Assembly: GCA_040752815.1 (NCBI GenBank)
Contig: JBFMGC010000005.1
Location: 46,389 to 110,388 of the forward strand
DNA: 64,000 nucleotides
Direction of reading: 5' to 3'
Source of the DNA: Candidatus Zixiibacteriota bacterium
Lineage (GTDB): Bacteria; Zixibacteria; MSB-5A5; GN15; FEB-12
The position numbers and the translations under genes are program-made. The first letter of the stretch is position 1. Each line of letters starts with the position of its first letter. The notes beneath the pieces were generated by a model. It was not told where the DNA came from, did not search any database, and saw nothing but the letters and a program-made list of their open reading frames with translations. Below are positions 1 through 64,000 of the stretch, piece by piece.

Positions 1-455
1 ACAACGAGTATATAGATTGTTGTGTTCCGGGACCTGGCACTTATTACATAAGGGTCCATTACGACAATGAATGTAATGCCTACCAGTTGTGGTGGGACGA
101 TGTCAGTGGGTGTTGTGACGACCAGTACGAGGAGAACGATACGCGGGCCACGTGTACGCCTCTATCAGAGGGCACCTGGATCACGGCCAAGCAAGCGGAT
201 GACGACTGGTATTGTATCGATGTGACGCCCGGATACGAGCGGGTACTGATTGACTGTCGGTTTAGCCACGCGGAAGGTGACATTGACATCCGACTGGTAA
301 ACTCGGGCGGCGCGGTTTTGGCGTCCTCGCGGTCTACAGATGATAACGAGTACATTGACTTCACCGTGTCAACATCCGGTGTGTATTATATTCAAGTGTT
401 TTACGGCAACCGCTGCAATCGATACAACTTATGGTGGGACGATGTGGCCCCATAG
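1..455 (+). CDS. Secreted protein with PPC-like repeats, 3' end only
   Basis: The frame is open from base 3 to the TAG at 453-455, so only the last 150 codons are in the window and the start lies to the left. Two copies of a bacterial pre-peptidase C-terminal (PPC) type beta-sandwich can be seen. The first copy ends in LWWDDV (87-104) and the second in YNLWWDDV (about 424-447). Both share the pattern NEYID, then YYI.V.Y.N.CN.Y.LWWDDV. PPC domains are usually C-terminal extensions of exported proteases or adhesins that help folding or secretion. The catalytic part, if any, is outside the window, so the protein's activity cannot be told. The 35-residue-repeat gene follows on the same strand after 47 bases. 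Confidence 0.72.
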   Translation, partial: NEYIDCCVPGPGTYYIRVHYDNECNAYQLWWDDVSGCCDDQYEENDTRATCTPLSEGTWITAKQADDDWYCIDVTPGYERVLIDCRFSHAEGDIDIRLVNSGGAVLASSRSTDDNEYIDFTVSTSGVYYIQVFYGNRCNRYNLWWDDVAP

Positions 456-502
456 AAGTGGATAAAGATACTGAACGCATGAGCATAAGAGGAGTGTTTG
501 TT

Positions 503-1345
503 ATGCAACTGCCAGACTCCAGTAGAATAATCTCGCTAGAACTGATCGGCATCATAGTAATCCTATTCCTGGGATTGCCGGCGCAGACTATTGGCGACGA
601 CCAATCGGAACACAAGGTCGTCCGGCCCGACACTGCCTGGGACGAAACTGGCCGCCCCGTGATTCTGCCGCCGCGTTCACAGAGGAATGTAGTGGTAGAC
701 AACAAGCCAGTGAAACCGGCTGTGGAAAACTCTATGGGGGGCCTTGATGAGTTCGGACGACGGGTTGTCCCCCATGTGGGCACCGAGAAGAACGTAGAAG
801 TAGAGGGGAAACCGGCGCAATCAGAAGCTGCCGGGTTCACCACGACCCTCGATGAGTTCGGTCGGGAAGTACTCCTCCGAGTGGGGATGGACAGAAACGT
901 GGTAGTTGAAGGAAAGCCTTCTGAGCCTGCGTCAATGCGATCTGCCACGGTGACGGACGAAAGCGGGCGCGAGCTTGTGCTGCCGATGGGCATGGTGAAA
1001 AACGCTGTCGTCGACGCCAAGCCTGCTATGCCTGTCTCGCCAAGGTCTGCTGCTGTCTATGATGAGTCCGGGCGTGAGGTGGTCCTGCCGCCGGTGACTG
1101 AGAGGAACGCGGTTGGAGAAAACAAGCCTCCAGCAAGTGGAGCGCGTAGATTCACCACTGCCCTGGATGAATCTGGTCGAGAGGTTCTGGTAAGGACTGG
1201 GACAGACAGGAACGTGGTTGTCGAAGGCAAGCCATCCGAACCTATCCCCATTCAGTCGGCTGCTGCGCGCGACGAATCGGGGCGGGAAGTTGCCTTACCT
1301 CCATCTGGGACAAAGAAAAACGTAGTGATTGAAGGCAAAAAATAG
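503..1345 (+). CDS. Exported protein of seven tandem 35-residue repeats
   Basis: I do not recognise a family. The ATG at 503 is chosen because AAGAGGAG lies 8 bases upstream; the frame is open further left to 431. About residues 8-32 form a hydrophobic export signal or membrane anchor. The remaining residues are seven tandem copies of a 35-residue unit of pattern DE[SF]GREV.LP......NVVVEGKP..P, the first and last being incomplete. The units are diverged, so the array is old rather than a recent slippage product. The regular period and the charged/hydrophobic alternation suggest a repetitive beta fold displayed in the periplasm or on the surface. The gene lies 47 bases after the PPC protein and ends in a strong hairpin. 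Confidence 0.72.
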   Translation: MQLPDSSRIISLELIGIIVILFLGLPAQTIGDDQSEHKVVRPDTAWDETGRPVILPPRSQRNVVVDNKPVKPAVENSMGGLDEFGRRVVPHVGTEKNVEVEGKPAQSEAAGFTTTLDEFGREVLLRVGMDRNVVVEGKPSEPASMRSATVTDESGRELVLPMGMVKNAVVDAKPAMPVSPRSAAVYDESGREVVLPPVTERNAVGENKPPASGARRFTTALDESGREVLVRTGTDRNVVVEGKPSEPIPIQSAAARDESGREVALPPSGTKKNVVIEGKK

Positions 1346-1388
1346 CCTCTGGCACCAATTGCCCACCCGAAGCGGACCCACAAAAACA

Positions 1389-1412
1389 GCCGCCCCGAAC
1401 ATTCGGGGCGGC
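1389..1412 (+). terminator. Hairpin terminator after the repeat-protein gene
   Basis: Arms GCCGCCCCG and CGGGGCGGC enclose a 6-base AACATT loop and are followed by a T-containing stretch (TTCGTCTT). The hairpin lies 44 bases after the stop codon. A similar hairpin stands at the same distance from the intact rpoD gene at 3757-3780, so this one may have been duplicated with the sigma-factor remnant next to it. Confidence 0.6.
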
Positions 1413-1438
1413 TTCGTCTTCAGAGATGATCTTCGCGC

Positions 1439-1525
1439 CTAATTCAGATACGCCCTTAGCGAACGGCTACGCGAGGCGTGCCGAAGACGGCGGATCGCTT
1501 TCCCCTTGATCTGCCGCACACGATC
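1439..1525 (-). pseudogene. 3' remnant of a sigma-70 (rpoD-like) gene
   Basis: On the minus strand this stretch reads [16 protein letters not shown], then [12 protein letters not shown] and a stop. That is region 4.2 and the C-terminus of the intact sigma factor at 3807-4661. The roughly 84 comparable bases differ at about seven positions. Similarity stops at about base 1520, so everything upstream of region 4.2 is missing and no start exists. It is either the end of a decayed paralogous sigma gene or a diverged duplication of the rpoD 3' end together with its terminator. Confidence 0.72.
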
Positions 1526-1533
1526 GCCGATAC

Positions 1534-1743
1534 TTGGATAGGATAAGGTCAAAAGAGTATTCGGCAATCGTTTTTGAGCATCGGTGGTTTGAAGACAACC
1601 TCAAAGACCCCTCCGAATATCTCGGACCCGTCTTCGAAAGTAATGACGACTTCTGGCCGGTCACCGGCTGGCGCATAAGACCGGCTTCAATCTGGATACC
1701 CAAACCGAATGCCTCGGATACGTCCGGTGCCATGCGGCGTTAG
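1534..1743 (+). pseudogene. Possible 3' fragment of an unknown ORF
   Basis: The frame starts at a TTG with no Shine-Dalgarno and gives 69 residues rich in aromatic and charged residues (FEHRWFED, DDFWPVTGW). It opens exactly where the sigma-factor remnant on the other strand ends, so it looks like the surviving 3' end of a gene cut by a rearrangement. The tail has the flavour of the periplasmic C-terminus of membrane glycosyltransferases like the one that follows, but this is only an impression. It may be noise. Confidence 0.28.
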
Positions 1744-1758
1744 AAAGGTCACCCGACA

Positions 1759-3738
1759 TTGAATAGGGGCATAGATATCGGAGTGACGGGTCAACCGATC
1801 GGCGGTGAGACGCACTACTCTGCCGGCCGGGGTTTTCGCCCATGGGGCATCGGCTGGGGTGTGGTAATAGCGTCTGTCCTGGGAATTCTCGCCGTAGTGC
1901 TAGTTCTAACGGCCTGGATGCATGACGATGCCTACATCACCTTTCGAACCATAGACAACTTCGTGAACGGCTACGGGCTCACCTGGAATGTTGCCGAGCG
2001 GGTCCAGGCGTACACGAATCCGCTCTGGATGTTCCTGGTAACACTCGTGTACCTGTGCACGAGGGAAGTCTACTTTAGCAGCATCGCCCTGAGTCTCGGT
2101 ATCACTTTGCTCGCGGCGGCGATCGTTTCGCTCCGGGTATCGACAGCCCCGTTCACTGCAGTGTTGGTGCTGCTGGGATTGCTGGCATCAAAACCGTTCA
2201 TAGATTTCTCCACGTCGGGGTTGGAGAACCCCCTTACACACCTTCTCCTAATCGTGTTCTTTGCGAAATACTTCACGGGTGATCGCAACCGCGGTACGTT
2301 GATGTGGCTTTCCTTCGTAGCCGCGCTCTCAGCTATCAACCGCCTGGATACTATCCTCCTCTACCTGCCCGCTCTGTTGTTCTGCGTGGTCTGTTGCGAC
2401 AACAAGAAGAACGCATGGGTAATCCTCCCCGGCGTTAGCCCGCTATTCCTTTGGCTTGCCTTTGCCACGTTTTATTATGGCTCGCCGTTTCCGAACAGTG
2501 CCTTTGCCAAACTGAGCGCAGGAATCGACTCGCCGGACCTGGCTGCCCAGGGTTGGATCTACTTGAAGAGCGGCTTCTCGCGCTCGCCTGTCACCTTGAT
2601 CGCAATGGCCGGCGCAGTTGCGGCGGCAGTGTACGCCCGTTCCGCAAAACTGATAGTAGGTTCACTCGGGATCCTTCTCTATATCGGTTATGTGGTTAGA
2701 GTTGGCGGAGACTACATGGAGGGCCGATTCCTGGCGGCTCCGTTCGTAATGGCGATCACGTTTCTTTCGCAGCATCGATTCAGGCCGGCGCTGACGGAAG
2801 GTACTATGATAGCGGGCACAGCCCTTGTCATAGGTCTGGTGTGGCCAACTTGTCCTCTGCGATCCGGAATGAACTACGGGGCTGACCCTTCCAAATTCTA
2901 CTGGAACGAGGGCATCGCCGATGAGCGGGAGGGCTACTACCAGAAAACAGGTTTGCTCGTACAATCGAACGACCAGCCCATCCCAAATCACCCGTGGGTA
3001 CGCGAAGGGCTCGACGCTCGATTGGCGGGCAAACGAGTCGTGACGCGAGCAGGCATCGGCTTCTTTGGCTTCTTTGCGGGACCCCAGGTGCATGTGGTCG
3101 ATTATCACGGGTTGTCGGACCCGCTTCTGGCTCGACTACCTACGATGACACCAAAGAAATGGCGCATCGGACATTTCATACGACCGATCCCGGAGGGCTA
3201 CATCGCCTCACTAGAAAGCGGCGACAATGTTCTGACCGAAGAGCTGCTCCGAGAATACTACGGTAGACTGCGTTTCATCACAAGGGGCAATCTATGGGAT
3301 TGGACCCGGCTCAAGACAATTGTCGATATGAACCTCGGACGATATGAGCATCTGATTCAGAGTTACGTTTCGCAGCCGGTTCGCGTACGATTATCCGACT
3401 TCCGCCACCCTCGCCCTCAGGGCACGCCGTATCGAGCCCCGGGAAACATGCTGCTTCGGCAACCAGGCCTGGTGATAGACATGGAAGAACTGCGTCACAC
3501 CGAGATTATTGAGTTGAGCTCCGATAGCAACGATGAATACTTATTGGAGTTCCTGAGAGATTCGACCGTCGTGGCCAGTCATGTTGTCCCTATCCGGCGA
3601 ATACCCGAAGGCGGGTTGCGAGTTGACACAATTTACGTCCCCCGCGAAGCGTTCGAGCCCGGATTCAATTTCGTTCACATAACCGGTCAGGGAGGTGATA
3701 TGACATATAGCGTCGGCCATCTAAGACTGCTGCGATAA
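1759..3738 (+). CDS. GT-C fold membrane glycosyltransferase-like protein
   Basis: The protein has 659 residues, with about ten hydrophobic segments in the first 370 and a soluble C-terminal part. The first luminal loop holds DDAYITFR, followed by NGYGLTWN and AYTNPLW. That pattern is typical of polyprenyl-phosphate-sugar dependent GT-C enzymes related to arabinofuranosyl- and mannosyltransferases, where the DD pair acts in catalysis. The enzyme would sit in the inner membrane and glycosylate an extracytoplasmic acceptor; donor and acceptor cannot be told. The TTG at 1759 is preceded by GAAAGG 10 bases upstream. A second, larger paralogue lies at 22402-24762. It converges on rpoD with a shared hairpin between. 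Confidence 0.72.
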   Translation: MNRGIDIGVTGQPIGGETHYSAGRGFRPWGIGWGVVIASVLGILAVVLVLTAWMHDDAYITFRTIDNFVNGYGLTWNVAERVQAYTNPLWMFLVTLVYLCTREVYFSSIALSLGITLLAAAIVSLRVSTAPFTAVLVLLGLLASKPFIDFSTSGLENPLTHLLLIVFFAKYFTGDRNRGTLMWLSFVAALSAINRLDTILLYLPALLFCVVCCDNKKNAWVILPGVSPLFLWLAFATFYYGSPFPNSAFAKLSAGIDSPDLAAQGWIYLKSGFSRSPVTLIAMAGAVAAAVYARSAKLIVGSLGILLYIGYVVRVGGDYMEGRFLAAPFVMAITFLSQHRFRPALTEGTMIAGTALVIGLVWPTCPLRSGMNYGADPSKFYWNEGIADEREGYYQKTGLLVQSNDQPIPNHPWVREGLDARLAGKRVVTRAGIGFFGFFAGPQVHVVDYHGLSDPLLARLPTMTPKKWRIGHFIRPIPEGYIASLESGDNVLTEELLREYYGRLRFITRGNLWDWTRLKTIVDMNLGRYEHLIQSYVSQPVRVRLSDFRHPRPQGTPYRAPGNMLLRQPGLVIDMEELRHTEIIELSSDSNDEYLLEFLRDSTVVASHVVPIRRIPEGGLRVDTIYVPREAFEPGFNFVHITGQGGDMTYSVGHLRLLR

Positions 3739-3756
3739 TCTGTTTCTCCATGAAAA

Positions 3757-3780
3757 GCCGCCCCTCGAATGAGGAGCGGC
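3757..3780. terminator. Bidirectional terminator between GT-C gene and rpoD
   Basis: Arms GCCGCCCCTC and GAGGAGCGGC (one mismatch) flank a GAAT loop. The arm is preceded by AAAA and followed by TT, so a minus-strand transcript from rpoD ends in a U tract and the plus-strand transcript of the GT-C gene meets the same hairpin. Confidence 0.7.
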
Positions 3781-3806
3781 TTGTCGTCTATCGATAATCT
3801 CGCGGT

Positions 3807-4661
3807 CTAATTCAAATACGCCCTTAGCGAGCGGCTGCGCGAGGCGTGCCGAAGACGGCGGATCGCTTTCTCTTTGATCTGCCTTACACGCTCACGCGTC
3901 AGCGAAAACCGCGCGCCGATCTCCTCCAGCGTGAGCGCCTTCTCGTGATTCAACCCGAAATACAGATTGATCACTTCGGCCTCACGCGGCGTGAGCGTGT
4001 CGAGCGCCTTCTCGATCTCGACCCTCAGCGAGCTGCTGAGCAGCGCTTCGTCCGGCGACGGTTGAAACTCGTCCTCGAGGATGTCGATCAGCGAGTTGTC
4101 TTCAGAAACCGAAAACGGCGCGTCGAGCGACAAATGCGAGTTCGAGATTTTCAGCGTGTCGGAAACCTCGCCCTCGGACAATTCCAGTTCCTTGGCGATT
4201 TCTTCCGGCGACGGCTCCCGGCCGAGACCCTGCTCCAGACGGCTCGAAACCTTGCCGATCTTGTGCAGCGTGCCAACCCGGTTGAGCGGCAGCCGCACGA
4301 TACGGCTCTGTTCGGCCAGCGCCTGTAAAATAGCCTGGCGAATCCACCAGACGGCGTAAGAGATGAACTTGAACCCACGAGTCTCGTCGAACCGCTTGGC
4401 CGCTTTGATCAGGCCGATATTGCCTTCGTTGATCAAGTCGGCCAGGGACAGACCCTGGTTTTGGTACTGCTTGGCGACGGACACCACGAAACGAAGATTG
4501 GCGCGAGTTAGTTTTTCCAGGGCCTTTGTGTCACCCTGCTTTATTTTGCGCGCCAGGCGTACTTCTTCCGCAGCGGTAATAAGGGGGGTTTCCCCGATCT
4601 CGCGAAGGTACAGGTCGAGTGACCGGTCCTCATCGCGATACTTCAGTGACTGTTTCGCCAC
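3807..4661 (-). CDS. rpoD: Primary RNA polymerase sigma factor (RpoD/SigA type)
   Basis: The 284-residue protein has regions 1.2, 2, 3 and 4 in order. Visible hallmarks are the core-binding and -10 helices ([33 protein letters not shown]), region 3 beginning at IVRLP, and region 4.2 with [20 protein letters not shown]. Region 1.1 is absent, as in group 1 sigma factors of Bacteroidetes/Chlorobi-type bacteria, and the length matches those. The start is a GTG at 4661 because a stop lies just upstream; AAGGAG is rather distant at 13 bases. It directs housekeeping transcription. It lies 93 bases downstream of htrA and is probably co-transcribed with it. Confidence 0.93.
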
Positions 4662-4754
4662 CTTGGCTGACTAGCTCCTTCGAACCCTACGACTACTGTT
4701 TTGGTCCAAGACGGCCCTCGCGAGCCGTCGGTACTGCTCTCTATCTTCAATAAC

Positions 4755-6248
4755 TTACTGCCTCAGTATCTTCCGGGCGATAGCGCCATCCGGCTCCTGC
4801 ACAATGAGCGGGATTCGCGACCGGTCTTCCTCTTGTCTCACCGCGGAAAGAAATTCCTCCACCGAACTCACGGCGTTTTTCCCGATTTTCATAATGATCG
4901 AGCCGGCAGTTACGCCCGCTCGGTCGGCCGCCGTCCCCGGGTACACTCTCCAAACGTACAAACCGTCAACATGTTCCGCGCCAATATCTCGGGCGATTTC
5001 CGGTGTGTAGCGGCTCAATTCCATGCCGAGCAGGACCTCGGTCTCGGGGTGAGCACCCCCTCCAGGGTTTTCCAGCGACTGGGCCAGCCCGCTGTCGCGG
5101 TCGCCAATTGTCGTCTTCAGGTTAACGTGCTTGCCGTCGCGGACCACCTCGACAGGGATCGTATTCCCCTGCCTGAGCGTGGACACCAGCACCGAGAACT
5201 GACTGCCGTTTACAACTTCCTGATTATTGAACTTCACGACAACGTCACCCGGTTGAATTCCGGCCTGGTCGGCGGGCGATCCCACAAACACCGAGTCGAT
5301 CACCACCCCGCGTACGGCGTTTAGTCCGAGCCGCTTGGCCTGGCGCTCGTTGACATCCGACATCTGCACTCCCAGCCAGCCGCGACTCGGTTTGCCCGTA
5401 GCAATCAAATCTGGTACGATGGCGCGAGCCAGATTGATAGGGATGGCGAACCCGATACCGACCGAGGAACCGGTCGGGCTCGTGATGGCTGCATTGACCC
5501 CGATGCACTCACCGCGAAGGTTTAGAAGCGGGCCGCCCGAATTGCCCGGATTAATGGCGGCGTCGGTCTGAATGTAGTTCTGGTAGTACGGCGTGTCGCC
5601 GGTGAACCGGAGTTGGCTTCGACCTTTGGCCGAGACCACGCCGACCGTGACGGTCCTATCCAGACCCTGCTCGGGAAACGGGTTGCCGATCGCAATGGCC
5701 CAGTCGCCCACCTGGATCTCGTCGGAGTCACCAAACGGGATAACCGTAACCTTCTCTTCCGGCTCGACCCGAAGTACGGCCAGATCCGATTCCGGATCGT
5801 TGCCCACGAGCTGTGCCCGGTATTCGTAGCCCGACGATGTCCGGACCGTGATCTCCATGGCGTTGGCCACAACGTGATTGTTAGTCAGGACATAGCCGTC
5901 CTCGCGGAAGAAGAACCCGGAGCCGCGAGACATGGCATAGTGGCCGCCCCGGAGCCACCAGTGGGCCTGGTTGTCGCGGGTTGTGGCAGAGACATTGACC
6001 ACGGCGTCAGCCACCTGATTGACCACGTCAACGAACGGCGACTGCATGTGGCCGCCCTTGTCTACCACAGGGAACAGACCGGTCTGGCTGACGTTGGTCG
6101 GCACCTGGGCCACTGAGGGGGCTGACAGGTCCAGGTTAGACGCAATTAGAACGCCGAGGAGGGTGAAAAGGACGGCAGCCGAAACGATACCGGCCGTGCG
6201 GCGGCCGGAGAATTTCGGCTTCTGAGGAGGAACCGATTGGTTAATCAA
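4755..6248 (-). CDS. HtrA/DegP-type periplasmic serine protease
   Basis: This is a 497-residue Do-family protease that degrades or refolds damaged envelope proteins. An N-terminal membrane anchor (about residues 20-42) is followed by a trypsin-like domain with catalytic His125 (TNNHVV), Asp155 (ESDLAVL) and Ser237 (GNSGGP), then two PDZ domains (about 300-390 and 405-490). The frame is open upstream to 6437, but a near-perfect promoter at 6276-6304 puts transcription start near 6269. Translation must therefore begin at the TTG at 6248 (GGTGGG just upstream) or the GTG at 6257. It is followed on the same strand by rpoD. Confidence 0.92.
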   Translation of the reverse strand: MINQSVPPQKPKFSGRRTAGIVSAAVLFTLLGVLIASNLDLSAPSVAQVPTNVSQTGLFPVVDKGGHMQSPFVDVVNQVADAVVNVSATTRDNQAHWWLRGGHYAMSRGSGFFFREDGYVLTNNHVVANAMEITVRTSSGYEYRAQLVGNDPESDLAVLRVEPEEKVTVIPFGDSDEIQVGDWAIAIGNPFPEQGLDRTVTVGVVSAKGRSQLRFTGDTPYYQNYIQTDAAINPGNSGGPLLNLRGECIGVNAAITSPTGSSVGIGFAIPINLARAIVPDLIATGKPSRGWLGVQMSDVNERQAKRLGLNAVRGVVIDSVFVGSPADQAGIQPGDVVVKFNNQEVVNGSQFSVLVSTLRQGNTIPVEVVRDGKHVNLKTTIGDRDSGLAQSLENPGGGAHPETEVLLGMELSRYTPEIARDIGAEHVDGLYVWRVYPGTAADRAGVTAGSIIMKIGKNAVSSVEEFLSAVRQEEDRSRIPLIVQEPDGAIARKILRQ

Positions 6249-6275
6249 GAAGCCCACCAGAAAACTTAGCCTTAT

Positions 6276-6304
6276 AGTATACCCCTCACTCCGAGGCGTG
6301 TCAA
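6276..6304 (-). promoter_or_regulatory. Sigma-70 promoter of htrA (rpoD)
   Basis: On the minus strand TTGACA (6299-6304) and TATACT (6276-6281) are separated by exactly 17 bases. This is the full -35 consensus and a five-of-six -10 match. Transcription would start near 6269, leaving a leader of only 12-21 bases before the chosen start codon. Confidence 0.85.
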
Positions 6305-6533
6305 GCAAAACCTGATGCCTCGACGTGAGAACTTCCTTATTACTAATACGAACCTCATTCCTGACTTGATACCCGAATTCTAAGGGAAAGTTCTGCTCAT
6401 CGGGGGTTGTAAGTCTATGGTTTATCGCATCATACAATTGCGAGGCGGCCTGCTTCGCACGGCCGTATCGGGTTTACCCCAGTGTGGCGACCTTGTTGAC
6501 TTCCCCGCTGCTGCCCGCTACTTTGCCGCCGGA

Positions 6534-7184
6534 ATGGACTCAGCCCGGAAACAGCGGAAACAGCTTATCGAGGTCGGCAAGAGGCTGACTAAGATGCGGA
6601 TGGTGGCCGGGTCCGACGGCAACCTCTCCGCCCGCCTGGAGAACGGCCACATCCTGATCACTCCCTCGGGCGTGCCTCTCGGTGACCTAGATGCAGACGA
6701 TCTCGTGATGGTCGATCTGCACGGGACGAAACTTGATGGCGATGGCGAGCCGTCATCGGAACTCGCGACCCATTTGTACCTGTACAAGTCGCGTCCGGAC
6801 ATACAGGCCGTTGTCCACGCCCATCCGCCGTACGCCACCGCCTTTGCGGTCGCCGGAGTCGAAATGGAATGGCGGTCGCTGCCTGAGATGGTAGTGCTTG
6901 TCGGTCCGGTGGCATTGACTGAGTATGCCCCTCCCGGGACCGAGGCCGTTCCGAAAGCACTGGAACCGTTTTTCGCGAACCACGACGCCTTTCTATTGCG
7001 TAATCATGGGCTGGTGACAGTCGGGCGGTCGGTTATGATCGCATGGCAACGGCATGAGATTGTGGAGCACGCTGCCCGCATACTCCACCTGAGTCGAACG
7101 TTGGGCGGTCCCCAGCACATTCCTGGTTCCGATTTTGAGCGCCTCGAAAATCTGAGAAATACGTTGACGCGCGAACGGGACTGA
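6534..7184 (+). CDS. Class II aldolase/adducin family protein
   Basis: The protein has 216 residues and is related to L-fuculose-phosphate aldolase, ribulose-phosphate epimerase and MtnB. The family motifs are GNLSAR and ITPSG (phosphate site), the zinc ligands in VVHAHPPYATA, and the third histidine in RNHGLVTVG. It should be a cytosolic zinc enzyme acting on a phosphorylated sugar or thio-sugar; the substrate cannot be read from sequence. The ATG at 6534 fits the family N-terminus, although the frame is open to 6417. It is the first gene of a compact operon that continues into folate and pantothenate genes. Confidence 0.85.
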   Translation: MDSARKQRKQLIEVGKRLTKMRMVAGSDGNLSARLENGHILITPSGVPLGDLDADDLVMVDLHGTKLDGDGEPSSELATHLYLYKSRPDIQAVVHAHPPYATAFAVAGVEMEWRSLPEMVVLVGPVALTEYAPPGTEAVPKALEPFFANHDAFLLRNHGLVTVGRSVMIAWQRHEIVEHAARILHLSRTLGGPQHIPGSDFERLENLRNTLTRERD

Positions 7185-7200
7185 TACGCATGGAGACAAT

Positions 7201-8382
7201 GTGCCGGTCCGGAAAGTAGTTATCGATCGAGCCAATCGGCTCTACCAGATGCCGCCCGAGGTGGCGGACTTTGTCCCGTCGGGCCGCACACTGTTCGGGC
7301 TGGGACGCAGCGGCGTGATCGACCTGGCCTCGTTCCACTGGCCCATAGCGTTCGAACAAGATACCAAGCCCGCAGGCGACGAGCTGATGCCGGCAACAGA
7401 GCAGCAGTTGGCAGCACTTAGGGAGGAACTCGCAGTTTGGATAAATCGCACCCACGGCGCGCGAATCATCCCGGACAAAGAGATCTTCATTGGCGGGGGC
7501 ATCTCCAACCTTGCCTTTCAAATGGCGCTGGCCCATATCGACAGCGGCGATGCCGCGTTCGTTCCCTCCGTGGGCATCCCCCTTTACAGGGCTTGTGTGA
7601 CCGCGTGCAATGGTCAGCCGATCACTTATACAGTGTCGTCAAAAAACGACTGGTCGCCTCGATTCGACCGCCTCAATACCGTGCTGGGACGAGCCGCCCG
7701 TCTGCTGTTCCTCAATTCGCCGCACAACCCAACCGGCGTGGAACTGACCCACAAGGAAATCGCCGAGCTGGTCTGGACTGCCGGACGGCAGAACATCCTG
7801 ATTATCAATGATACCGCTTATGCGTCGCTTTCCAACCGACCGCATGCGTCGCTCCTATCAGTCACTGGCGGAAAGAAGGTCGGGGTCGAATTGGGATCGT
7901 TCGCCTATCAATTCGGGCTTCCGGCGCTGCCGTTCGGATATGCCGTGGGCAATCGCGAAGCGATATCCGGTTTGAAAAAGACCTCCCGCCTGGTTCACGC
8001 CTACCTGCCGTCCTATGCCGCTAATCTGGCAGTCGAGGCGATTCGGCAATATCCCTGCGATGCGCTAACGCGTGTGCGCGACCGGCTAACGCGCGCGTCA
8101 AGCGAGGCCTCGCAGCTAATGTCGCTGCTGCGGCTCGAACGCACGGTACAATCGTCGGTACCATTCGAATGGGCGCGTATCGAGAGACGAATGCCATCGA
8201 CCAACCTTGCCCGAACTTTGCTGCGCCGTTTTCGCATCGTGGTCGCACCGGGGCTTGCCTTCGGCGAGAACGGCGAGGGGTTTCTGCGATTCAGTCTGCT
8301 GGCCGGCTCTGAAGCGTTCGCCGAGGCGTGTCGCCGCGTGCGGCGAAGCCGCATCGCACGTAAGCGGGAGGACACAGAATGA
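7201..8382 (+). CDS. Aminotransferase class I/II fold protein lacking PLP lysine
   Basis: The protein has 393 residues and a fold-type I aminotransferase architecture. It keeps the PLP asparagine region (NSPHNPTG), the Asp/Tyr pair (NDTAY) and the carboxylate-binding arginine (FLRFSL). The place of the Schiff-base lysine reads GSFAYQFGLPALPFGYAVGN, where related enzymes have SFSK.....G.R.G, so Tyr236 stands for the lysine and proline for the arginine. A normal transaminase reaction is therefore unlikely; it may be a lyase-like, regulatory or binding protein. It begins with GTG 16 bases after the aldolase gene and overlaps folB by 4 bases. Confidence 0.75.
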   Translation: MPVRKVVIDRANRLYQMPPEVADFVPSGRTLFGLGRSGVIDLASFHWPIAFEQDTKPAGDELMPATEQQLAALREELAVWINRTHGARIIPDKEIFIGGGISNLAFQMALAHIDSGDAAFVPSVGIPLYRACVTACNGQPITYTVSSKNDWSPRFDRLNTVLGRAARLLFLNSPHNPTGVELTHKEIAELVWTAGRQNILIINDTAYASLSNRPHASLLSVTGGKKVGVELGSFAYQFGLPALPFGYAVGNREAISGLKKTSRLVHAYLPSYAANLAVEAIRQYPCDALTRVRDRLTRASSEASQLMSLLRLERTVQSSVPFEWARIERRMPSTNLARTLLRRFRIVVAPGLAFGENGEGFLRFSLLAGSEAFAEACRRVRRSRIARKREDTE

Positions 8383-8789
8383 AGGATGTCATCCGGCTTG
8401 TGGGTCTGACCTTTTACGGCTATCACGGGATTAGCGCGGCCGAAAAGGAAACGGGACGCCAGTTCGAGGTCGACTGCGATCTTCAAACTGATCTGGCCGA
8501 GGCGGCCCACTCGGACAACCTCCGCGATACGATCGACTACAGCCAGGTCTACGCGGTTATTCGCGAGGTTGTCGAGGGTCGGGCGTATGCCCTTCTGGAG
8601 GGTCTGGCCGGCGAACTGGCCGGTATCCTGCTCGACAGGTTCCCGGTGTATGCGGTAACGTTGAGGATTCGCAAGCTCCATCCGCCGGTGGCCGGTCCGG
8701 CGAAGTACATTGAAGTCGAAGTGACGCGAATGCAGGGAGACCCCTCGAAACTCACCGCCCCGAAGTTTAATAGGCCGGAGAGTACCTGA
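8379..8789 (+). CDS. folB: Dihydroneopterin aldolase
   Basis: FolB converts 7,8-dihydroneopterin to 6-hydroxymethyl-7,8-dihydropterin and glycolaldehyde in folate synthesis. Family signatures are the start VGLTFYGYHG, the E.E...Q.F.VD segment with its glutamates, DTIDYSQV, the conserved EGLA segment and the lysine in IRKLHPP. At 136 residues it is slightly longer than the usual 120 because of a polar C-terminal tail. It overlaps the preceding gene by ATGA and is followed 3 bases later by folK, so the two consecutive steps of the pathway are coupled. Confidence 0.92.
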   Translation: MKDVIRLVGLTFYGYHGISAAEKETGRQFEVDCDLQTDLAEAAHSDNLRDTIDYSQVYAVIREVVEGRAYALLEGLAGELAGILLDRFPVYAVTLRIRKLHPPVAGPAKYIEVEVTRMQGDPSKLTAPKFNRPEST

Positions 8790-8792
8790 GCG

Positions 8793-9302
8793 ATGATGGA
8801 AGTCGTATACCTTGGACTCGGATCCAACCTGGGTGATCGCGAACGATTCCTGAATTCAGCCGTGGGGCGCCTGCGAGACGTCGACGGGTTGGAGATTGTG
8901 GCCGTGTCGGCAATCTACGAAAGCCCGGCGCAGGAAACCTCCGACGACTCCCCGCCCTTTCTGAATCAGGTGGTCAAGCTGGAATACGCCTTCTCTCCCG
9001 AGGATCTCCAGCAGGCTGTAGAGACGATTGAAGACCACCTCGGTCGCAACGGCAAGGGTGAACGCCGGGCGCGGACTATCGACATTGACATTCTGCTCTT
9101 TGGGGATAAGCGAGTCAAAACGGAAAGATTGGAAATCCCGCATCCCAGGATAACCAGGCGCCCGTTTGTGCTCATACCCCTTCTGGATATCGATCCGGAG
9201 CTGGTCCATCCGGTGACAGGCAAACCGCTGGCAAAGTATCTTACCCCGGCCGGCCGAACCCAGGTAGAGATTTATCGAGATCATGTCGCACGACAAAGCT
9301 GA
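8793..9302 (+). CDS. folK: 6-hydroxymethyl-dihydropterin pyrophosphokinase
   Basis: FolK transfers pyrophosphate from ATP to 6-hydroxymethyl-dihydropterin, the step after FolB. The 169-residue protein has the complete family pattern: LGLGSNLGDR at the N-terminus, YESPAQE, the FLNQVV segment, and the metal- and substrate-binding R.ARTIDIDIL with the following HPR. The start is one of two adjacent ATGs. The last 20 bases overlap the following kinase gene. Confidence 0.94.
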   Translation: MMEVVYLGLGSNLGDRERFLNSAVGRLRDVDGLEIVAVSAIYESPAQETSDDSPPFLNQVVKLEYAFSPEDLQQAVETIEDHLGRNGKGERRARTIDIDILLFGDKRVKTERLEIPHPRITRRPFVLIPLLDIDPELVHPVTGKPLAKYLTPAGRTQVEIYRDHVARQS

Positions 9303-9951
9303 TCCGAGCTATATCGCGGTCGAGGGCGTGATCGGGGTCGGCAAGACCTCGTTCGCTCGTCTGCTGGCCGAGCGCCTCAAGGCGCGGCTGATTGACGAGG
9401 AGGTATTCGAAAATCCGTTCCTGGCCGATTTCTATAAAGATCGGAAGCGCCACGCCCTGTCCTGCCAGTTGTATTTCCTGATCTCTCGCTTTCAACAACA
9501 GCAGCAATTGATGGAGCGTGATCTTTTTGCACAGCGCATAGTTGCCGACTATCTTTTCGCCAAGGACGCCATATTCGCATCGGTCAATCTCTCCGAGCGG
9601 GAGCTGGCGTTGTACAACAAGATCGCTCCGACGTTGGCGCGCGATGTCCCCTCTCCTGACCTCGTGATATACCTTCAAGCGTCCACCAGCGTCCTGCTGG
9701 AGCGTATCCGCAGCCGCAATCATCCGTTCGAGAAGCCGATCGATTTCGACTACATCGAAATGCTCAACAACGCGTACGATTACTATTTCTTTCACTATGT
9801 GGATACGCCACTTCTTGTGGTCAAAACTGATGAAATCGATTTCGTACATCGGCCGGAGCATTTCGACGATTTGATCGATCAGATTTCCAAGCCGATCGCC
9901 GGCAAGAAATACTACAGTCCGCCGTCCGGCCCACTTCCATCCGGGGAATGA
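9283..9951 (+). CDS. Deoxynucleoside kinase (dNK/dGK family)
   Basis: The 222-residue P-loop kinase begins with IAVEGVIGVGKTSFARLLAE and has the E.NPFL..FY and QLYFLISRF segments of bacterial deoxyadenosine/deoxyguanosine kinases. The lid-type arginines appear in LERIRSRNHPFE. It phosphorylates deoxynucleosides for salvage. This family is often found next to folK in bacteria, and here it overlaps folK by 20 bases and panB by 4. Confidence 0.88.
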   Translation: MSHDKADPSYIAVEGVIGVGKTSFARLLAERLKARLIDEEVFENPFLADFYKDRKRHALSCQLYFLISRFQQQQQLMERDLFAQRIVADYLFAKDAIFASVNLSERELALYNKIAPTLARDVPSPDLVIYLQASTSVLLERIRSRNHPFEKPIDFDYIEMLNNAYDYYFFHYVDTPLLVVKTDEIDFVHRPEHFDDLIDQISKPIAGKKYYSPPSGPLPSGE

Positions 9952-10790
9952 ATATGTCTGTCGTCAGGAAGCGCGAGAAGATCACGACCCACACTATCGT
10001 GAGGATGAAAAAGCGGGGCGAGAAGATCGCCGTGCTGACCGCATATGATTACTTCACCGCACGGCTGCTCGATCAGGCCGGGGTCGATATCCTGCTGGTA
10101 GGCGATTCTGCCGCCAATGTCGTGCACGGTCACAAATCGACTTTGGCAATCGGCATGGACGTGATGGTCAGCCACACGGCGGCGGTGGCGCGCGGGCGGG
10201 AGAAGGCACTGGTGGTTGCCGACATGCCGTTTCTCTCGTTTCAGCCGTCGATTGAGACGGCCATAAGAAACGCCGGACGTTTCCTGGCCGAAGGAAGTGC
10301 CGAGGCGGTGAAAATCGAGGGCGGCCTCGAAATGGTGCCCACGGTGCGGCGGCTGATCGAATGCGGAATTCCTGTGATGGGGCATATCGGTTTGACCCCG
10401 CAGTCGATCAATCGCTTCGGCGGACCCAAAGTGCAGGGCAAAACCGACAAGTCAAGCAGTTACCTCATGGATTCGGCGTTGGCGCTCGAACAGGCAGGCT
10501 GCTTTTCTTGCGTACTGGAACTTACAACCAGGGAGACCGCGGCGGAGATTACCTCGGCACTGAAGACCATGGCGACGATCGGCATAGGCGCCGGGCCGCA
10601 TTGCGACGGCCAGGTGCTGGTAATCAACGACATCCTCGGACTGCGCGAACCCGGTTTCAAGCCGCGCTTCGTCCGCGAGTACGCCGACCTGCCGCCGATC
10701 ATCGCCGATGCCGCGCGACGGTTCGTAGATGACGTCCGCAATGGCCGATATCCGAATGACGAGGAATCCTTCTCCAAGGGTGAAAACTAG
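9948..10790 (+). CDS. panB: Ketopantoate hydroxymethyltransferase
   Basis: PanB transfers a hydroxymethyl group from methylene-tetrahydrofolate to alpha-ketoisovalerate, giving ketopantoate for pantothenate and CoA. The 280-residue protein shows VLTAYDYFTARLLD, the metal-binding VGDSA, VKIEGG, the GHIGLTPQ motif and the IGIGAGPHCDGQVLV segment. Its folate-linked chemistry fits its place after folB and folK. Either ATG (9948 or 9954) could start it. It is the last gene of the operon. Confidence 0.94.
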   Translation: MNMSVVRKREKITTHTIVRMKKRGEKIAVLTAYDYFTARLLDQAGVDILLVGDSAANVVHGHKSTLAIGMDVMVSHTAAVARGREKALVVADMPFLSFQPSIETAIRNAGRFLAEGSAEAVKIEGGLEMVPTVRRLIECGIPVMGHIGLTPQSINRFGGPKVQGKTDKSSSYLMDSALALEQAGCFSCVLELTTRETAAEITSALKTMATIGIGAGPHCDGQVLVINDILGLREPGFKPRFVREYADLPPIIADAARRFVDDVRNGRYPNDEESFSKGEN

Positions 10791-10952
10791 AGTTCTTCAG
10801 GCTGGGACTAGTGCCGCAACTTCTCTTGGCTTCTGACAACCTCCGGAGATCTGCCGCCCACGATCTAGGAGATATTAGTTGGGATGGTACCATTCTACAG
10901 ATAGTGCGGCCGTGATCGATTAGAGACAGTAGTCTCGGAAGGGAGTTTTGAT

Positions 10953-11855
10953 ATGTTCGCCAAAATAATCGGCATGTGCGCAGCAATGCTCGTGGTTGCG
11001 GGAACGGCCCTGGCGCAGAGTGACAGCGCCGCCGGCTGGAAGACCTCGCTGGTCACCGATCTGACTGTTACGCAAACATCGTACTCAGACTCGTGGGTCG
11101 GCGGCGAGGCCGGCTCGGTCAACTGGGTGTGGAATCTCGACGGCACCGCCGAGCGGCAGTTGAGTACCAAAGTGAACCTCAAGTCAACCCTGCGCCTGAA
11201 GTTCGGACAGACGCTGACACAGGACGCTGACACCAAAGACTGGGCCAAACCGAGAAAGTCCACCGATCTGATTGATTGGGAAAACGTCTTTCGGTTCACT
11301 CTGGGAAAAGTCGTGGATCCGTATGCGGCGGTCAGGTTGGAGAGCCAGTTCTTCGACGGCTCCGTGGCGGCCAAGAAGCTGTACCTGAGCCCGCTGAAAC
11401 TGACCGAGTCGTTCGGTGTGGCCCGCCAGTTCTACAAGAAGGAGAATGAGACCTTCACCAGTCGCATCGGTCTGGCCGCGCGCCAGATTTTCAAGACAAC
11501 AATCATCGATCTGGCGACACTCGAAACCGATGATTCGACTATTACCGACGGCGGTGTAGAATCGGTAACCGACGCTACCCTCAAGCTGGCGCAGAACATA
11601 CAGTATGTGGGCAAGCTGAGCATATTCAAGGCGCTGTTTTCATCGGAGTCGGACCGCGAGCATGTGCTGGGCGCGCGCGACGTCGGTGTCCACTGGTCGA
11701 CACCGGATGTCAATTGGGAAAACACGTTTACGGCTTCGGTGACGACAATTGTCAGCGTGAGCCTGTACACTCAGGTGCTCTACGACAAAGACATTGACAA
11801 ACGCGCCCGTTTCAAAGAGACCCTCGCGCTGGGCTTCACGGTGCGGATAACGTAA
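10953..11855 (+). CDS. DUF3078-like outer-membrane beta-barrel protein
   Basis: The 300-residue protein has a signal peptide ending in GTALA at about residue 21. The segment QTSYSDSWVGGEAGSVNWVW is the typical start of DUF3078 proteins of Bacteroidetes-like bacteria, followed by alternating amphipathic strands (LDGTAERQLSTKVNLKSTL and similar) expected of an outer-membrane barrel. Its function is unknown. The ATG has GGAAGGGAG 8 bases upstream. The C-terminus (GFTVRIT) lacks the common terminal phenylalanine. The next gene starts 8 bases after its stop. Confidence 0.72.
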   Translation: MFAKIIGMCAAMLVVAGTALAQSDSAAGWKTSLVTDLTVTQTSYSDSWVGGEAGSVNWVWNLDGTAERQLSTKVNLKSTLRLKFGQTLTQDADTKDWAKPRKSTDLIDWENVFRFTLGKVVDPYAAVRLESQFFDGSVAAKKLYLSPLKLTESFGVARQFYKKENETFTSRIGLAARQIFKTTIIDLATLETDDSTITDGGVESVTDATLKLAQNIQYVGKLSIFKALFSSESDREHVLGARDVGVHWSTPDVNWENTFTASVTTIVSVSLYTQVLYDKDIDKRARFKETLALGFTVRIT

Positions 11856-11863
11856 AACCTCAG

Positions 11864-13057
11864 ATGGCCGTAGCAGTAGTCAATCGGTACCGACAGCCGT
11901 CACCAGGCTGGTCCGAGGCGGTCGAGGCGCCGTTTCGCGCCGATGACATAACCGCGCTGCATCACTCAATTCCTGAGTACAAGCCCACCCCGCTGGTCCA
12001 TCTTCCCGGACTCGTCTCTGAGCTTGGCGTGGGCGGGCTTGTGGTCAAAGACGAGGCGCATCGTTTCGGACTCAAGGCATTCAAAGCGCTCGGCGCGTCG
12101 TACGCCATCTACCGATACGTGAAGGCCTACCTGGCGGGCCAGTCACTGCCTTGTCCGGCTCCTTCGGAATTCTACTCCTGGCGCGACATACTCCGTAAAG
12201 GCGAGCTCACTCTTTGCACGGCCACCGACGGCAACCACGGCCGCGGGGTTGCCTGGACCGCGCGAAAGCTCGATCAGGGCGCGGTCATCTACATGCCGAA
12301 TAACTCTGCTCCTGCAAGAGTACAGAACATTCGCGGCGAGAACGCAAAGGTGGTGCTGGTGGACGGGACATACGATGACGCGGTCACGCGATGCGCGCGC
12401 GATGCGGCGGTCAACCGGTGGCAGACAGTTTCGGATACCTCCTGGACGGGATACGAAGAAATCCCGCGATGGATCATGGCGGGATACCTGACGCTGTTCC
12501 GCGAGATCGAAAACGACATCGGCCAAAACGTCCGTATCGATCTGGTCCTGGTACAGGGAGGTGTAGGTGCGCTGGCGGCGGCCGCCGCCTGGTACTTCCG
12601 CCGCGAATCTCCCTGGCCGCAAGTTACGCTCGTGTCTGTCGAACCAACCGAGGCCGCCTGCCTGCTTGAGTCAATATCTTCTCCATCGGGCGAACCGGTG
12701 TTGAGCAGAGGACGGCAGAACAGTATCATGGCCGGCCTGAACTGCGGGACTCCCTCACTCGTGGCCTGGCCGCTCATCAAGCTCGGCTTCGACATGTTTC
12801 TGGCCATCGATGATTCGTCGTGTGTGGACGCCATGCGTCGATTTTATCATCCGAGCGGAAATGACACTCGGGTCATCTCCGGCGAATCGGGGGCCGCCGG
12901 CCTGGCGGCATTGCTCAGTTTGACAGGCGACAGCTCCCTGGAGCATGTCCGCCGATCACTCCCCCTGACACCTGACTCGACCGTGCTGCTTCTCAACACC
13001 GAAGGAGATACCGACCCGGACGGCTTCCGGTCCCGTGTTGGCAAGAACAAGCTGTAG
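11864..13057 (+). CDS. Diaminopropionate ammonia-lyase
   Basis: The 397-residue fold-type II PLP enzyme resembles YgeX/DpaL, which converts 2,3-diaminopropionate to pyruvate and two ammonia. Characteristic segments are the substrate/PLP region KDEAHRFGLKAFKALGASYA (the AFK lysine should bind PLP), CTATDGNHGRGVAW, the glycine-rich phosphate loop QGGVGALAAA and a conserved GLNCGTPS. Length and order match the family. It follows the DUF3078 gene by 8 bases without a clear Shine-Dalgarno, suggesting coupling. The metabolic reason for it here is not evident. Confidence 0.87.
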   Translation: MAVAVVNRYRQPSPGWSEAVEAPFRADDITALHHSIPEYKPTPLVHLPGLVSELGVGGLVVKDEAHRFGLKAFKALGASYAIYRYVKAYLAGQSLPCPAPSEFYSWRDILRKGELTLCTATDGNHGRGVAWTARKLDQGAVIYMPNNSAPARVQNIRGENAKVVLVDGTYDDAVTRCARDAAVNRWQTVSDTSWTGYEEIPRWIMAGYLTLFREIENDIGQNVRIDLVLVQGGVGALAAAAAWYFRRESPWPQVTLVSVEPTEAACLLESISSPSGEPVLSRGRQNSIMAGLNCGTPSLVAWPLIKLGFDMFLAIDDSSCVDAMRRFYHPSGNDTRVISGESGAAGLAALLSLTGDSSLEHVRRSLPLTPDSTVLLLNTEGDTDPDGFRSRVGKNKL

Positions 13058-13223
13058 AACACCTCCAACGAACGCCCGAAACGCTCGCCAAAAAACCTCT
13101 TTTCTACGCTGTCCGGCGGGGTATATTTTCCGATCATGACATGTCCTTTCCACCAGAAGTTGTCGTCTACTACCTCGCGCGCTCGGTCCTGAAGGGGTTA
13201 GTTATCACCAAGGAGAGATTTCA

Positions 13224-15230
13224 TTGAACCGTGTTCCTGCCAGTTACCCTGTCGCAACGCTATCCCCCGGCCACAAGGAGAACTATGAGCTATCTCGCCG
13301 GCAGGTCGGCTATGTGCCCCGGTCCGAGGCCACTCGCGAAACCTATTTCCGGCTCGGTTTCAAAAGCGGTCTGGAAATTCACCAGCAACTGCTGACCCAA
13401 AAGAAGCTGTTTTGCCACTGTCCGGCGGGGCTGTATCAGCATGGTGAGTACGACGCTGAGGTGATCCGGCACATGCGACCCACGCTCAGCGAGATGGGGG
13501 AGTACGACGGCACAGCCCTAATGGAGAAAAAAACCCGCAAGACGATTATCTACCGGATCAAGGACGAAACCGCCTGCACGTACGATATCGACGATACTCC
13601 GCCCTTTCAGATCGACCGCGATGCTCTCGAAATCGCGCTCGAAATCGCCCTCATGCTTAAGTGCAACATGGTCGGCGAGCTGCACATCGCGCGCAAGCAG
13701 TATCTCGACGGCAGCATTCCGACCGGCTTTCAGCGCACCGGCATTGTCGGCATCGAGGGAGAAATCCCGCTCGCACACAAGAAAGTTCGCATTATCCAAA
13801 TCAGCATCGAGGAGGACTCCTGCCGGGAGGTCTCCGATGTGGGCCACCTACGGGTATACACGACCGACCGCCTCGGTATGCCGCTGATTGAAACTGTTAC
13901 CTATCCTGATATGCTGACTCCGGATGAAGTGGCCGAGGCCGCCCAGTACCTTCGCCTGTTGGTGCGGACATCGGGGAAGGTGCGCACCGGGATCGGCGCC
14001 GCGCGCGAGGATGTCAATGTCAGTATCGCCGGCGGAACAAGGGTCGAGATCAAAGGTGTGCAGCATATTCGCTGGATTCCCGATCTGGTGCATGTTGAGG
14101 CCTTCCGCCAGAAGGCGCTGCTGCGGATCAGGGATATTCTGCAGGAGCGGTGCTCCGATCACTCGGGATGGCGAGTCAAGTCGGTAAAGCTCGATTCGAC
14201 TCTCCTGCACGCGCTTCCGCCGCTATTGGCCGAGACTCTAAACACCGACTATCGCTGCGTAGCGGTCAACTTGCCGGCGTTCAGGGACATTCTGTCTCAC
14301 TTCACCCAACCAGGCAAGTGCTTTGCCAGTGAACTCAGTGATCGACTTAAAGTGATCGCTTGCCTGGAGCGACCAAATCTGATCCACAGCGAAGGCGACG
14401 CCTGGTTCGATAACGGCACCGCCGCCGAGTTGCGCCGTCTACTGGGCGCAGACGATAATGACGCCCAGCTCGTGTACTGGGGGCCCGCCGACGATATGGC
14501 TACCGCTCTCGAGACTGTCGAGGAGCGATGCCGCCTCGCTTTCGCAGGTGTGCCCAACGAGACGCGGAAGTCATTCTCAGACGGCACCACGATTTTCGAG
14601 CGCGTGCTGCCGGGGCCCGACCGCATGTATCCGGACACCGATTCGGCTCCCATTGCCATTGCCAATGATCACATCGAGCGTATCAGAGCGCGGCTGATCG
14701 ATGTCCTCCCGGACTGGCTGCACCGGCTGCGCATGTGGGGAGTACCGTCGGACACCCATCGGTACCTGATCAGGCGGGAGATTGTGCCGGTGGTTGAGCA
14801 GATCGCGGGCAAGACCGGCTGGCCGGAGAAGTTTATCGCGGTGCTTTTCGGTCATACGCTCAAGGGTCTGGAACGCAAGCGGCGGACAAAAGAACCGTTT
14901 GAGGCCACTTGCGTGGTCGATCTCTGTCTGGCGGTGCACCGTACCGGACTCGAGCGGACAATGGCTAAAGAAGCGCTGTATGTTCTGGTCGCGTCGCCTG
15001 ACAGAAGAGCGGAGACAGTTGTGAGCGATCTGAGTTCAGGCCTCAATTCACTGGCGGACGCGACCAGACAAATACCAGCCCTGGCGTCGGAGTTCGAGCG
15101 GGTGCGCAAGTCGCGCCATCCCGAGGCGCGGCAGCGCTGGATAATGGGCCGCCTCAAACCCAAAGTTGTCGGCAAGGTTGATTTGAAACTGCTCGCCGAG
15201 GCGGTCACGAAGGAGCTGGCTCATGTCTGA
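13224..15230 (+). CDS. gatE: Archaeal-type Glu-tRNA(Gln) amidotransferase subunit E
   Basis: GatE forms with GatD the enzyme that turns Glu-tRNA(Gln) into Gln-tRNA(Gln). The 668-residue protein has the GatB/E kinase-like core (GLEIHQQLLTQKKLFCHCP; IQISIEEDSCREV; TGIGAAREDVNVSI.GG.RVEIKG). It also has the GAD insertion that separates GatE from GatB (about residues 390-480) and a C-terminal helical tail of YqeY type. Start TTG at 13224 has AAGGAGAG 7 bases upstream. GatE is known as an archaeal signature; bacteria normally use GatCAB. The gene overlaps gatD by 8 bases. Confidence 0.92.
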   Translation: MNRVPASYPVATLSPGHKENYELSRRQVGYVPRSEATRETYFRLGFKSGLEIHQQLLTQKKLFCHCPAGLYQHGEYDAEVIRHMRPTLSEMGEYDGTALMEKKTRKTIIYRIKDETACTYDIDDTPPFQIDRDALEIALEIALMLKCNMVGELHIARKQYLDGSIPTGFQRTGIVGIEGEIPLAHKKVRIIQISIEEDSCREVSDVGHLRVYTTDRLGMPLIETVTYPDMLTPDEVAEAAQYLRLLVRTSGKVRTGIGAAREDVNVSIAGGTRVEIKGVQHIRWIPDLVHVEAFRQKALLRIRDILQERCSDHSGWRVKSVKLDSTLLHALPPLLAETLNTDYRCVAVNLPAFRDILSHFTQPGKCFASELSDRLKVIACLERPNLIHSEGDAWFDNGTAAELRRLLGADDNDAQLVYWGPADDMATALETVEERCRLAFAGVPNETRKSFSDGTTIFERVLPGPDRMYPDTDSAPIAIANDHIERIRARLIDVLPDWLHRLRMWGVPSDTHRYLIRREIVPVVEQIAGKTGWPEKFIAVLFGHTLKGLERKRRTKEPFEATCVVDLCLAVHRTGLERTMAKEALYVLVASPDRRAETVVSDLSSGLNSLADATRQIPALASEFERVRKSRHPEARQRWIMGRLKPKVVGKVDLKLLAEAVTKELAHV

Positions 15231-16605
15231 AGCGCTCAAAGGGTACAAGGGAGCCGCCCGCGAGGTACTCGAAAAATTCGGCGTGGCCGTCTGGGACAAC
15301 TGTGAGCTCAAGACCACGCGCGGTGAGTTCAAGGGGATCGTGCTGCCGCGTTCTGAGACCGACGACGACCGGCATCTCGTACTCAAGCTGGCCAGCGGAT
15401 ACAATGTTGGAATCGAAATCGATACCGTGATGGACATCAAAGCCGGCGGACGTAAAGAGGCTCATTACAAGATTCCGGAGAAGCAGTTCCCAGTTTCGCC
15501 CAACAAGCCGAATGTGAAGCTCCTTGGCACCGGTGGTACGATTGCGTCGCGGCTCGATTACCGCACCGGCGCGGTCATACCGGCCTTCTCGCCCGGCGAA
15601 CTCTACGGCGCCGTGCCGGAACTGGCCGACATTTGCAATCTAACGACCGAGAAGCTGTTCGCCGTTTTCAGCGAGAACATGGGCCCCGAGCAGTACAAAA
15701 AGCTTGCGGTGCGAATCGGCGAGGAGATCGCCAACGGTGTCGACGGTATCGTGATCGGGCACGGCACCGACACCATGCACCACACCGCTTCGGCGCTCGC
15801 TTTCATGATCCAGAATTCGCCGGTGCCGATAGTGCTGGTAGGCTCACAGCGGTCATCGGATCGGCCGTCGTCCGATGCCGCCCTTAACCTCATTCACGCC
15901 ACCAAAACCGCTGCCGAATCGGATATCGCCGAAGTTGTGGTATGTATGTTCGGGCCGACCTCGGACGAGTACGGCCTGCTGCATCGGGGCACGCGCGTGC
16001 GCAAGATGCACTCCTCATACCGGTCGACCTTCCGCACGGTCGGCGATATTCCACTGGCGATGGTCAATCGCGAAAAAGTCACCCCACTGCACGACAACTA
16101 CAACAAGCGGCGCAAAGACCGCCAAGTCGATATCCATCCGTATTTCGAAGAGCGAGTAGCGATGGTGTATTACTATCCGAACATGCATCAGGACATGATC
16201 GACTCGCTGGTTGATAACGGCTACAAAGGTATCGTCATTGCCGGTACAGGCTTGGGACACATCAACAAGCCTGTCTACCCCGCCATCGAGCGCGCCACCG
16301 CGGCCGGAGTAGCCATCTATATGACCGTGCAGACTCTCTGGGGATATGTGCACATGTTCGTTTACGACACCGGCCGCGACCTCATGGCCAAGGGGATCAT
16401 TCCGGCCGCCAATATGCTTCCGGAAGTGGCGTACGTGAAACTGGCCTGGGCGCTGGGACAGACGAGCGATCTCGAACTCGTCAGGGAGATCATGTTGACA
16501 CCGATCTGCGGCGAGATTACCGAACGCGAGCCATACAACGGTTATCTCATCCTGCAAGGGGGGGTTCCTGAGGTGGAGGCATTCCTCCGCACGATCCACA
16601 AATAG
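15223..16605 (+). CDS. gatD: Archaeal-type Glu-tRNA(Gln) amidotransferase subunit D
   Basis: GatD is the asparaginase-like subunit that releases ammonia from glutamine or asparagine for GatE. The 460-residue protein has the GatD-specific N-terminal beta domain (about 1-85), then the L-asparaginase domain with LGTGGTIASRLDY (first catalytic Thr), GHGTDTMHHTA (Thr-Asp pair) and GSQRSSDRPSSDA. A type I or II asparaginase would lack the N-terminal domain. Its start codon lies inside the end of gatE, so the two subunits are translationally coupled. Confidence 0.93.
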   Translation: MSEALKGYKGAAREVLEKFGVAVWDNCELKTTRGEFKGIVLPRSETDDDRHLVLKLASGYNVGIEIDTVMDIKAGGRKEAHYKIPEKQFPVSPNKPNVKLLGTGGTIASRLDYRTGAVIPAFSPGELYGAVPELADICNLTTEKLFAVFSENMGPEQYKKLAVRIGEEIANGVDGIVIGHGTDTMHHTASALAFMIQNSPVPIVLVGSQRSSDRPSSDAALNLIHATKTAAESDIAEVVVCMFGPTSDEYGLLHRGTRVRKMHSSYRSTFRTVGDIPLAMVNREKVTPLHDNYNKRRKDRQVDIHPYFEERVAMVYYYPNMHQDMIDSLVDNGYKGIVIAGTGLGHINKPVYPAIERATAAGVAIYMTVQTLWGYVHMFVYDTGRDLMAKGIIPAANMLPEVAYVKLAWALGQTSDLELVREIMLTPICGEITEREPYNGYLILQGGVPEVEAFLRTIHK

Positions 16606-16635
16606 TATTGGAGTTGAGCCACGCGCCGATGCCCC

Positions 16636-17769
16636 ATGCCCTGCCGTTTCCGCTACATCGATGACAGTGATTCTCTGCAGGCGCTGGCGGCCAGGCTTGG
16701 CGCCGTCGGAACGGTTGCACTCGACACCGAGGCGGACAGCCTGCATCATTACTATGAGAAAGTTTGCCTGATTCAGCTGACGTTTGACGACGAATCCTAC
16801 ATTGTCGATCCCCTGGCCGATATTGACCTGAATCCGCTACTCGATTCGCTGGCCACCCGAAAGCTCTTGATTCACGGCGCGGAATACGATTTGCGAATGC
16901 TCCGCGCCGGGTATCGGTTCAAACCAAAAGGCGAAGTTTTCGATACGATGCTCGCTGCCCAATTGGTCGAGGGCGAGGCGCGCAGCCTCGTGTCTTTGGT
17001 GAAGCAGTACCTCGGCGTCGAGCTGACCAAACAGAAGCAGCGCTCCGATTGGTCGCGCCGTCCGCTCGGCGACGACCAGCTCACGTATGCCTGCAATGAT
17101 ACCCGCTATCTCGCTCCCGTCGCCGAGCATCTGGAGCGCGAGCTGAACCGTCTGGGGCGGCTGGAATGGCACCGCGAATCGTGCCGCCGTATGGTCAAGG
17201 CCACCGGCACGGACAAACCACCGCTCGATCCCGACCGGGTGTGGCGCATTAAGGGCCTGAGCGAAATGGACCGCCGCCAACTGGCGTTCGTGCGTGAAAT
17301 CTGGCGCTGGCGCGAGCGGGAGGCGCAGCGAGCCGACCTGCCGCCGTTCAAGATCATGGGCAATCAACTCATAATCGATCTCGCCCTGTGGGCCTCACAA
17401 GATCGCGGTCATCAACTGCTGCCGCAACCCAAACTGCCCCGCACATGTGAGGGCGCTCGCCTGCAGCGCCTCGAGGGAGCGATCCGTCATGCGCGACGGA
17501 TGCGCGAGCCCAAGTGGCCGTTCTATCGCGTGGGCGCCAATCAGGTGCGCCCCGAGTACGGCCCCGAGCTGGAAACGCTGCGCGAGGAATGCGCTCGCAT
17601 CGCTGCACAATTGGGCGTGGAGCCGTCGCTGGTGGCATCGCGCAAGCAGCTTGAGGCCATAGCTCTCGCCCGCCCGACCACACCGTCCACTCTCCAAAAA
17701 GCTGGCCAACTAATGGACTGGCAGACAGAGTTGCTGCTACCGGTGGCAAGCAAGGTTTTCGAGACTTAG
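16636..17769 (+). CDS. rnd: Ribonuclease D
   Basis: This 377-residue protein is a 3'-5' exoribonuclease that trims tRNA and other structured RNA ends. The DEDDy nuclease domain (about 1-195) shows ALDTEAD with the first Asp and Glu, the HGAEYDLRML segment, and the Y...D pair in YACNDTRYL. An HRDC domain follows (about 215-295), then a second HRDC-like region to the end, as in E. coli RNase D. The start follows gatD by about 30 bases. It fits a tRNA-centred neighbourhood. Confidence 0.9.
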   Translation: MPCRFRYIDDSDSLQALAARLGAVGTVALDTEADSLHHYYEKVCLIQLTFDDESYIVDPLADIDLNPLLDSLATRKLLIHGAEYDLRMLRAGYRFKPKGEVFDTMLAAQLVEGEARSLVSLVKQYLGVELTKQKQRSDWSRRPLGDDQLTYACNDTRYLAPVAEHLERELNRLGRLEWHRESCRRMVKATGTDKPPLDPDRVWRIKGLSEMDRRQLAFVREIWRWREREAQRADLPPFKIMGNQLIIDLALWASQDRGHQLLPQPKLPRTCEGARLQRLEGAIRHARRMREPKWPFYRVGANQVRPEYGPELETLREECARIAAQLGVEPSLVASRKQLEAIALARPTTPSTLQKAGQLMDWQTELLLPVASKVFET

Positions 17770-17814
17770 ACCTGGAGGCCCACCGGTCCTCTGATCGATA
17801 TTGCGAAGCTCGGC

Positions 17815-20409
17815 CTACAGGCAGTCGGGCAGGCCGAGCGAGAATCCCGTTATGAACAGATAATCGATCAGATTGGTGATATCGCCAATCGTAATATCGT
17901 CACAGGATGCAGCGCCTGGAGCCGATTGATTGATGTCCGCCTCCGGCAAACAGCCTATAACTCCCACACACGTCCCCGTGATGAACTTGGCATCGATAAG
18001 AGTCGTAACATCGCCGATTGTGGGCTCGTCCTCGCCGCTGCCGTTGGCATCGCCCACGTTGCCGACACAGCAACACGCATCGCCGACTCCGTTTCCGTCG
18101 AAGTCCTCCTGTCCGGCATTTGCCACCAGCGGGCAGTTGTCGGACACGTCCGCAACACCGTCGTTGTCGTCATCCGTATCGCAGGCATCCCCCTGGCCGT
18201 CGAGATCGGTATCGAGCTGGCTTGCATTCGCGGCCAGCGGGCAGTTGTCGGCGTCATCCGTAAACCCGTCGTTGTCGTCATCAGCGTCACAAGCGTCACC
18301 CTGGGGATCGCCGTCGTTGTTGGCCTGGCCGGGATTTACTACCAGCGGGCAATTGTCGGAACCGTCGGCGACTCCGTCGTTGTCGTCATCCGTATCGCAG
18401 ACATCGCCCTGGCCGTCGGTATCGGAATCGAGCTGATTGGCATTGGCCGCAAACGGACAGTTGTCGCCGGTATCAGGGACTCCATCATTGTCGTCGTCAG
18501 TGTCGCACGCGTCACCCTGAGAGTCGCCGTCGTTGTTGGCCTGGTTGCTGTTCGCGATCAGCGGACAATTGTCCGATGGGTCTTGAATCCCGTCACCGTC
18601 GTCATCCGGATCGCAGGCATTGCCCAGTGCATCGAGATCGGTGTTTAACTGATCAGGATTGGCCACGGTCGGGCAGTTATCGCATCCATCCGGTATCCCG
18701 TCGCCATCGGTGTGAGCGAAGTCGTTGAATCCCGGGCAGATATCGCATCCGTCTGGGGCGTTGTCGCCATCGGCATCGGCATTATCGTCGAATCCGGGGC
18801 ACAGGTCACACACGTTGCCGGAACCGTCGCCGTCGGCATCCTCCTGGCCGGCGTTTGCCTGCGCAGGGCAGTTGTCACAATCATCGGGGACACCGTCGTT
18901 GTCGGCATCCGAGGGCGATTGATCAGGATTATAGGTGTTAGGACAATTATCGCAAACGTCGCCAACACCGTCAGCATCCGCATCTTCCTGGCCGGGGTTG
19001 TTAATCTGGGAGCAGTTGTCGCTTCCGTTTGCCACCAGATCCCCGTCCACATCAGGGTCACACACGTCAGTAATGAGATCCCCGTCAAGATCATCAGCCG
19101 GACGGAATAAATAAGCCGCTCCGGCGTCATTACCTCCGGAATCCTCGAGCAGAGCGCCGACGATGACTTCAGCCCGACCATCACCGCTGGCGTCTCCCCC
19201 ACCGGCGACGGCGAACCCGAACCACTCCGTTGTATCCACACCGATAAACTCGAACAGCAGACTGCCCGTCTGGCCTGAGAAGATGCGGGCCAAACCCCGG
19301 TCGGCGACACCATCCTGGTTGTAACCGTAGCCACCGGCCAGGATGTCGTCGATTCCGTCACTGTTGACATCACCGGCCCTCGCCACCGAAACACCGAAAT
19401 AGTCCTGAACCCCAACGCCGTCGAACGTCCAGATGATCCCGCCGGTTTGTCCGGAGTACACATAGACCCGGCCTGCATCAGTAGCCGCAAAATCATGATT
19501 GCGCGCCCCCACGATCACGTCGTCATAGCCGTCGGCATTGATGTCACGAAGTCCCGCCACCGAGAAGCCGAATCCGTCAAACGTAGCCGCACCATTGAAT
19601 GTGTGCAACACCGTGGCGTCGGCGCCTGAGTATACGTACACCCGCCCGGTGCCTGCGTTATGGAAATAAGCGCCGACAATGAGATCGTCGAAGGTGTCGT
19701 TGTTGACATCGACCGCGCCCGAGACGGCGTTACCCAACTGCGAGGCCGTTGCCGGGCCGGTGAATGTCCATATCAACGATCCCGTCGGCCCGGAGTAAAC
19801 ATACGCCCGGCCGGCCGCCGTTCCGCCGGCGCTGTTGCCGGTGGCGCCTACTATAACGTCCGGGTTGGAGTCGCCGTTTACATCACCGGCGTACGCGACC
19901 GAAAACCCGAAATGATCATTGGCAGCTTGTCCGTTTAGGGAATACAGTAGCGTCCAGTTCTGCCCTGAATAGACGTACGCCCTTCCCGCGCCGGACGCGA
20001 CGGCATCGTTGTCCGGCGCTCCGATCAGCAGATCGTCATACCCGTCGCCATCGACATCGCCCGCGGTCGACACCGCCGCCCCGAATTTGTCCAAGGCAGC
20101 GGCTCCCAGCAGATGACGAAGTAATCGGCCGGTACGGCCTGAGTAAACGTAGACTTCACCGCTCTCGTTGTCGCCGGCAACCGGCGCACCGATTACGATG
20201 TCATCGTATCCGTCATTGTTGACATCGCCCGCAAATTGCACCGACGAACCGAAGTCCGCGAAGTTGTCTTCCCCGAAGAAGATGTACGTGGCGTAGTCAC
20301 AGGCTCCGTGGGCGCCCGACGGAACCGCTGCGGCCGCCAGGATCCCAACCAGCCCCAGAAGCCGGCTCCAACCGAAGCGCCCCGATCGCCGAAGTGCCGC
20401 TCGACACAT
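17815..20409 (-). CDS. Secreted FG-GAP / thrombospondin-3 / dockerin protein
   Basis: The 864-residue exported protein has a signal peptide (about 1-36, ending SGAHG). About seven FG-GAP repeats of integrin-alpha type (for example GDVNNDGYDDIVIGAP) follow to roughly residue 445. Next come about ten calcium-binding thrombospondin type 3 repeats (DNCP...N..Q.D.D.DG.GD.CD) to roughly 775. It ends in a dockerin-like tail (CCCVGNVGDANGSG, EPTIGDV, ITIGDITNLIDYLFI). It is likely a calcium-stabilised cell-surface or released protein. The ATG has AAAGGA 8 bases upstream. Two other genes in the window carry the same tail. Confidence 0.88.
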   Translation of the reverse strand: MCRAALRRSGRFGWSRLLGLVGILAAAAVPSGAHGACDYATYIFFGEDNFADFGSSVQFAGDVNNDGYDDIVIGAPVAGDNESGEVYVYSGRTGRLLRHLLGAAALDKFGAAVSTAGDVDGDGYDDLLIGAPDNDAVASGAGRAYVYSGQNWTLLYSLNGQAANDHFGFSVAYAGDVNGDSNPDVIVGATGNSAGGTAAGRAYVYSGPTGSLIWTFTGPATASQLGNAVSGAVDVNNDTFDDLIVGAYFHNAGTGRVYVYSGADATVLHTFNGAATFDGFGFSVAGLRDINADGYDDVIVGARNHDFAATDAGRVYVYSGQTGGIIWTFDGVGVQDYFGVSVARAGDVNSDGIDDILAGGYGYNQDGVADRGLARIFSGQTGSLLFEFIGVDTTEWFGFAVAGGGDASGDGRAEVIVGALLEDSGGNDAGAAYLFRPADDLDGDLITDVCDPDVDGDLVANGSDNCSQINNPGQEDADADGVGDVCDNCPNTYNPDQSPSDADNDGVPDDCDNCPAQANAGQEDADGDGSGNVCDLCPGFDDNADADGDNAPDGCDICPGFNDFAHTDGDGIPDGCDNCPTVANPDQLNTDLDALGNACDPDDDGDGIQDPSDNCPLIANSNQANNDGDSQGDACDTDDDNDGVPDTGDNCPFAANANQLDSDTDGQGDVCDTDDDNDGVADGSDNCPLVVNPGQANNDGDPQGDACDADDDNDGFTDDADNCPLAANASQLDTDLDGQGDACDTDDDNDGVADVSDNCPLVANAGQEDFDGNGVGDACCCVGNVGDANGSGEDEPTIGDVTTLIDAKFITGTCVGVIGCLPEADINQSAPGAASCDDITIGDITNLIDYLFITGFSLGLPDCL

Positions 20410-20610
20410 ATAACAGGTCCTTTCGTAGAATGAATCCTATAAGGGTCATCTGATCTCTTCAGCAAACGAGGTGATAGAGATGAGTATCGAAAGGTGTCGA
20501 TGGCTGCGTCTGCGAAAGGATGTCTGAGCAACCTGACGATACGCCGACACATTGACGGTGCCAGGCAGATGCCGTTGGATGATCCCTGTCAGCTATGTCG
20601 GACAGTGCGA

Positions 20611-20631
20611 TGATCACGAAGTACGTGATCA
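20611..20631. promoter_or_regulatory. Palindrome, candidate operator
   Basis: TGATCACG and CGTGATCA are perfect inverted arms around a 5-base AAGTA centre. The size and symmetry suit a dimeric regulator. It lies about 200 bases upstream of the FG-GAP gene. No regulator is linked to it in the window, so function is a guess. Confidence 0.35.
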
Positions 20632-20733
20632 CCTAATACGCGATAATATCGGTCTTTTTAGTCTCCGCGTCAAGTGAAAAAGAGCTTTGGCAGGCGCGCG
20701 CCAGGCCATCCGCCGTCGACCGTGCGAGAGTTA

Positions 20734-20757
20734 GAGCCCCGTCGAGCGACGGGGCTC
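20734..20757 (-). terminator. Hairpin after the thioredoxin-like gene
   Basis: GAGCCCCGTCG and CGACGGGGCTC pair perfectly around a 2-base centre. The hairpin lies about 20 bases beyond the stop codon of the minus-strand gene ending at 20776. The following bases are not U-rich, so termination may be incomplete. Confidence 0.6.
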
Positions 20758-20775
20758 ACGTTTAGATAGAAGAGA

Positions 20776-22212
20776 CTACAAACAGTTCGGCAGGCCCATG
20801 GTTGGGCCGGTGATAAACAGGTAGTCAATCAGAATCGTGATATCACCTATCGAGATATCTTCGCAAGTCGGATCACCGGCAGCCGACTGGTTGACATCCG
20901 CCTCGGCCACGCAACTCAGAATTCCGTCGCAAGAACCGGAGATGAACTTGGCGTCGATCATGGCAGTGACATCGCCAATAGTCGGTTCGTCCTCGCCTGA
21001 CTGGTTGGCGTCGCCGACCCTGCCCATACAGCAGGAGACCGTCACAGAAACCGGCGCCGACCAGGCGGTCTCTTCACCGAACGGATCCCTCACTTTGACT
21101 CTTACGCTGTAGCTCCCGAATTCGGCCCAGGAGTGCGAGGCTACAGCGGTGGCGCCGGAGTTGTACGGTCCGAGCCATCCGCTCATCTGACCGTCACCCC
21201 AGTCCCACTGGTAGAATATCATGTTTGCCTGGGGATCGGTTGCCTCGCAGGCAAAGGTCATAATCTGTTCAGGCGGGATGCGACCGCCGCCGAGAGCGAT
21301 CGCGGGAGTCGCCGGCGCGGTATTGGCAGGAACACCGTTGCCGATTGCCACGTGGACTCTTACTTGGTAATTGCCCAGCCAATCGATCGCAGTCAGCAAA
21401 TCGAGCGCGGGCACCGCTCGCTGGGCGCAGGCGACAATTTCCGGCTCATAGTATGGAACCAACGATGGACCCGGGGTGGGAAATCCGCCCATCATGTTTC
21501 TGTAGCCGCCGTCGAAAAAGCAGGTCGGCGTCGGTGTGACATACGACTGCTCCACCCAGGCATCGGCCACAGGATTCATGTCGCTCACCAGGGCGACGTA
21601 CAACATCGGATACAAACCTGATGATTTCAATTCGTGCAGCGCAGACCGCGCTGAAGGGCAATACCCTCACGAGGTTGCCGTAGACTCCTGAATAAAAACC
21701 GGATGGGTATAGGGTGGAGATGCCTGGCTGCGGCCCGGCACACCCGGAGTGGCGGCCGCGGCGGCGTCGGTGTACTTCGCCGAAAACCAGTACCCTTCCG
21801 GCGGACTGGCATCGGTGGGAACGCCCTGCGACCTGAACACCACTCCAATCGCCATGATGTTTTCCTCGAAGATTTCGGCAATGCTTGTGGTGGAGGCATC
21901 CCAGGTGCCGGTACGATAGACCACATCGCCGTCCAGCATGTTGATGTTGGATACCAGCGGAAAACTCAAAAAGCCGTACCGGTAGAAGTCGCCGTTGTAG
22001 TCAACCCACCGGGCCAGCGGCTCCACAAGGAAGACTCTCACGGTACCGGAGTAGGCGGCCTCGCCATCATCCGGAGCAGCCGGGAGGAATGCGCCTGGGG
22101 GCGGTTCACCGGGTTTCTCGGAACCGTCCAGACACACCTTCAATTCTCCCGCCGGCGCTACGGACAAAAGGACGAGGACCAAGCCAACGACAAGTAGGGA
22201 GTAACGTTGCAT
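20776..22212 (-). CDS. Exported thioredoxin-like candidate selenoprotein, dockerin tail
   Basis: Read through the in-frame TGA at 21667-21669, this is one 478-residue frame. It has a signal peptide (about 1-22), an N-terminal domain (25-165), a thioredoxin-like domain (about 172-295), a PKD domain (about 305-393) and a dockerin-like tail (394-478). The TGA is residue 182 in ESTATS-U-GYCPSA, the first position of a CxxC motif. Further on, TPTPT and FFDGG give the cis-proline loop of thioredoxins. A hairpin with a GGTCT loop follows the TGA. Selenocysteine insertion is the best explanation; a nonsense mutation would leave two pseudogene halves. The ATG at 22212 has AAAGGA 4 bases upstream. Confidence 0.75.
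21637..21669 (-). promoter_or_regulatory. Candidate bacterial SECIS element with its UGA
   Basis: On the minus strand the TGA (21667-21669) is followed after 19 bases by a hairpin with arms CAGCGC and GCGCTG around the loop GGTCT (21637-21653). The E. coli fdhF SECIS has the same GGUCU loop about 18 bases after its UGA, and SelB reads the G residues of that loop. Position, loop and stem all fit a bacterial selenocysteine insertion element. Confidence 0.72.
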
Positions 22213-22401
22213 GGGGTCCTTTCGTGTGCTCTCTGCGGAGTTGTACCTAACCTCTTGAATTAAGTGTTGATAATATACTTTTTTTGTCTCAAAATGCAAT
22301 ATTGATCATTATGACCGCGCCTGTATTCCGCGCGCCAGTTGCCAAAGTAAACCGCATGGCGTATCATCTCAGGTACATCCGAGTTCCGCTTGTCGGAGAA
22401 A

Positions 22402-24762
22402 ATGGGTGAGATCATGCTCGTGAAGTCACGCGCCATCGGGCCGGCCCTGATTGTGATCGTCGCCACTGCCGGTCTATATTTTGGCTGGAAGTTGTTCTGG
22501 TTCATGACCGACGACGCCATGATCGCGTTTCGCTACGTCAGCAACAGCGTCCTGGGGCATGGCTACGTATGGAACCCGCCCCCTTTTCTGCCGGTCGAGG
22601 GGTACACCAGCTTCCTCTGGGTGGCGCTGCTTGATGTTGTCTGGCGGCTATTCGGCGTTGAGCCCCCTGACATTGCCAATACCCTCTCTCTTGTTTTCTC
22701 GTTCGCAACCATTGTAGTAACTGCATGGTTTGGACTCCGGATGTCCCTCACTGACCGGCTTGAGAAATACCGGCTCGGTCTGATCGCCCTCGCGCTGGCG
22801 GGGATGCTGACCAATCGCACCTTTCTCGCCTGGACCAGTTCCGGACTCGAGACCGCTCTGTTCAATTTTCTGTTTCTACTCTGGATCGGCATGACTGTCA
22901 TTCCTCGGCGGCGCGGCACCGTCTGGATCCTCGGTATGACGCTTGTAGCAGCCCTGCTGCATCTGTCGCGGCCGGATGGACTCCTGATCCTGGTGAGCAC
23001 GCTTCTCCTGGTCGGGCACCGTCTTGCCGGCATAAAACAGGAAGGCAGGCTGCGATGGAAAACCGGCGCAAGCCTGTCCCCGCTTCTTATCCCATTCATC
23101 CACCTCGGATGGCGGCGACTCACCTACGGGGAGTGGCTGCCCAATACCTACTATGCGAAGTATACGGCGCCGTGGCCCGAGGCCGGTATTCGGTACCTTG
23201 CGTCGTTCGTGCTGGAATTCGGCCTCTGGTTGTGGCTGGCGCTTCTGGTCTGGCTTGGCATTCTCTGGATGAAGAAGGAGGCGCCATCGGCTGCGCAATG
23301 GAGGACGAAGGCGCGCGCCTGGTTAAGCAGCACCGTGGCTGACCGCTCCGACTTCGGCACGCGCCGTCTGGCGCTTGTGATAGTGCTTGGCACGATCGCC
23401 GCGCATATAGCGTATTACACTCTGCTGGTCGGCGGGGATCACTTCGAATACCGGGTATTCAGCTACCTGGTACCATTGATCTTCCTGTCGTTCATCTGGA
23501 TGATCAACCGTTTGCTGGCCGATGCCTGGCTGGCCGGGTGCGTGCTGGCGCTTTTCCTCGCCGTCTCCTGGCCAATTCAGTGGGTTCACTGGCTCGTCAC
23601 CAAGGACTACACCGCCCGCGGCGAGACGTGGATCATGTTCATCCCGGTAGCCCCCGAGTTTCCCGCGCCGGTTCGCTGGTACGCCCAAACCTTTGACGAA
23701 CTCCAGTTCTGGCTGATCAAGCATCACGTGTGCATGCGGCACCAGGAACACAAAGTGTTTTACGAGTATTTCAAGGCGCGCTTTCCGGAACGCTCGCTCG
23801 CGTCTCCCCCGCTCGCCGGAGAGTTTCCCATCGCGGCCTTTCAGTCGGTGGGTGTACCGGGTTGGGTATTCCCCAAAGTCGCCATTATCGATGCCTTCGG
23901 GCTGAACGACTATGTTATCGCCCGCCATAAGGTAAAACCTCACAAGTTTCGCCTCATGGCCCACGACCGCTATCCTCCCAAAGCGTACCTCGAGTCCTTC
24001 TCCCTCAACTACGGGATGATGAGCGACGAAACTGCCGGTTTCTACCGACGCGAGTACGAGATAACCCCCGAGGATATTCGCGCCACCGAGCAGTACTGGA
24101 TAGACCGGGTCGTCCACGGGATTGAACGCCCGTTCTCTTACTCCATGCTGAATCGAATTGGGGAAAGTCTGGTTCGAACCGACGAGGCCGATAGTGCGAC
24201 CGTCTACCTTCGCCAGGCAATCGCACTGGAGCCGAACCAGGTGCGAGCATACGTCAACCTGGCGCGCTGTTTCGATCAGGAAGACCAGTTGGACTCAGTG
24301 CGGCACCACCTGCTCAAAGCCTACGAACTCGCCCCGGACGATCCGCTGGTGCTCACGCGACTCGGTAAGTCGTATGCCCTGACCGGATATGACAACTATG
24401 AATCTGACTCCGCCATGGCAACTGCGGCGCTCGAGCAAGCCGAGCGCCTGCTTCACAAGGCGCTCCGGATCGACACCACGCTCGCAGAGGCGTTGGTAGA
24501 GCTGGCCTCGATCGACTTGTTTCTCGATCGAATTGAAAGCTCGATCACGTACCTTCAGAAGCTGGAATCGCACGCCTCGCCCCAGCCGTCGGAAGTACAG
24601 GTACTGGCTTACCGCTATGCCTACAAACAGCACCGTGAGCTGGCGGTGCGGGCTTTTCGTCTGGCGATCCACCACGGCCTCGACCCGTCGATGGCGAGAA
24701 TTCTTGTAGATCTTTACCCGGAGCTTGCGGACACCACAGCGGCAGCGGGAGCGGTGCCATAG
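22402..24762 (+). CDS. GT-C membrane protein with C-terminal TPR repeats
   Basis: The protein has about 786 residues: about ten membrane spans in the first 400, a soluble region, then tetratricopeptide-type helices (about 590-780; for example ALEPNQVRAYVNLARCFD). The first loop contains TDDAMIAFRYV, then GHGYVWNPP and PVEGYTSFLWV, matching the DDA..FR and Y.NPLW pattern of the paralogue at 1759-3738. It should be an inner-membrane, lipid-sugar-dependent glycosyltransferase with a protein-binding tail. The ATG at 22402 follows GGAG closely; ATG 22414 after GGTGAG and an upstream TTG are alternatives. The substrate is unknown. Confidence 0.72.
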   Translation: MGEIMLVKSRAIGPALIVIVATAGLYFGWKLFWFMTDDAMIAFRYVSNSVLGHGYVWNPPPFLPVEGYTSFLWVALLDVVWRLFGVEPPDIANTLSLVFSFATIVVTAWFGLRMSLTDRLEKYRLGLIALALAGMLTNRTFLAWTSSGLETALFNFLFLLWIGMTVIPRRRGTVWILGMTLVAALLHLSRPDGLLILVSTLLLVGHRLAGIKQEGRLRWKTGASLSPLLIPFIHLGWRRLTYGEWLPNTYYAKYTAPWPEAGIRYLASFVLEFGLWLWLALLVWLGILWMKKEAPSAAQWRTKARAWLSSTVADRSDFGTRRLALVIVLGTIAAHIAYYTLLVGGDHFEYRVFSYLVPLIFLSFIWMINRLLADAWLAGCVLALFLAVSWPIQWVHWLVTKDYTARGETWIMFIPVAPEFPAPVRWYAQTFDELQFWLIKHHVCMRHQEHKVFYEYFKARFPERSLASPPLAGEFPIAAFQSVGVPGWVFPKVAIIDAFGLNDYVIARHKVKPHKFRLMAHDRYPPKAYLESFSLNYGMMSDETAGFYRREYEITPEDIRATEQYWIDRVVHGIERPFSYSMLNRIGESLVRTDEADSATVYLRQAIALEPNQVRAYVNLARCFDQEDQLDSVRHHLLKAYELAPDDPLVLTRLGKSYALTGYDNYESDSAMATAALEQAERLLHKALRIDTTLAEALVELASIDLFLDRIESSITYLQKLESHASPQPSEVQVLAYRYAYKQHRELAVRAFRLAIHHGLDPSMARILVDLYPELADTTAAAGAVP

Positions 24763-24857
24763 TCTCCACCAGATCCAGCTGACCCCGAAGAAGACACCGG
24801 GCGGGCCGGTCGGCCCACCCGGATGGGAAGGAGAAATATGCGATGGGGGATCAGCCC

Positions 24858-25757
24858 CTACCGCGTTTGCAATTGGTGCTCGATCGGTATCGAGTGCGCC
24901 GCCTGGCCGTCCATGGTCTTGGTAATGCCGTGTGAATACTCAGCGATAATGCCGTAATCCTGCCAGTGGGTGGTGGCGCTGACTATCGCCTTGGCGAGTT
25001 TCTCCTGATCGGCCGACTTATCCGAGGACTTGAATATCCCCGAACCGACAAAGACCGCCTCCGCTCCCAGGTGCATGCACAGCGCCGCATCGGCCGGAGT
25101 AGCGATCCCGCCGGCCGCAAAATTCGGCACTGGAAGTTTGCCCAGTTGGGCCACGACTTTAACCAGCTCGAGCGGCACCCGGTATTCCTTGGCGGCGCCG
25201 TAATGTTCTTCGGGCGACATAACGGTCAGAGCCTTCATCGCCGAGCCGATCTCACGCAGATGCTTGACGGCCTGCGACACGTCGCCCGTGCCCGCTTCGC
25301 CCTTGGTGCGAATCATCGCCGCACCTTCGGAAATGCGCCTCAGCGCCTCGCCCAGGTTGCGACAGCCACAGACGAACGGCACCTTGAAGGGCCACTTATC
25401 GACATGGTATTTTTCATCGGCCGGAGTAAGCACTTCGGACTCATCGATAAAGTCGATCTCAATCGCCTCGAGTACGCGCGCCTCAATGAAGTGGCCGATT
25501 CGGCACTTGGCCATAACCGGAATAGTGACGGCGCGCTTGATCGCCTCGATCACGTCGAGATTGGCCATACGAGCCACGCCACCCTGGGCGCGAATGTCCG
25601 AGGGCACCCGTTCGAGCGCCATCACGGCAACGGCGCCGGCCTGCTCGGCGATCGTCGCCTGCTCGGCGCATGTCACGTCCATGATCACGCCGCCCTTGAG
25701 CATCTCGGCGAGCCCGACTTTCACCTTGTGAGCCTTATCTTCAAACTGCTTCATCAT
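24858..25757 (-). CDS. pdxS: Pyridoxal 5'-phosphate synthase subunit PdxS
   Basis: PdxS makes PLP from ribose 5-phosphate, glyceraldehyde 3-phosphate and ammonia. The 299-residue protein is almost textbook: [14 protein letters not shown] with the catalytic lysine, [12 protein letters not shown], the MAKCRIGHF motif with the second lysine, [10 protein letters not shown], and the phosphate loop [13 protein letters not shown]. The glutaminase partner PdxT is not adjacent. Two ATGs lie next to each other and GGAGATGAG precedes them. PLP is used by two neighbouring enzymes in the window. Confidence 0.97.
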
Positions 25758-25790
25758 AGTCTCATCTCCTGCTTACGCAACCCAACTAAT

Positions 25791-25820
25791 AATATAACAC
25801 GCCGGGCATTAATCATACAA
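25791..25820 (-). promoter_or_regulatory. Candidate promoter of pdxS
   Basis: On the minus strand TTGTAT (25815-25820) and TATATT (25791-25796) are 18 bases apart, about 35 bases upstream of the pdxS start. Both boxes match consensus in four or five positions. Confidence 0.5.
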
Positions 25821-25872
25821 CGCCAAACCGTATTACGTCGACCCCGCCGGTCTGTTGTAACAGTTACAAAAA

Positions 25873-25898
25873 GGCGACCCGCCCGGAGGCGGGTCGCC
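25873..25898 (-). terminator. Rho-independent terminator of the Rrf2-family gene
   Basis: GGCGACCCGCC and GGCGGGTCGCC pair perfectly around a 4-base loop. The minus-strand product continues into TTTTTG. It lies 25 bases after the stop codon of the Rrf2-family gene and separates it from pdxS. Confidence 0.88.
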
Positions 25899-25922
25899 GG
25901 AAATCGTGACGACGGCAACCTC

Positions 25923-26333
25923 TTAGTGTACCGTCTTGCGATAACGCGAGAAGCTGTGCTTGGACAGCGCCTTTTTGAAGGTCTTCTCCTGGGTCGTCCA
26001 GAATTCGCGCATGGTGCAGTCGGAGGCCCGGTCGCACGGGCAGGCCTCGCCCTCAGTACACAAGTTAATATGCAGCGGACCCTCGATCGCCTCGATTACG
26101 TCGAGGAATGAAATATCCTTGGGGGCATTGGCCAGCCGATAGCCGCCGGTCACGCCCTGGAATGACACCAAAATACCACCCCGGGTAAGATCTTTGAGAA
26201 TCTTGGCGAGAAATTCACGAGGAATGGCCTCGGCTGCGGCGATCGAGTTGATCGAACCAAGTTTGCCTTTGGGCAGCGAGGACAGATGTTTTACCGCTCT
26301 GAGTGCGTAATCGGCCTTGCGTGATAGCTGCAT
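25923..26333 (-). CDS. Rrf2/IscR-family transcriptional regulator
   Basis: The 136-residue winged-helix protein starts MQLSRKADYALRAVKHL and has the wing segment GGILVSFQGVTGGYRLA. Cysteines in CTEGEACPCDRASDC can hold an Fe-S cluster as in IscR or NsrR. It should sense cluster status or redox stress. It is transcribed divergently from an IscA-like/ferredoxin gene set, which is the expected target. AAGGAGA stands 6 bases before the ATG. Its N-terminal helix-turn-helix (LGSINSIAAAEAIPREFLAKI) is intact. Confidence 0.88.
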   Translation of the reverse strand: MQLSRKADYALRAVKHLSSLPKGKLGSINSIAAAEAIPREFLAKILKDLTRGGILVSFQGVTGGYRLANAPKDISFLDVIEAIEGPLHINLCTEGEACPCDRASDCTMREFWTTQEKTFKKALSKHSFSRYRKTVH

Positions 26334-26679
26334 GTGTATCTCCTTGTTCCAGTTTCAGCAATCCCAAACGACTTCGGTGGGGCGATAATGGCTATGTTGC
26401 CCCGCGCTTCCATCATAAGGTACGCGACAATACGAAAAAAGATTGGACAAGTCCATCAAAAAGTCATCTAAAATCTATCTTTTTCGCAACTTTGACCCTG
26501 TGGTCAATCAAAGAGCGGCCCCCCGTAACGGTCGGGACCGGTTGCTACAACCGGAGAGAATCCGCTGCGCCACAACGAGTTATAATATGCGAACAATTCC
26601 GCGCCTGAGTGTGTTAGACGTTTTTGTACTGCGGGCAGACCGCAGAGCAAAGAGATGCTACTTGGAGAATGGAAGCAAG
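26334..26679. other. Divergent regulatory region, Rrf2 gene and IscA-like gene
   Basis: No gene is supported in these 346 bases. An open frame from 26443 joins the IscA-like gene but its first 79 codons have no homology-like features. The centre is AT-rich and holds the inverted repeat at 26444-26455; a further GGTTG/CAACC hairpin lies near 26540. Confidence 0.5.
26444..26455. promoter_or_regulatory. Candidate Rrf2-type operator
   Basis: TGGAC and GTCCA are inverted arms around AA in an AT-rich context, with A-rich flanks on the left and TCTAAAATC to the right. Its position between a cysteine-bearing Rrf2 regulator and Fe-S genes makes it the best candidate binding site. The arms are short, so chance is possible. 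Confidence 0.4.
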
Positions 26680-27039
26680 ATGTTGCAACAGAGCCAGATA
26701 AACACCACCGAGAATATCCTGACCATGACGCCATCGGCGGTTGTCGAGGCCAAGCGGCTCATGGCGCTCGAAGACAAACCCGGCTTGTTCCTCCGATTCG
26801 GAGTGACCACCGGCGGATGTTCCGGCTTTTCGTATTCGATGATGTTTGACGATCAGGCCTCCGATCTCGATCGCGAGTTTGAATTCGACGGTCTCAAGGT
26901 CCGTGTCGACCTCAAGGCACTCATGTACCTCAAGGGGAGCGTCGTAGACTACGAGAGCGGCCTGCTTGGGGGCGGATTCAAATTCTCCAATCCCAACGCC
27001 AAACGATCCTGCGGCTGCGGCTCGTCGTTTACCTGCTGA
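26680..27039 (+). CDS. IscA/HesB-type iron-sulfur cluster carrier
   Basis: The 119-residue A-type carrier has the three conserved cysteines: one in TTGGCSGFSYSM and two in SCGCGS near the end. It transfers Fe-S clusters to apoproteins. The ATG at 26680 fits the family N-terminus and has GGAAG upstream; the longer frame to the left is rejected. An extra cysteine follows at the C-terminus (SSFTC). It is the first of three genes apparently controlled with the divergent Rrf2 regulator. No IscS or IscU gene lies in the window. Confidence 0.9.
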   Translation: MLQQSQINTTENILTMTPSAVVEAKRLMALEDKPGLFLRFGVTTGGCSGFSYSMMFDDQASDLDREFEFDGLKVRVDLKALMYLKGSVVDYESGLLGGGFKFSNPNAKRSCGCGSSFTC

Positions 27040-27055
27040 TCGTATCCCGACATCG

Positions 27056-27310
27056 ATGGAATACAGCATCGTCCAGCCGGACCAATTCCTGCAATCCGAC
27101 ATGTTCCGCCAGGATGAATTTCTCGACGGAATCGGCCACCATGACTGGGAGCAGTATCGCGGTCGGAGAGTGCTGGTCCGCGGCTGCGGGGATGTCATCA
27201 CGCCGCCTTGGGCCTATATGGCGATCGCAGCCCGCCTGGTAGGAGTAGCCCGGTCAGTCAGGTACGGCAACGAGCACGATAACGTCGTGGTGTACCGAAG
27301 CGACCGATGA
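27056..27310 (+). CDS. Short DUF2480-like protein
   Basis: The 84-residue protein has the segment HDWEQYRGRRVLVRGCGD, then PPWAYMAIAARL. This resembles the core of DUF2480 proteins, which in Bacteroidetes-like bacteria lie next to Fe-S assembly genes and are usually about twice as long. A single conserved cysteine (GCGD) stands where a metal or cluster ligand might be. It starts 17 bases after the IscA-like gene and touches the ferredoxin gene. The role is unknown. Confidence 0.65.
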   Translation: MEYSIVQPDQFLQSDMFRQDEFLDGIGHHDWEQYRGRRVLVRGCGDVITPPWAYMAIAARLVGVARSVRYGNEHDNVVVYRSDR

Positions 27311-27321
27311 GGTCCCCCGCG

Positions 27322-27621
27322 ATGCCAAAAGTCACCTTCCTGCCCGACCAGGTCGAGGTGCAGGTCGACGAGGGGATATCGGTACTCGACGCTGCCCTCG
27401 ACAATAATATCCCTCTCAATCACAATTGCGGCGGCAACTGCGCCTGCTCCACTTGCCACGTAATTGTCGAGTCGGGGTTTGAGACGCTTAACGCCGTTTC
27501 TGACGACGAAGCGGAGATGCTCGAAGAGGCCGACAATCTGACCGCCCAGTCCCGCCTGGCCTGCCAATGTATCGTGAAGTCCGACCTGGTGGTGCGCATA
27601 CCGCCAGGCCGGGTGATCTAG
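27322..27621 (+). CDS. fdx: 2Fe-2S ferredoxin (adrenodoxin/ISC type)
   Basis: The 99-residue ferredoxin has the four cluster ligands in CGGNCACSTC and LACQC, as in ISC-system ferredoxins, and the DEAEMLEEADN segment of that group. It supplies electrons for Fe-S cluster assembly. The ATG at 27322 gives the usual MPKVTFLP start; the ATG at 27307, overlapping the stop of the preceding gene, would add five residues. It closes the small Fe-S operon. Confidence 0.9.
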   Translation: MPKVTFLPDQVEVQVDEGISVLDAALDNNIPLNHNCGGNCACSTCHVIVESGFETLNAVSDDEAEMLEEADNLTAQSRLACQCIVKSDLVVRIPPGRVI

Positions 27622-27737
27622 CGCCATCCCCGCCAATATCTCCTAAATCGTGGGCGGAAGACCTCCCGGTCTGACCCTTTTAGATCCTTCCTCGATACAC
27701 GGGCAATCGAGGAGAGGCTTTCCCATAAGTTAGAAAA

Positions 27738-27794
27738 GTTGCGGCAGGTTCTTGTCCGGTTGCTTGAGGCGACCGGACCGAGGCCTGCCGCAAC
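27738..27794. repeat. Interspersed hairpin repeat, copy 1
   Basis: Outer arms GTTGCGGCAGG (27738-27748) and CCTGCCGCAAC (27784-27794) pair perfectly, and inner arms GTCCGGT and ACCGGAC pair inside them. The element is preceded by AAGTTAGAAAA. A second copy with the same lead-in and outer arm lies at 51846-51931, so this is a family of mobile or structured intergenic elements. This copy sits between the ferredoxin and pseudopilin genes. Confidence 0.65.
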
Positions 27795-27875
27795 CGCTAC
27801 CTGCACTGGCGAGAAATCGCCCCGTTCTGCCGATAATCACTACGATGGGTCTTTGGCCCTGACAGGCAGGTGCGT

Positions 27876-28634
27876 ATGGCCGATTTCGAATCAAACCGAG
27901 GGTACACCTTGATCGAATTGGTGCTGGTGCTGGTAATCATCGGCGTCCTGGCCACGGTCGGCCTGAGATCCCTTTCCGCGGTGAACCGGACCAGCAGGAT
28001 AGAACAAACTCGCCAGGACCTCGATCGCCTGGCTCACGCCATCGCCGGCAATCCTGAATTGGCCGCCGCAGGCGCACGAACCGATTTTGGCTATGTCGGC
28101 GATGTCGGCGGTCTGCCGCCTGATCTGGACGCGCTCGCGGTCAACCCGGGCGGTTGGTCCACCTGGCAGGGGCCGTATATCGGCGATCAATTCTCCAGTG
28201 GCGGCGCGAGCACAAACTACAAATACGATGCCTGGGGCGGGGCCTTCGTTTACTCCGGCGGCGTGTCTATAACGTCGACCGGCGGAGGCGTCATTCTCAC
28301 GAGGCAACTTGCCGGCTCGGTCGCCGACCTGCTCTACAACCCGGTACGGTTGGTCGTGACCGATATTGACCGCACACCCCCAGGGACGATTTATGACGAT
28401 TCGCTCAGATTCCTCCTGACCGTGCCGAACGGCAGCGGCGAAGTAGCGGTCAGAACGGTTCAACCACAGCCCAGCGGATTCGCGCAATTCGATTCGGTGC
28501 CAATCGGCATCCATCTGCTGAGGCTTGTTTATCTCCCGACCGCCGATACCCTCGCCCGACAGATTGTCGTTACCCCCGGCGCAGTGAGCTATCTCGAAAT
28601 GTCGATGGCCGAAAATCTCTGGACCGGTAGTTGA
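27876..28634 (+). CDS. Pseudopilin-like protein 1 (GspG-type head)
   Basis: This 252-residue protein has a type IV prepilin signal: MADFESNRG, a cleavage glycine, then YTLIELVLVLVIIGVLATV with Glu at +5. The head resembles the T2SS major pseudopilin GspG (DFGYVGDVGGLPPDLDAL, NPGG, WQGPYI, DAWG). A C-terminal beta domain of transthyretin/carboxypeptidase-regulatory type follows, with DDSLRFLLTVP...G. AGGTG precedes the ATG. It is the first of four tandem paralogues with 2-9 base gaps or overlaps. It should be processed by a prepilin peptidase; no secretion ATPase or peptidase is in the window. Confidence 0.85.
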   Translation: MADFESNRGYTLIELVLVLVIIGVLATVGLRSLSAVNRTSRIEQTRQDLDRLAHAIAGNPELAAAGARTDFGYVGDVGGLPPDLDALAVNPGGWSTWQGPYIGDQFSSGGASTNYKYDAWGGAFVYSGGVSITSTGGGVILTRQLAGSVADLLYNPVRLVVTDIDRTPPGTIYDDSLRFLLTVPNGSGEVAVRTVQPQPSGFAQFDSVPIGIHLLRLVYLPTADTLARQIVVTPGAVSYLEMSMAENLWTGS

Positions 28635-28636
28635 AC

Positions 28637-29866
28637 GTGGCAGGCTTCCAGTCAAATAGCGGCTTCAGTCTGATCGAACTGGTGGTCGTGATTGTTGTGA
28701 TCGGCATTCTTGCCGGAGTAGCGATGCAGTCTATGACCGCCTCGGTCGATGACTTGCGCCGGACTAGCACTGAACGAGAAATGGACCTGTTGGCCAAGGC
28801 GATCGTGGGGAATCCATCGCTCACCCAAAATGGCCAGCGCAGCGACTTTGGATATGTTGGCGATATCGGCGCTTTCCCACCTAATCTCGATGCTCTGCGC
28901 ACCAATCCGGGCGGCTACGGAACCTGGGTCGGGCCGTACTTGGCGGCTTCCTACGCGCAAGATGCCACTGGGTTCAAGCTCGACGCCTGGGGTGCGCCTT
29001 ACAGCTACGCGGGCGGCATTACAATCACCTCGACCGGCAGCGGCACGACCCTGACCGAGAAGATAGCTGACGCCACCGGGGATTACTTGTTGAACCGAAT
29101 CAACGGGACGATTCTCGACGCCGCCAACGAGCTGCCGGGCGCAACCTGGGCCGACTCGATTGATATCACGATAACATTCCCCGACGGTACCGGCGGACTG
29201 GCGACCAAAACCTACCATCCGAACGCCGCCGGGCAGTTCACTCTGGATTCGATCCCGGTCGGGCAGCATCCGGTCCGGGCGGTGTTCCAGCCAGAGACCG
29301 ATACCGTCATCCGATATCTAACCGTATTGCCTCGTCACCGGGGAACAGTTGCCTATCGATTCTCTGGTGCATACTTCGGCGGCGCGACGGCCACGGATAC
29401 GCTTACCCTGAGACCGGACGGAGCCGGCTCGCTGACAGCGTTGACCAGCTCGGGCTGCTCCTCCAATTACCAGTGTGTCCAGGAGTCATCGCCGGACGGC
29501 GACGCCAGTATCGTCATTCGTGCCTCGAGTTCCTTCGCCACCGACGTGTATGCGCTTGAAGACCCCGCATTCGGAGCCGGGACGATACAGGAAGTAACAG
29601 TGTATTGCAGGGCCCGGCGGACACAGACCCTTGGCCAGGTAATGCTCGTGGTTTACCTTGGCGGAACCGAGTATCGTGGCAGCACCCAGGATCTGACCGG
29701 TAGCTATGCCATCTACGGCGAATCGTGGGCCACCCGCCCATCGGGAGGCCAGTGGACGTGGACTGACATTACCAACTTGCAGGCCGGTATACGGTTGAGC
29801 GGCCAGAACAGCAATTTCCCCGGCTACTGTACGCAGGTCTGGGTTGAGGTCGTCTACAGCAATTAG
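28637..29866 (+). CDS. Pseudopilin-like protein 2 with extra C-terminal domain
   Basis: This protein of about 409 residues starts at a GTG giving MAGFQSNSG, the same nine-residue leader as its neighbour, then FSLIELVVVIVVIGILAGV. The GspG-like head (DFGYVGDIGAFPPNLDAL, GTWVGPYL, DAWG) and the transthyretin-like domain (LPGATWADSIDITITFPDG) are shared with the other three. Residues about 235-409 add a further beta-rich domain found only here. Its stop is 9 bases before the third paralogue. It could be a capping or adhesive member of the same filament. Confidence 0.83.
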   Translation: MAGFQSNSGFSLIELVVVIVVIGILAGVAMQSMTASVDDLRRTSTEREMDLLAKAIVGNPSLTQNGQRSDFGYVGDIGAFPPNLDALRTNPGGYGTWVGPYLAASYAQDATGFKLDAWGAPYSYAGGITITSTGSGTTLTEKIADATGDYLLNRINGTILDAANELPGATWADSIDITITFPDGTGGLATKTYHPNAAGQFTLDSIPVGQHPVRAVFQPETDTVIRYLTVLPRHRGTVAYRFSGAYFGGATATDTLTLRPDGAGSLTALTSSGCSSNYQCVQESSPDGDASIVIRASSSFATDVYALEDPAFGAGTIQEVTVYCRARRTQTLGQVMLVVYLGGTEYRGSTQDLTGSYAIYGESWATRPSGGQWTWTDITNLQAGIRLSGQNSNFPGYCTQVWVEVVYSN

Positions 29867-29875
29867 GACTTTGTC

Positions 29876-31039
29876 ATGTCCGAGCATAGAGTCACCATAC
29901 GGAGAAGCTCATTTGTCGATCGCGGTTTCACGCTGGTTGAGCTGGTGCTGGTGATCGTGATCATCGGCATCCTGGCAACCACTGTCCTGCGCACCGGCGG
30001 GGCGCTCTTCGAAACCGCCAAAACCGAACAGACGAAACACGAACTTGACGCTTTAGCGCTGGCGATGGTTGGCAACTCGCAACTCGACAACAATGGAGTG
30101 CGGGTCGACTTTGGATACGTGGGCGATATCGGCGCCTTGCCGCCAAATCTCGATGCCCTGTACACCAACCCTGGAGGCTATGCTACCTGGAACGGGCCGT
30201 ACGTCGCTAACCGATTCACTCAGACTGCGGACGATTTCAAGACTGATGCCTGGGGCGTGACCTATAACTACAGTGGCGTCTCGTTGACCTCTACCGGCTC
30301 CGGCAGCAACATCGTGCGACGGGTAGCCAATTCGACAGCCGAGTTATTGCTTAACAGCGTTTCCGGCACAGTCACCGATTTAAGCGGCACGCCGCCCGGA
30401 AGTGTCTATTGTGATTCGGTTGAAGTGCAACTGTTTTACCCCGATGGCGCAGGCGCAGTCACCGGCGTGACTGGTTACCCTGATGCGGGAGGATACTTCG
30501 CGTTTGACTCGCTCCCGATAGGCAATCACCGGATAGCGATTGTCTATACACCGACTGGTGATACGCTTCATCGAATTGTATCAATCGCACCGGGATCATC
30601 TCCCTACAGCGAGTATCATCTGACCTCCGACGTCTGGTATGACACTACCGGCGGGGGCGGAATTATCTTCGTACCGGCCTCGGATACGCTGGTGGCCGAC
30701 TGCCATGGCTTCACATTCTGGATTCTGAACACGAGCGGCGGCCCGGTGGATATCTCATCGCTCACGCTCAGCTACACTGGACTCACCGGATACTACCGGT
30801 ATGTGAAATGGTCCGGTGCTACCGTATTCGATGAGAACAACCCGGCTAATGGAAGTGGCGACCTGGCCCCGTTCACGACAAGCCGCACGATCGCCGACGG
30901 CGAGAGCATTGAAATAATGATAGACGTTTTCAAATCAAATCCGGTCGGCGGTGCAGGTGTCGACGTTGACAACACGGCATTTACAGTCACGCTGTCGGAC
31001 GGCTCCACTTTCGAATTCACTACGGGGAATTGTCCATGA
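29876..31039 (+). CDS. Pseudopilin-like protein 3 with extra C-terminal domain
   Basis: The 387-residue paralogue has a longer leader (17 residues to the cleavage glycine) before FTLVELVLVIVIIGILATT. The head carries DFGYVGDIGALPPNLDAL, ATWNGPYV and DAWG. The transthyretin-like domain is followed by a separate C-terminal beta domain (about 250-387) unlike that of paralogue 2. The gene overlaps the fourth paralogue by ATGA, so their translation is coupled. Confidence 0.83.
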   Translation: MSEHRVTIRRSSFVDRGFTLVELVLVIVIIGILATTVLRTGGALFETAKTEQTKHELDALALAMVGNSQLDNNGVRVDFGYVGDIGALPPNLDALYTNPGGYATWNGPYVANRFTQTADDFKTDAWGVTYNYSGVSLTSTGSGSNIVRRVANSTAELLLNSVSGTVTDLSGTPPGSVYCDSVEVQLFYPDGAGAVTGVTGYPDAGGYFAFDSLPIGNHRIAIVYTPTGDTLHRIVSIAPGSSPYSEYHLTSDVWYDTTGGGGIIFVPASDTLVADCHGFTFWILNTSGGPVDISSLTLSYTGLTGYYRYVKWSGATVFDENNPANGSGDLAPFTTSRTIADGESIEIMIDVFKSNPVGGAGVDVDNTAFTVTLSDGSTFEFTTGNCP

Positions 31040-31773
31040 GACCAATAACATACAACTCACGCGGGTTTACGCTGATCGAGATAATTGTGGTTATTCTGGT
31101 AATCGGGGTGATCGGCACTATTGCCACCTTTAAGATGAACCAGTCGATTCAGACCGCGCAATACGAACAGACCAAGAAGGAACTGGACGAGCTGGCCAGG
31201 GCAATCGTGGGGAACCCCGAGGTGTATTCCGATGGAGCTCGCACCGATTTCGGGTTTGTGGGCGACAACGGCACCCTGCCGCCAAATCTCGATGCCCTCG
31301 TGCAAAATCCGGGAGGCTGGAGCACCTGGGACGGACCGTACATGGCCCTCGGTCTGAACGCAAACGATTTCAAGCAGGATGCCTGGAATGTCGATTACAC
31401 TTACACCGACACGCTTATCCGTTCCACCGGCTCCGGGAACAATATCGATAAGCTGATTGCCGCAACGTCTTCTGCACTGCTGTCCAATGCGGTGTCAGGC
31501 CAGGTAGCCGATGCCGATCATGAACCTCCGGGCGCGTTCTATGTGGACTCGGTTACAGTCGTGCTTACGTACCCCGACGGCTCCGGCAGCCTCATGCAGT
31601 CGTCGCAGCATCCCGACAGCCACGGCCGTTTCAACTACACCGGAGTGCCTATCGGCAACCATACACTGTCGGTGATCCACGAACCGACCGCAGACACGAT
31701 GACCTACCCGGTGGCGGTCTACCCCGCCCGAGGTATCACGCTCGACGTGATCTTCCCTGCGGATCTTTGGTAG
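31036..31773 (+). CDS. Pseudopilin-like protein 4
   Basis: The 245-residue paralogue starts at the ATG overlapping the stop of the third gene. Its leader of ten residues precedes FTLIEIIVVILVIGVIGTI. The head shows DFGFVGDNGTLPPNLDAL, STWDGPYM and DAWN (the usual DAWG glycine is asparagine). The transthyretin-like domain ends at the C-terminus, as in paralogue 1. It converges on the saccharopine-dehydrogenase-like gene with only 6 bases between. Confidence 0.83.
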   Translation: MRPITYNSRGFTLIEIIVVILVIGVIGTIATFKMNQSIQTAQYEQTKKELDELARAIVGNPEVYSDGARTDFGFVGDNGTLPPNLDALVQNPGGWSTWDGPYMALGLNANDFKQDAWNVDYTYTDTLIRSTGSGNNIDKLIAATSSALLSNAVSGQVADADHEPPGAFYVDSVTVVLTYPDGSGSLMQSSQHPDSHGRFNYTGVPIGNHTLSVIHEPTADTMTYPVAVYPARGITLDVIFPADLW

Positions 31774-31779
31774 GTGCAA

Positions 31780-32922
31780 TCAGCTCTCGCGCAGAGCCAT
31801 GTCGATGCCGCGCTTTTTTAGTTGGGCGAAAAACACCGACGGCTTCACTACCACCTCTTGCGGCTTCACGCCGCGCGCAGCGATCTGCCCCGAGGCCGCC
31901 ATGTGGGCGATAATCGCCGCAGGGAAAGCGGTGCAGCGCATCATGGCAGTCAAGCCGGTCTTCGAATCCTGCCGATCGATTATTTCATAAGTCAACGATT
32001 TCGCCTGCCCCGCTTTTTCGCCTTCAATCTGCACCCGCACCAGCACCATATCGAGGTCGTTGAACGACAGCGCCCGCCTGAGCACCTCGCGGAAGACGGC
32101 CCGTGGCTCGACCTGGCGGCCGTCGACATCGATAGCCTTGCGCGAACCCAGGCCCAGCTCGAGCATTGCTCTGAATATCTGGCAGTGGCCGGGGTATCGT
32201 ATAGTCTTGTAGTCGAGAAACTCAATCCGTCCCTCGTACGTCTCCGGCAGCGTGGAGGTGCCGCCCGAAGTATAGAACGCCTCAAGTTCACCGATCCCAT
32301 CGAAATGGAGCTGTTCGATCGCGGTCATCGGATTGACCGTCTTCCGGCGGCCGTCCTCAAGTATGACACACGGCTCCCAGTACTCGTTTATGAGTCCCTC
32401 GACCGAAAAGACGATCTGATAATTGAGCGGCGGACGCGGCACCTGGGGCAGGCCGCCCACACGGATACGTGCCGACTTCACCTTGTCCAGACGCTCGAAA
32501 CCGTCGGCGACCATCAGCGAAACCATACCGGGCGCCAGGCCGCAGTCGGGGATGACGACTACGCCCGCTTTCTCGGCTTCGGCAGTCATGTTCAACTGTG
32601 CGCGGACAACGTCGTTGTTGCCTCCGAGATCGACCAGGTGGCAGCCCGCTTTGATTGCGGCGCGGGTCAGGCCGGGGTTGTGCTGATAGGTGGTGCAGGC
32701 CACCGCCGAATCATACCCGCGAAGCGCCGCCGCTGCCGCGTTCTCATCCCCGGCATCGAGCTTTTGGGCGATCGCCCGGCCGCTGCTGAAACGACGGCTG
32801 ACATCGATAGCCCGCTCGGTGTCGATATCGAAGACCGCGAGCTGATCGATGTCGCTTATTCGGTCCAGATCGTAGAGAGCCGCCTGGCCCATCTGGCCGG
32901 CTCCAATTACTGCCATTTTCAT
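31780..32922 (-). CDS. Saccharopine dehydrogenase-family oxidoreductase
   Basis: The 380-residue protein has an N-terminal Rossmann fold with VIGAGQMGQAALYDL, the LVDLGGNN and CGLAPGM segments typical of the saccharopine/lysine dehydrogenase family, and a C-terminal catalytic part with PGH. Length and motifs are close to bacterial lysine 6-dehydrogenase and related NAD(P)-linked amino-acid enzymes; the exact substrate is uncertain. The ATG at 32922 has AGGAGACA upstream. It stands alone on the minus strand, with a 240-base gap to the next gene. Confidence 0.8.
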   Translation of the reverse strand: MKMAVIGAGQMGQAALYDLDRISDIDQLAVFDIDTERAIDVSRRFSSGRAIAQKLDAGDENAAAAALRGYDSAVACTTYQHNPGLTRAAIKAGCHLVDLGGNNDVVRAQLNMTAEAEKAGVVVIPDCGLAPGMVSLMVADGFERLDKVKSARIRVGGLPQVPRPPLNYQIVFSVEGLINEYWEPCVILEDGRRKTVNPMTAIEQLHFDGIGELEAFYTSGGTSTLPETYEGRIEFLDYKTIRYPGHCQIFRAMLELGLGSRKAIDVDGRQVEPRAVFREVLRRALSFNDLDMVLVRVQIEGEKAGQAKSLTYEIIDRQDSKTGLTAMMRCTAFPAAIIAHMAASGQIAARGVKPQEVVVKPSVFFAQLKKRGIDMALRES

Positions 32923-33080
32923 TTTGGTTCTGTCTCCTGTGTCCTGGTGCCAGACTTCAGTGGGACGCTAAGTTGCACAGTATCCCGCCAAAAAGCAACT
33001 ATGAGTATTCCGTGTTGGCGCACGATGTGTTCACGTGCGTGGCGTACCTCCCGGTGCGCCATGTCCGATCCTTGTTGGGG

Positions 33081-33103
33081 CACGAGGACGTACGCCAACC
33101 ACC
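33081..33103. repeat. 23-base interspersed repeat, copy 1
   Basis: CACGAGGACGTACGCC followed by AACCACC occurs here and again, identical over 23 bases, at 47549-47571. Both copies lie in intergenic regions. A degenerate related stretch is present on the other strand near 53627-53650. No protein frame explains the identity. Confidence 0.6.
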
Positions 33104-33161
33104 GGGTCACTCGGTCCAGCCCCCCACCCGCAAGCGGATGGGCCACCAGACCCGGCTATGG

Positions 33162-35333
33162 CTACAACAGATGATTGAACTTCCGGAGACCCCATTCAAT
33201 GGCAAGCGTCCCGATGAAAACAAGCAGAAGCCAGAGTTTGCCCCACAGTACGATCTCTCGCTCCTCGGTCACAGTGACAGCTCGGGTATCTAGTGCGGAG
33301 ACTGCGTTCACAAAGTCACGGAAGTCATGATAATCTCCTCCGGTTGCGGCGGCTATAGAAGCGAGAGTGGTGGGATCGCCCTGCTGGTCGTACTCTTCGG
33401 CCGTAAATGATTCGACCAAGAGCCGCCCCTGGCTGGTCTTGATAAGCTGGTCTTCGCGCATTAGCTCAGCCTGGTACGTATACTCACCGGGGCGGACGTT
33501 ATCAAACTCGCCCCGCAACTTGCCCTCGTCGGCCTCGAGCAAATCCGTTTCGAGCGCATCCCCGCCACCGGAGGGTGACAGTGTCACCGTGCCGGTTACA
33601 CCCGGTATCGGGCGATATCCCGGGTCGTACGCGTACCCGTCGAAGCGGACCGGCTCGCCGCGACGGTAGACCGCTTGCTCGGGCGCTACCCGGATCGGAT
33701 CGAAATCGTCCTGCACGGTCAGCCAGGTGACGGTACCCTCTACTACTTTTGCGTACGCCTCCCGGTCGCCGCCATAGCTGAGCGTCTCAAACCCCAAGGT
33801 CCACAGAGGAGCGGCGGCAGCAGCCATGATCTTTCCCGGCCCTAGTCGGCGATAGCCGAGGATCGGCAGACCGTCATCGATATCGGCAGTGCCCGATGCG
33901 GTCACAAGGACAATGGCGCCTGGGGCGGTCTGATCGCACGGCACGATCATGCGAAACGGCGGCAGTCCGGCCCATATCTGGCGGATATCGGCGCGGCTGT
34001 CGCCGAGGCGTACGGTAGGGTGAAAGAGTTGCCCTTCGACCGGGGCGCCGTGAAACGGAGTGTAGACGATATCAGCGCGACTTGACGGGTAGAAGGGCAG
34101 CAGTTCCCCGGCGCGGGCGGGCGTTTCTCCGGATGCGAACCTGTGACCCATGAAAACCCAAAGGCCGCCGCCGCGCTCCGCGAGATATGATCTCAGCAGC
34201 TCATGGAGGTTTTCCAGCCGGTTCGGCGTGAGATCGTAGAGGATGACCAAATCGTACCGGTTCAATTCGGTCTGCTGGTCGGGGAATCGCCCGGCCATGT
34301 TGCCTGCCCTTGAGCCGAGCACGACCAGGTTTATCTCGTATCGATCCGACTGGCTCAAGAAGCGATTGAGAAAACCGACCTCGTAATCGGGACTCTCGCA
34401 CGCCAGAAGCACTGCGACTCGACTCTTCAGGACCTTGACGCTAATCGTGCGCGCATTGTTGTGGGTGTCGGTTTCGCCCGTGAGGGGATCGATTTTGACG
34501 TTTAGCAGCACCTGTCCGGGTCGTGTGGGTACGTAGCGAAGCGACACCTCGGCGAGACCGGATTCCTGGTCTATTTGCAACCGGTTGTCGGCCACCACAC
34601 GATTGGAATCGAGCAACTTCGCAGAGACCGGCCCCGGCTGTGCCCCGCTCCATCGGAGCTTGACTTTCAACTCGGTCGGGCAGCCGACAAATGCGATGGC
34701 GTTAAAGTCGACAGCGTCGAGCGCCAGGTCCGCCGAAGCCCCGCTCAATGCCACTCCAACTGCTATGATGGGAGTTTTCAAGCCGGCCGCGACTTCGACC
34801 GGGTGAGGGCCGCTATTGCTGTTGCCGTCGGACAAAAGCAGCCAGTAATCAGCCGGGCGAGCCAGTTCCTGCTGGTTGAGTTCCTGCAGCACGGAGCCGA
34901 GCGCGGTCTGGTTCTGGTCCAGCCCCTCGGGCCGTTCGCCGACGCCCGACGCGAAGTACCGAGGAGTGATTTCGCTCGAGGCCGAAAGAGCGCGTATGGC
35001 ATCGGTGTTGAGCAGCGAATCGACCCGCGCGGCGCGAGTAAGGCCGTTTTCGAGCCTACCCATGCTGGCAGAGCGATCAATCAGAATTGTCGTTCTTCGA
35101 GGGCGCTCGAAATGGCGAGCATATCCGATCACCGGTTCCGAGAGCGCCGCTATCAATGTTAGAACGGCTATCACGCGAATCGCCCCCAGCACGATTCTCA
35201 GTCGAAGTGAGAGCGGGGGGTTAGTTTGCCAGTACAACAGCCCCGTGAGCCCAAGAAGCGCCAGGCCTCCGAGAACGACCCATACCGGCTGTCCGGTGAG
35301 GAAACTAACGCTGATATCTTTCAGGCCGAGCAT
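33162..35333 (-). CDS. Membrane protein with VWA-like domain
   Basis: The 723-residue protein has two N-terminal spans (about 17-33 and 44-64), a von Willebrand A-like domain whose MIDAS is DRSAS near residue 85 with a later LLLSDGNS, a beta domain, a glutamine-amidotransferase-like segment (LVILYDLTPNRL, ERGGGLWVFMG) and a C-terminal span (about 698-716). This BatA-like architecture with a GATase-like insert is common and uncharacterised in FCB and planctomycete genomes; metal-ion-dependent protein binding at the inner membrane is expected. It is the last gene of the long minus-strand run. Confidence 0.8.
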   Translation of the reverse strand: MLGLKDISVSFLTGQPVWVVLGGLALLGLTGLLYWQTNPPLSLRLRIVLGAIRVIAVLTLIAALSEPVIGYARHFERPRRTTILIDRSASMGRLENGLTRAARVDSLLNTDAIRALSASSEITPRYFASGVGERPEGLDQNQTALGSVLQELNQQELARPADYWLLLSDGNSNSGPHPVEVAAGLKTPIIAVGVALSGASADLALDAVDFNAIAFVGCPTELKVKLRWSGAQPGPVSAKLLDSNRVVADNRLQIDQESGLAEVSLRYVPTRPGQVLLNVKIDPLTGETDTHNNARTISVKVLKSRVAVLLACESPDYEVGFLNRFLSQSDRYEINLVVLGSRAGNMAGRFPDQQTELNRYDLVILYDLTPNRLENLHELLRSYLAERGGGLWVFMGHRFASGETPARAGELLPFYPSSRADIVYTPFHGAPVEGQLFHPTVRLGDSRADIRQIWAGLPPFRMIVPCDQTAPGAIVLVTASGTADIDDGLPILGYRRLGPGKIMAAAAAPLWTLGFETLSYGGDREAYAKVVEGTVTWLTVQDDFDPIRVAPEQAVYRRGEPVRFDGYAYDPGYRPIPGVTGTVTLSPSGGGDALETDLLEADEGKLRGEFDNVRPGEYTYQAELMREDQLIKTSQGRLLVESFTAEEYDQQGDPTTLASIAAATGGDYHDFRDFVNAVSALDTRAVTVTEEREIVLWGKLWLLLVFIGTLAIEWGLRKFNHLL

Positions 35334-35429
35334 GGTGTGCTGATTATACAGTATGACAGGGCTGTCGAGCGAAACAAAACTGACTCTCCCACCCCTGCGA
35401 AAAACCGAAATTCCGCGGAGGCAGCGGGT

Positions 35430-36419
35430 TCAAGAAGCCCGTGCGACGGCGTACCGTACCATATTGGCCAGGGAGTCATAGTAGACAGAGCGTCCCACAT
35501 GCGCGATAGACTCAATCGCCTGTTCGCTCAGATCGAAGGCCCGGCGCGAAGCATAGTCGAGGCCGCCGCACTCCTGCACGAAAGCAAAAACTCTGTCGAA
35601 GGAATCCTCGTCCTCGCCGCTTTTGAGTATCCCCACGATTTCCCGTCGTGACGCCTCGCCCACGGTTTTGAGGGAGTAGATAAGCGGCAACGTGACATGA
35701 CCGTTGAGAACATCGATCCCCGGTTCTTTGCCGGTGATCGCCGGGTCGCCGACAAAATCGAGCAAATCGTCGGCTACCTGGAAGGCGGTGCCGATTCTCT
35801 CGCCGAAATCGGAAAAGCACCGTTGCTCCGCCGCGTCCTGGCCCGCCAGGATAGGTCCGGTGGCACAGGAGACGGCAAACAGCGAGGCAGTTTTGTCGGC
35901 AATGATGTCGAAATACTCTTCCTCGGACAGGCTGTAATTCCGGGTCTCTTCAATCTGCCTTAACTCTCCGACTGAAAGCCTCTCGGTCGCGCGAGATATC
36001 GCGCTTATGAGCTCCATAGAACCGGTGCCGACCATAATGCGAAAAGCCTTGGCGAAAATATAATCACCCATCAGCACCGAAATCAGATTCTTCCACTTGT
36101 GATTGACCGTCTCCTGGCCGCGCCGCATCTCCGACTCGTCGACTACGTCGTCATGAAGCAACGTGGCGGTGTGGATCAATTCAATTGACAGCGACGCGTC
36201 AATGGCCCGGTCTGAAAAATAGTTGGCGGCTCTCGACGACAGAAACAGGAATGCCGGGCGAATCCGCTTACCCTTGGTTCTCAGCAGGTGCCGCGCGATT
36301 GAGGAGATAAGGGGAGTGTCGCCGCGCAAGTAATCGTGAAGGCGGGAGTCGAAAGCTTCAAGATCGGGGCGGACCGGTTCCGTGTATTCAACCAAGCGAT
36401 CGGAATCAAGTCTGGTCAT
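35430..36419 (-). CDS. Polyprenyl diphosphate synthase (IspB-like)
   Basis: The 329-residue trans-prenyltransferase has the first aspartate-rich motif LLHDDVVDE with the downstream RR of MRRGQ, and the second motif VADDLLDFVGD, along with GKRIRP near the N-terminus. Residues before the first motif are small (TAT), which usually permits a long product such as C35-C45 for quinones. It is in the run with guaA and the lipid A genes, 54 bases downstream of the hydrolase gene. Confidence 0.92.
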   Translation of the reverse strand: MTRLDSDRLVEYTEPVRPDLEAFDSRLHDYLRGDTPLISSIARHLLRTKGKRIRPAFLFLSSRAANYFSDRAIDASLSIELIHTATLLHDDVVDESEMRRGQETVNHKWKNLISVLMGDYIFAKAFRIMVGTGSMELISAISRATERLSVGELRQIEETRNYSLSEEEYFDIIADKTASLFAVSCATGPILAGQDAAEQRCFSDFGERIGTAFQVADDLLDFVGDPAITGKEPGIDVLNGHVTLPLIYSLKTVGEASRREIVGILKSGEDEDSFDRVFAFVQECGGLDYASRRAFDLSEQAIESIAHVGRSVYYDSLANMVRYAVARAS

Positions 36420-36473
36420 AGGTCGAGTTTTCTCCGCTGCGCCCGCCCATTAAAACGCTCCCGCTTGCTCGTG

Positions 36474-37358
36474 TCAATCGGTTTGGGACCCGCCCGGCAG
36501 ATTACGCTCCGCCGGTCTGGTGTATAGCGCGGGATTTCCCGCAAGAAAGCCGGACAACGTTTTGCGATACAATTCGTTGTCCATTGAAGCCAACTCGTTG
36601 TGGCCGCCCTGCATCTCGAAAAACAGCTTTGGTTCACGAGCCGCTTCGAATAGCGCACGGCCCATCTGATACGGAATCAGTTCGTCAACCGGTGAGTGCG
36701 CCACCAAAACCGGGCAATTAAGACGCCCGATCTTGGCGATCGAGTCAAATCCGGTGCGTGTCAGCAGGCGGATCGGCAAAAACGGATAGAGCTTCTGGCC
36801 GATATCAGCCACCGACGTGAAGGTCGATTCGAGAATCACGCCGCCACATTCCACCTGCAATGCCAGTTCCACCGCCGCCGCGCCGCCGAGAGACCGCCCA
36901 AAAAGAAATATGTTCTGGGCTGGGAGCTGTTTGGTTTCGAGCAGCCACTCGTAGGCCGCGCGAATATCAGCGTACACATTCGCCTCGGAGGGCTGACCGT
37001 CGGAGCAGCCGTAGCCGCGATAATCGAACAAAAGCACGTTGGCGCCAATGTCGAGAAACAGGCGTGCGGTGCCCAGCCGGTGAGAGACATTGCCCGCGTT
37101 GCCATGGGCAATCAGAACGGTTTTCGCCGTGATGTCGTTCGAATCCGCTGGGAAGTACCATGCGTGGATGTACTCTGTCGTCGCCACCGGGATGCGAATA
37201 TCCTCGTACCGCCAGCCCATCTGGTCAGGAGTGATTTCGATATCCCGGCTGGGCAGGAATATGAGCCGATCCTGAAACAGATATACAAGCAGGCAAAGGA
37301 GCAGATATACTCCGGCAGCAGCTACCAAAACCGTGAGAATCATCCTGCGAAATCTCAT
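36474..37358 (-). CDS. Membrane-anchored alpha/beta hydrolase
   Basis: A hydrophobic anchor (about residues 5-28) is followed by an alpha/beta-hydrolase domain with the oxyanion segment AHGNAGNVSHR, the DYRGYGCSDG strand, the nucleophile elbow FGRSLGGAA, an aspartate in HSPVDELIP and the catalytic histidine in GGHNE. It resembles the BEM46/ABHD13 group of serine hydrolases. The ATG at 37358 is chosen because it gives a normal signal anchor. The frame stays open to an ATG at 37406 that would overlap the end of guaA, and an ATG at 37343 is also possible. Confidence 0.83.
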   Translation of the reverse strand: MRFRRMILTVLVAAAGVYLLLCLLVYLFQDRLIFLPSRDIEITPDQMGWRYEDIRIPVATTEYIHAWYFPADSNDITAKTVLIAHGNAGNVSHRLGTARLFLDIGANVLLFDYRGYGCSDGQPSEANVYADIRAAYEWLLETKQLPAQNIFLFGRSLGGAAAVELALQVECGGVILESTFTSVADIGQKLYPFLPIRLLTRTGFDSIAKIGRLNCPVLVAHSPVDELIPYQMGRALFEAAREPKLFFEMQGGHNELASMDNELYRKTLSGFLAGNPALYTRPAERNLPGGSQTD

Positions 37359-37396
37359 TATGGCAATAGCAGAAGTCCAGGAGCGACGTTTTGCCC

Positions 37397-38938
37397 TCAC
37401 TCCCATTCGATCGTAGCGGGCGGCTTGGACGAAATGTCATAGGTGACCCGATTCACGCCCTTGACCTTGCGAATGATCTCGTTCGATATCTCCGCCAGAA
37501 TATCATGGGGGATTCTGGCCCAGTCAGCGGTCATGCCGTCGACCGAGGTCACCGCCCGAAGCGCCACGACGTTTTCATAGGTGCGTTCGTCCCCCATGAC
37601 GCCTACGGCCCGCACCGGCAGGAGCACGGCGAAAGCCTGCCAGATGTCATCATAGATGCCGTGCTTGTAGAGCTGATCGATGAAGATAGCGTCTACTTCG
37701 CGAAGCAAATCGCACCTTTCCCTGGTAACTTCGCCGAGAATTCTCACCGCCAGCCCTGGGCCGGGAAACGGATGCCGCCCGATGAATTTCTCCGGCAGGC
37801 CAAGCGCCCGTCCCAGTTCGCGCACCTCGTCCTTGAACAGCTCCCGCAGGGGCTCGACCAGTTTTAGGCTCATCTTGTCTTTCAGGCCGCCAACGTTATG
37901 ATGCGACTTTATTGTCGCCGATGGCCCTTTGAAGGATGTCGACTCGATTACATCGGGATACAGCGTTCCCTGGGCGAGATAGTCGATGTTGCCGATCCGC
38001 TGCGCCTGCTCCTCGAAAACGTCGATGAAGGTGGCGCCTATTATCTTCCGCTTTTGTTCGGGGTCTTCCACCCCCGCCAGGCGGGACAAGAACATCTCGG
38101 AGGCATCGACCGGGTGCAGATTGATGCCAAGCGTTTTCAGCGTAGCTGTGACATCCTCAAACTCGTTCTTGCGAAGGACCCCATTGTTCACAAAGACCCC
38201 GTGAAGACGACCCCCGATCGCTCGGTGCAAGAGCAGAGCTGCAACCGACGAATCCACGCCACCTGACAGGCCGAGAATCACCTGTCCGTTGCCAACCTGC
38301 TGGCGGATCCGCCCGATCGATTCTTCGATAAAGGAAGCCGTAGTCCAGTCGCCCTTCACGGCACAGATCTTGAATAGGAAATTTCCGAGTATGCGTTTCC
38401 CTTCGACCGTGTGGTGCACTTCGGGGTGAAATTGCAGGCCATATATGCGCGAATACTCGTTCGCGATAGCCGCGGTAGGCAGTGATTCGGTGCACCCAAT
38501 CACCTTGAAACCGCGTGGGAGTTCGACGATAGAGTCGCCGTGAGACATCCAGACCTGGCTACTGGGTGAAACTCCCTCCAGTAGCCGGCCGTCAGCCACC
38601 GGCTCGAATATCGACCTCCCGTACTCGCGATACTCCGCCCGCACGAGCCGTCCGCCGAACACGTCCGCTAAGAGCTGCATCCCATAGCAGACACCGAGAA
38701 TCGGTACGGAGGTATCGAAGAATTCGCGGCCGAGGCGAGGAGACTGCGGGTCTTTAAGCGATGCCGGCCCTCCTGAAAGGATATATCCCGCGATATTTCG
38801 GCTGGAAAGCGCGCGCAGATCGGCATTATAAGGGTGAATTTCACAGTACACATGGGCTTCACGCACGCGGCGGGCGATCAGTTGCGTGTACTGGGAGCCG
38901 AAGTCAAGTATGATAATGGTTTCGTGGCCCTGCTTCAT
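37397..38938 (-). CDS. guaA: GMP synthase (glutamine-hydrolysing)
   Basis: GuaA aminates XMP to GMP. The 513-residue protein has the class I glutamine amidotransferase domain (Cys in GVCYGMQ, His-Glu in QFHPEVHHT), the ATP pyrophosphatase domain with GLSGGVDSSV, and the C-terminal dimerisation domain ending PPATIEWE. All catalytic residues are present. Its ATG overlaps the stop of nadB by 4 bases. Confidence 0.97.
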   Translation of the reverse strand: MKQGHETIIILDFGSQYTQLIARRVREAHVYCEIHPYNADLRALSSRNIAGYILSGGPASLKDPQSPRLGREFFDTSVPILGVCYGMQLLADVFGGRLVRAEYREYGRSIFEPVADGRLLEGVSPSSQVWMSHGDSIVELPRGFKVIGCTESLPTAAIANEYSRIYGLQFHPEVHHTVEGKRILGNFLFKICAVKGDWTTASFIEESIGRIRQQVGNGQVILGLSGGVDSSVAALLLHRAIGGRLHGVFVNNGVLRKNEFEDVTATLKTLGINLHPVDASEMFLSRLAGVEDPEQKRKIIGATFIDVFEEQAQRIGNIDYLAQGTLYPDVIESTSFKGPSATIKSHHNVGGLKDKMSLKLVEPLRELFKDEVRELGRALGLPEKFIGRHPFPGPGLAVRILGEVTRERCDLLREVDAIFIDQLYKHGIYDDIWQAFAVLLPVRAVGVMGDERTYENVVALRAVTSVDGMTADWARIPHDILAEISNEIIRKVKGVNRVTYDISSKPPATIEWE

Positions 38939-40545
38939 GCGTGATGCTCCTGACGCGTCAATCCGCGAATAACCGTATCGTGCTCGAACGCGGGATCGGT
39001 TTCCGGCTTTTCTTCGAGATAATGCAGCCCACGCGATTCCTGGCGGCAGAGCGCGCAGCGGATAATCAGTTCCGCGACCGTGGCGATATTTCGGAGCTCG
39101 ACTACATCATTGGTGGCGGGAGTAGCGAAGTAGTATTCCTCGATCGCACTCCTGATACGGCTTACCCTCTCCAACGCCAGGGTCAGACGCTCGCTGGTGC
39201 GCACTATGCCGACAAAGTCCGACATGACTCGGTTCAATTCATGGCGGTCGTGAGCAATCAGAATCTTCTCGCGCGGCATCTTCAGCGAGGATGCCAGCGG
39301 GTTGTCCACCGGCACCGCCTCGGGAAAGTCACTCTGCCTCAAATAGTCGCTTGAGCATTGAGCCGCGAGATCCGCCATGACCACCGCTTCCAGCAATGAG
39401 TTGGAAGCCAGCCGGTTGGCGCCGTGCATGCCGGTCATGGCGACCTCACCCGCTACATACATGCCGGGCAGCGACGTCTCTCCTTCAAGGCTGCAGACCA
39501 CCCCGCCGCAAGCATAATGAGCCGCGGGTACCACCGGAATCGGCCGTTTGGTGATGTCGAAACCATAGCGCAGACACTCGCGATAGATGTTGGGAAACCG
39601 CTCCATTACAAACGCAGGATCGCGGTGACTGATATCGAGCAAGACGTACTCTTCGCCGGTCTCTTTGAGTTCCCGGTCGATCGCTCGGGCGACCACGTCG
39701 CGCGGGGCCAGGTCCTTCAATTCGTGGGCGTCTTCCATAAAATAGCGGCCGTCGACCGAACGCAGTCTCGCCCCCTCGCCCCGCACCGCTTCGGATATCA
39801 GAAAGGGCCAGCGCCCGGGAGAGTACAGCGTGGTCGGGTGAAACTGAATGAACTCCAGGTTGGCAACATCTACACCGGCGCGATACGCACAGGCTACTCC
39901 GTCGCCTGTGGCGATCTTCGGATTCGAGGTATGAAAGTAGACCATGCCCAAACCGCCGGTAGCCAGCATGGTGACTGGAGCGTAAAACGAGTCGAACGAG
40001 CGCTTGTCTTCGCAGTAGACATATGCCCCCGCGCAAATCTTCCGGCCATCCTGATTATATGTGACCAGATCGAGCACCATGTGATCGCGGAAAATCCAGA
40101 TATTGTTGGGCAGGCCGCGACAGGCAGCCAGAAGCGCCCGCTCGATTTCCTGACCGGTTAAGTCGGCAGCCCGAACTACCCGGCGGTGCGAATGTCCTCC
40201 CTCCCGACCCAGATCGAGCTGGCCGTCAACCCTGGTGAACTGGACGCCATAACGAATCAACTCGGCGATCGCCGCCGGACCCGCCTCGACCACTCGCTCG
40301 ACTACGTCGACATGGCAAAGCCCGCAGCCCACTTTAAGCGTATCGCTGACGTGCGACTGGACAGAGTCTGTCTGAGCCATCACAGCGGCTATCCCGCCCT
40401 GCGCGCGATTGGTGCTGCCGGCGTCTTCGTCTTTCTTGGTGACGATAGCCACCCGGGCCCGCGGGTTTCGCTCCACCACTTTGAGGGCATAGAACAACCC
40501 GGCAATACCGCTGCCCGCGACCAGAAAATCGAAACGGCGATCCAT
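38935..40545 (-). CDS. nadB: L-aspartate oxidase
   Basis: NadB oxidises aspartate to iminoaspartate in de novo NAD synthesis. The 536-residue flavoprotein has the FAD-binding VAGSGIAGLFYAL, TNRAQGGIAAV, the active-site HSHRRV-like GGHSHRRVVRA, QFHPTTLY and the AHYACGGV segment that distinguish it from succinate dehydrogenase only by degree. Isolation from an iron-sulfur subunit and length support NadB. The start codon overlaps the lpxK stop by one base (TGATG). Confidence 0.93.
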   Translation of the reverse strand: MDRRFDFLVAGSGIAGLFYALKVVERNPRARVAIVTKKDEDAGSTNRAQGGIAAVMAQTDSVQSHVSDTLKVGCGLCHVDVVERVVEAGPAAIAELIRYGVQFTRVDGQLDLGREGGHSHRRVVRAADLTGQEIERALLAACRGLPNNIWIFRDHMVLDLVTYNQDGRKICAGAYVYCEDKRSFDSFYAPVTMLATGGLGMVYFHTSNPKIATGDGVACAYRAGVDVANLEFIQFHPTTLYSPGRWPFLISEAVRGEGARLRSVDGRYFMEDAHELKDLAPRDVVARAIDRELKETGEEYVLLDISHRDPAFVMERFPNIYRECLRYGFDITKRPIPVVPAAHYACGGVVCSLEGETSLPGMYVAGEVAMTGMHGANRLASNSLLEAVVMADLAAQCSSDYLRQSDFPEAVPVDNPLASSLKMPREKILIAHDRHELNRVMSDFVGIVRTSERLTLALERVSRIRSAIEEYYFATPATNDVVELRNIATVAELIIRCALCRQESRGLHYLEEKPETDPAFEHDTVIRGLTRQEHHA

Positions 40546-41630
40546 CAGGCTCCTCGACGCGCCAGGTTTAAGCGACTCTTTACCTCGGCAACAAGTTTTT
40601 CCTCGCCGGGGTCCAGGTCAATCGACAGGTCAAGATAGTAGAATTCGCGACCGAAATCAAAATCACCTATTTTGACCCAGTCTTTCAGCGTGGTCAGAAT
40701 CAGGTCGGGGTTATGCTTGTCGGCAAGTGCTTTTATCCGCTGAAGGAGGGGCGGATCATAGCGCTGGTGGTCGGAAAGCTCCAGGGCGTAATCAAGATCG
40801 GATGAGAGCGCGGATACCTGCCGCTCGAGCGCCCGAAAGTTGCCCACCCCGGCAAAGAGAAACACCGACTTGTCCGAAAGATATTTGACCGACAGCCGTT
40901 GATCTCGCCCGGCGACATTGGCCGCCTGAAAGCCGGCGTGGTACAGACTGGCTTTCGGAGCGAGCGCCTTGAGTTCGCGTTTGATCGCGTTGATGTCTTT
41001 GGCCAGCTTGGCCCGCGTGATGACTATGATATCGGCCCGCTCCAGGGCCGTCTTAGGCTCCCGCAGCATGCCGTATGGGAACGGCTTCAACAATCTCCGC
41101 CTGAGGCCGGCATCGTAGGTCACGAGATCGAGGTCACGCGCCAGCTTGAAATGCTGGAAACCGTCGTCGAGAATGATCAAATCGACTTCGCCGCTATCGG
41201 CAAGCCTGCGGGCGGCGTTGGGCTTAAGCGGGTCAACCGAAAACCAGGCGTGGGGAAGCTGTTGAGCCAGCAGCATGATTTCATCGCCGGTCCGAGCAAC
41301 TTCCATTTCCTGCACTTTGTAGCCGGGCGCGACGAAGGGCGTGCGGTCGGGACGGCCATACCCTGACGACACAACGCCGACTCTCAGACCGTCGGCGAGC
41401 AGGTCTTTCGCCAGGCGGGCGACCATCGGCGTTTTCCCCGAGCCGCCGACCGTTATATTGCCTACCGACAGCACGGGAACTGACACCTTCACCGGTTCGC
41501 CGGACCAGGCCTTGTGAATGGCGAAACCGAGCCGATAGACAAACGATGCCAGCCAGAGCAGGAAGGCAGGCAGATCGAGCGGCCCGTACGGGTCACGCCT
41601 GATGATAGTCTTCCACAAACGCTCAAACAT
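40545..41630 (-). CDS. lpxK: Tetraacyldisaccharide 4'-kinase
   Basis: LpxK phosphorylates the 4' position of the lipid A disaccharide at the inner membrane. The 361-residue protein has an N-terminal membrane-associated helix, PVLSVGNITVGGSGKTP with the Walker A, the conserved SSGYGR segment and the LIILDDGFQH motif. Its first codons overlap the end of waaA by 8 bases. The family signature is unambiguous. Confidence 0.95.
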   Translation of the reverse strand: MFERLWKTIIRRDPYGPLDLPAFLLWLASFVYRLGFAIHKAWSGEPVKVSVPVLSVGNITVGGSGKTPMVARLAKDLLADGLRVGVVSSGYGRPDRTPFVAPGYKVQEMEVARTGDEIMLLAQQLPHAWFSVDPLKPNAARRLADSGEVDLIILDDGFQHFKLARDLDLVTYDAGLRRRLLKPFPYGMLREPKTALERADIIVITRAKLAKDINAIKRELKALAPKASLYHAGFQAANVAGRDQRLSVKYLSDKSVFLFAGVGNFRALERQVSALSSDLDYALELSDHQRYDPPLLQRIKALADKHNPDLILTTLKDWVKIGDFDFGREFYYLDLSIDLDPGEEKLVAEVKSRLNLARRGA

Positions 41631-42861
41631 CGGCCAGCCGCTTCAATATGTAGTTTCCGGCCAGCGCGGTCGCCGAACGGCCTGAATCCGACTCGACCTT
41701 CTCAGCGAAAGTCCTGCGCTTCTCGATAACGTCGCTGATGGTTCGTTTCAATTCCTCGCCGTCCTTCACCATGGCGCCATAGTCATTGGCGATGATGTAT
41801 TCAGCCGCGTCGGCAACATTGTCAAGGTGTGGACCAAACAGCACCGGCGTCCTCGCCCAGACCGGTTCGAGAATGTTATGCCCGCCGATTTCGACCAGCG
41901 TACCGCCGACAAAAGCCAGATCAGCCGCCTGGTAAAGATCGTTGAGCAGGCCCATCCGGTCAACCAGCGACACCGCCTCGCACGCCCGGCCATCTCCGTA
42001 AAGGCAGGACGGTATATTCGTGGTGTCGATCAAACGCCGCACCTCGTCGAGCCGTTCGAGATGGCGTGGCGCCAGCACCATGCGAAGCTGCGGATACTTC
42101 TTGTGCAACTCGGCGAATACCGCCAGGAGGACGGCCTCTTCACCGGGGCGGGTGGAACCAGCCACGAGCAAAAACCGATCCATCGCGACACCGAGCTCGG
42201 CCCGAATCTCCTCGACCCACTCTTTCGACTTCATGGCCACCGGCGCGTCGAACTTCATATCCCCGGCGACCACGCCTTTCGACGGGTCGAGCCCAAAAGA
42301 CAGAAAGCGCTCCCGATCGGCCTCTGATTTGAAGAAGAACCGTTCGTATTTCGATAGCAGTCGCCGCAGGCTCCGCGCCATGAAACGGTATTTCCCCTGC
42401 GAGCTTTCGGTCATGCGGCCGTTGACCAGGATGATCGGGATGCCTCTGCGGGCGGCGGCACCGATCAGGTTGGGCCAGATTTCAGTCTCCGCGACTACAA
42501 TTATCCTGGGCCGAAGCTGACCGATCACACGAGTGAAAAGCGGGAGCACGTCGAGCGGAAGCACCGCCACCGATACGCGCCGAGGCAGAACCGCGCGGGC
42601 GGTTTCGACTCCGGTGCGAGTGACCGCAGTGACATGCACGCGGATGTCAGGTTTACTCTTGATCAGGAAGGCGGTCAGGTTGCTGATCACGCGGATTTCG
42701 CCGACCGACGCGGCGTGCATCCATAGATCGACCGGGTGTGGTGGGAGATCGAGACCGAGCCGCCCGCGCCAAACCTCGTCGCGGCGCGCCGCACGCCAGC
42801 GCGCCCACGGATACACCAGCAGGTACAGCAGGAATGTGAGAAGGCGATACAGCAGGATCAT
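41623..42861 (-). CDS. waaA: Kdo transferase (3-deoxy-D-manno-octulosonic acid transferase)
   Basis: WaaA adds Kdo to lipid A precursors from CMP-Kdo. The 412-residue GT30/GT-B protein has an N-terminal membrane anchor, the acceptor-side motif WMHAASVGE with its catalytic Glu, AETEIWPNL, the VAGSTRPGEE loop and the nucleotide-site FVGGTLVEIGGHN.LEP. Everything expected is present. It overlaps lpxB by 4 bases (ATGA). Confidence 0.95.
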   Translation of the reverse strand: MILLYRLLTFLLYLLVYPWARWRAARRDEVWRGRLGLDLPPHPVDLWMHAASVGEIRVISNLTAFLIKSKPDIRVHVTAVTRTGVETARAVLPRRVSVAVLPLDVLPLFTRVIGQLRPRIIVVAETEIWPNLIGAAARRGIPIILVNGRMTESSQGKYRFMARSLRRLLSKYERFFFKSEADRERFLSFGLDPSKGVVAGDMKFDAPVAMKSKEWVEEIRAELGVAMDRFLLVAGSTRPGEEAVLLAVFAELHKKYPQLRMVLAPRHLERLDEVRRLIDTTNIPSCLYGDGRACEAVSLVDRMGLLNDLYQAADLAFVGGTLVEIGGHNILEPVWARTPVLFGPHLDNVADAAEYIIANDYGAMVKDGEELKRTISDVIEKRRTFAEKVESDSGRSATALAGNYILKRLADV

Positions 42862-43964
42862 AGGAACTCCGCGATCGCCTCCGCCGCCCGTTCCGAGGCA
42901 CCAACACCGCCCAGTAGCGACGGTACCCGCCGGAGCGCCTGTGTTACTCGAGTGCGATACCGCTCATCAGCCAGGTACCGCTCAAGCTCGGCGACCATTC
43001 GGTCCGGGGATGCCTCGTGCTGGATCAGTTCGGGCACGACCTTTTCACCTAATACGAGATTGACCAGCGCGATCTTGTCCAGCGTCACCAGGCGTCGCGC
43101 GATCTGGTAGGTCAGAAAACCAGTCTTGTAAACAACCACCATCGGGCGGCCGATAATAGCGGCCTCGAGCGTGGCCGTACCCGACGAGGCCAGCACCAGA
43201 TCGGACTCGTAAACCACCCGGCGGGCATCGTCGTAGCTAAGTCTGACGCCGTAATCGCTGTACATGCCACAGATCGAATCGTAATCATACGCGCCGGTAA
43301 GCGCCGCAACTACCGAGGTCAGACCATGACTGCGATGCATCCGCGCCGCGGCCTCGAGCATCGGCGGCAGCATCCGCTCGATCTCCTGCGGGCGCGAGCC
43401 GGGCAATAGCGCGTTCAGCCCGTTCCCCGGCGCAGCGGTCGACACATACTCAGGCGGAATATCCTCGAGCAGGTAGTGACCCACAAACCGGCAGGCGACA
43501 CCTTGCTCCCGGTAGAACGGTTCCTCGAAGGGCAGGATTACCAGCATCCGGTCAACCAGCTTGCGGATTTGCTCCAGACGTTCGCTCCCCCATGCCCACA
43601 CCTGAGGGGAGATGTAATAAACTGTGGGAATACCAAGCGGGCGTATCCTGTCGGCCAGCCTCAGATTGAAACCTGGATAGTCCACAAGGAGTATCAGTGA
43701 TGGCCGCCGCCGTTCAATTGCACTGATACATCGCCGCATCAATCGGCGAAAGAAAAGCGCCCTGCGGGCGACCTCCCAAAATCCGAGCACCGCCAAATCA
43801 GCCGGTTGGGTCAGTTGCTCCTGCCCCAGTTGTCTCATCCGCGCACCGCCGAGGCCGAACGTACGGACACCCGGCTGTTTGTGCTGTAGTGCTGCTATGA
43901 CCCGGCTGACGGCGATATCGCCCGACGGGTCCCCGGCCGACACGAATAGGAGCGGGTCGTCCAT
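42858..43964 (-). CDS. lpxB: Lipid-A-disaccharide synthase
   Basis: LpxB joins lipid X and UDP-2,3-diacylglucosamine. The 368-residue GT19 protein begins FVSAGDPSGDIAVSRVI, has VDYPGFNLRLAD and YYISPQVWAWGSERL, and the donor site region LASSGTATLEAAIIGRPMVVVYKT. The start codon directly abuts the stop of the upstream oxidoreductase gene. Length and motifs match the family. Confidence 0.96.
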   Translation of the reverse strand: MDDPLLFVSAGDPSGDIAVSRVIAALQHKQPGVRTFGLGGARMRQLGQEQLTQPADLAVLGFWEVARRALFFRRLMRRCISAIERRRPSLILLVDYPGFNLRLADRIRPLGIPTVYYISPQVWAWGSERLEQIRKLVDRMLVILPFEEPFYREQGVACRFVGHYLLEDIPPEYVSTAAPGNGLNALLPGSRPQEIERMLPPMLEAAARMHRSHGLTSVVAALTGAYDYDSICGMYSDYGVRLSYDDARRVVYESDLVLASSGTATLEAAIIGRPMVVVYKTGFLTYQIARRLVTLDKIALVNLVLGEKVVPELIQHEASPDRMVAELERYLADERYRTRVTQALRRVPSLLGGVGASERAAEAIAEFL

Positions 43965-44960
43965 TCAGACCGCCTGCTCCTGCAGCATTCGGTCAATTGA
44001 GTCCAGTCCGATCCGCTTGACCTCGAGCGCCACCCGCAGCGCTTCAGCGGCTTCGTCGATCGTGACCGCGACCGGGTTGTCGTTGATGACCGCATCAAGA
44101 AACGACGACAACTCGGCGCCGAGCATGTCCTCGCCGGTGTCGGTCTTCTTGGTATAGAGGATGTCTTTGCCGGACTTGCCGAGCGGCACGCGCAGGCCGC
44201 CCGCGTCATTGTCACTGGTTGCCAGTTGGTAGATATCCGCCTGCTTTTGCGCCAGGTCGAGCGAGAAGTAGCCTGACTTTTGAAAGATGCGGAGCTTGCG
44301 CATCTGGTGGAGCGATATCCGCGACGACGTAAGATTGGCCACCGCGCCGTTCTCAAAAGTCAGACGGGCGTTGGCGATATCCGCCTCATCGGAAACTACC
44401 GCCACGGCCGACGCCTGGATATTGGCGACTTGGGAGCGAGTGAACATGAGGGCGAGGTCGATGTCATGTATCATCAGGTCGAGCACGACCGCCACATCGG
44501 TGCCACGCGGATCAAAGGCCGCGAGGCGGTGGGCCTCGATAAACGACGGCCTGACCTCGATATCCGCCAGCGCTCGCACCGCCGGGTTGAACCGCTCGAT
44601 CTGGCCGACCGTGACTTTGACCCCACACCTTTTCGCCAGTTCCTTCAGCTTGCGGGCTTCGTCGAGCGAGGGAGTAATTGGCTTTTCAATAAGGCAGTGG
44701 ATACCGCAATCGATCAGTTTCGAGGCTACCTCGAAGTGCGCACTGGTAGTGACAACGATAGCGACCGCCTCGGCGGATTCGGCCAGCGTATCGAGCGAAT
44801 CAAACGCCCTGACGCCGTACTCAGAGGCGTTCTTGGCGGCTTTGTCGCGATCAAGGTCATAGAGCCCGACCAGTTCGGACTGTTCGAGTTTGGCGAGCCA
44901 TTTGAGGTGGTGCCTGCCGAGCGAGCCGACTCCTACCACGGCGGTTTTCAGTTTTCTCAT
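43965..44960 (-). CDS. Gfo/Idh/MocA oxidoreductase in the lpx operon
   Basis: The 331-residue protein has the Rossmann motif VVGVGSLGRHHLKW, the catalytic-type EKPIT segment, and the family's C-terminal beta-sheet domain. The ATG at 44960 follows AAAGG by 8 bases; a longer frame to 45008 has no support. Placed between lpxA and lpxB, it could act like GnnA, which oxidises UDP-GlcNAc at C3 so that GnnB can make the 3-amino sugar for amide-linked lipid A. No GnnB aminotransferase is in the window, so this assignment is only suggested by position. Confidence 0.8.
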   Translation of the reverse strand: MRKLKTAVVGVGSLGRHHLKWLAKLEQSELVGLYDLDRDKAAKNASEYGVRAFDSLDTLAESAEAVAIVVTTSAHFEVASKLIDCGIHCLIEKPITPSLDEARKLKELAKRCGVKVTVGQIERFNPAVRALADIEVRPSFIEAHRLAAFDPRGTDVAVVLDLMIHDIDLALMFTRSQVANIQASAVAVVSDEADIANARLTFENGAVANLTSSRISLHQMRKLRIFQKSGYFSLDLAQKQADIYQLATSDNDAGGLRVPLGKSGKDILYTKKTDTGEDMLGAELSSFLDAVINDNPVAVTIDEAAEALRVALEVKRIGLDSIDRMLQEQAV

Positions 44961-45154
44961 CTGCGGACCTTTCGGAATGCCGGTGTGGCCTGAAAGTACG
45001 AAGATCAATGGGTAACATAAAGCGGAAACTCGAACCCAGTACGGGGGATGGCAATCTCATCTACTCGCCCGTGGTGGACCAGGCCCCGATCGAGCCGTGG
45101 GCAGGCTCCACCACGCACACTGACTGTGCGAACAATCGGAAATAGATCGCCCCC

Positions 45155-45928
45155 CTACTTCACCATCCCTCTCCCCGAACGCTCGACAAACTCGAGAATC
45201 TTCTTCACTTCGTCAATCGGCTCGATCTCCGCTTTGATCCGCTCCACCGCCTGAGTTGTGTTGAGATTGGAAAAGAACAGCAGCTTGAACGTGCTCTCCA
45301 GCGTGCGAAGAACCTCCGGTCTGAACCCTCGCCGCTTAAGCCCGATCGAGTTCAAACCTACCACTTTCAGCGGATACCCGCCCACCAGTGAGTACGGGCA
45401 GACATCCTGCTGCACCCGGAACCCGCCGCCGATCATGCAATGACATCCGATCTTGACAAACTGGTGCACCGGCAGGACACCGCCGAGGATAGCATAGTCA
45501 TCGATTTCAATGTGCCCGGCCAGGTTTACTGAGTTGGCCATGATGACGTTGTCACCGATATGGCAGTCGTGCGCCACGTGGGCGTACGCCATAATAAAGC
45601 AGTTCTTGCCGACCCGCGTTTCCCCGGTCGCCTGGGTGCCCCGGTTGAGCGTGGCGTATTCGCGGATTGTCGTGTGGTCGCCGATCTTGAGAACAGTCTT
45701 CTCGCCGGCGAATTTCAGATCCTGCGGGACAGTCCCCAGCACGGCGCCGTGCGATATTGTCACCCCGCTGCCAATACGCGTGCCGGGGGCTATGAGCACA
45801 TCAGACGCGATATTGGTTCCCGCGCCGATGACCACGTCCTCCTCGATAATCGTATGCGGCCCGACCGAAACGTCGTCGGCAAGTTCCGCTTTAGGCGAAA
45901 CGATCGCCGTAGCGTGAATAAGGCTCAT
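45155..45928 (-). CDS. lpxA: UDP-GlcNAc (or GlcNAc3N) acyltransferase
   Basis: LpxA adds the 3-acyl chain to UDP-GlcNAc, the first step of lipid A synthesis. The 257-residue left-handed beta-helix protein has hexapeptide repeats throughout, the catalytic histidine region FIMAYAHVAHDCHIG and the C-terminal helices with GLKRRGF. The ATG at 45928 overlaps the stop of lpxC-fabZ by 4 bases and has GGTGG upstream. A gap of about 195 bases with a GTGGTGGA/TCCACCAC hairpin separates it from the next gene. Confidence 0.95.
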   Translation of the reverse strand: MSLIHATAIVSPKAELADDVSVGPHTIIEEDVVIGAGTNIASDVLIAPGTRIGSGVTISHGAVLGTVPQDLKFAGEKTVLKIGDHTTIREYATLNRGTQATGETRVGKNCFIMAYAHVAHDCHIGDNVIMANSVNLAGHIEIDDYAILGGVLPVHQFVKIGCHCMIGGGFRVQQDVCPYSLVGGYPLKVVGLNSIGLKRRGFRPEVLRTLESTFKLLFFSNLNTTQAVERIKAEIEPIDEVKKILEFVERSGRGMVK

Positions 45929-47313
45929 CGATCCACCACCATCGCCTTGAAATCGGCGCTGCACACCAGTTGCTCGTCGACATACGCCTTGCCGGTCATC
46001 TTGCAGGTGGCGTGGCGGAAGGCCTCCATCTCCAGCTCGAACCGAAGCTGATCACCCGGCATCACCGTGCGGCGAAACTTGGCGTTGTCAATCGACACAA
46101 AGAACGGCAGCTTGGTTTCCGGGTTTTCGACCGCGTTGAGCAGAAGCACGCCGCCTGCCTGGGCCATAGCCTCGAGTATCAGCACCCCGGGCATGATGGG
46201 ATGATCGGGGAAATGCCCCTGGAAAAAAGGTTCGTTGAAAGTCACGTTTTTGACCCCCACTACCCGTTTGCCCGGCTCCATATCGACAATCCGGTCCACC
46301 AGCAGCATAGGATACCGATGCGGCAGAATCTTAAGTACCGCCTGAATATCGAACAGCGCCCGTCCGCCCTTGGAGTAGCGGCTGGCAATCCGCTTTTTCT
46401 TGTATAGCTCCCGCATCTTGCGAGCCAGGGCCACGTTGGCCCGGTGCCCCGACCGCGCCGCCAGCACATGCCCCTTGAACGGAGCGCCGATCAGGGCGAG
46501 GTCTCCCAGCAGATCGAGTGTCTTGTGCCTGACCGGCTCGTTGTAGAAACGGAGCGGGATGTCATTGATAATGCCGTTCTTACCAATAAATGCTTCGTCT
46601 TTCAGGTCAAGTGCCCGGCGAATGCGGTCTACTTCTACCTGCCCCTTATCGGAATCATAAAGAACAATCGCATTGTGAAGGCCGCCCCCTTTGATCAGTC
46701 CCTGAGCCTTGAGCGTTTCGATCTCCGTAAAGAAGCAGAAAGTTCGCGCCGGGGCGAATTCGGCGACGAATTCCTTTTCGAGGTCCTGAAGCGTGGTGTA
46801 CTGGGTACCGAGCGCCGGATTCTTGTAGTCGATAAGGAAGGTAATCCGGAGATCGTTCGACGGCGTCACCACCAGGTCTACCCCGCGTTCCGGCTCGCTG
46901 TAAGACATAGGGGTATCTATTTCAAGATAGAACTTGTCGACATGCTGATCCTCGATCCCCGCCTCGAGCAGGCAGTCGACATACGGCTTGGCGGAACCGT
47001 CGCCGACCGGCGGCTCATTGGAATCGAGCTCGACAATCATGTTGTCAATCTGAAGCCCGGCGAAAGCGGCCAGAACATGCTCGACCGTGTGCACCCGGGC
47101 CTCCCCCTTCTGGAGAGTGGTGCCGCGCGAGATATCGACCACGTGATCGATATCGGCTATCACCCAGGGTTGCCCAGGGAGATCGATTCTGACAAAACGA
47201 ATACCGGTATCCGGCTCGGCCGGCTTGAAAGTCATGGTGCAGGTGTTGCCGGTGTGAAGGCCGATTCCGGTAAGTGAAATCGAATTCCTGACAGTCCTTT
47301 GTTTCTCGTACAT
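45925..47313 (-). CDS. lpxC/fabZ: LpxC-FabZ fusion
   Basis: The 462-residue bifunctional protein joins UDP-3-O-acyl-GlcNAc deacetylase (about 1-300) and 3-hydroxyacyl-ACP dehydratase (about 310-462). In LpxC the zinc and catalytic regions are VHTVEHVLAA, SNEPPVGDGSAKP and HKTLDLLGDLALIG. In FabZ the catalytic His and Glu are in LPHRYPMLLVD, FFQGHFPDHPIMPGVLILEAMAQ. This fusion is known from Bacteroidetes, Chlorobi and relatives and couples lipid A and fatty-acid synthesis. It is the first gene of the minus-strand lipid A operon. Confidence 0.96.
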   Translation of the reverse strand: MYEKQRTVRNSISLTGIGLHTGNTCTMTFKPAEPDTGIRFVRIDLPGQPWVIADIDHVVDISRGTTLQKGEARVHTVEHVLAAFAGLQIDNMIVELDSNEPPVGDGSAKPYVDCLLEAGIEDQHVDKFYLEIDTPMSYSEPERGVDLVVTPSNDLRITFLIDYKNPALGTQYTTLQDLEKEFVAEFAPARTFCFFTEIETLKAQGLIKGGGLHNAIVLYDSDKGQVEVDRIRRALDLKDEAFIGKNGIINDIPLRFYNEPVRHKTLDLLGDLALIGAPFKGHVLAARSGHRANVALARKMRELYKKKRIASRYSKGGRALFDIQAVLKILPHRYPMLLVDRIVDMEPGKRVVGVKNVTFNEPFFQGHFPDHPIMPGVLILEAMAQAGGVLLLNAVENPETKLPFFVSIDNAKFRRTVMPGDQLRFELEMEAFRHATCKMTGKAYVDEQLVCSADFKAMVVDR

Positions 47314-47653
47314 AAGCGTTGGTATGGTAATAGGTTGGCTCGGAGTATACCGTCCTTAGAGGACGTGTTCAAGCGGTTTTTTTGCGAGGACGTAACAAGC
47401 GACGTGATTGTCGAGGCATCCGCGCCGAAACACGCTTTCAGGCGACGCTGAATCTGTTGCGGCCGGTCCTGCTCCCGGTTCGACTCGCTCTACGGGTCGG
47501 GCTCGGAGTGAGGCTTGCCGCCAGTAAAGACAGACATTCGCTTTGGCACACGAGGACGTACGCCAACCACCTTGATGTAGCTTTGTCGCCGCCACCGCTT
47601 GTCTTGGCGCCGGCAACAGTTATATTGCAGTGTACACGCCAACAGGAGCAACT
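47314..47653. other. Divergent intergenic region, lpxC-fabZ and M14 gene
   Basis: These 340 bases hold no supported gene. They must contain the promoters of the lipid A operon and of the carboxypeptidase. The only recognised element is the second copy of the 23-base repeat at 47549-47571. Confidence 0.5.
47549..47571. repeat. 23-base interspersed repeat, copy 2
   Basis: It is identical over 23 bases to 33081-33103 (CACGAGGACGTACGCC then AACCACC). It lies about 80 bases upstream of the carboxypeptidase gene in an intergenic region. Confidence 0.6.
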
Positions 47654-50600
47654 ATGAGACTTTGCCGCACGCTTGTCACCGCCGTATTGATCACCCTTTC
47701 CGCCGCCACTCTTTTCAGTCAGGTTCCCAAAGACATTCAGGAGCGGGTCTTTATCGACCACAAAGATCAGCGCCGCCTGCTGGGGTCGTTTGATCTCGAT
47801 ATTGTCTGGACCGACTGGACCTATGTCGAGATTATTACCACCCCGGCCCAGATCGACTCCCTCCGCCGGGCCGGATTCAAAACCGAGACGATTCACGAAT
47901 CGGTAGGTGACTTCTACCGCTCCCGCCTGCCCCAAAAGGACATGGGCGGGTACAAGACCCTGGCTGAGATCGACGCTTATCTCGACGGCATGATCGCCGA
48001 TCACCCGAATTTGGTTTCCGCGAAACAATCGATCGGCCTCACTATCGAGGGACGCAATATCTGGGTGGTCAAGATTTCGGATAACCCGAATGTCGACGAA
48101 AACGAAGCCGAGGTGCTCTACACCGGGTGCATCCATGCCCGTGAGGTTGTCACGCCTGAAGTCCTCTTCCACTTCATGGACCATCTGACCAACCGGTACG
48201 ACACCGACCCGGAAGTGAAAGATCTGGTGGATGACCGGGAGATATGGTTCATCCTGGTGTGTAATCCGGACGGCTATTATTACAATCAGGTTATTGCCCC
48301 ATTCGGCGGGGGCCTTTGGCGCATGAATCGCCGTGACAACGGCAACGGCACGTTTGGAGTCGACGTAAACCGCAACTTCGGGTACATGTGGGGATACGAC
48401 AACCAGGGATCCTCTCCGAATCCCGGGTCAGACACCTATCGTGGCACCGGCCCGTTTTCCGAACCGGAGTCCCAGGCGATACGCGACTTCATGATATCGC
48501 GCGAGTTCGTGCTCTCGGTTTTCTGGCACTCGTACGCCAATATCCTGATTTACCCCTGGGGGTACATACGGCTCCCCACCGACGATCACGACATTTATCG
48601 CGCACTTGGTGATTCGATCCAGAATCTCAACGGATACGAGCACGGTTTGGTAGCAGACCTGTTGTACCCGGTCAACGGCGGCGCCTTCGACTGGGAGTAC
48701 GGCGAGCAGACGCTCAAGAACAAAGTGCTCGGGACGACAATCGAAGCGGGCGGACAGTCCGATGGTTTCTGGCCGTCGCTGGCACGCGCCGAGCAGATCA
48801 AGCAGGAGAACCTCCAGCCACTCATGTTCCTAACCCGTATGGCGGGTAACATCAACTCCCTGCGCGCCCCGGAACCGCCGCAGATCGTCGGGCCTGCCAG
48901 CCCGGCGGACGGCGCCGAGTATATGGTAAGCTGGGTCGAGACCGACCCCACCAACCCGGCGGTCCGGTTTGAACTGGTCGAGATGCGGAAGCGGCATCTT
49001 CTGGATGATCCGGGCGACAATCTCGATTTCTGGGAAACTAACTACTTCGGATCGACTCCGGCACGTTCGAATTCAGCGCCCAACTCGTTGTATTCCGGCA
49101 CCGGCGACCTGTACGTAGCTCATCTTACCACGGCATTTCCCCATACCGTGCGGCCGGGCGACCAACTCACCTTCCGTACCTGGTACGATTTCGAATTCTA
49201 CCGCGATTTCGCTTATGTGGAGATTTCCACCGATGGCCTGAATTTCATTTCCATTCCGGGCAACATAACCACCAATTTCAACCCGTACGGCGGCAATCGA
49301 GGGAACGGCATCAGCGGTACGTCGGACGGCTGGGTTGACGCGACGTTCGATCTCTCGGCCTTCCAGGGCCAGCAGGTCTGGTTCCGGTTTCTTTACCAGA
49401 CCGACGAAGGTCTAGCCGGCGAGGGATGGTATATCGACGACATACACCCTCACGTGGTATTCGCTGAAACCGCGGTGGTGGCATCCGACCTGACGTCACC
49501 GTCCTATACGTTTACCGGCAGGCCGATGGACGTGTACTACTATCAGGTTCGGGCCATGGATGCCCAGAACCAGTGGGGGCGGTATTCGTCGCCAGCCGAA
49601 GTCGATGTGCTCGGCTCCGGAACCGGCGACATCGACCTCGACGGCCTTTACAGTACGGTGGCAGACCTGACTTTGCTGAGCCTGTACTTCCAGCAAGGTC
49701 TGTCCGTGTTCGATGTCTACTACGTAACCCAGATTAGCGAGACCGATGCTAACTGTGACGAAGTGCTCCTGACAGCAGCGGATCTGAATGCTCTGGCTGA
49801 GGTCGTAGTCGGCGCGCAGGCCCCCTGTTTTGCCCCGCCCGCACCCGCTCCCGGGCCGAAGACTCCCGCCTCAGGCAACTCATCATCAGATCCGAAATCC
49901 AGCAACTATGCTGTCTCCAATAGCGCAGTTTACTCCGTGTCGCTGCAGGGTACGACTTTCGAGGGCGACGACACAGTTATTGTCGACATCGTGCTGGCCG
50001 ATGCCGCCACTACACTTGCCGGGTATCAGTTCCATGTGGAATACGACGCCGCCACTCTTGCACTCGACGATGTCCGCCCGGGCGATGCAATCACAGCCTG
50101 GCAGTTCTTCGACTACCACGCCAAGACAGCCGGCACGGTCGGGGAGATTACTCTCGCCGGTGTCGCACAATTCCAAGGCGCGCCTATCCTTCCCGGCGAT
50201 ATTGACCTCCAGCCAACGCCCGCGGTGCTGGCTCAACTCAAATTCAGCATATCAACAGCCGGTGCACCGGTGATCGCCGAGATCAGGTTCATCTGGGAGC
50301 GCTGCGGCGACAATGCAATCGTCTGCGGCCGCTTTGTTACCGACCGCCTGGTGCTCGATTCGCTGGCGCTCTCGCGAGAAGTGAGAGACGCGGACGGAAC
50401 TGACATCACAGGGGTCGACGCCCGTTACGGCGGCGCAGATTACACCTGCTTTTATGGTCTGTTCGGCGATCCTCAGGCGCCGGTCGTCGACTTTCTGTCA
50501 GCGCGGATCACCCGCGACGGCGGATGCTGTGTCGGGCAGGTGGGCGATGTTAACGGCGAGGGCGGCGATGAGCCGACTATCGGCGACGTCACCATGCTGG

Positions 50601-50767
50601 TCGATCACCTGTTTGTCACCGGGGCCGAATTGTCTTGTCTTAGCGAAGCTGATATCAACCAATCCGGCGGCTCACAGCCTGCACTTGAGGATATTACGAT
50701 CGGCGACATAACCGAGCTGGTGGATCATCTGTTCATCAGCGCGGGACCGCTCGCACCATGCTTGTGA
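47654..50767 (+). CDS. Secreted M14 carboxypeptidase with cohesin and dockerin modules
   Basis: The 1037-residue protein has a signal peptide (about 1-22) and a zinc carboxypeptidase domain of the M14 family. Ligands are His161 and Glu164 (HAREVV) and His292 (WHSYANI); the catalytic Glu is 364 (TTIEAGG). After it come an MAM/immune-inhibitor-like beta-sandwich (about 450-620), a first dockerin-like segment (about 665-715), a cohesin-like domain (about 760-890) and the dockerin-like tail shared with two other genes (CCVGQVGDVNGEG, EPTIGDV, ITIGDI). AGGAGCA stands before the ATG at 47654. It should digest proteins or peptides outside the cell. Confidence 0.88.
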   Translation: MRLCRTLVTAVLITLSAATLFSQVPKDIQERVFIDHKDQRRLLGSFDLDIVWTDWTYVEIITTPAQIDSLRRAGFKTETIHESVGDFYRSRLPQKDMGGYKTLAEIDAYLDGMIADHPNLVSAKQSIGLTIEGRNIWVVKISDNPNVDENEAEVLYTGCIHAREVVTPEVLFHFMDHLTNRYDTDPEVKDLVDDREIWFILVCNPDGYYYNQVIAPFGGGLWRMNRRDNGNGTFGVDVNRNFGYMWGYDNQGSSPNPGSDTYRGTGPFSEPESQAIRDFMISREFVLSVFWHSYANILIYPWGYIRLPTDDHDIYRALGDSIQNLNGYEHGLVADLLYPVNGGAFDWEYGEQTLKNKVLGTTIEAGGQSDGFWPSLARAEQIKQENLQPLMFLTRMAGNINSLRAPEPPQIVGPASPADGAEYMVSWVETDPTNPAVRFELVEMRKRHLLDDPGDNLDFWETNYFGSTPARSNSAPNSLYSGTGDLYVAHLTTAFPHTVRPGDQLTFRTWYDFEFYRDFAYVEISTDGLNFISIPGNITTNFNPYGGNRGNGISGTSDGWVDATFDLSAFQGQQVWFRFLYQTDEGLAGEGWYIDDIHPHVVFAETAVVASDLTSPSYTFTGRPMDVYYYQVRAMDAQNQWGRYSSPAEVDVLGSGTGDIDLDGLYSTVADLTLLSLYFQQGLSVFDVYYVTQISETDANCDEVLLTAADLNALAEVVVGAQAPCFAPPAPAPGPKTPASGNSSSDPKSSNYAVSNSAVYSVSLQGTTFEGDDTVIVDIVLADAATTLAGYQFHVEYDAATLALDDVRPGDAITAWQFFDYHAKTAGTVGEITLAGVAQFQGAPILPGDIDLQPTPAVLAQLKFSISTAGAPVIAEIRFIWERCGDNAIVCGRFVTDRLVLDSLALSREVRDADGTDITGVDARYGGADYTCFYGLFGDPQAPVVDFLSARITRDGGCCVGQVGDVNGEGGDEPTIGDVTMLVDHLFVTGAELSCLSEADINQSGGSQPALEDITIGDITELVDHLFISAGPLAPCL

Positions 50768-50903
50768 GGATGCGCAACGTACGGCCGGCGATCGCAATGC
50801 GGACAACCAACTCTCAATGGTTGCGACAGGACTTGAGCCCGAACCGTTCCCGCGACGCGGGACGGGTCGGGCGGTGACCTGACGTCGTCAGTGCTGCCGA
50901 TCA

Positions 50904-51158
50904 TCAAATCTCCTTCAGCGTCTTCACCTGCCGCAGCTTGCGAAAGAGCTGAATGTACTCCCGCACCATAATCTCCTCTGCCTGCGATAACCCTTCCATC
51001 ATCGGTATTCCGATCCTCAATACCGCGCGCACAATATCCGCGGTGGTGCGATCATACCGGTCGGCCAGTTCCTTCAGCCGCCCTTTTAGGTCCGGGGACA
51101 CGAACACGTTGAGACAGTGATCGCCTCGCGTCTTCTGACACTCGTCGGTAGTATTCAT
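50904..51158 (-). CDS. Ribbon-helix-helix DNA-binding protein
   Basis: The 84-residue protein has a central LNVFVSPDLKGRLKELADRYDRTTADIVRAVLRIGI pattern (read in parts), that is one beta strand and two helices of an RHH/CopG dimer, and a charged C-terminal helix. GGAGA lies 4 bases before the ATG. It follows the sigma-like gene on the same strand after 35 bases and may regulate or bind with it. It could instead be an antitoxin, but no toxin is adjacent. Confidence 0.7.
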   Translation of the reverse strand: MNTTDECQKTRGDHCLNVFVSPDLKGRLKELADRYDRTTADIVRAVLRIGIPMMEGLSQAEEIMVREYIQLFRKLRQVKTLKEI

Positions 51159-51193
51159 CCGTTCTCCTCTGCCATTGGGTTTAGCTGTAGGGT

Positions 51194-51763
51194 TTAGTGA
51201 TATTTTTCATGCCCGATAAGGATCTGCGGCGTCGTAAGACGCAGCCCGAAACGGTCACGGATCCTGCGCAATACGGGTCGCCAGGTCTGGTCCGGATTGC
51301 GTTCTCGTATAATATGATCGATTTCCTCGCGGTGGGGCGACTGACAGATAGGGCATTCGAATTGGCTGGCCGACGCGACCCCGAAGAGCTTCGCCACCAG
51401 CGGCGCCAGCTTGCGGCGCAGTTTGCGCAGCGCCCGCTGGTGCATCGCCTCGAGCCGATGCCCGCTTCGGCCCGATCGTTCGGCGATCTCCCGGATCGTC
51501 CGTCCCATGAAATGAACTTGCTCGACTATCTCGCGCTCATCGTCCGAAAGCGTCTCAATGGCCGCCCTGACCGCCGAGCGAATGAGCTCCCGGCGCGAAC
51601 CTTCTGCGTCGTCGGGCGTGTCACTACCCGACAGGATCTCCGCCGCTTCATTGTCCGGATCAAGTATGTCCGGCCACGGGACGGCGCTGTCGTCAGCCTG
51701 GACCGAGGGATCGCGCCCGAGTTCGGCGATCCAGTTCTGGTAGATGATCCGTTGTGTAGCCAT
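51194..51763 (-). CDS. Region-4-only sigma-70-like protein with zinc-finger-like tail
   Basis: The 189-residue protein has a sigma-70 region 4-like helix-turn-helix (about 60-115: TLSDDEREIVEQVHF, then TIREIAERSGRSGHRLEAM). Region 2 is missing, so it cannot replace a full sigma factor alone. A C-terminal segment with CPICQSPHREEIDHII and GHEKYH (about 135-189) could bind zinc. It may be a transcription activator or an accessory sigma subunit. GGAGA lies 9 bases before the ATG. It forms a two-gene unit with the RHH gene. Confidence 0.65.
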   Translation of the reverse strand: MATQRIIYQNWIAELGRDPSVQADDSAVPWPDILDPDNEAAEILSGSDTPDDAEGSRRELIRSAVRAAIETLSDDEREIVEQVHFMGRTIREIAERSGRSGHRLEAMHQRALRKLRRKLAPLVAKLFGVASASQFECPICQSPHREEIDHIIRERNPDQTWRPVLRRIRDRFGLRLTTPQILIGHEKYH

Positions 51764-52203
51764 ATGGCTATGTTCTCCTGTGGTGTCGCGTTTTCATTCC
51801 CTTCGTGCCGACAGGCGCATCGCGGCCGTCCCACAAGTTGAAAGAGTTGCGGCAGAGCCTGCCCCGGACTTGATCCGGGCTCCTTGTCCCGGCTCGATGA
51901 AAGAGGGACGGGACTGAGACCTGCCGCCAACCTGTCTCGCCTATGGGATAGCTTCTACCTACCCTGCGGCACTGACGTCATCGTAGTCGTACCGTGTCCG
52001 CTGCGCTACCACGGACGGTTCACATGTGATGGGGTGTCATGGCGACAACCGGTATCACGTGAATCGCTTTACCCATGATGGCGAGGCCGCGTACAAATGC
52101 CGGGCGCAGGCCAAAAACACCTGATTTTGCGCACCGAATTTGCGTATACTTGGGGGCAGCGTTGAACGGTAACGAATTGCTCAGGGAATGAGGTGCAACT
52201 CGG
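51764..52203. other. Divergent intergenic region
   Basis: These 440 bases contain copy 2 of the interspersed hairpin repeat (51846-51931) and no supported gene. A TATACT box at about 52143-52148 may belong to the promoter of the small membrane protein gene, but a convincing -35 box is not seen. Confidence 0.5.
51846..51931. repeat. Interspersed hairpin repeat, copy 2
   Basis: The left arm GTTGCGGCAG follows AAGTTGAAAGA, as in copy 1 at 27738. The right arm is CTGCCGCCAAC with one extra base. The centre holds CCGGACTTGATCCGGG and a CCCG/CGGG-rich second hairpin, so the interior differs from copy 1 while the ends are kept. Confidence 0.6.
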
Positions 52204-52434
52204 ATGTCGGATTACACAAAACGTAACGGCCGTGGCAGCATTGTCAGCGGGGTGATTATCCTCGGCGTGGGACTTTTCTTCTCGGGAGTGAATTGGGAAG
52301 TGCTGCCGCCGGTACAGGATAGTTGGCCGCTTTTCCTGATAATCGTCGGCGTAGCTTTGATTGTCGGGAATCTGTACCGCCGGGGATCGACACGTGATGA
52401 ATCCGAAACTCCGCCGCCGCCCCCGATGCCATGA
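52204..52434 (+). CDS. Small LiaI/LiaF-type membrane protein (DUF5668-like)
   Basis: The 76-residue protein has two membrane helices (about 10-28 and 42-58) with a short PP..DSWPLFLIIVG linker, the typical form of the LiaI-LiaF-like transmembrane region. A proline-rich cytosolic tail ends it. The family is linked to envelope-stress systems, but no sensor kinase is nearby. It overlaps the CPBP protease gene by ATGA. Confidence 0.78.
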   Translation: MSDYTKRNGRGSIVSGVIILGVGLFFSGVNWEVLPPVQDSWPLFLIIVGVALIVGNLYRRGSTRDESETPPPPPMP

Positions 52435-53228
52435 AGGAGTCGTCTCTGGAGAACCAGGAATACAAGCGCGAGACAGTTTATTCGCCCGGCCACAGCGGGT
52501 TTGAACCGTCGGACCCCATGGCCATATTCAAACTGCAGACCGATAACGGCGCCTTTGCGCGCTCTCATTGGACCTGGGTCTCGCTCGGAGTACTGCTCGT
52601 CTTTTATCCGGGCCTGTCACTGATCGGTATCGGCGAAGATCCTACCGTTTTGCTCCGCAGTCTGAATCAGGGCGTGCTTATTTTCCTGCTTATCGCCACG
52701 ATCTTGTTTCAATGGACCATCTTCCTGGTCAATTACGTGACCGTCTATTTCGAGGGCACGGGGCTGGCCGGAGTCGGCCTGAGCAGGCTTAGAGGTATTG
52801 ATTTCGCCTGGGGTGGCGCGTTCTTTCTCGCCGCCTGGCTGCTTCTCACCGGCCTGGCCTGGTTACTGGGACAGGCCGGGATGCCGCTGCCGGGTGAGGT
52901 GGAGATGTTGATCCCGACGGAGTCGCTGGGCAAAGTAGTCTGGGTGGCGGTTTCGTTTACAGCGGGCTTCTGCGAGGAAATCGGTTTCCGAGGGTACCTC
53001 ATGACTCGGCTCAGAATCCTCGGCCGTTTCCAAAGCTGGGTAGTCCCAACCATCGTGTCCGCAGTTGCTTTCGGCATCTGCCACGCCTACCAGGGCCTCC
53101 CGGGGTTCATCCTGATTTCGGTTTACGGGGTTCTGTTTTCTCTGCTGTACATCCGTACCGGTCGGCTTTGGCCCTGTATCATTGCCCACTTCTTTCAGGA
53201 CTTCGGCGCCCTGTTCCTTCCGCGGTAA
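52431..53228 (+). CDS. CPBP-family intramembrane metalloprotease
   Basis: The 265-residue protein has about eight hydrophobic segments. The three CPBP/Abi motifs are GFCEEIGFRGYL (glutamates and Arg), FGICHAYQG and IAHFFQDF. Members cleave prenylated or peptide substrates in the membrane or act in bacteriocin self-immunity. Its start lies within the end of the small membrane protein gene, so the two are coupled. Confidence 0.88.
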   Translation: MKESSLENQEYKRETVYSPGHSGFEPSDPMAIFKLQTDNGAFARSHWTWVSLGVLLVFYPGLSLIGIGEDPTVLLRSLNQGVLIFLLIATILFQWTIFLVNYVTVYFEGTGLAGVGLSRLRGIDFAWGGAFFLAAWLLLTGLAWLLGQAGMPLPGEVEMLIPTESLGKVVWVAVSFTAGFCEEIGFRGYLMTRLRILGRFQSWVVPTIVSAVAFGICHAYQGLPGFILISVYGVLFSLLYIRTGRLWPCIIAHFFQDFGALFLPR

Positions 53229-53757
53229 ACAGGACTTTGTTAGCCGTCAATTACTAGGATACTCGGCCCTAAGGGGCGATCTTGCAGGAAGTTCGACCTA
53301 TCGCTGCAAGTGTTTTATTAAGTGGACTCAATCGCAGGCAGGAACAAATTCATCGATTTTTTCTGTTGCTTTTCCGTGTAGCCAGTTGTTTATTTATTGT
53401 AGGATTGAGAAGACGTCGCCTGGGAGTTAACCGGGCACGCAAGATTAAGGGACGTTGGTGTCGAGTTGGGTTCCCCTCCCCCCCCTAACTCTTGGCACCA
53501 CCTGGCGGCGCTAAAAATCACTCTGGCAGAATTTGCGCCGCCAGGCTCCCCTTTTTTTTGTTTAAGATTGGACTAATCTGGACGGCAGGAGAGCGCATAA
53601 TCCGCTGTGTCAGATCCTGCGCCGACGGGTGGTGGACATCCTCGTCCGCCACGTTCAATTCCGGAGACAACCGCTTCATGGCGGGTTTCCGCCATGGCGG
53701 ACAGGTGAAGCAAACCCACCCTACGGACCTCCAAACAGCGGGACAACGGATCGTGTG
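53229..53757. other. Intergenic region after CPBP gene
   Basis: No gene is supported in these 529 bases. It holds the terminator at 53501-53559, an 8-base-pair hairpin with arms CATGGCGG and CCGCCATG (53677-53696), and a degenerate relative of the 23-base repeat near 53627-53650. Short open frames here show no Shine-Dalgarno or family features. Confidence 0.5.
53501..53559 (+). terminator. Long-loop hairpin with T run
   Basis: CCTGGCGGCGC (53501-53511) and GCGCCGCCAGG (53535-53545) are perfect inverted arms around a 23-base loop. An eight-T run follows at 53552-53559. It lies 270 bases beyond the CPBP gene and would end that transcript. Confidence 0.6.
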
Positions 53758-56523
53758 CTACTTCAGTAGGATCATCTTGCGCGACGCAACGAGTTCACCC
53801 GCCCGCAAGCGATAGAAACAAACACCGCTCGCGACCGCTCTGCCGTGATCATCAGTGCCGTTCCAGATGACACGATGTGTCCCTGGCGGCACCGATTCAT
53901 CGATCAGCGTTGCGATCTTCTGTCCGAGCACGTTGAAGATACTCAGCTCTACTGGAAGCGCTTTGGGTATCGAGTACTCTATTTCGGTGGCCGGGTTGAA
54001 CGGGTTGGGATAATTCTGCGCGAGATGGAACTCCCTGGGAAGGCCATCGGGATCGTTGCCGACATCGGTCGGCAGGTATACGTGGGGTCGCCCGAATACG
54101 TTCAGACCATCGACACGCGGATCGGACCAGACAAACCATGCCCGCCCCCGAAACGCGTCAACCGCCGGATCGCGCATGAATTCGGTTGTCGTCGTTGAGG
54201 CCGCTTCATTTACTCCGATCAGCGTGAGGGCGGGATCGACAATCTGGAAGTAGGCTTTCGGCGCGCCGCCGCGTTGATCGAGCCAGACAAGGCTGGAATG
54301 TTGATTCTCACATAGCGAGACAGCCGGCGACAACGGCAACGCCTGCGGCGAATCGGTGATCTCGATCGGCCCGCCCAACACGCTGCCGTTCGAGCTCAAC
54401 ATAGTCAGAAAGCCTCTCCTGACCCCAAGATCGGATCCAATCCAGAACACCGCCACCCGACCGTCAGAACCAATATCTACAGCGGCATCCTCTATCGTCC
54501 CCGGTGAGGTCGGCGCGTACACAAACGAACCGGCATCGCTGCGATCAGGATTGAACCGTCGCACCTTGACGCTCGGCGTGGCCGCGCCCACGTCCAACCA
54601 GGCCACCGCGATGTGATCGGTGTTGTCGTTTCCCACAGCAAGGCGGGTTAACGAAATGTCTTGCGCCGGCTGGGAAAGGAGCACATCAGATCCCTCCGGA
54701 AGGCCTGTATTCGCCAACCACCTAGCGTAAACCTGCGGCGCGCCGGAGCGGCTGTCCAGCCATGCCACCAGCCCGGTGCCGTCGGACAGTAACGCGGCTG
54801 CCGGTGAAGACTTCGCGGCCAGCGAAAGCGAATCTGAAAAGAGAATTTCGCCTGACCTGAATGCGCCGTGAGGTGTCATCCGGCGGCCAAAAATGTGTTG
54901 ACCGGAAAAACCGCCGACGTTACGCGCATCGTTCCAGACAAGCAATACCCAGTCGCCGTTGATGGCCATGTTCGGTTCCGCCTGCAAACTCCGCCCCACA
55001 TCCTGGTTGGCCCTGGCTTCGCCGCCGAGAAAATCTCCGGCGTGCGATATGACGCGTACGAAGATATCGCCTTCGTCATTGCGACGGTCGACCCAGGCAA
55101 CCAGATTCCACCAGTCGGTAGTGGTGAGAATGCGCGGAGAGACTGAATGTGCTCCCTGCGAGTCGTCGTTGGCCATAAGCTCGGCGCCAAGACGGCGGTT
55201 GCCCGAGGCCTCATAGAGCATGAGGGCAATATCAGGGTCGTCATCGGCCGATTCTGTCCAGGCCACCGCATAATGGCCGCTCCGACCGAAAGCCGCCGAT
55301 GGCGCCCAGCGCTGGCCGAGAGCATTCATATTGACTACGGCGGGAAGGCCGCTCGGCGCCATCCCGGAATCGAGCATAAGTGACTCAATCGAGTTGTCGG
55401 CTCCAGAGGCGCTCCACAGGGCGTGGATTCTCCCGCTCGTGGACGCTGAAAGATGGAGATCACGATTCAGCACTGAACCGAGACCACTGGAAATGAGTTG
55501 GTTGCTTCCCACCAGGCCGGTGGTTTGGTTGTACCTCTGCAGGTATATTTCCTGACCCTGGCGGTGATCGGTCCAGCCGATTACGTAACGGTCTTTTGTC
55601 GAGTAAGTTATTCTCGGCGAATACTGGTTGGCTGTATTGGCCGGAGGGGGCACGAGCGCGAAATCGCTGCCGACAGCGCTCCCCGCGCCCGTATACTGGC
55701 GGGCGTAGATGTCCGCCTGGCCGCTGCGATAGTCTTCCCAGCTGACTACGAAACCGGAGCCAGGCGCGCAGGCCACAGTCGGCGCCCAGTGATTGACCGA
55801 ACCTCCATCGGTATTAACCTGCACCGGCCCGACCAAAGACAATCCGGCTGCTGAGTAGAGCCGCATTTGAATAGTCGAACCCAGGGCGGAATAACCCTCC
55901 CAGACCATGACGATCTGGCCATCGGGAAACACCGCCATGTCCAGCAGACCGGCGAATCCGCTCAGGCTGGTGTCGCTTACGAGTACCGGGCCCCAATCCG
56001 GGGAACCATCGGCAGCAAAACGGGAAACGAAGATCATGCCGCCGGTCTGATCGCGCCAAGAAAAGTAGATGCGGCCCAGCGTATCCAACGCAAGTCGTGG
56101 GTCAGCAAAGTCAGCCCCTATCGACGAACTTGCCAGTAGTTCGTTGCCGGCACGCGGAGTCCCCAGTGAATCGTACCGCTGACAAAAGATCTTCCGGCTG
56201 CCCATCCGGTCATCATCCCATACTACCCACCAGTCACGATCGGCGATCTGAACTACTCTGCCTCGATTCTGATCGAACCGGGCGGGTGAGACAGACAGCG
56301 ATATGCGGAAATCATCCCCGTTCGCAGCCGCTAGCGCGGAAGCGGCCGCCAACAGAACAGGCTGACCGCGACGGTTCAGGTCAAGCCCGGACAGGCGCTG
56401 GTCGTGAGAGAGCCGATGTTCCACATCGGCAGTCGCTGACCGGGTCAGCTGCAACGACAGCGCGAAACAGACAAGAATCGGGCGCAACACTGATTTCCAC
56501 TCCAGCACAAACGTAGGGGACAT
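53758..56523 (-). CDS. Secreted repeat protein with FlgD-like sorting domain
   Basis: The 921-residue exported protein has a signal peptide (about 1-33). The body is built of repeated beta-propeller-like blades with W.D.R.G...I..QRY and WLD.RSG.PQVYARW motifs. The C-terminal 85 residues (NYPNPFNPATEIEYSIP, VLGQKIATL, SGVCFYRLRAG, ending KMILLK) are the FlgD Ig-like/type A sorting domain used by type IX secretion in FCB bacteria. The ATG at 56523 gives a clean signal peptide; the frame is open to 56565. Function beyond surface display is unknown. Confidence 0.83.
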   Translation of the reverse strand: MSPTFVLEWKSVLRPILVCFALSLQLTRSATADVEHRLSHDQRLSGLDLNRRGQPVLLAAASALAAANGDDFRISLSVSPARFDQNRGRVVQIADRDWWVVWDDDRMGSRKIFCQRYDSLGTPRAGNELLASSSIGADFADPRLALDTLGRIYFSWRDQTGGMIFVSRFAADGSPDWGPVLVSDTSLSGFAGLLDMAVFPDGQIVMVWEGYSALGSTIQMRLYSAAGLSLVGPVQVNTDGGSVNHWAPTVACAPGSGFVVSWEDYRSGQADIYARQYTGAGSAVGSDFALVPPPANTANQYSPRITYSTKDRYVIGWTDHRQGQEIYLQRYNQTTGLVGSNQLISSGLGSVLNRDLHLSASTSGRIHALWSASGADNSIESLMLDSGMAPSGLPAVVNMNALGQRWAPSAAFGRSGHYAVAWTESADDDPDIALMLYEASGNRRLGAELMANDDSQGAHSVSPRILTTTDWWNLVAWVDRRNDEGDIFVRVISHAGDFLGGEARANQDVGRSLQAEPNMAINGDWVLLVWNDARNVGGFSGQHIFGRRMTPHGAFRSGEILFSDSLSLAAKSSPAAALLSDGTGLVAWLDSRSGAPQVYARWLANTGLPEGSDVLLSQPAQDISLTRLAVGNDNTDHIAVAWLDVGAATPSVKVRRFNPDRSDAGSFVYAPTSPGTIEDAAVDIGSDGRVAVFWIGSDLGVRRGFLTMLSSNGSVLGGPIEITDSPQALPLSPAVSLCENQHSSLVWLDQRGGAPKAYFQIVDPALTLIGVNEAASTTTTEFMRDPAVDAFRGRAWFVWSDPRVDGLNVFGRPHVYLPTDVGNDPDGLPREFHLAQNYPNPFNPATEIEYSIPKALPVELSIFNVLGQKIATLIDESVPPGTHRVIWNGTDDHGRAVASGVCFYRLRAGELVASRKMILLK

Positions 56524-56970
56524 CGAAAACTGTAAGCGCAAAAGAGGTGCCTGTAATATAAGCATGGCGCCCGCTCGGCGCCAGAAGAATCCCCGCCCAA
56601 GGTCTTAGAAAACACATACTTACCGTCGCGGCCGAGGTACTTATCGGTGAGCCTCACTCACCCGCTCTCGGGAGGCGCAAGTCCATGCATATTCGGAGGC
56701 AGAATGGCTGCTCCAGGGGATGCGCAGATTCTGCTCCTGCCGTACTATTCACTTGCAAGGAGCAAAACACCGATATTGCTTGAAACCCATGCTAACCGAT
56801 TGCCGTACTTTATCATGGGACCATGTCGGGGAAGTTTCCGTCTGGTCCGCTGTAGAGCTTGTAAAGAGGCATCGTGTATGGCTATGTGTATCGATACGGC
56901 AACCGAACACCCGTGGGGCGAAGATTGAAAAAAGGTCGCCCCGGTCACTTTGTGGAGTAGGCAGGCAACT
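56524..56970. other. Divergent intergenic region
   Basis: No gene is supported in these 447 bases. The region lies between two divergent genes and must carry both promoters. No clear -35/-10 pair or repeat is seen. Confidence 0.45.
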
Positions 56971-58917
56971 TTGAGCTGTTGGCTAAGACAAATCATTCTA
57001 GCCGGCGTGGTCATCTCCTCGGCGGTAGCGACCGGCTGGTCGCAGGAGCGCACCCAGTCGCTCAAAGAACAACTGCAGAGCGAGCTGGACCGCCTATCCC
57101 GCGACGCTGCCGAGGAGTATCTTGACATACTCGAGAGTCTCCGCGATGTCTTGGACGACTACACCGACTACAAGCGTGAATCGCCCGACGACGCCGGGCA
57201 CAACCCCAGGGCAGTAGAAGTGCTGCGCCAGAATATCCGGAAGGGATCGTACGGAGATAACCCCGAGAAACTGCTTGATGACCTGAGCGAGGCCATAGCA
57301 GAAATAAAGATGACCGAGAGCGATCACCGGGTCAGGTTCAACACGAACAACCCGAACTGCTGCCGATTGGATCGCGGCCTGAGAAAAGAGCTGGTCATCA
57401 TCACCGAATTGGTCGAGGACTACCTGGACACCCAGCCGGGTGAGGTGCTTCGCTGGGACGAGATCAGCAGCTATGTTTCGAAGGCAATGAAGGCCCTGGC
57501 CGAATTGGAGAGCGCAAAGAAAAGTCACGGCGTCGAGGCCGAGGAGCTTCGCAAGGCGATCGACATGTTGCGCGCTCTGGGACTTGAGCGAAGAATAATC
57601 GTTGCCCCGGGGATGGCTCCTGAGGCCGAGCTGCCGGAGATGCACGACATACCGGAGATGCACGACATACCGGAGATGCACGACATACCGGAGATGCACG
57701 ACATACCGGAGATGCCCGAATTACCTGAAATGCCCGAGATCCCGGAGTTTCCGGCGCCGCGCTCGCGCGGAAGGTCATCAACCCGGCAAGGCGAGCGCCA
57801 CGTGCTTCACGGACAAGTGAACGTCACCAACACTTCGTGGCCGATAGTCGTTGAGAATCCATCGGGCGACATTGTCGTCAAAGGTGTTGACGGCAGGACC
57901 ATAATTGCGACTCTCTCGCTCGAAGTAGCGTCTACCTCCCGAGCGAAGGAAAAGGAGTATCTTGAGCGAACCGTTCTCGCCGTTGGGAAAGAGGCAAACC
58001 GGTACGCTGTGTCGGTAGATCTCCCTCGTCTTAGCGATCACCGCACCGAGTTGGTCGGCAGCACGCTCGAGGTGTCTGTCCCGCGCGGCAGCAAGATCGA
58101 TTGCTCGAGTGCCTTCGGCACCGTACTGGTGACTGAGATAAAGGCGCGCGTGACGGTAGATGCTGAGAATTCCACTGTCGAACTCCAGCGCCTAACCGGA
58201 GGGGCGGCCGTGCGCAGCTCGATGGGAGCGGTAACACTGACGGACGTTTCCGGTAACATGGACATAGAAACCTCTTACGCTCCGCTCAAGATGCTCCGCT
58301 GCAGCGGGACAATGCTTCTCGAAAACCAGTACAGCCCGATCTCGCTGGAGGACTGCCGGGGGGATGTCGAGATCAATAACACGAGCCTGGTCGAGATTTC
58401 GCATCACCAGGGCAATCTCACAGTCGAAAATCTCTATGGTCGGATCCAGATCGAGAAAGTCGAAGGTAACTTGTTTGTCAAGAATGGCTACCAGGCGATT
58501 GACGTAACCGATGTATCCGGCTCTGCCGAGCTGGAAAACCAGTACGCCGAGATCAGCGCCGACGGGATCAGGGGCAGCCTCTCAGTAACCAACAACTATG
58601 GCCCGATTTTTGTCGAGGCCCTGGCCGGTCCTCTGGAACTGAGCAACTACTACAGCAACAGCAGTATTTCCCTTGGTCGCGACTTCAGGGGCGGATCGAC
58701 TGTCTCCAGCACCGGCGGTACAGTCAAGGTGTCGTTTTTTGGGCAACCCAATCTAGTGCTCGCGGTGCATAGTGTCGGCGGCAGCATTTCGAGCAGCCTG
58801 CCGCTCTCGGTGAGATCGCAAGGCGAGTCAAAATCAGCCGAGCTGGTGCTGGGCGAGGGGGGCGAGACGTTCGAGATTTCCGGCACCGGCAGCGCTATTA
58901 TCGTGCAAGGGCGATAG
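56971..58917 (+). CDS. Exported DUF4097-type beta-helix protein
   Basis: The protein of about 648 residues has a signal peptide (about 1-25), an alpha-helical, acidic N-terminal region (30-215), a PEM..I linker repeat, and a long beta-helical C-terminal part of DUF4097 type. The last part has repeated 20-residue turns such as VEISHHQGNLTVENLYGRI. The TTG at 56971 with AGGCAGG upstream gives a normal signal peptide; the frame is open to 56950. Such proteins are exported and uncharacterised, often near envelope-stress regulators. Confidence 0.78.
   Translation: MSCWLRQIILAGVVISSAVATGWSQERTQSLKEQLQSELDRLSRDAAEEYLDILESLRDVLDDYTDYKRESPDDAGHNPRAVEVLRQNIRKGSYGDNPEKLLDDLSEAIAEIKMTESDHRVRFNTNNPNCCRLDRGLRKELVIITELVEDYLDTQPGEVLRWDEISSYVSKAMKALAELESAKKSHGVEAEELRKAIDMLRALGLERRIIVAPGMAPEAELPEMHDIPEMHDIPEMHDIPEMHDIPEMPELPEMPEIPEFPAPRSRGRSSTRQGERHVLHGQVNVTNTSWPIVVENPSGDIVVKGVDGRTIIATLSLEVASTSRAKEKEYLERTVLAVGKEANRYAVSVDLPRLSDHRTELVGSTLEVSVPRGSKIDCSSAFGTVLVTEIKARVTVDAENSTVELQRLTGGAAVRSSMGAVTLTDVSGNMDIETSYAPLKMLRCSGTMLLENQYSPISLEDCRGDVEINNTSLVEISHHQGNLTVENLYGRIQIEKVEGNLFVKNGYQAIDVTDVSGSAELENQYAEISADGIRGSLSVTNNYGPIFVEALAGPLELSNYYSNSSISLGRDFRGGSTVSSTGGTVKVSFFGQPNLVLAVHSVGGSISSSLPLSVRSQGESKSAELVLGEGGETFEISGTGSAIIVQGR
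57634..57741 (+). repeat. 18-base tandem repeat coding for PEMHDI
   Basis: Four perfect copies of an 18-base unit (CCGGAGATGCACGACATA) are followed by two diverged units, coding for PEMHDI four times, PEMPEL and PEMPEI. The near-identity of the four copies shows recent slippage or expansion within the linker of the DUF4097 protein. Confidence 0.9.
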
Positions 58918-58980
58918 GCGGGTGTGATCCCTCTTATCGAACAACGGGTTCACTTCTTATAAGCGGCCCACCGCACCCGG

Positions 58981-59742
58981 TCAGTTGATATCGATGAGCT
59001 TTATGGGAAGCATGGCCAGGAGCAGCCAGCCTGCCCAGAGGCAACATACCACCACCGCCGCTCTGCGCTTCGAAATGCCCGTCACGATCGGCAGGGCGGT
59101 TACCATAAGTATCGCAATCCAGATGCTAAAGATATCCAATCGTTCCAATACAGTAATAAGCAGCGATCCCTCTGATTCTCCGCTGACAAACGCGGCCGGA
59201 CCTAGTTGAACGTCATAGCTTCCCTTTACGACCATGAGTGCGGCCACGATGATCTTCTCCGGAATCGTTACAAGGAAGATGAAACTCACAGCGGAGAACA
59301 ATTGCTTGAAAGACGCTCTTTCTCGCAGCGACAGTGTTGACAATAAGAGGATTGTCGACACTGCGATCACTTTCATCACGTTAATTCCAGTCAATATAGC
59401 CGCTCCCAGGGCCACCTTCGTGTACGATATTGAGGTCGTCCTCTGGGCATCTATGTTGTGCAGCCGACGCGACACTTCCTGGGGTGAGAGTGTTGAATCG
59501 TTCGAGATTCGCTCCTTTAGATCAGCCATACGGTATCGACTGGTGGCCGCCTCAAATCCTACCGCGACCAAAGAACAAAGTACAAGCGGAACAAGCCATC
59601 GCGGAGTCTTCGAAAGCTCCCTGAAAGCTCTAGAAGGCTCGAAGAACAGATATGCAATTATCTTCAAATAACCGTATGGCTTAGTAGCCGGCGTTTCAAC
59701 CGCCATTGCAGTCGATGCATTTCCCATTTCAGCATCTCCCAT
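58981..59742 (-). CDS. Yip1-domain membrane protein
   Basis: The 253-residue protein has five hydrophobic segments and the Yip1-family start YLFFEPSRAFRELSK..RWLVPLVL. The role in bacteria is unknown; Yip1 proteins are often next to ABC-2 transporters. Here it follows the permease gene with 4 bases between and is the last gene of the peptide-export locus. Confidence 0.75.
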   Translation of the reverse strand: MGDAEMGNASTAMAVETPATKPYGYLKIIAYLFFEPSRAFRELSKTPRWLVPLVLCSLVAVGFEAATSRYRMADLKERISNDSTLSPQEVSRRLHNIDAQRTTSISYTKVALGAAILTGINVMKVIAVSTILLLSTLSLRERASFKQLFSAVSFIFLVTIPEKIIVAALMVVKGSYDVQLGPAAFVSGESEGSLLITVLERLDIFSIWIAILMVTALPIVTGISKRRAAVVVCCLWAGWLLLAMLPIKLIDIN

Positions 59743-59746
59743 CCAA

Positions 59747-60550
59747 TTAGTAATGTGCGAGCGATCCGGCGCGACGCGCTTGATTGAATCCCATCCGAAC
59801 CGCCGTAAGTCCCAATGGCAATGTAACCAGAGATAGAATAAACAGAATTGTCAACTGTGGTGCAATTGTCGCTGTCGAAGCATTCTTGATAAGCGCGAGC
59901 CGCAACGCGTCCAAAGCGTAAGTAGTTGGCAACACGACCGAGATTGGTTTGAGGTAGCTCGGCAGATACTCCACCGGGAACAGCACGCCGGAAAACAAAC
60001 CGGTCAACGCTGTAAAGGCCCAGGAAATCGGATCGCCAACCTTGGTCACAATGATAATGCCCGCGCTCATCAGGCCGATTCCCGAGAGTGAGGTGACGGT
60101 CAGAAACATAGCAGCAATGGCTGCAGGCACGTTGATATCCATCGGGATGCCAAAAACAAGTACCACAATTGCCAACAACAAGGCCACGTTCACCAGGACT
60201 TGCAAGAAATTCATCAGTCCAGAATAGAGCAGTATCAACTCAAGGGGAGTATTGGACAAGAGTAAGAACTCAAGAGTGCCCATTTGCTGCTCAGAACGGA
60301 TAGTACCGGAAAACGAGCTGAGCGACACTCCCAGGAAGCTTGAGAAGGCCGTACCAATAATCAGGTAGGCCAAGAGATTCCCACCATAGGCGGCAAGGGC
60401 CGGAAAACTGTTGCCGTCGTTTAGGAATGTTCCCATAAATGTAAACTGCAGTAAACCAACAAAGCTGCCCACTATTCCCAGCACCAGCGCTGTCCTGTAG
60501 CTGAACAACGTTATGAGGCCGCGCTTGATAAACAAGAAAGCTCGATACAT
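59747..60550 (-). CDS. ABC-2 type transporter permease
   Basis: The 267-residue protein has six membrane helices and the ABC-2 family signature around GVLFPVEYLPSYLKPIS....P.TYALDALRLALI. It pairs with the ATPase encoded 4 bases upstream to export a substrate, here probably the modified peptides. The ATG at 60550 with GAGG upstream is chosen; a longer frame to 60616 overlaps the ATPase gene too far. Confidence 0.88.
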   Translation of the reverse strand: MYRAFLFIKRGLITLFSYRTALVLGIVGSFVGLLQFTFMGTFLNDGNSFPALAAYGGNLLAYLIIGTAFSSFLGVSLSSFSGTIRSEQQMGTLEFLLLSNTPLELILLYSGLMNFLQVLVNVALLLAIVVLVFGIPMDINVPAAIAAMFLTVTSLSGIGLMSAGIIIVTKVGDPISWAFTALTGLFSGVLFPVEYLPSYLKPISVVLPTTYALDALRLALIKNASTATIAPQLTILFILSLVTLPLGLTAVRMGFNQARRAGSLAHY

Positions 60551-60554
60551 CGCC

Positions 60555-61493
60555 TCACCCCGCCAGTTGAATGAACACGTCTTCAAGGGACGCGGTACAT
60601 GTATTGGCTCGTACAATCGCCAGACCTGAGTCCGTGACTTCTTTGAGCACGGCGCCCATATCGAACGAGCCGTTAGAGGTTATTACCAAGCGGGTGTCGG
60701 TCGCATCGATCGTGTGCAAATCGGACACTGATCTAATTCGTTCGGCCAGAGTATTCAAGCGATTTGCGGAAAAGTCAGAGGTACGGCAAAAGTCGATCTC
60801 AAAGCGCGTCTTCTTGCTCAAGCCCTGGAACTCCGCCAGGGTGCCGACCATCAAAAGCTTTCCCTCTTTGAGAAACCCAATCTGGTCAGACAGCCGCTCT
60901 GCCTCGGTCATATCGTGAGTTGTGAGAAGGATGGTTTTCCCCCGGTCCTTCTGTTCGGTCAGGATCTCTCTAATCGTGCGGGCAGAGGCGGGGTCGATGC
61001 CGCTATTTGGCTCATCGAGCAAAAGCACTGGCGGATCGTGCAGGAGTGCTCGTGCCAAAGCCAGGCGCTTTTTCATGCCGTTGGAGTAGCGCATGTATTG
61101 GAGTTTTGCGTCACCTTCCAAACCGACGAGCACCAGTAAACGTCCAATCCGCTCCGTCAGCGCGTGGCGCGGTATTCCGTATAGACCGCCGAAGAACTCC
61201 AGGTTTTGGGCGCCGGATAGTCGGTAATAGAAGCTCCGCTCTTCTCCCAGGACTAACCCTATACAGGCACGCGCTTGATATTCCCGTGTGCGCATGTCGT
61301 GATCACAGACTGTGACAGATCCAGCTTGAGGGACAATCAGACCGGAAACGATTCGAAGCAGCGTGGTCTTCCCCGCTCCATTCGGTCCAAGGAGCGTGAA
61401 GATGCAACCTGGCTCCGACATGAGAGACAGTTCATGTAAAGCTGGCCGCGTACTTTTGGCATACTGGTAGCTAATCTGATCCAGCGCAATCAT
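60555..61493 (-). CDS. ABC transporter ATP-binding protein
   Basis: The 312-residue protein has Walker A LGPNGAGKTT (36-43), the Q-loop region, a signature YSNGMKKR, Walker B VLLLDEPNSGIDP and the switch histidine in LTTHDM. It energises the adjacent ABC-2 permease. The signature has SNGMK in place of the common LSGGQ, as is frequent in this subfamily. Its start overlaps the stop of the CPBP gene (ATGA), and it ends 4 bases before the permease gene. Confidence 0.93.
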   Translation of the reverse strand: MIALDQISYQYAKSTRPALHELSLMSEPGCIFTLLGPNGAGKTTLLRIVSGLIVPQAGSVTVCDHDMRTREYQARACIGLVLGEERSFYYRLSGAQNLEFFGGLYGIPRHALTERIGRLLVLVGLEGDAKLQYMRYSNGMKKRLALARALLHDPPVLLLDEPNSGIDPASARTIREILTEQKDRGKTILLTTHDMTEAERLSDQIGFLKEGKLLMVGTLAEFQGLSKKTRFEIDFCRTSDFSANRLNTLAERIRSVSDLHTIDATDTRLVITSNGSFDMGAVLKEVTDSGLAIVRANTCTASLEDVFIQLAG

Positions 61494-62251
61494 GTGGGAC
61501 GGGCCTCACTGGTTCTTCTGGAACGCGCGAGCACATGCACCAAGACCGAAACTACGAAGTAGCCCACGACACCGACCACCCCACCGAGCATTCCCGCATT
61601 CGCAGTAACATGGCTGAAAATTGGAAACAGGAGAGAGCGTGTGTAATAGTAGATATAGCCAAGAGCAACGCCTGAAGTGAACAGACCCCAGATCTCAACA
61701 AGGCTCTTTGTCGGTATGTGCGCGGCCGCCCATAGCGCCGCGGCAGCGCACAGCAGGACGGCCACGGTCCATTTGGACCTCGGCCGCACCACAAACACAA
61801 TTGAGTTGATGAAGACGCCCCTGCAGACAATCTCTTCTAATGTTGCCCCACCTACCTTCCATGGCATTGAAGACTCGTACGACCAAATCGTACCTGGATA
61901 CCTGTGAATCAGGATCGCGCCAGTAATGACTATCAAGACTACGCTTATCCACAACTTCCGATCGATCACAAATCCCCATGCGACAAAGCTCGGCAAATCT
62001 CGCGACAATCCTACAAGACCTGCGGCGGCAAAGAAGATTGTCCAGGCCAGCAGGAATACCGCCAAAGTTAGCTCTACCAGTATTGGAGAAGTATGCATCA
62101 TGCCAGCACGCATGATGTTGGTGCACAGTCCGGTGGCGGCGTAAAGTATCGCCGCTGAAAGCAACAAATAACACCACCGGATCTGCGCGCTTGTATGAAT
62201 TCCACGATTCAAAGCTGTGTCTTCCCGCGAACGTCCTCGGCAGTCAAACAC
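61490..62251 (-). CDS. CPBP-family intramembrane protease in peptide locus
   Basis: The 253-residue protein has about seven hydrophobic segments. The CPBP motifs are ATLEEIVCRGVFIN (two glutamates and Arg), AAHIPTK (His) and SHVTANAG (His). In RiPP and bacteriocin loci such proteins remove leaders or give immunity. The GTG at 62251 keeps the frame whole; a TTG at 62212 is an alternative start. It follows the two precursor genes and is coupled to the ABC ATPase gene. Confidence 0.83.
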   Translation of the reverse strand: MFDCRGRSREDTALNRGIHTSAQIRWCYLLLSAAILYAATGLCTNIMRAGMMHTSPILVELTLAVFLLAWTIFFAAAGLVGLSRDLPSFVAWGFVIDRKLWISVVLIVITGAILIHRYPGTIWSYESSMPWKVGGATLEEIVCRGVFINSIVFVVRPRSKWTVAVLLCAAAALWAAAHIPTKSLVEIWGLFTSGVALGYIYYYTRSLLFPIFSHVTANAGMLGGVVGVVGYFVVSVLVHVLARSRRTSEARPT

Positions 62252-62349
62252 TGCCTGACGTCATCAAGGCTCATCGTCTGGACTGGCTGACCTCAAGGCA
62301 TCATTCACTTGAGGCAAGACTCTCAGAGGTTTTCCAGTTTTATTGGCAT

Positions 62350-62372
62350 CCAAGGCGCACATTGCGCCTTGG
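62350..62372 (-). promoter_or_regulatory. Hairpin between precursor genes and transport genes
   Basis: CCAAGGCGCA and TGCGCCTTGG pair perfectly around a 3-base loop, 10 bases after the stop of the second precursor. There is no T run. Such hairpins after precursor genes commonly protect the 3' end or reduce read-through, so that peptides are made in excess over export genes. Confidence 0.6.
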
Positions 62373-62382
62373 GTTGCGCTAA

Positions 62383-62535
62383 TCACGAGTCATAAATAAA
62401 GTAGAAACAGTAGTCACAATCAATGCCGCACCAACTGCTACAAAGTGCGGGACTACCAGTGCACCCGACCACAATGAACGGTATGCCACACCCAAAGCTC
62501 GATGTCGCCTGAGTAGGTTGTACTATCCATTTCAT
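62383..62535 (-). CDS. Cysteine-rich precursor peptide B
   Basis: This 50-residue peptide begins MKWIVQPTQATSSFG and carries cysteines at 16, 25, 32, 36, 40 and 43, with CDYCFYF near the end. GGAGGA lies 7 bases before the ATG. Start (M[NK]WI..P.TQ) and CDYC match the neighbouring precursor. I know no named family for it. Its short polar N-terminus and Cys/Gly/Ser-rich core next to a radical SAM gene, ABC exporter and protease mark it as a likely ribosomal peptide substrate. Confidence 0.75.
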   Translation of the reverse strand: MKWIVQPTQATSSFGCGIPFIVVGCTGSPALCSSWCGIDCDYCFYFIYDS

Positions 62536-62657
62536 GCGTAATTCCTCCGCTATGTCGCGTCTTGGCCCTCATCATATGCACAAGCCAGGGTTTTCTGTTG
62601 TGTTCCTTCGCACGATGCGTTAGACAAAACTGTGAATCCGAAGTGCTCGGCACGAGT

Positions 62658-62807
62658 TTAGTAAAGCACTACGCACTTGTTGCCATAACAGTAGTCACAA
62701 GGGTCGGCGTCAGCGAAACAGGAGTCGCTACAACAGAACACAAACGTGCATATTTTCATATATATGACGCCATCGAACTGCGTACTTGGTTCAGCGATCC
62801 AATTCAC
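62658..62807 (-). CDS. Cysteine-rich precursor peptide A
   Basis: This 49-residue peptide starts at GTG 62807, five bases after a near-perfect AAAGGAGGT. It begins MNWIAEPSTQFDG, then has seven cysteines (20, 25, 26, 30, 37, 40, 45) with CDYCYGNKC at the end. It shares the M[NK]WI..P start and CDYC with peptide B, so both are related and probably modified by the same enzyme. The frame is open upstream to 62858 but the strong ribosome site decides the start. Confidence 0.78.
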   Translation of the reverse strand: MNWIAEPSTQFDGVIYMKICTFVFCCSDSCFADADPCDYCYGNKCVVLY

Positions 62808-62886
62808 AATCCACCTCCTTTCACACAAAACGGTTCTGGTTATATCATCCAACTCCACGGCTCAAATTAGCCTGCCTCCATAGTGC

Positions 62887-63940
62887 TCAATTCGACACAT
62901 AGCCCGTATCTGGATTCGAAGGATCGGGCGCGGGGGAAGAGATGTTCACTTGTCCACGAACTGGTGACAGTAATCCGCGCCCTTGTGCCTCCTTCATCAC
63001 CATCAACATCGGTTTGAGGTTGTGTGCCCACCAAACACAAGTAGTGCCCTGCGGATCAGTCAGCTCCTGAGAGTGAATTGTCCTGTATGGGCACCCGCCC
63101 AAGCATAAGGGTAGCACTTCACATACCAATCCGAAATCCGTGAGCCAGAGCGGTGCGATATGCACCGACCATCCAGAAAGAGAACTCCTGGCTCGCCATG
63201 CATTGAGACGCTATATCAGGACAGGAATTCGAGTAGTGCACAGTCTGCCCGAAGTATAGGCGAATATTAGGTTTCGAATGCAAGCCATGGCCCCTGAGAA
63301 TGGAAAGCAACTCCGGAACATCCTCTGCGTTCCGCCGGTCTATGTTCACTCTGATGGACACTGCCGGTTTGCCTTTTTCTCCCATATAGCAGATATTGTC
63401 GAGTATTCGATCGAATGTTTCTCCTCCACCTCTCAGTGGTCTTCTCCTATCATGAACGTGCTTTGGCCCGTCTATGGTGATTTGGACGAACTTCACCTGA
63501 TTCTGCGCCAGGAACTCAACATTGTCTGGGGTCAGCAGGTAGCCAATCGTAATCATGCCACTGTGGTAGACGCTTTTCTTTGACTCGCAGATTCGCACAA
63601 ATCCAGTCGTTAAAGACTGGATTACATCCCTCGAAAGCAGAGGTTCTCCGCCGTACCACATGGCAAAGAATGCGGCGTTTTGCGGGATTTCCTTTTCGCA
63701 CAGATACAACAAGTGCTCTTGAACGCTCTTGGACATGTCGCTGTCCTGATCCACCGCCATGCAATGTATGTCCTTACTTTCGTAGCAATAGTCGCAGGCA
63801 AAGTTGCACCTGCAGGTGGGCACGATTGTCAAACCGAATCCCTGATGGCCAAACCGTGCCTGGTAGTGGGAGGCCCTGATGGCGTCCAATTCGTCCAGTT
63901 CGGCGGGTGTGACAAACCCACCCTCTTGCAGGTTAACCAC
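62887..63940 (-). pseudogene. Radical SAM/SPASM peptide maturase, frameshifted and shortened
   Basis: The N-terminal part (63940 to 63119, 273 codons) has the radical SAM cluster motif CNFACDYC (45-52), WYGGEPLL and the TIDGPKHVHDRRRP region. It ends at a TGA just after GFRIG. Another frame then gives CEVLPLCLGGCPYR and TTCVWWAHNLKPML, the C-x5-C-x3-C and last Cys of a SPASM domain, to the stop at 62887. The middle of the SPASM domain is missing, so a deletion with frameshift lies near 63120-63165. This is either real decay or an assembly error. It would modify the two peptides encoded next to it. Confidence 0.75.
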
Positions 63941-64000
63941 AAAATCGTCCTGTCCGTCGCCGTTGATTTCGCCCCGTGCGACTACATCGCATTATCGTTG

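What the first reader, a model, noticed from the sequence alone, without database searches (positions are those of the whole stretch)
58981..63940. Undescribed RiPP-like locus: radical SAM maturase, two Cys-rich precursors, CPBP protease, ABC exporter, Yip1
On the minus strand the genes run maturase, precursor A, precursor B, hairpin, CPBP protease, ABC ATPase, ABC-2 permease, Yip1, with overlaps or tiny gaps in the last four. Modifying enzyme, substrates, protease and exporter in one run is the established layout of ribosomally made, modified peptides. I cannot match the precursors to a named class.
Basis: partly seen in the sequence, partly recalled or inferred. Interest (0 to 1): 0.95.

Follow-up and report, generated by a model that had tools for sequence, protein, structure and literature searches.

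The report
Cysteine-rich peptide operon with broken maturase
This uncultured Zixibacteria bacterium carries an operon for two small cysteine-rich peptides that a radical enzyme would cross-link; sister species have the same operon intact, but here the enzyme gene is disabled, so this copy probably no longer makes the finished product and may mainly keep the protective transporter genes.

Summary
The locus is real, and the RiPP reading is right for the locus family. However, the maturase in this window is a damaged gene. Its true ATG lies 117 bases beyond the window end. It carries an in-frame TAA (63994-63992) inside the leader-binding (RRE) domain. At about 63123 it has a frameshifting deletion of ~68 codons that removes three conserved SPASM cysteines. 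Precursors A and B are genuine: a profile built without them ranks them first and second of 1664 six-frame ORFs in the window. Paired homologues, with an intact maturase and the same CPBP-ABC-permease-Yip1 cassette, occur in two other Zixibacteria families (G048, G097). The maturase+precursor unit also occurs without the cassette (G056, G039), and the cassette without maturase or precursors (G096). That modularity, with retention of the cassette beside a dead maturase, favours a self-protection role at least as much as export. The closest functional analogue is the Bacillus SKF operon. The closest sequence families are Clo7bot, TIGR04463 and CefB, and every membership cut-off is missed. Verdict: a new subfamily of radical-SAM cysteine-rich RiPP, present here as a recently broken copy.

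The parts
63992..64000 (-). N-terminal (RRE) part of the maturase gene, ending in an in-frame TAA at 63994-63992; its ATG lies outside the window (equivalent to window position 64117)
   Evidence: Contig sequence beyond the window and tblastn of three intact homologues through the stop codon; the TAA stands where G048 has a Tyr codon
63119..63991 (-).
   Evidence: PF04055 E 4.5e-16; 57% identical to the intact G048 maturase; one clade with the intact homologues, 100/98 support
62887..63123 (-). Remnant of the SPASM tail in another reading frame, after a deletion of about 68 codons
   Evidence: tblastn: G048 residues 401-451 align here on bases adjacent to residue 332
62658..62807 (-). Precursor A, 49 aa, 7 Cys: MNWIAEPSTQFDGVIYMKICTFVFCCSDSCFADADPCDYCYGNKCVVLY (GTG start)
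   Evidence: Profile built without window sequences: E 1.5e-5, rank 1 of 1664 ORFs; A-type homologues in G048 and G097
62383..62535 (-). Precursor B, 50 aa, 6 Cys: MKWIVQPTQATSSFGCGIPFIVVGCTGSPALCSSWCGIDCDYCFYFIYDS
   Evidence: Same profile: E 1.6e-4, rank 2 of 1664; B-type homologues in G048 and G097
62350..62372 (-). Hairpin CCAAGGCGCA-ATG-TGCGCCTTGG after precursor B; no T-run
   Evidence: z -4.0; a weaker stem in G048, none in G097, G056 or G039, so not a conserved part
61490..62251 (-). CPBP (Rce1-like) intramembrane protease; start codon uncertain
   Evidence: PF02517 E 1.1e-12; EEIVCR and AHIPTK motifs present
60555..61493 (-). ABC transporter ATPase, DrrA-like
   Evidence: PF00005 E 1.1e-25; 50-55% identical in G048, G042, G096 and G097
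59747..60550 (-). ABC-2 permease, 267 aa
   Evidence: PF01061 E 5.4e-11; 67-73% identical in seven other Zixibacteria genomes
58981..59742 (-). Yip1 / YknW-like membrane protein
   Evidence: PF04893 E 4.3e-15; NF052650 YknW_fam 63 bits against a cut-off of 110

Best explanation
The locus is a recently broken copy of a conserved Zixibacteria operon for a two-peptide, cysteine-rich RiPP. In intact relatives the maturase's N-terminal RRE would bind the shared leader start M-x-W-[IL]-[VA]-x-P, and its radical SAM core with SPASM clusters would build thioether-type cross-links from core cysteines (inferred from the family; the chemistry is not shown). CPBP, the ABC pair and Yip1 act at the membrane; self-protection, as described for SkfEF and EpeAB, is the more likely role, with export or leader removal second (both inferred). 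In this genome the maturase has lost its function through a nonsense codon and a frameshifting SPASM deletion (shown in the assembly), so the peptides, if made, are probably unmodified while the cassette is kept.
For: Two lesions in the maturase, seen by reading frames and by tblastn of three intact homologues; no intact copy of this clade elsewhere in the genome. Intact operons with the same layout and paired A/B precursors in G048 and G097. Held-out profile finds both window precursors as top hits. Precursor matches only in genomes with this maturase (profile trained on them). One maturase clade, 100/98. Model of an intact homologue matches RRE-rSAM-SPASM enzymes CteB and TigE. Cassette without maturase and precursors in G096. 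SKF: precursor, rSAM, putative protease and ABC pair, the latter described as export/resistance or autoimmunity.
Against: No read data: an assembly error is not excluded, and the remaining maturase residues show no raised divergence. The immunity role rests on gene distribution and analogy only. The precursor cores vary strongly, and G039's has only 3 Cys. The G048 maturase itself lacks one SPASM Cys.
Confidence: 0.72

Rival explanations
1. The operon is functional: the TAA and the deletion are assembly errors of this metagenome-derived sequence, and the maturase is intact in the organism.
For: The rest of the gene is as conserved as in intact homologues: 8 of 96 otherwise invariant columns differ, against 5.4-15.4% in the others. 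The gene lies close to a contig end.
Against: Two independent lesions of different kinds are needed, a point nonsense codon and a deletion of about 68 codons with a frameshift. The missing SPASM part of this gene was not found elsewhere in the genome.
Confidence: 0.13
2. The peptides are modified in trans by a paralogous maturase of the same genome (C58 or C104), whose own precursors start with a similar leader (MIFLIEP, MIFLIDP at C58).
For: C58 has an intact 451-aa maturase with two precursors that share the M-x-[WF]-[IL]-x-x-P start.
Against: The paralogues are only 36-38% identical to the broken maturase and the core peptides are unlike (KPLYG-type ends).
Confidence: 0.08
3. The CPBP-ABC-Yip1 cassette is an unrelated envelope-stress or efflux operon that merely lies next to a decayed RiPP unit.
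For: The ATPase is DrrA-like. The cassette occurs alone in G096 and the ABC pair alone in G053; G056 and G039 have maturase and precursor without it.
Against: Adjacency to the same maturase and precursor pair in three genomes of three families; co-occurrence alone P = 0.003. The G040 ABC pair stands near another radical SAM maturase with tandem peptides.
Confidence: 0.12
4. The ABC pair is the dedicated exporter and CPBP removes the leader.
For: Layout of RiPP operons with peptidase and ABC genes (PMC6231123 figure legend); PMC8172795 names SkfE/SkfF for export/resistance.
Against: Presence of the cassette without substrate in G096. The ABC-2/DrrB permease type carries no peptidase domain. The extra CPBP-like copies in G048 and G042 have lost catalytic residues, odd for a processing enzyme.
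Confidence: 0.35

Closest known systems
SKF operon skfABCEFGH of Bacillus subtilis (and epeXEPAB)
   Same: Small precursor, rSAM maturase with RRE, membrane protease, ABC ATPase and permease in one operon; ABC pair described as autoimmunity or export/resistance (PMC13343845, PMC8172795)
   Different: SkfB matches only in the radical SAM core (E 4.5e-4) and has a Twitch domain, not SPASM (PMC6231123); two precursors here; Yip1 here, no SkfG/SkfH counterpart seen; different precursor sequence
Clo7bot peptides and maturase (TIGR04333/TIGR04334)
   Same: Second-best or best maturase match over full length (334-338 bits for intact homologues); Cys-rich short peptides; weak match of the leader of G048 B (E 0.23)
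   Different: Maturase cut-off is 600 bits, peptide cut-off 31 bits (11.3 reached); not met
TIGR04463 'rSAM_vs_C_rich' maturase and CefA/CefB (Cys-every-fifth)
   Same: Maturase 341 and 240 bits for G048; G056 precursor touches CefA at E 0.055
   Different: Cut-offs 525 and 600 bits not met; the window precursors show no Cys-every-fifth spacing
CteB/thermocellin and TigE (solved RRE-rSAM-SPASM maturases)
   Same: Best structural matches of a modelled intact homologue (5why/5wgg E 3.5e-17 to 2.3e-15; 8vpo TigE E 3.8e-15)
   Different: 17-19% identity; different precursors; chemistry cannot be transferred

Membership tests
RiPP biosynthetic locus (radical SAM type) | Small precursor genes conserved as protein next to a peptide maturase | tested here: met
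RiPP biosynthetic locus (radical SAM type) | Intact maturase in this genome | tested here: not met
   TAA plus frameshifting deletion; intact in G048, G056, G097, G039
RiPP biosynthetic locus (radical SAM type) | Chemical modification of the core peptide | not testable with these tools
   Needs co-expression and mass spectrometry
SPASM radical SAM peptide maturase (RRE + rSAM + 7-Cys SPASM) | CxxxCxxC and complete SPASM cysteines | tested here: not met
   Core motif present; three SPASM Cys deleted and the rest out of frame in the window; intact homologues have them (G048 lacks one)
Clo7bot (TIGR04333/TIGR04334) | Score above curated cut-off | tested here: not met
   Maturase 334-338 of 600 bits, precursor 11.3 of 31 bits
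TIGR04463 C-rich maturase | Score above curated cut-off | tested here: not met
   334-341 of 525 bits
CefA/CefB Cys-every-fifth | Score above curated cut-off | tested here: not met
   233-240 of 600 bits; precursor of G056 13.4 of 30 bits
SKF-type sactipeptide operon | Gene layout precursor, rSAM, protease, ABC pair | tested here: met
   Window, G048 and G097
SKF-type sactipeptide operon | SkfB-type maturase and SkfA-like precursor | tested here: not met
   SkfB 6efn only E 4.5e-4 over the rSAM core; SkfB has a Twitch domain. SkfA itself was not aligned
Ranthipeptide / sactipeptide | Thioether position (alpha, beta or gamma carbon) | not testable with these tools
   Chemistry unknown
CPBP intramembrane protease | EExxxR and the conserved His | tested here: met
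   Present in the window, G048 copy 1, G042 copy 2, G096 and G097; degraded in the extra copies of G048 and G042

The most novel reading that the evidence does not exclude
A new two-peptide, cysteine-rich RiPP class of uncultured Zixibacteria, with paired A and B precursors modified by one maturase and neutralised by a separable CPBP-ABC-Yip1 immunity cassette; the window shows a producer that has turned into an immune non-producer by losing its maturase.
Probability: 0.35. Interest if true: 0.62.

Novelty: new variant of a known kind. Interest (0 to 1): 0.45.

Why it matters
It defines an unnamed maturase-precursor clade with paired peptides in a phylum from which no RiPP work was found in the library searched. 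Intact versions in G048 and G097 can be expressed directly. The modular occurrence of the cassette makes 'immunity or export?' a testable question. The broken maturase corrects the window's annotation and warns against expressing this copy.

Tried and rejected
Pfam, NCBIfam and PADLOC with the locus genes: only generic families, no defence system. Rfam: nothing. Conserved RNA hairpin: present in the window and weakly in G048, not in G097, G056 or G039, so not a defining part. Weak own-genome hits to precursor B at C27, C62 and C73 (E 0.03 or worse): the C27 place was looked at and showed no maturase neighbourhood; treated as chance. Thiothrix, gammaproteobacterial and planctomycete relatives: a neighbouring maturase clade (94/79 support) with other peptides and no such cassette in the stretches read. 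The idea that the maturase fragment evolves faster than its homologues: not supported. A Cys-rich reading frame at the contig edge of G042 (L087 1-159), perhaps a cut precursor: not recognised by the profile, so not counted. Papers on Clo7bot, TIGR04463 and Zixibacteria RiPPs: no relevant hits in this library.

Full report
Place. The window is G000:C5:46389-110388 of a 3.19-Mb, 136-contig genome; contig C5 ends 610 bases beyond the window. One genome of the same order (G040) carries the permease hit at the same contig position, with the same scores, as the genome holding locus L091, a named Candidatus Zixiibacteriota record. The host is therefore a member of the Zixibacteria (inference).

Observation. 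Precursor A (62807-62658) and precursor B (62535-62383) begin MNWIAEP and MKWIVQP and hold 7 and 6 cysteines. The pattern M-x-W-[ILV]-[AV]-x-P with at least five Cys finds exactly these two in the window and none in 200 simulated windows. The hairpin after B is real.

The maturase is broken. Reading past the window end, the gene starts MAEKVKASYYNHLVPLENGNWLAFNALRCGLAEMDPQSYQR and meets a TAA (63994-63992). The frame then continues to 63119, while the SPASM tail CEVLPLCLGGCPYRT... follows in another frame. tblastn of three intact homologues aligns residues 2-332 straight through the stop codon and residues 401-451 in the second frame on adjacent bases. About 68 residues, with the first three SPASM cysteines (C341, C360 and C398 in G048 numbering), are missing, and the piece left has a shifted frame. 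No other intact maturase of this clade is in the genome; the two paralogues are 36-38% identical. The remaining residues are not unusually divergent, so the loss is recent, or, less likely, an assembly error that made two independent lesions.

The family is real. Among 133 genomes of the phylum, six hold this maturase clade: G048, G056, G097, G039, G000 and G002 (G002 is cut by a contig end). The five that could be placed in a tree form one clade with 100/98 support. Directly behind the maturase stand precursors: a pair in G048 (L041 1541-1696 and 1718-1861) and in G097 (L100 7062-7205 and 7280-7420), single ones in G056 and G039. A-type peptides share CCS, B-type peptides share C-D-[YF]-C...Y near the end. 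A profile made without the window sequences ranks precursors A and B first and second of 1664 six-frame ORFs (E 1.5e-5 and 1.6e-4). A profile of all eight peptides finds convincing matches in no other genome (the profile was built on those it finds).

The cassette. The permease is the most conserved gene (69-73% in G048, G042 and G097; 67% in the more distant of the close relatives), the ATPase 50-55%, Yip1 32-37%, CPBP 23-43%. Complete operons are found in G000 (with the broken maturase), G048 and G097. G048 has two extra, catalytically degraded CPBP-like genes, and G042 one. G032 and G042 have the cassette at contig ends. G096 has CPBP, ABC, permease and Yip1 with an oxidoreductase gene upstream and no maturase or precursor of this type. 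G053 has the ABC pair alone. G040 has the ABC pair near a different radical SAM maturase with tandem CCC peptides. G056 and G039 have maturase and precursor without an adjacent cassette. Co-occurrence of permease and maturase in three genomes has P = 0.003, and in all three they are neighbours.

Mechanism. Shown: gene content, conservation, lesions in the assembly, co-localisation. A model of the G056 maturase (mean pLDDT 74.7) matches the RRE-rSAM-SPASM enzymes CteB and TigE over its whole length, with an N-terminal region of strands followed by helices as in an RRE (RRE definition in PMC6231123). Inferred: the RRE binds the MxW[IL]VxP leader and the enzyme cross-links core cysteines. Inferred: the cassette gives self-protection. 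The reasons are its existence without substrate, its retention beside a dead maturase, and the analogous SKF and EPE operons, in which the ABC pair is described as autoimmunity (PMC13343845; PMC8172795 writes export/resistance). Export with leader removal stays possible.

Known or new. By sequence the maturase lies near TIGR04334 (Clo7bot), TIGR04463 and CefB but misses each cut-off by a wide margin; the precursors match none. By function it works like an SKF/EPE-type operon but is not a member by the features tested. It is best filed as a new variant of radical-SAM, cysteine-rich RiPP loci. This copy is a recently broken one.

Noticed in passing
Own genome C58 (L006 4757-4870, 5102-5215) and L045, L046, L050, L016, L018, L020-L025, L029, L104: A second, much more widespread peptide family in the same phylum, M-[IVD]-[YF]-L-[IV]-[DE]-P...C...C...[KI]-P-[LC]-Y-G-[IV]-, in 1-3 copies upstream of a maturase, a second radical SAM gene, often a third B12-like one and an ABC exporter; three members tested match nothing in NCBIfam.
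   Followed up: partly
L089 (G040:C124) 6099-7710, minus strand: At least six tandem 39-40-aa peptides M[EQ]-F-[IL]-x-[NQT]-P-[FL]-L...C...LGCCC..LT behind a 494-aa radical SAM/SPASM maturase, with a TraB-like gene and the same ABC pair downstream.
   Followed up: no
L103 (G107:C1) 10697-10828 and 11073-11216: Two peptides M-R-W-L-[HY]-[NR]-P-D-P...CTQY.PC.CYC.PKL.KLMI directly behind a more distant (49%) member of the ABC pair: perhaps another branch of the same precursor type.
   Followed up: no
L041 2919-3641 and 3683-4447: Two CPBP-like genes that have lost the first Glu of EExxxR (one also the His), in a row with an intact CPBP: possible immunity-type pseudoenzymes.
   Followed up: partly
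window 57634-57747: 18-base repeat, 6.3 copies, giving a PEMHDI repeat in a 655-aa plus-strand ORF (56950-58917) next to the operon.
   Followed up: no
window 18108-18641: 108/216-base tandem repeat array, 2 to 3.3 copies.
   Followed up: no
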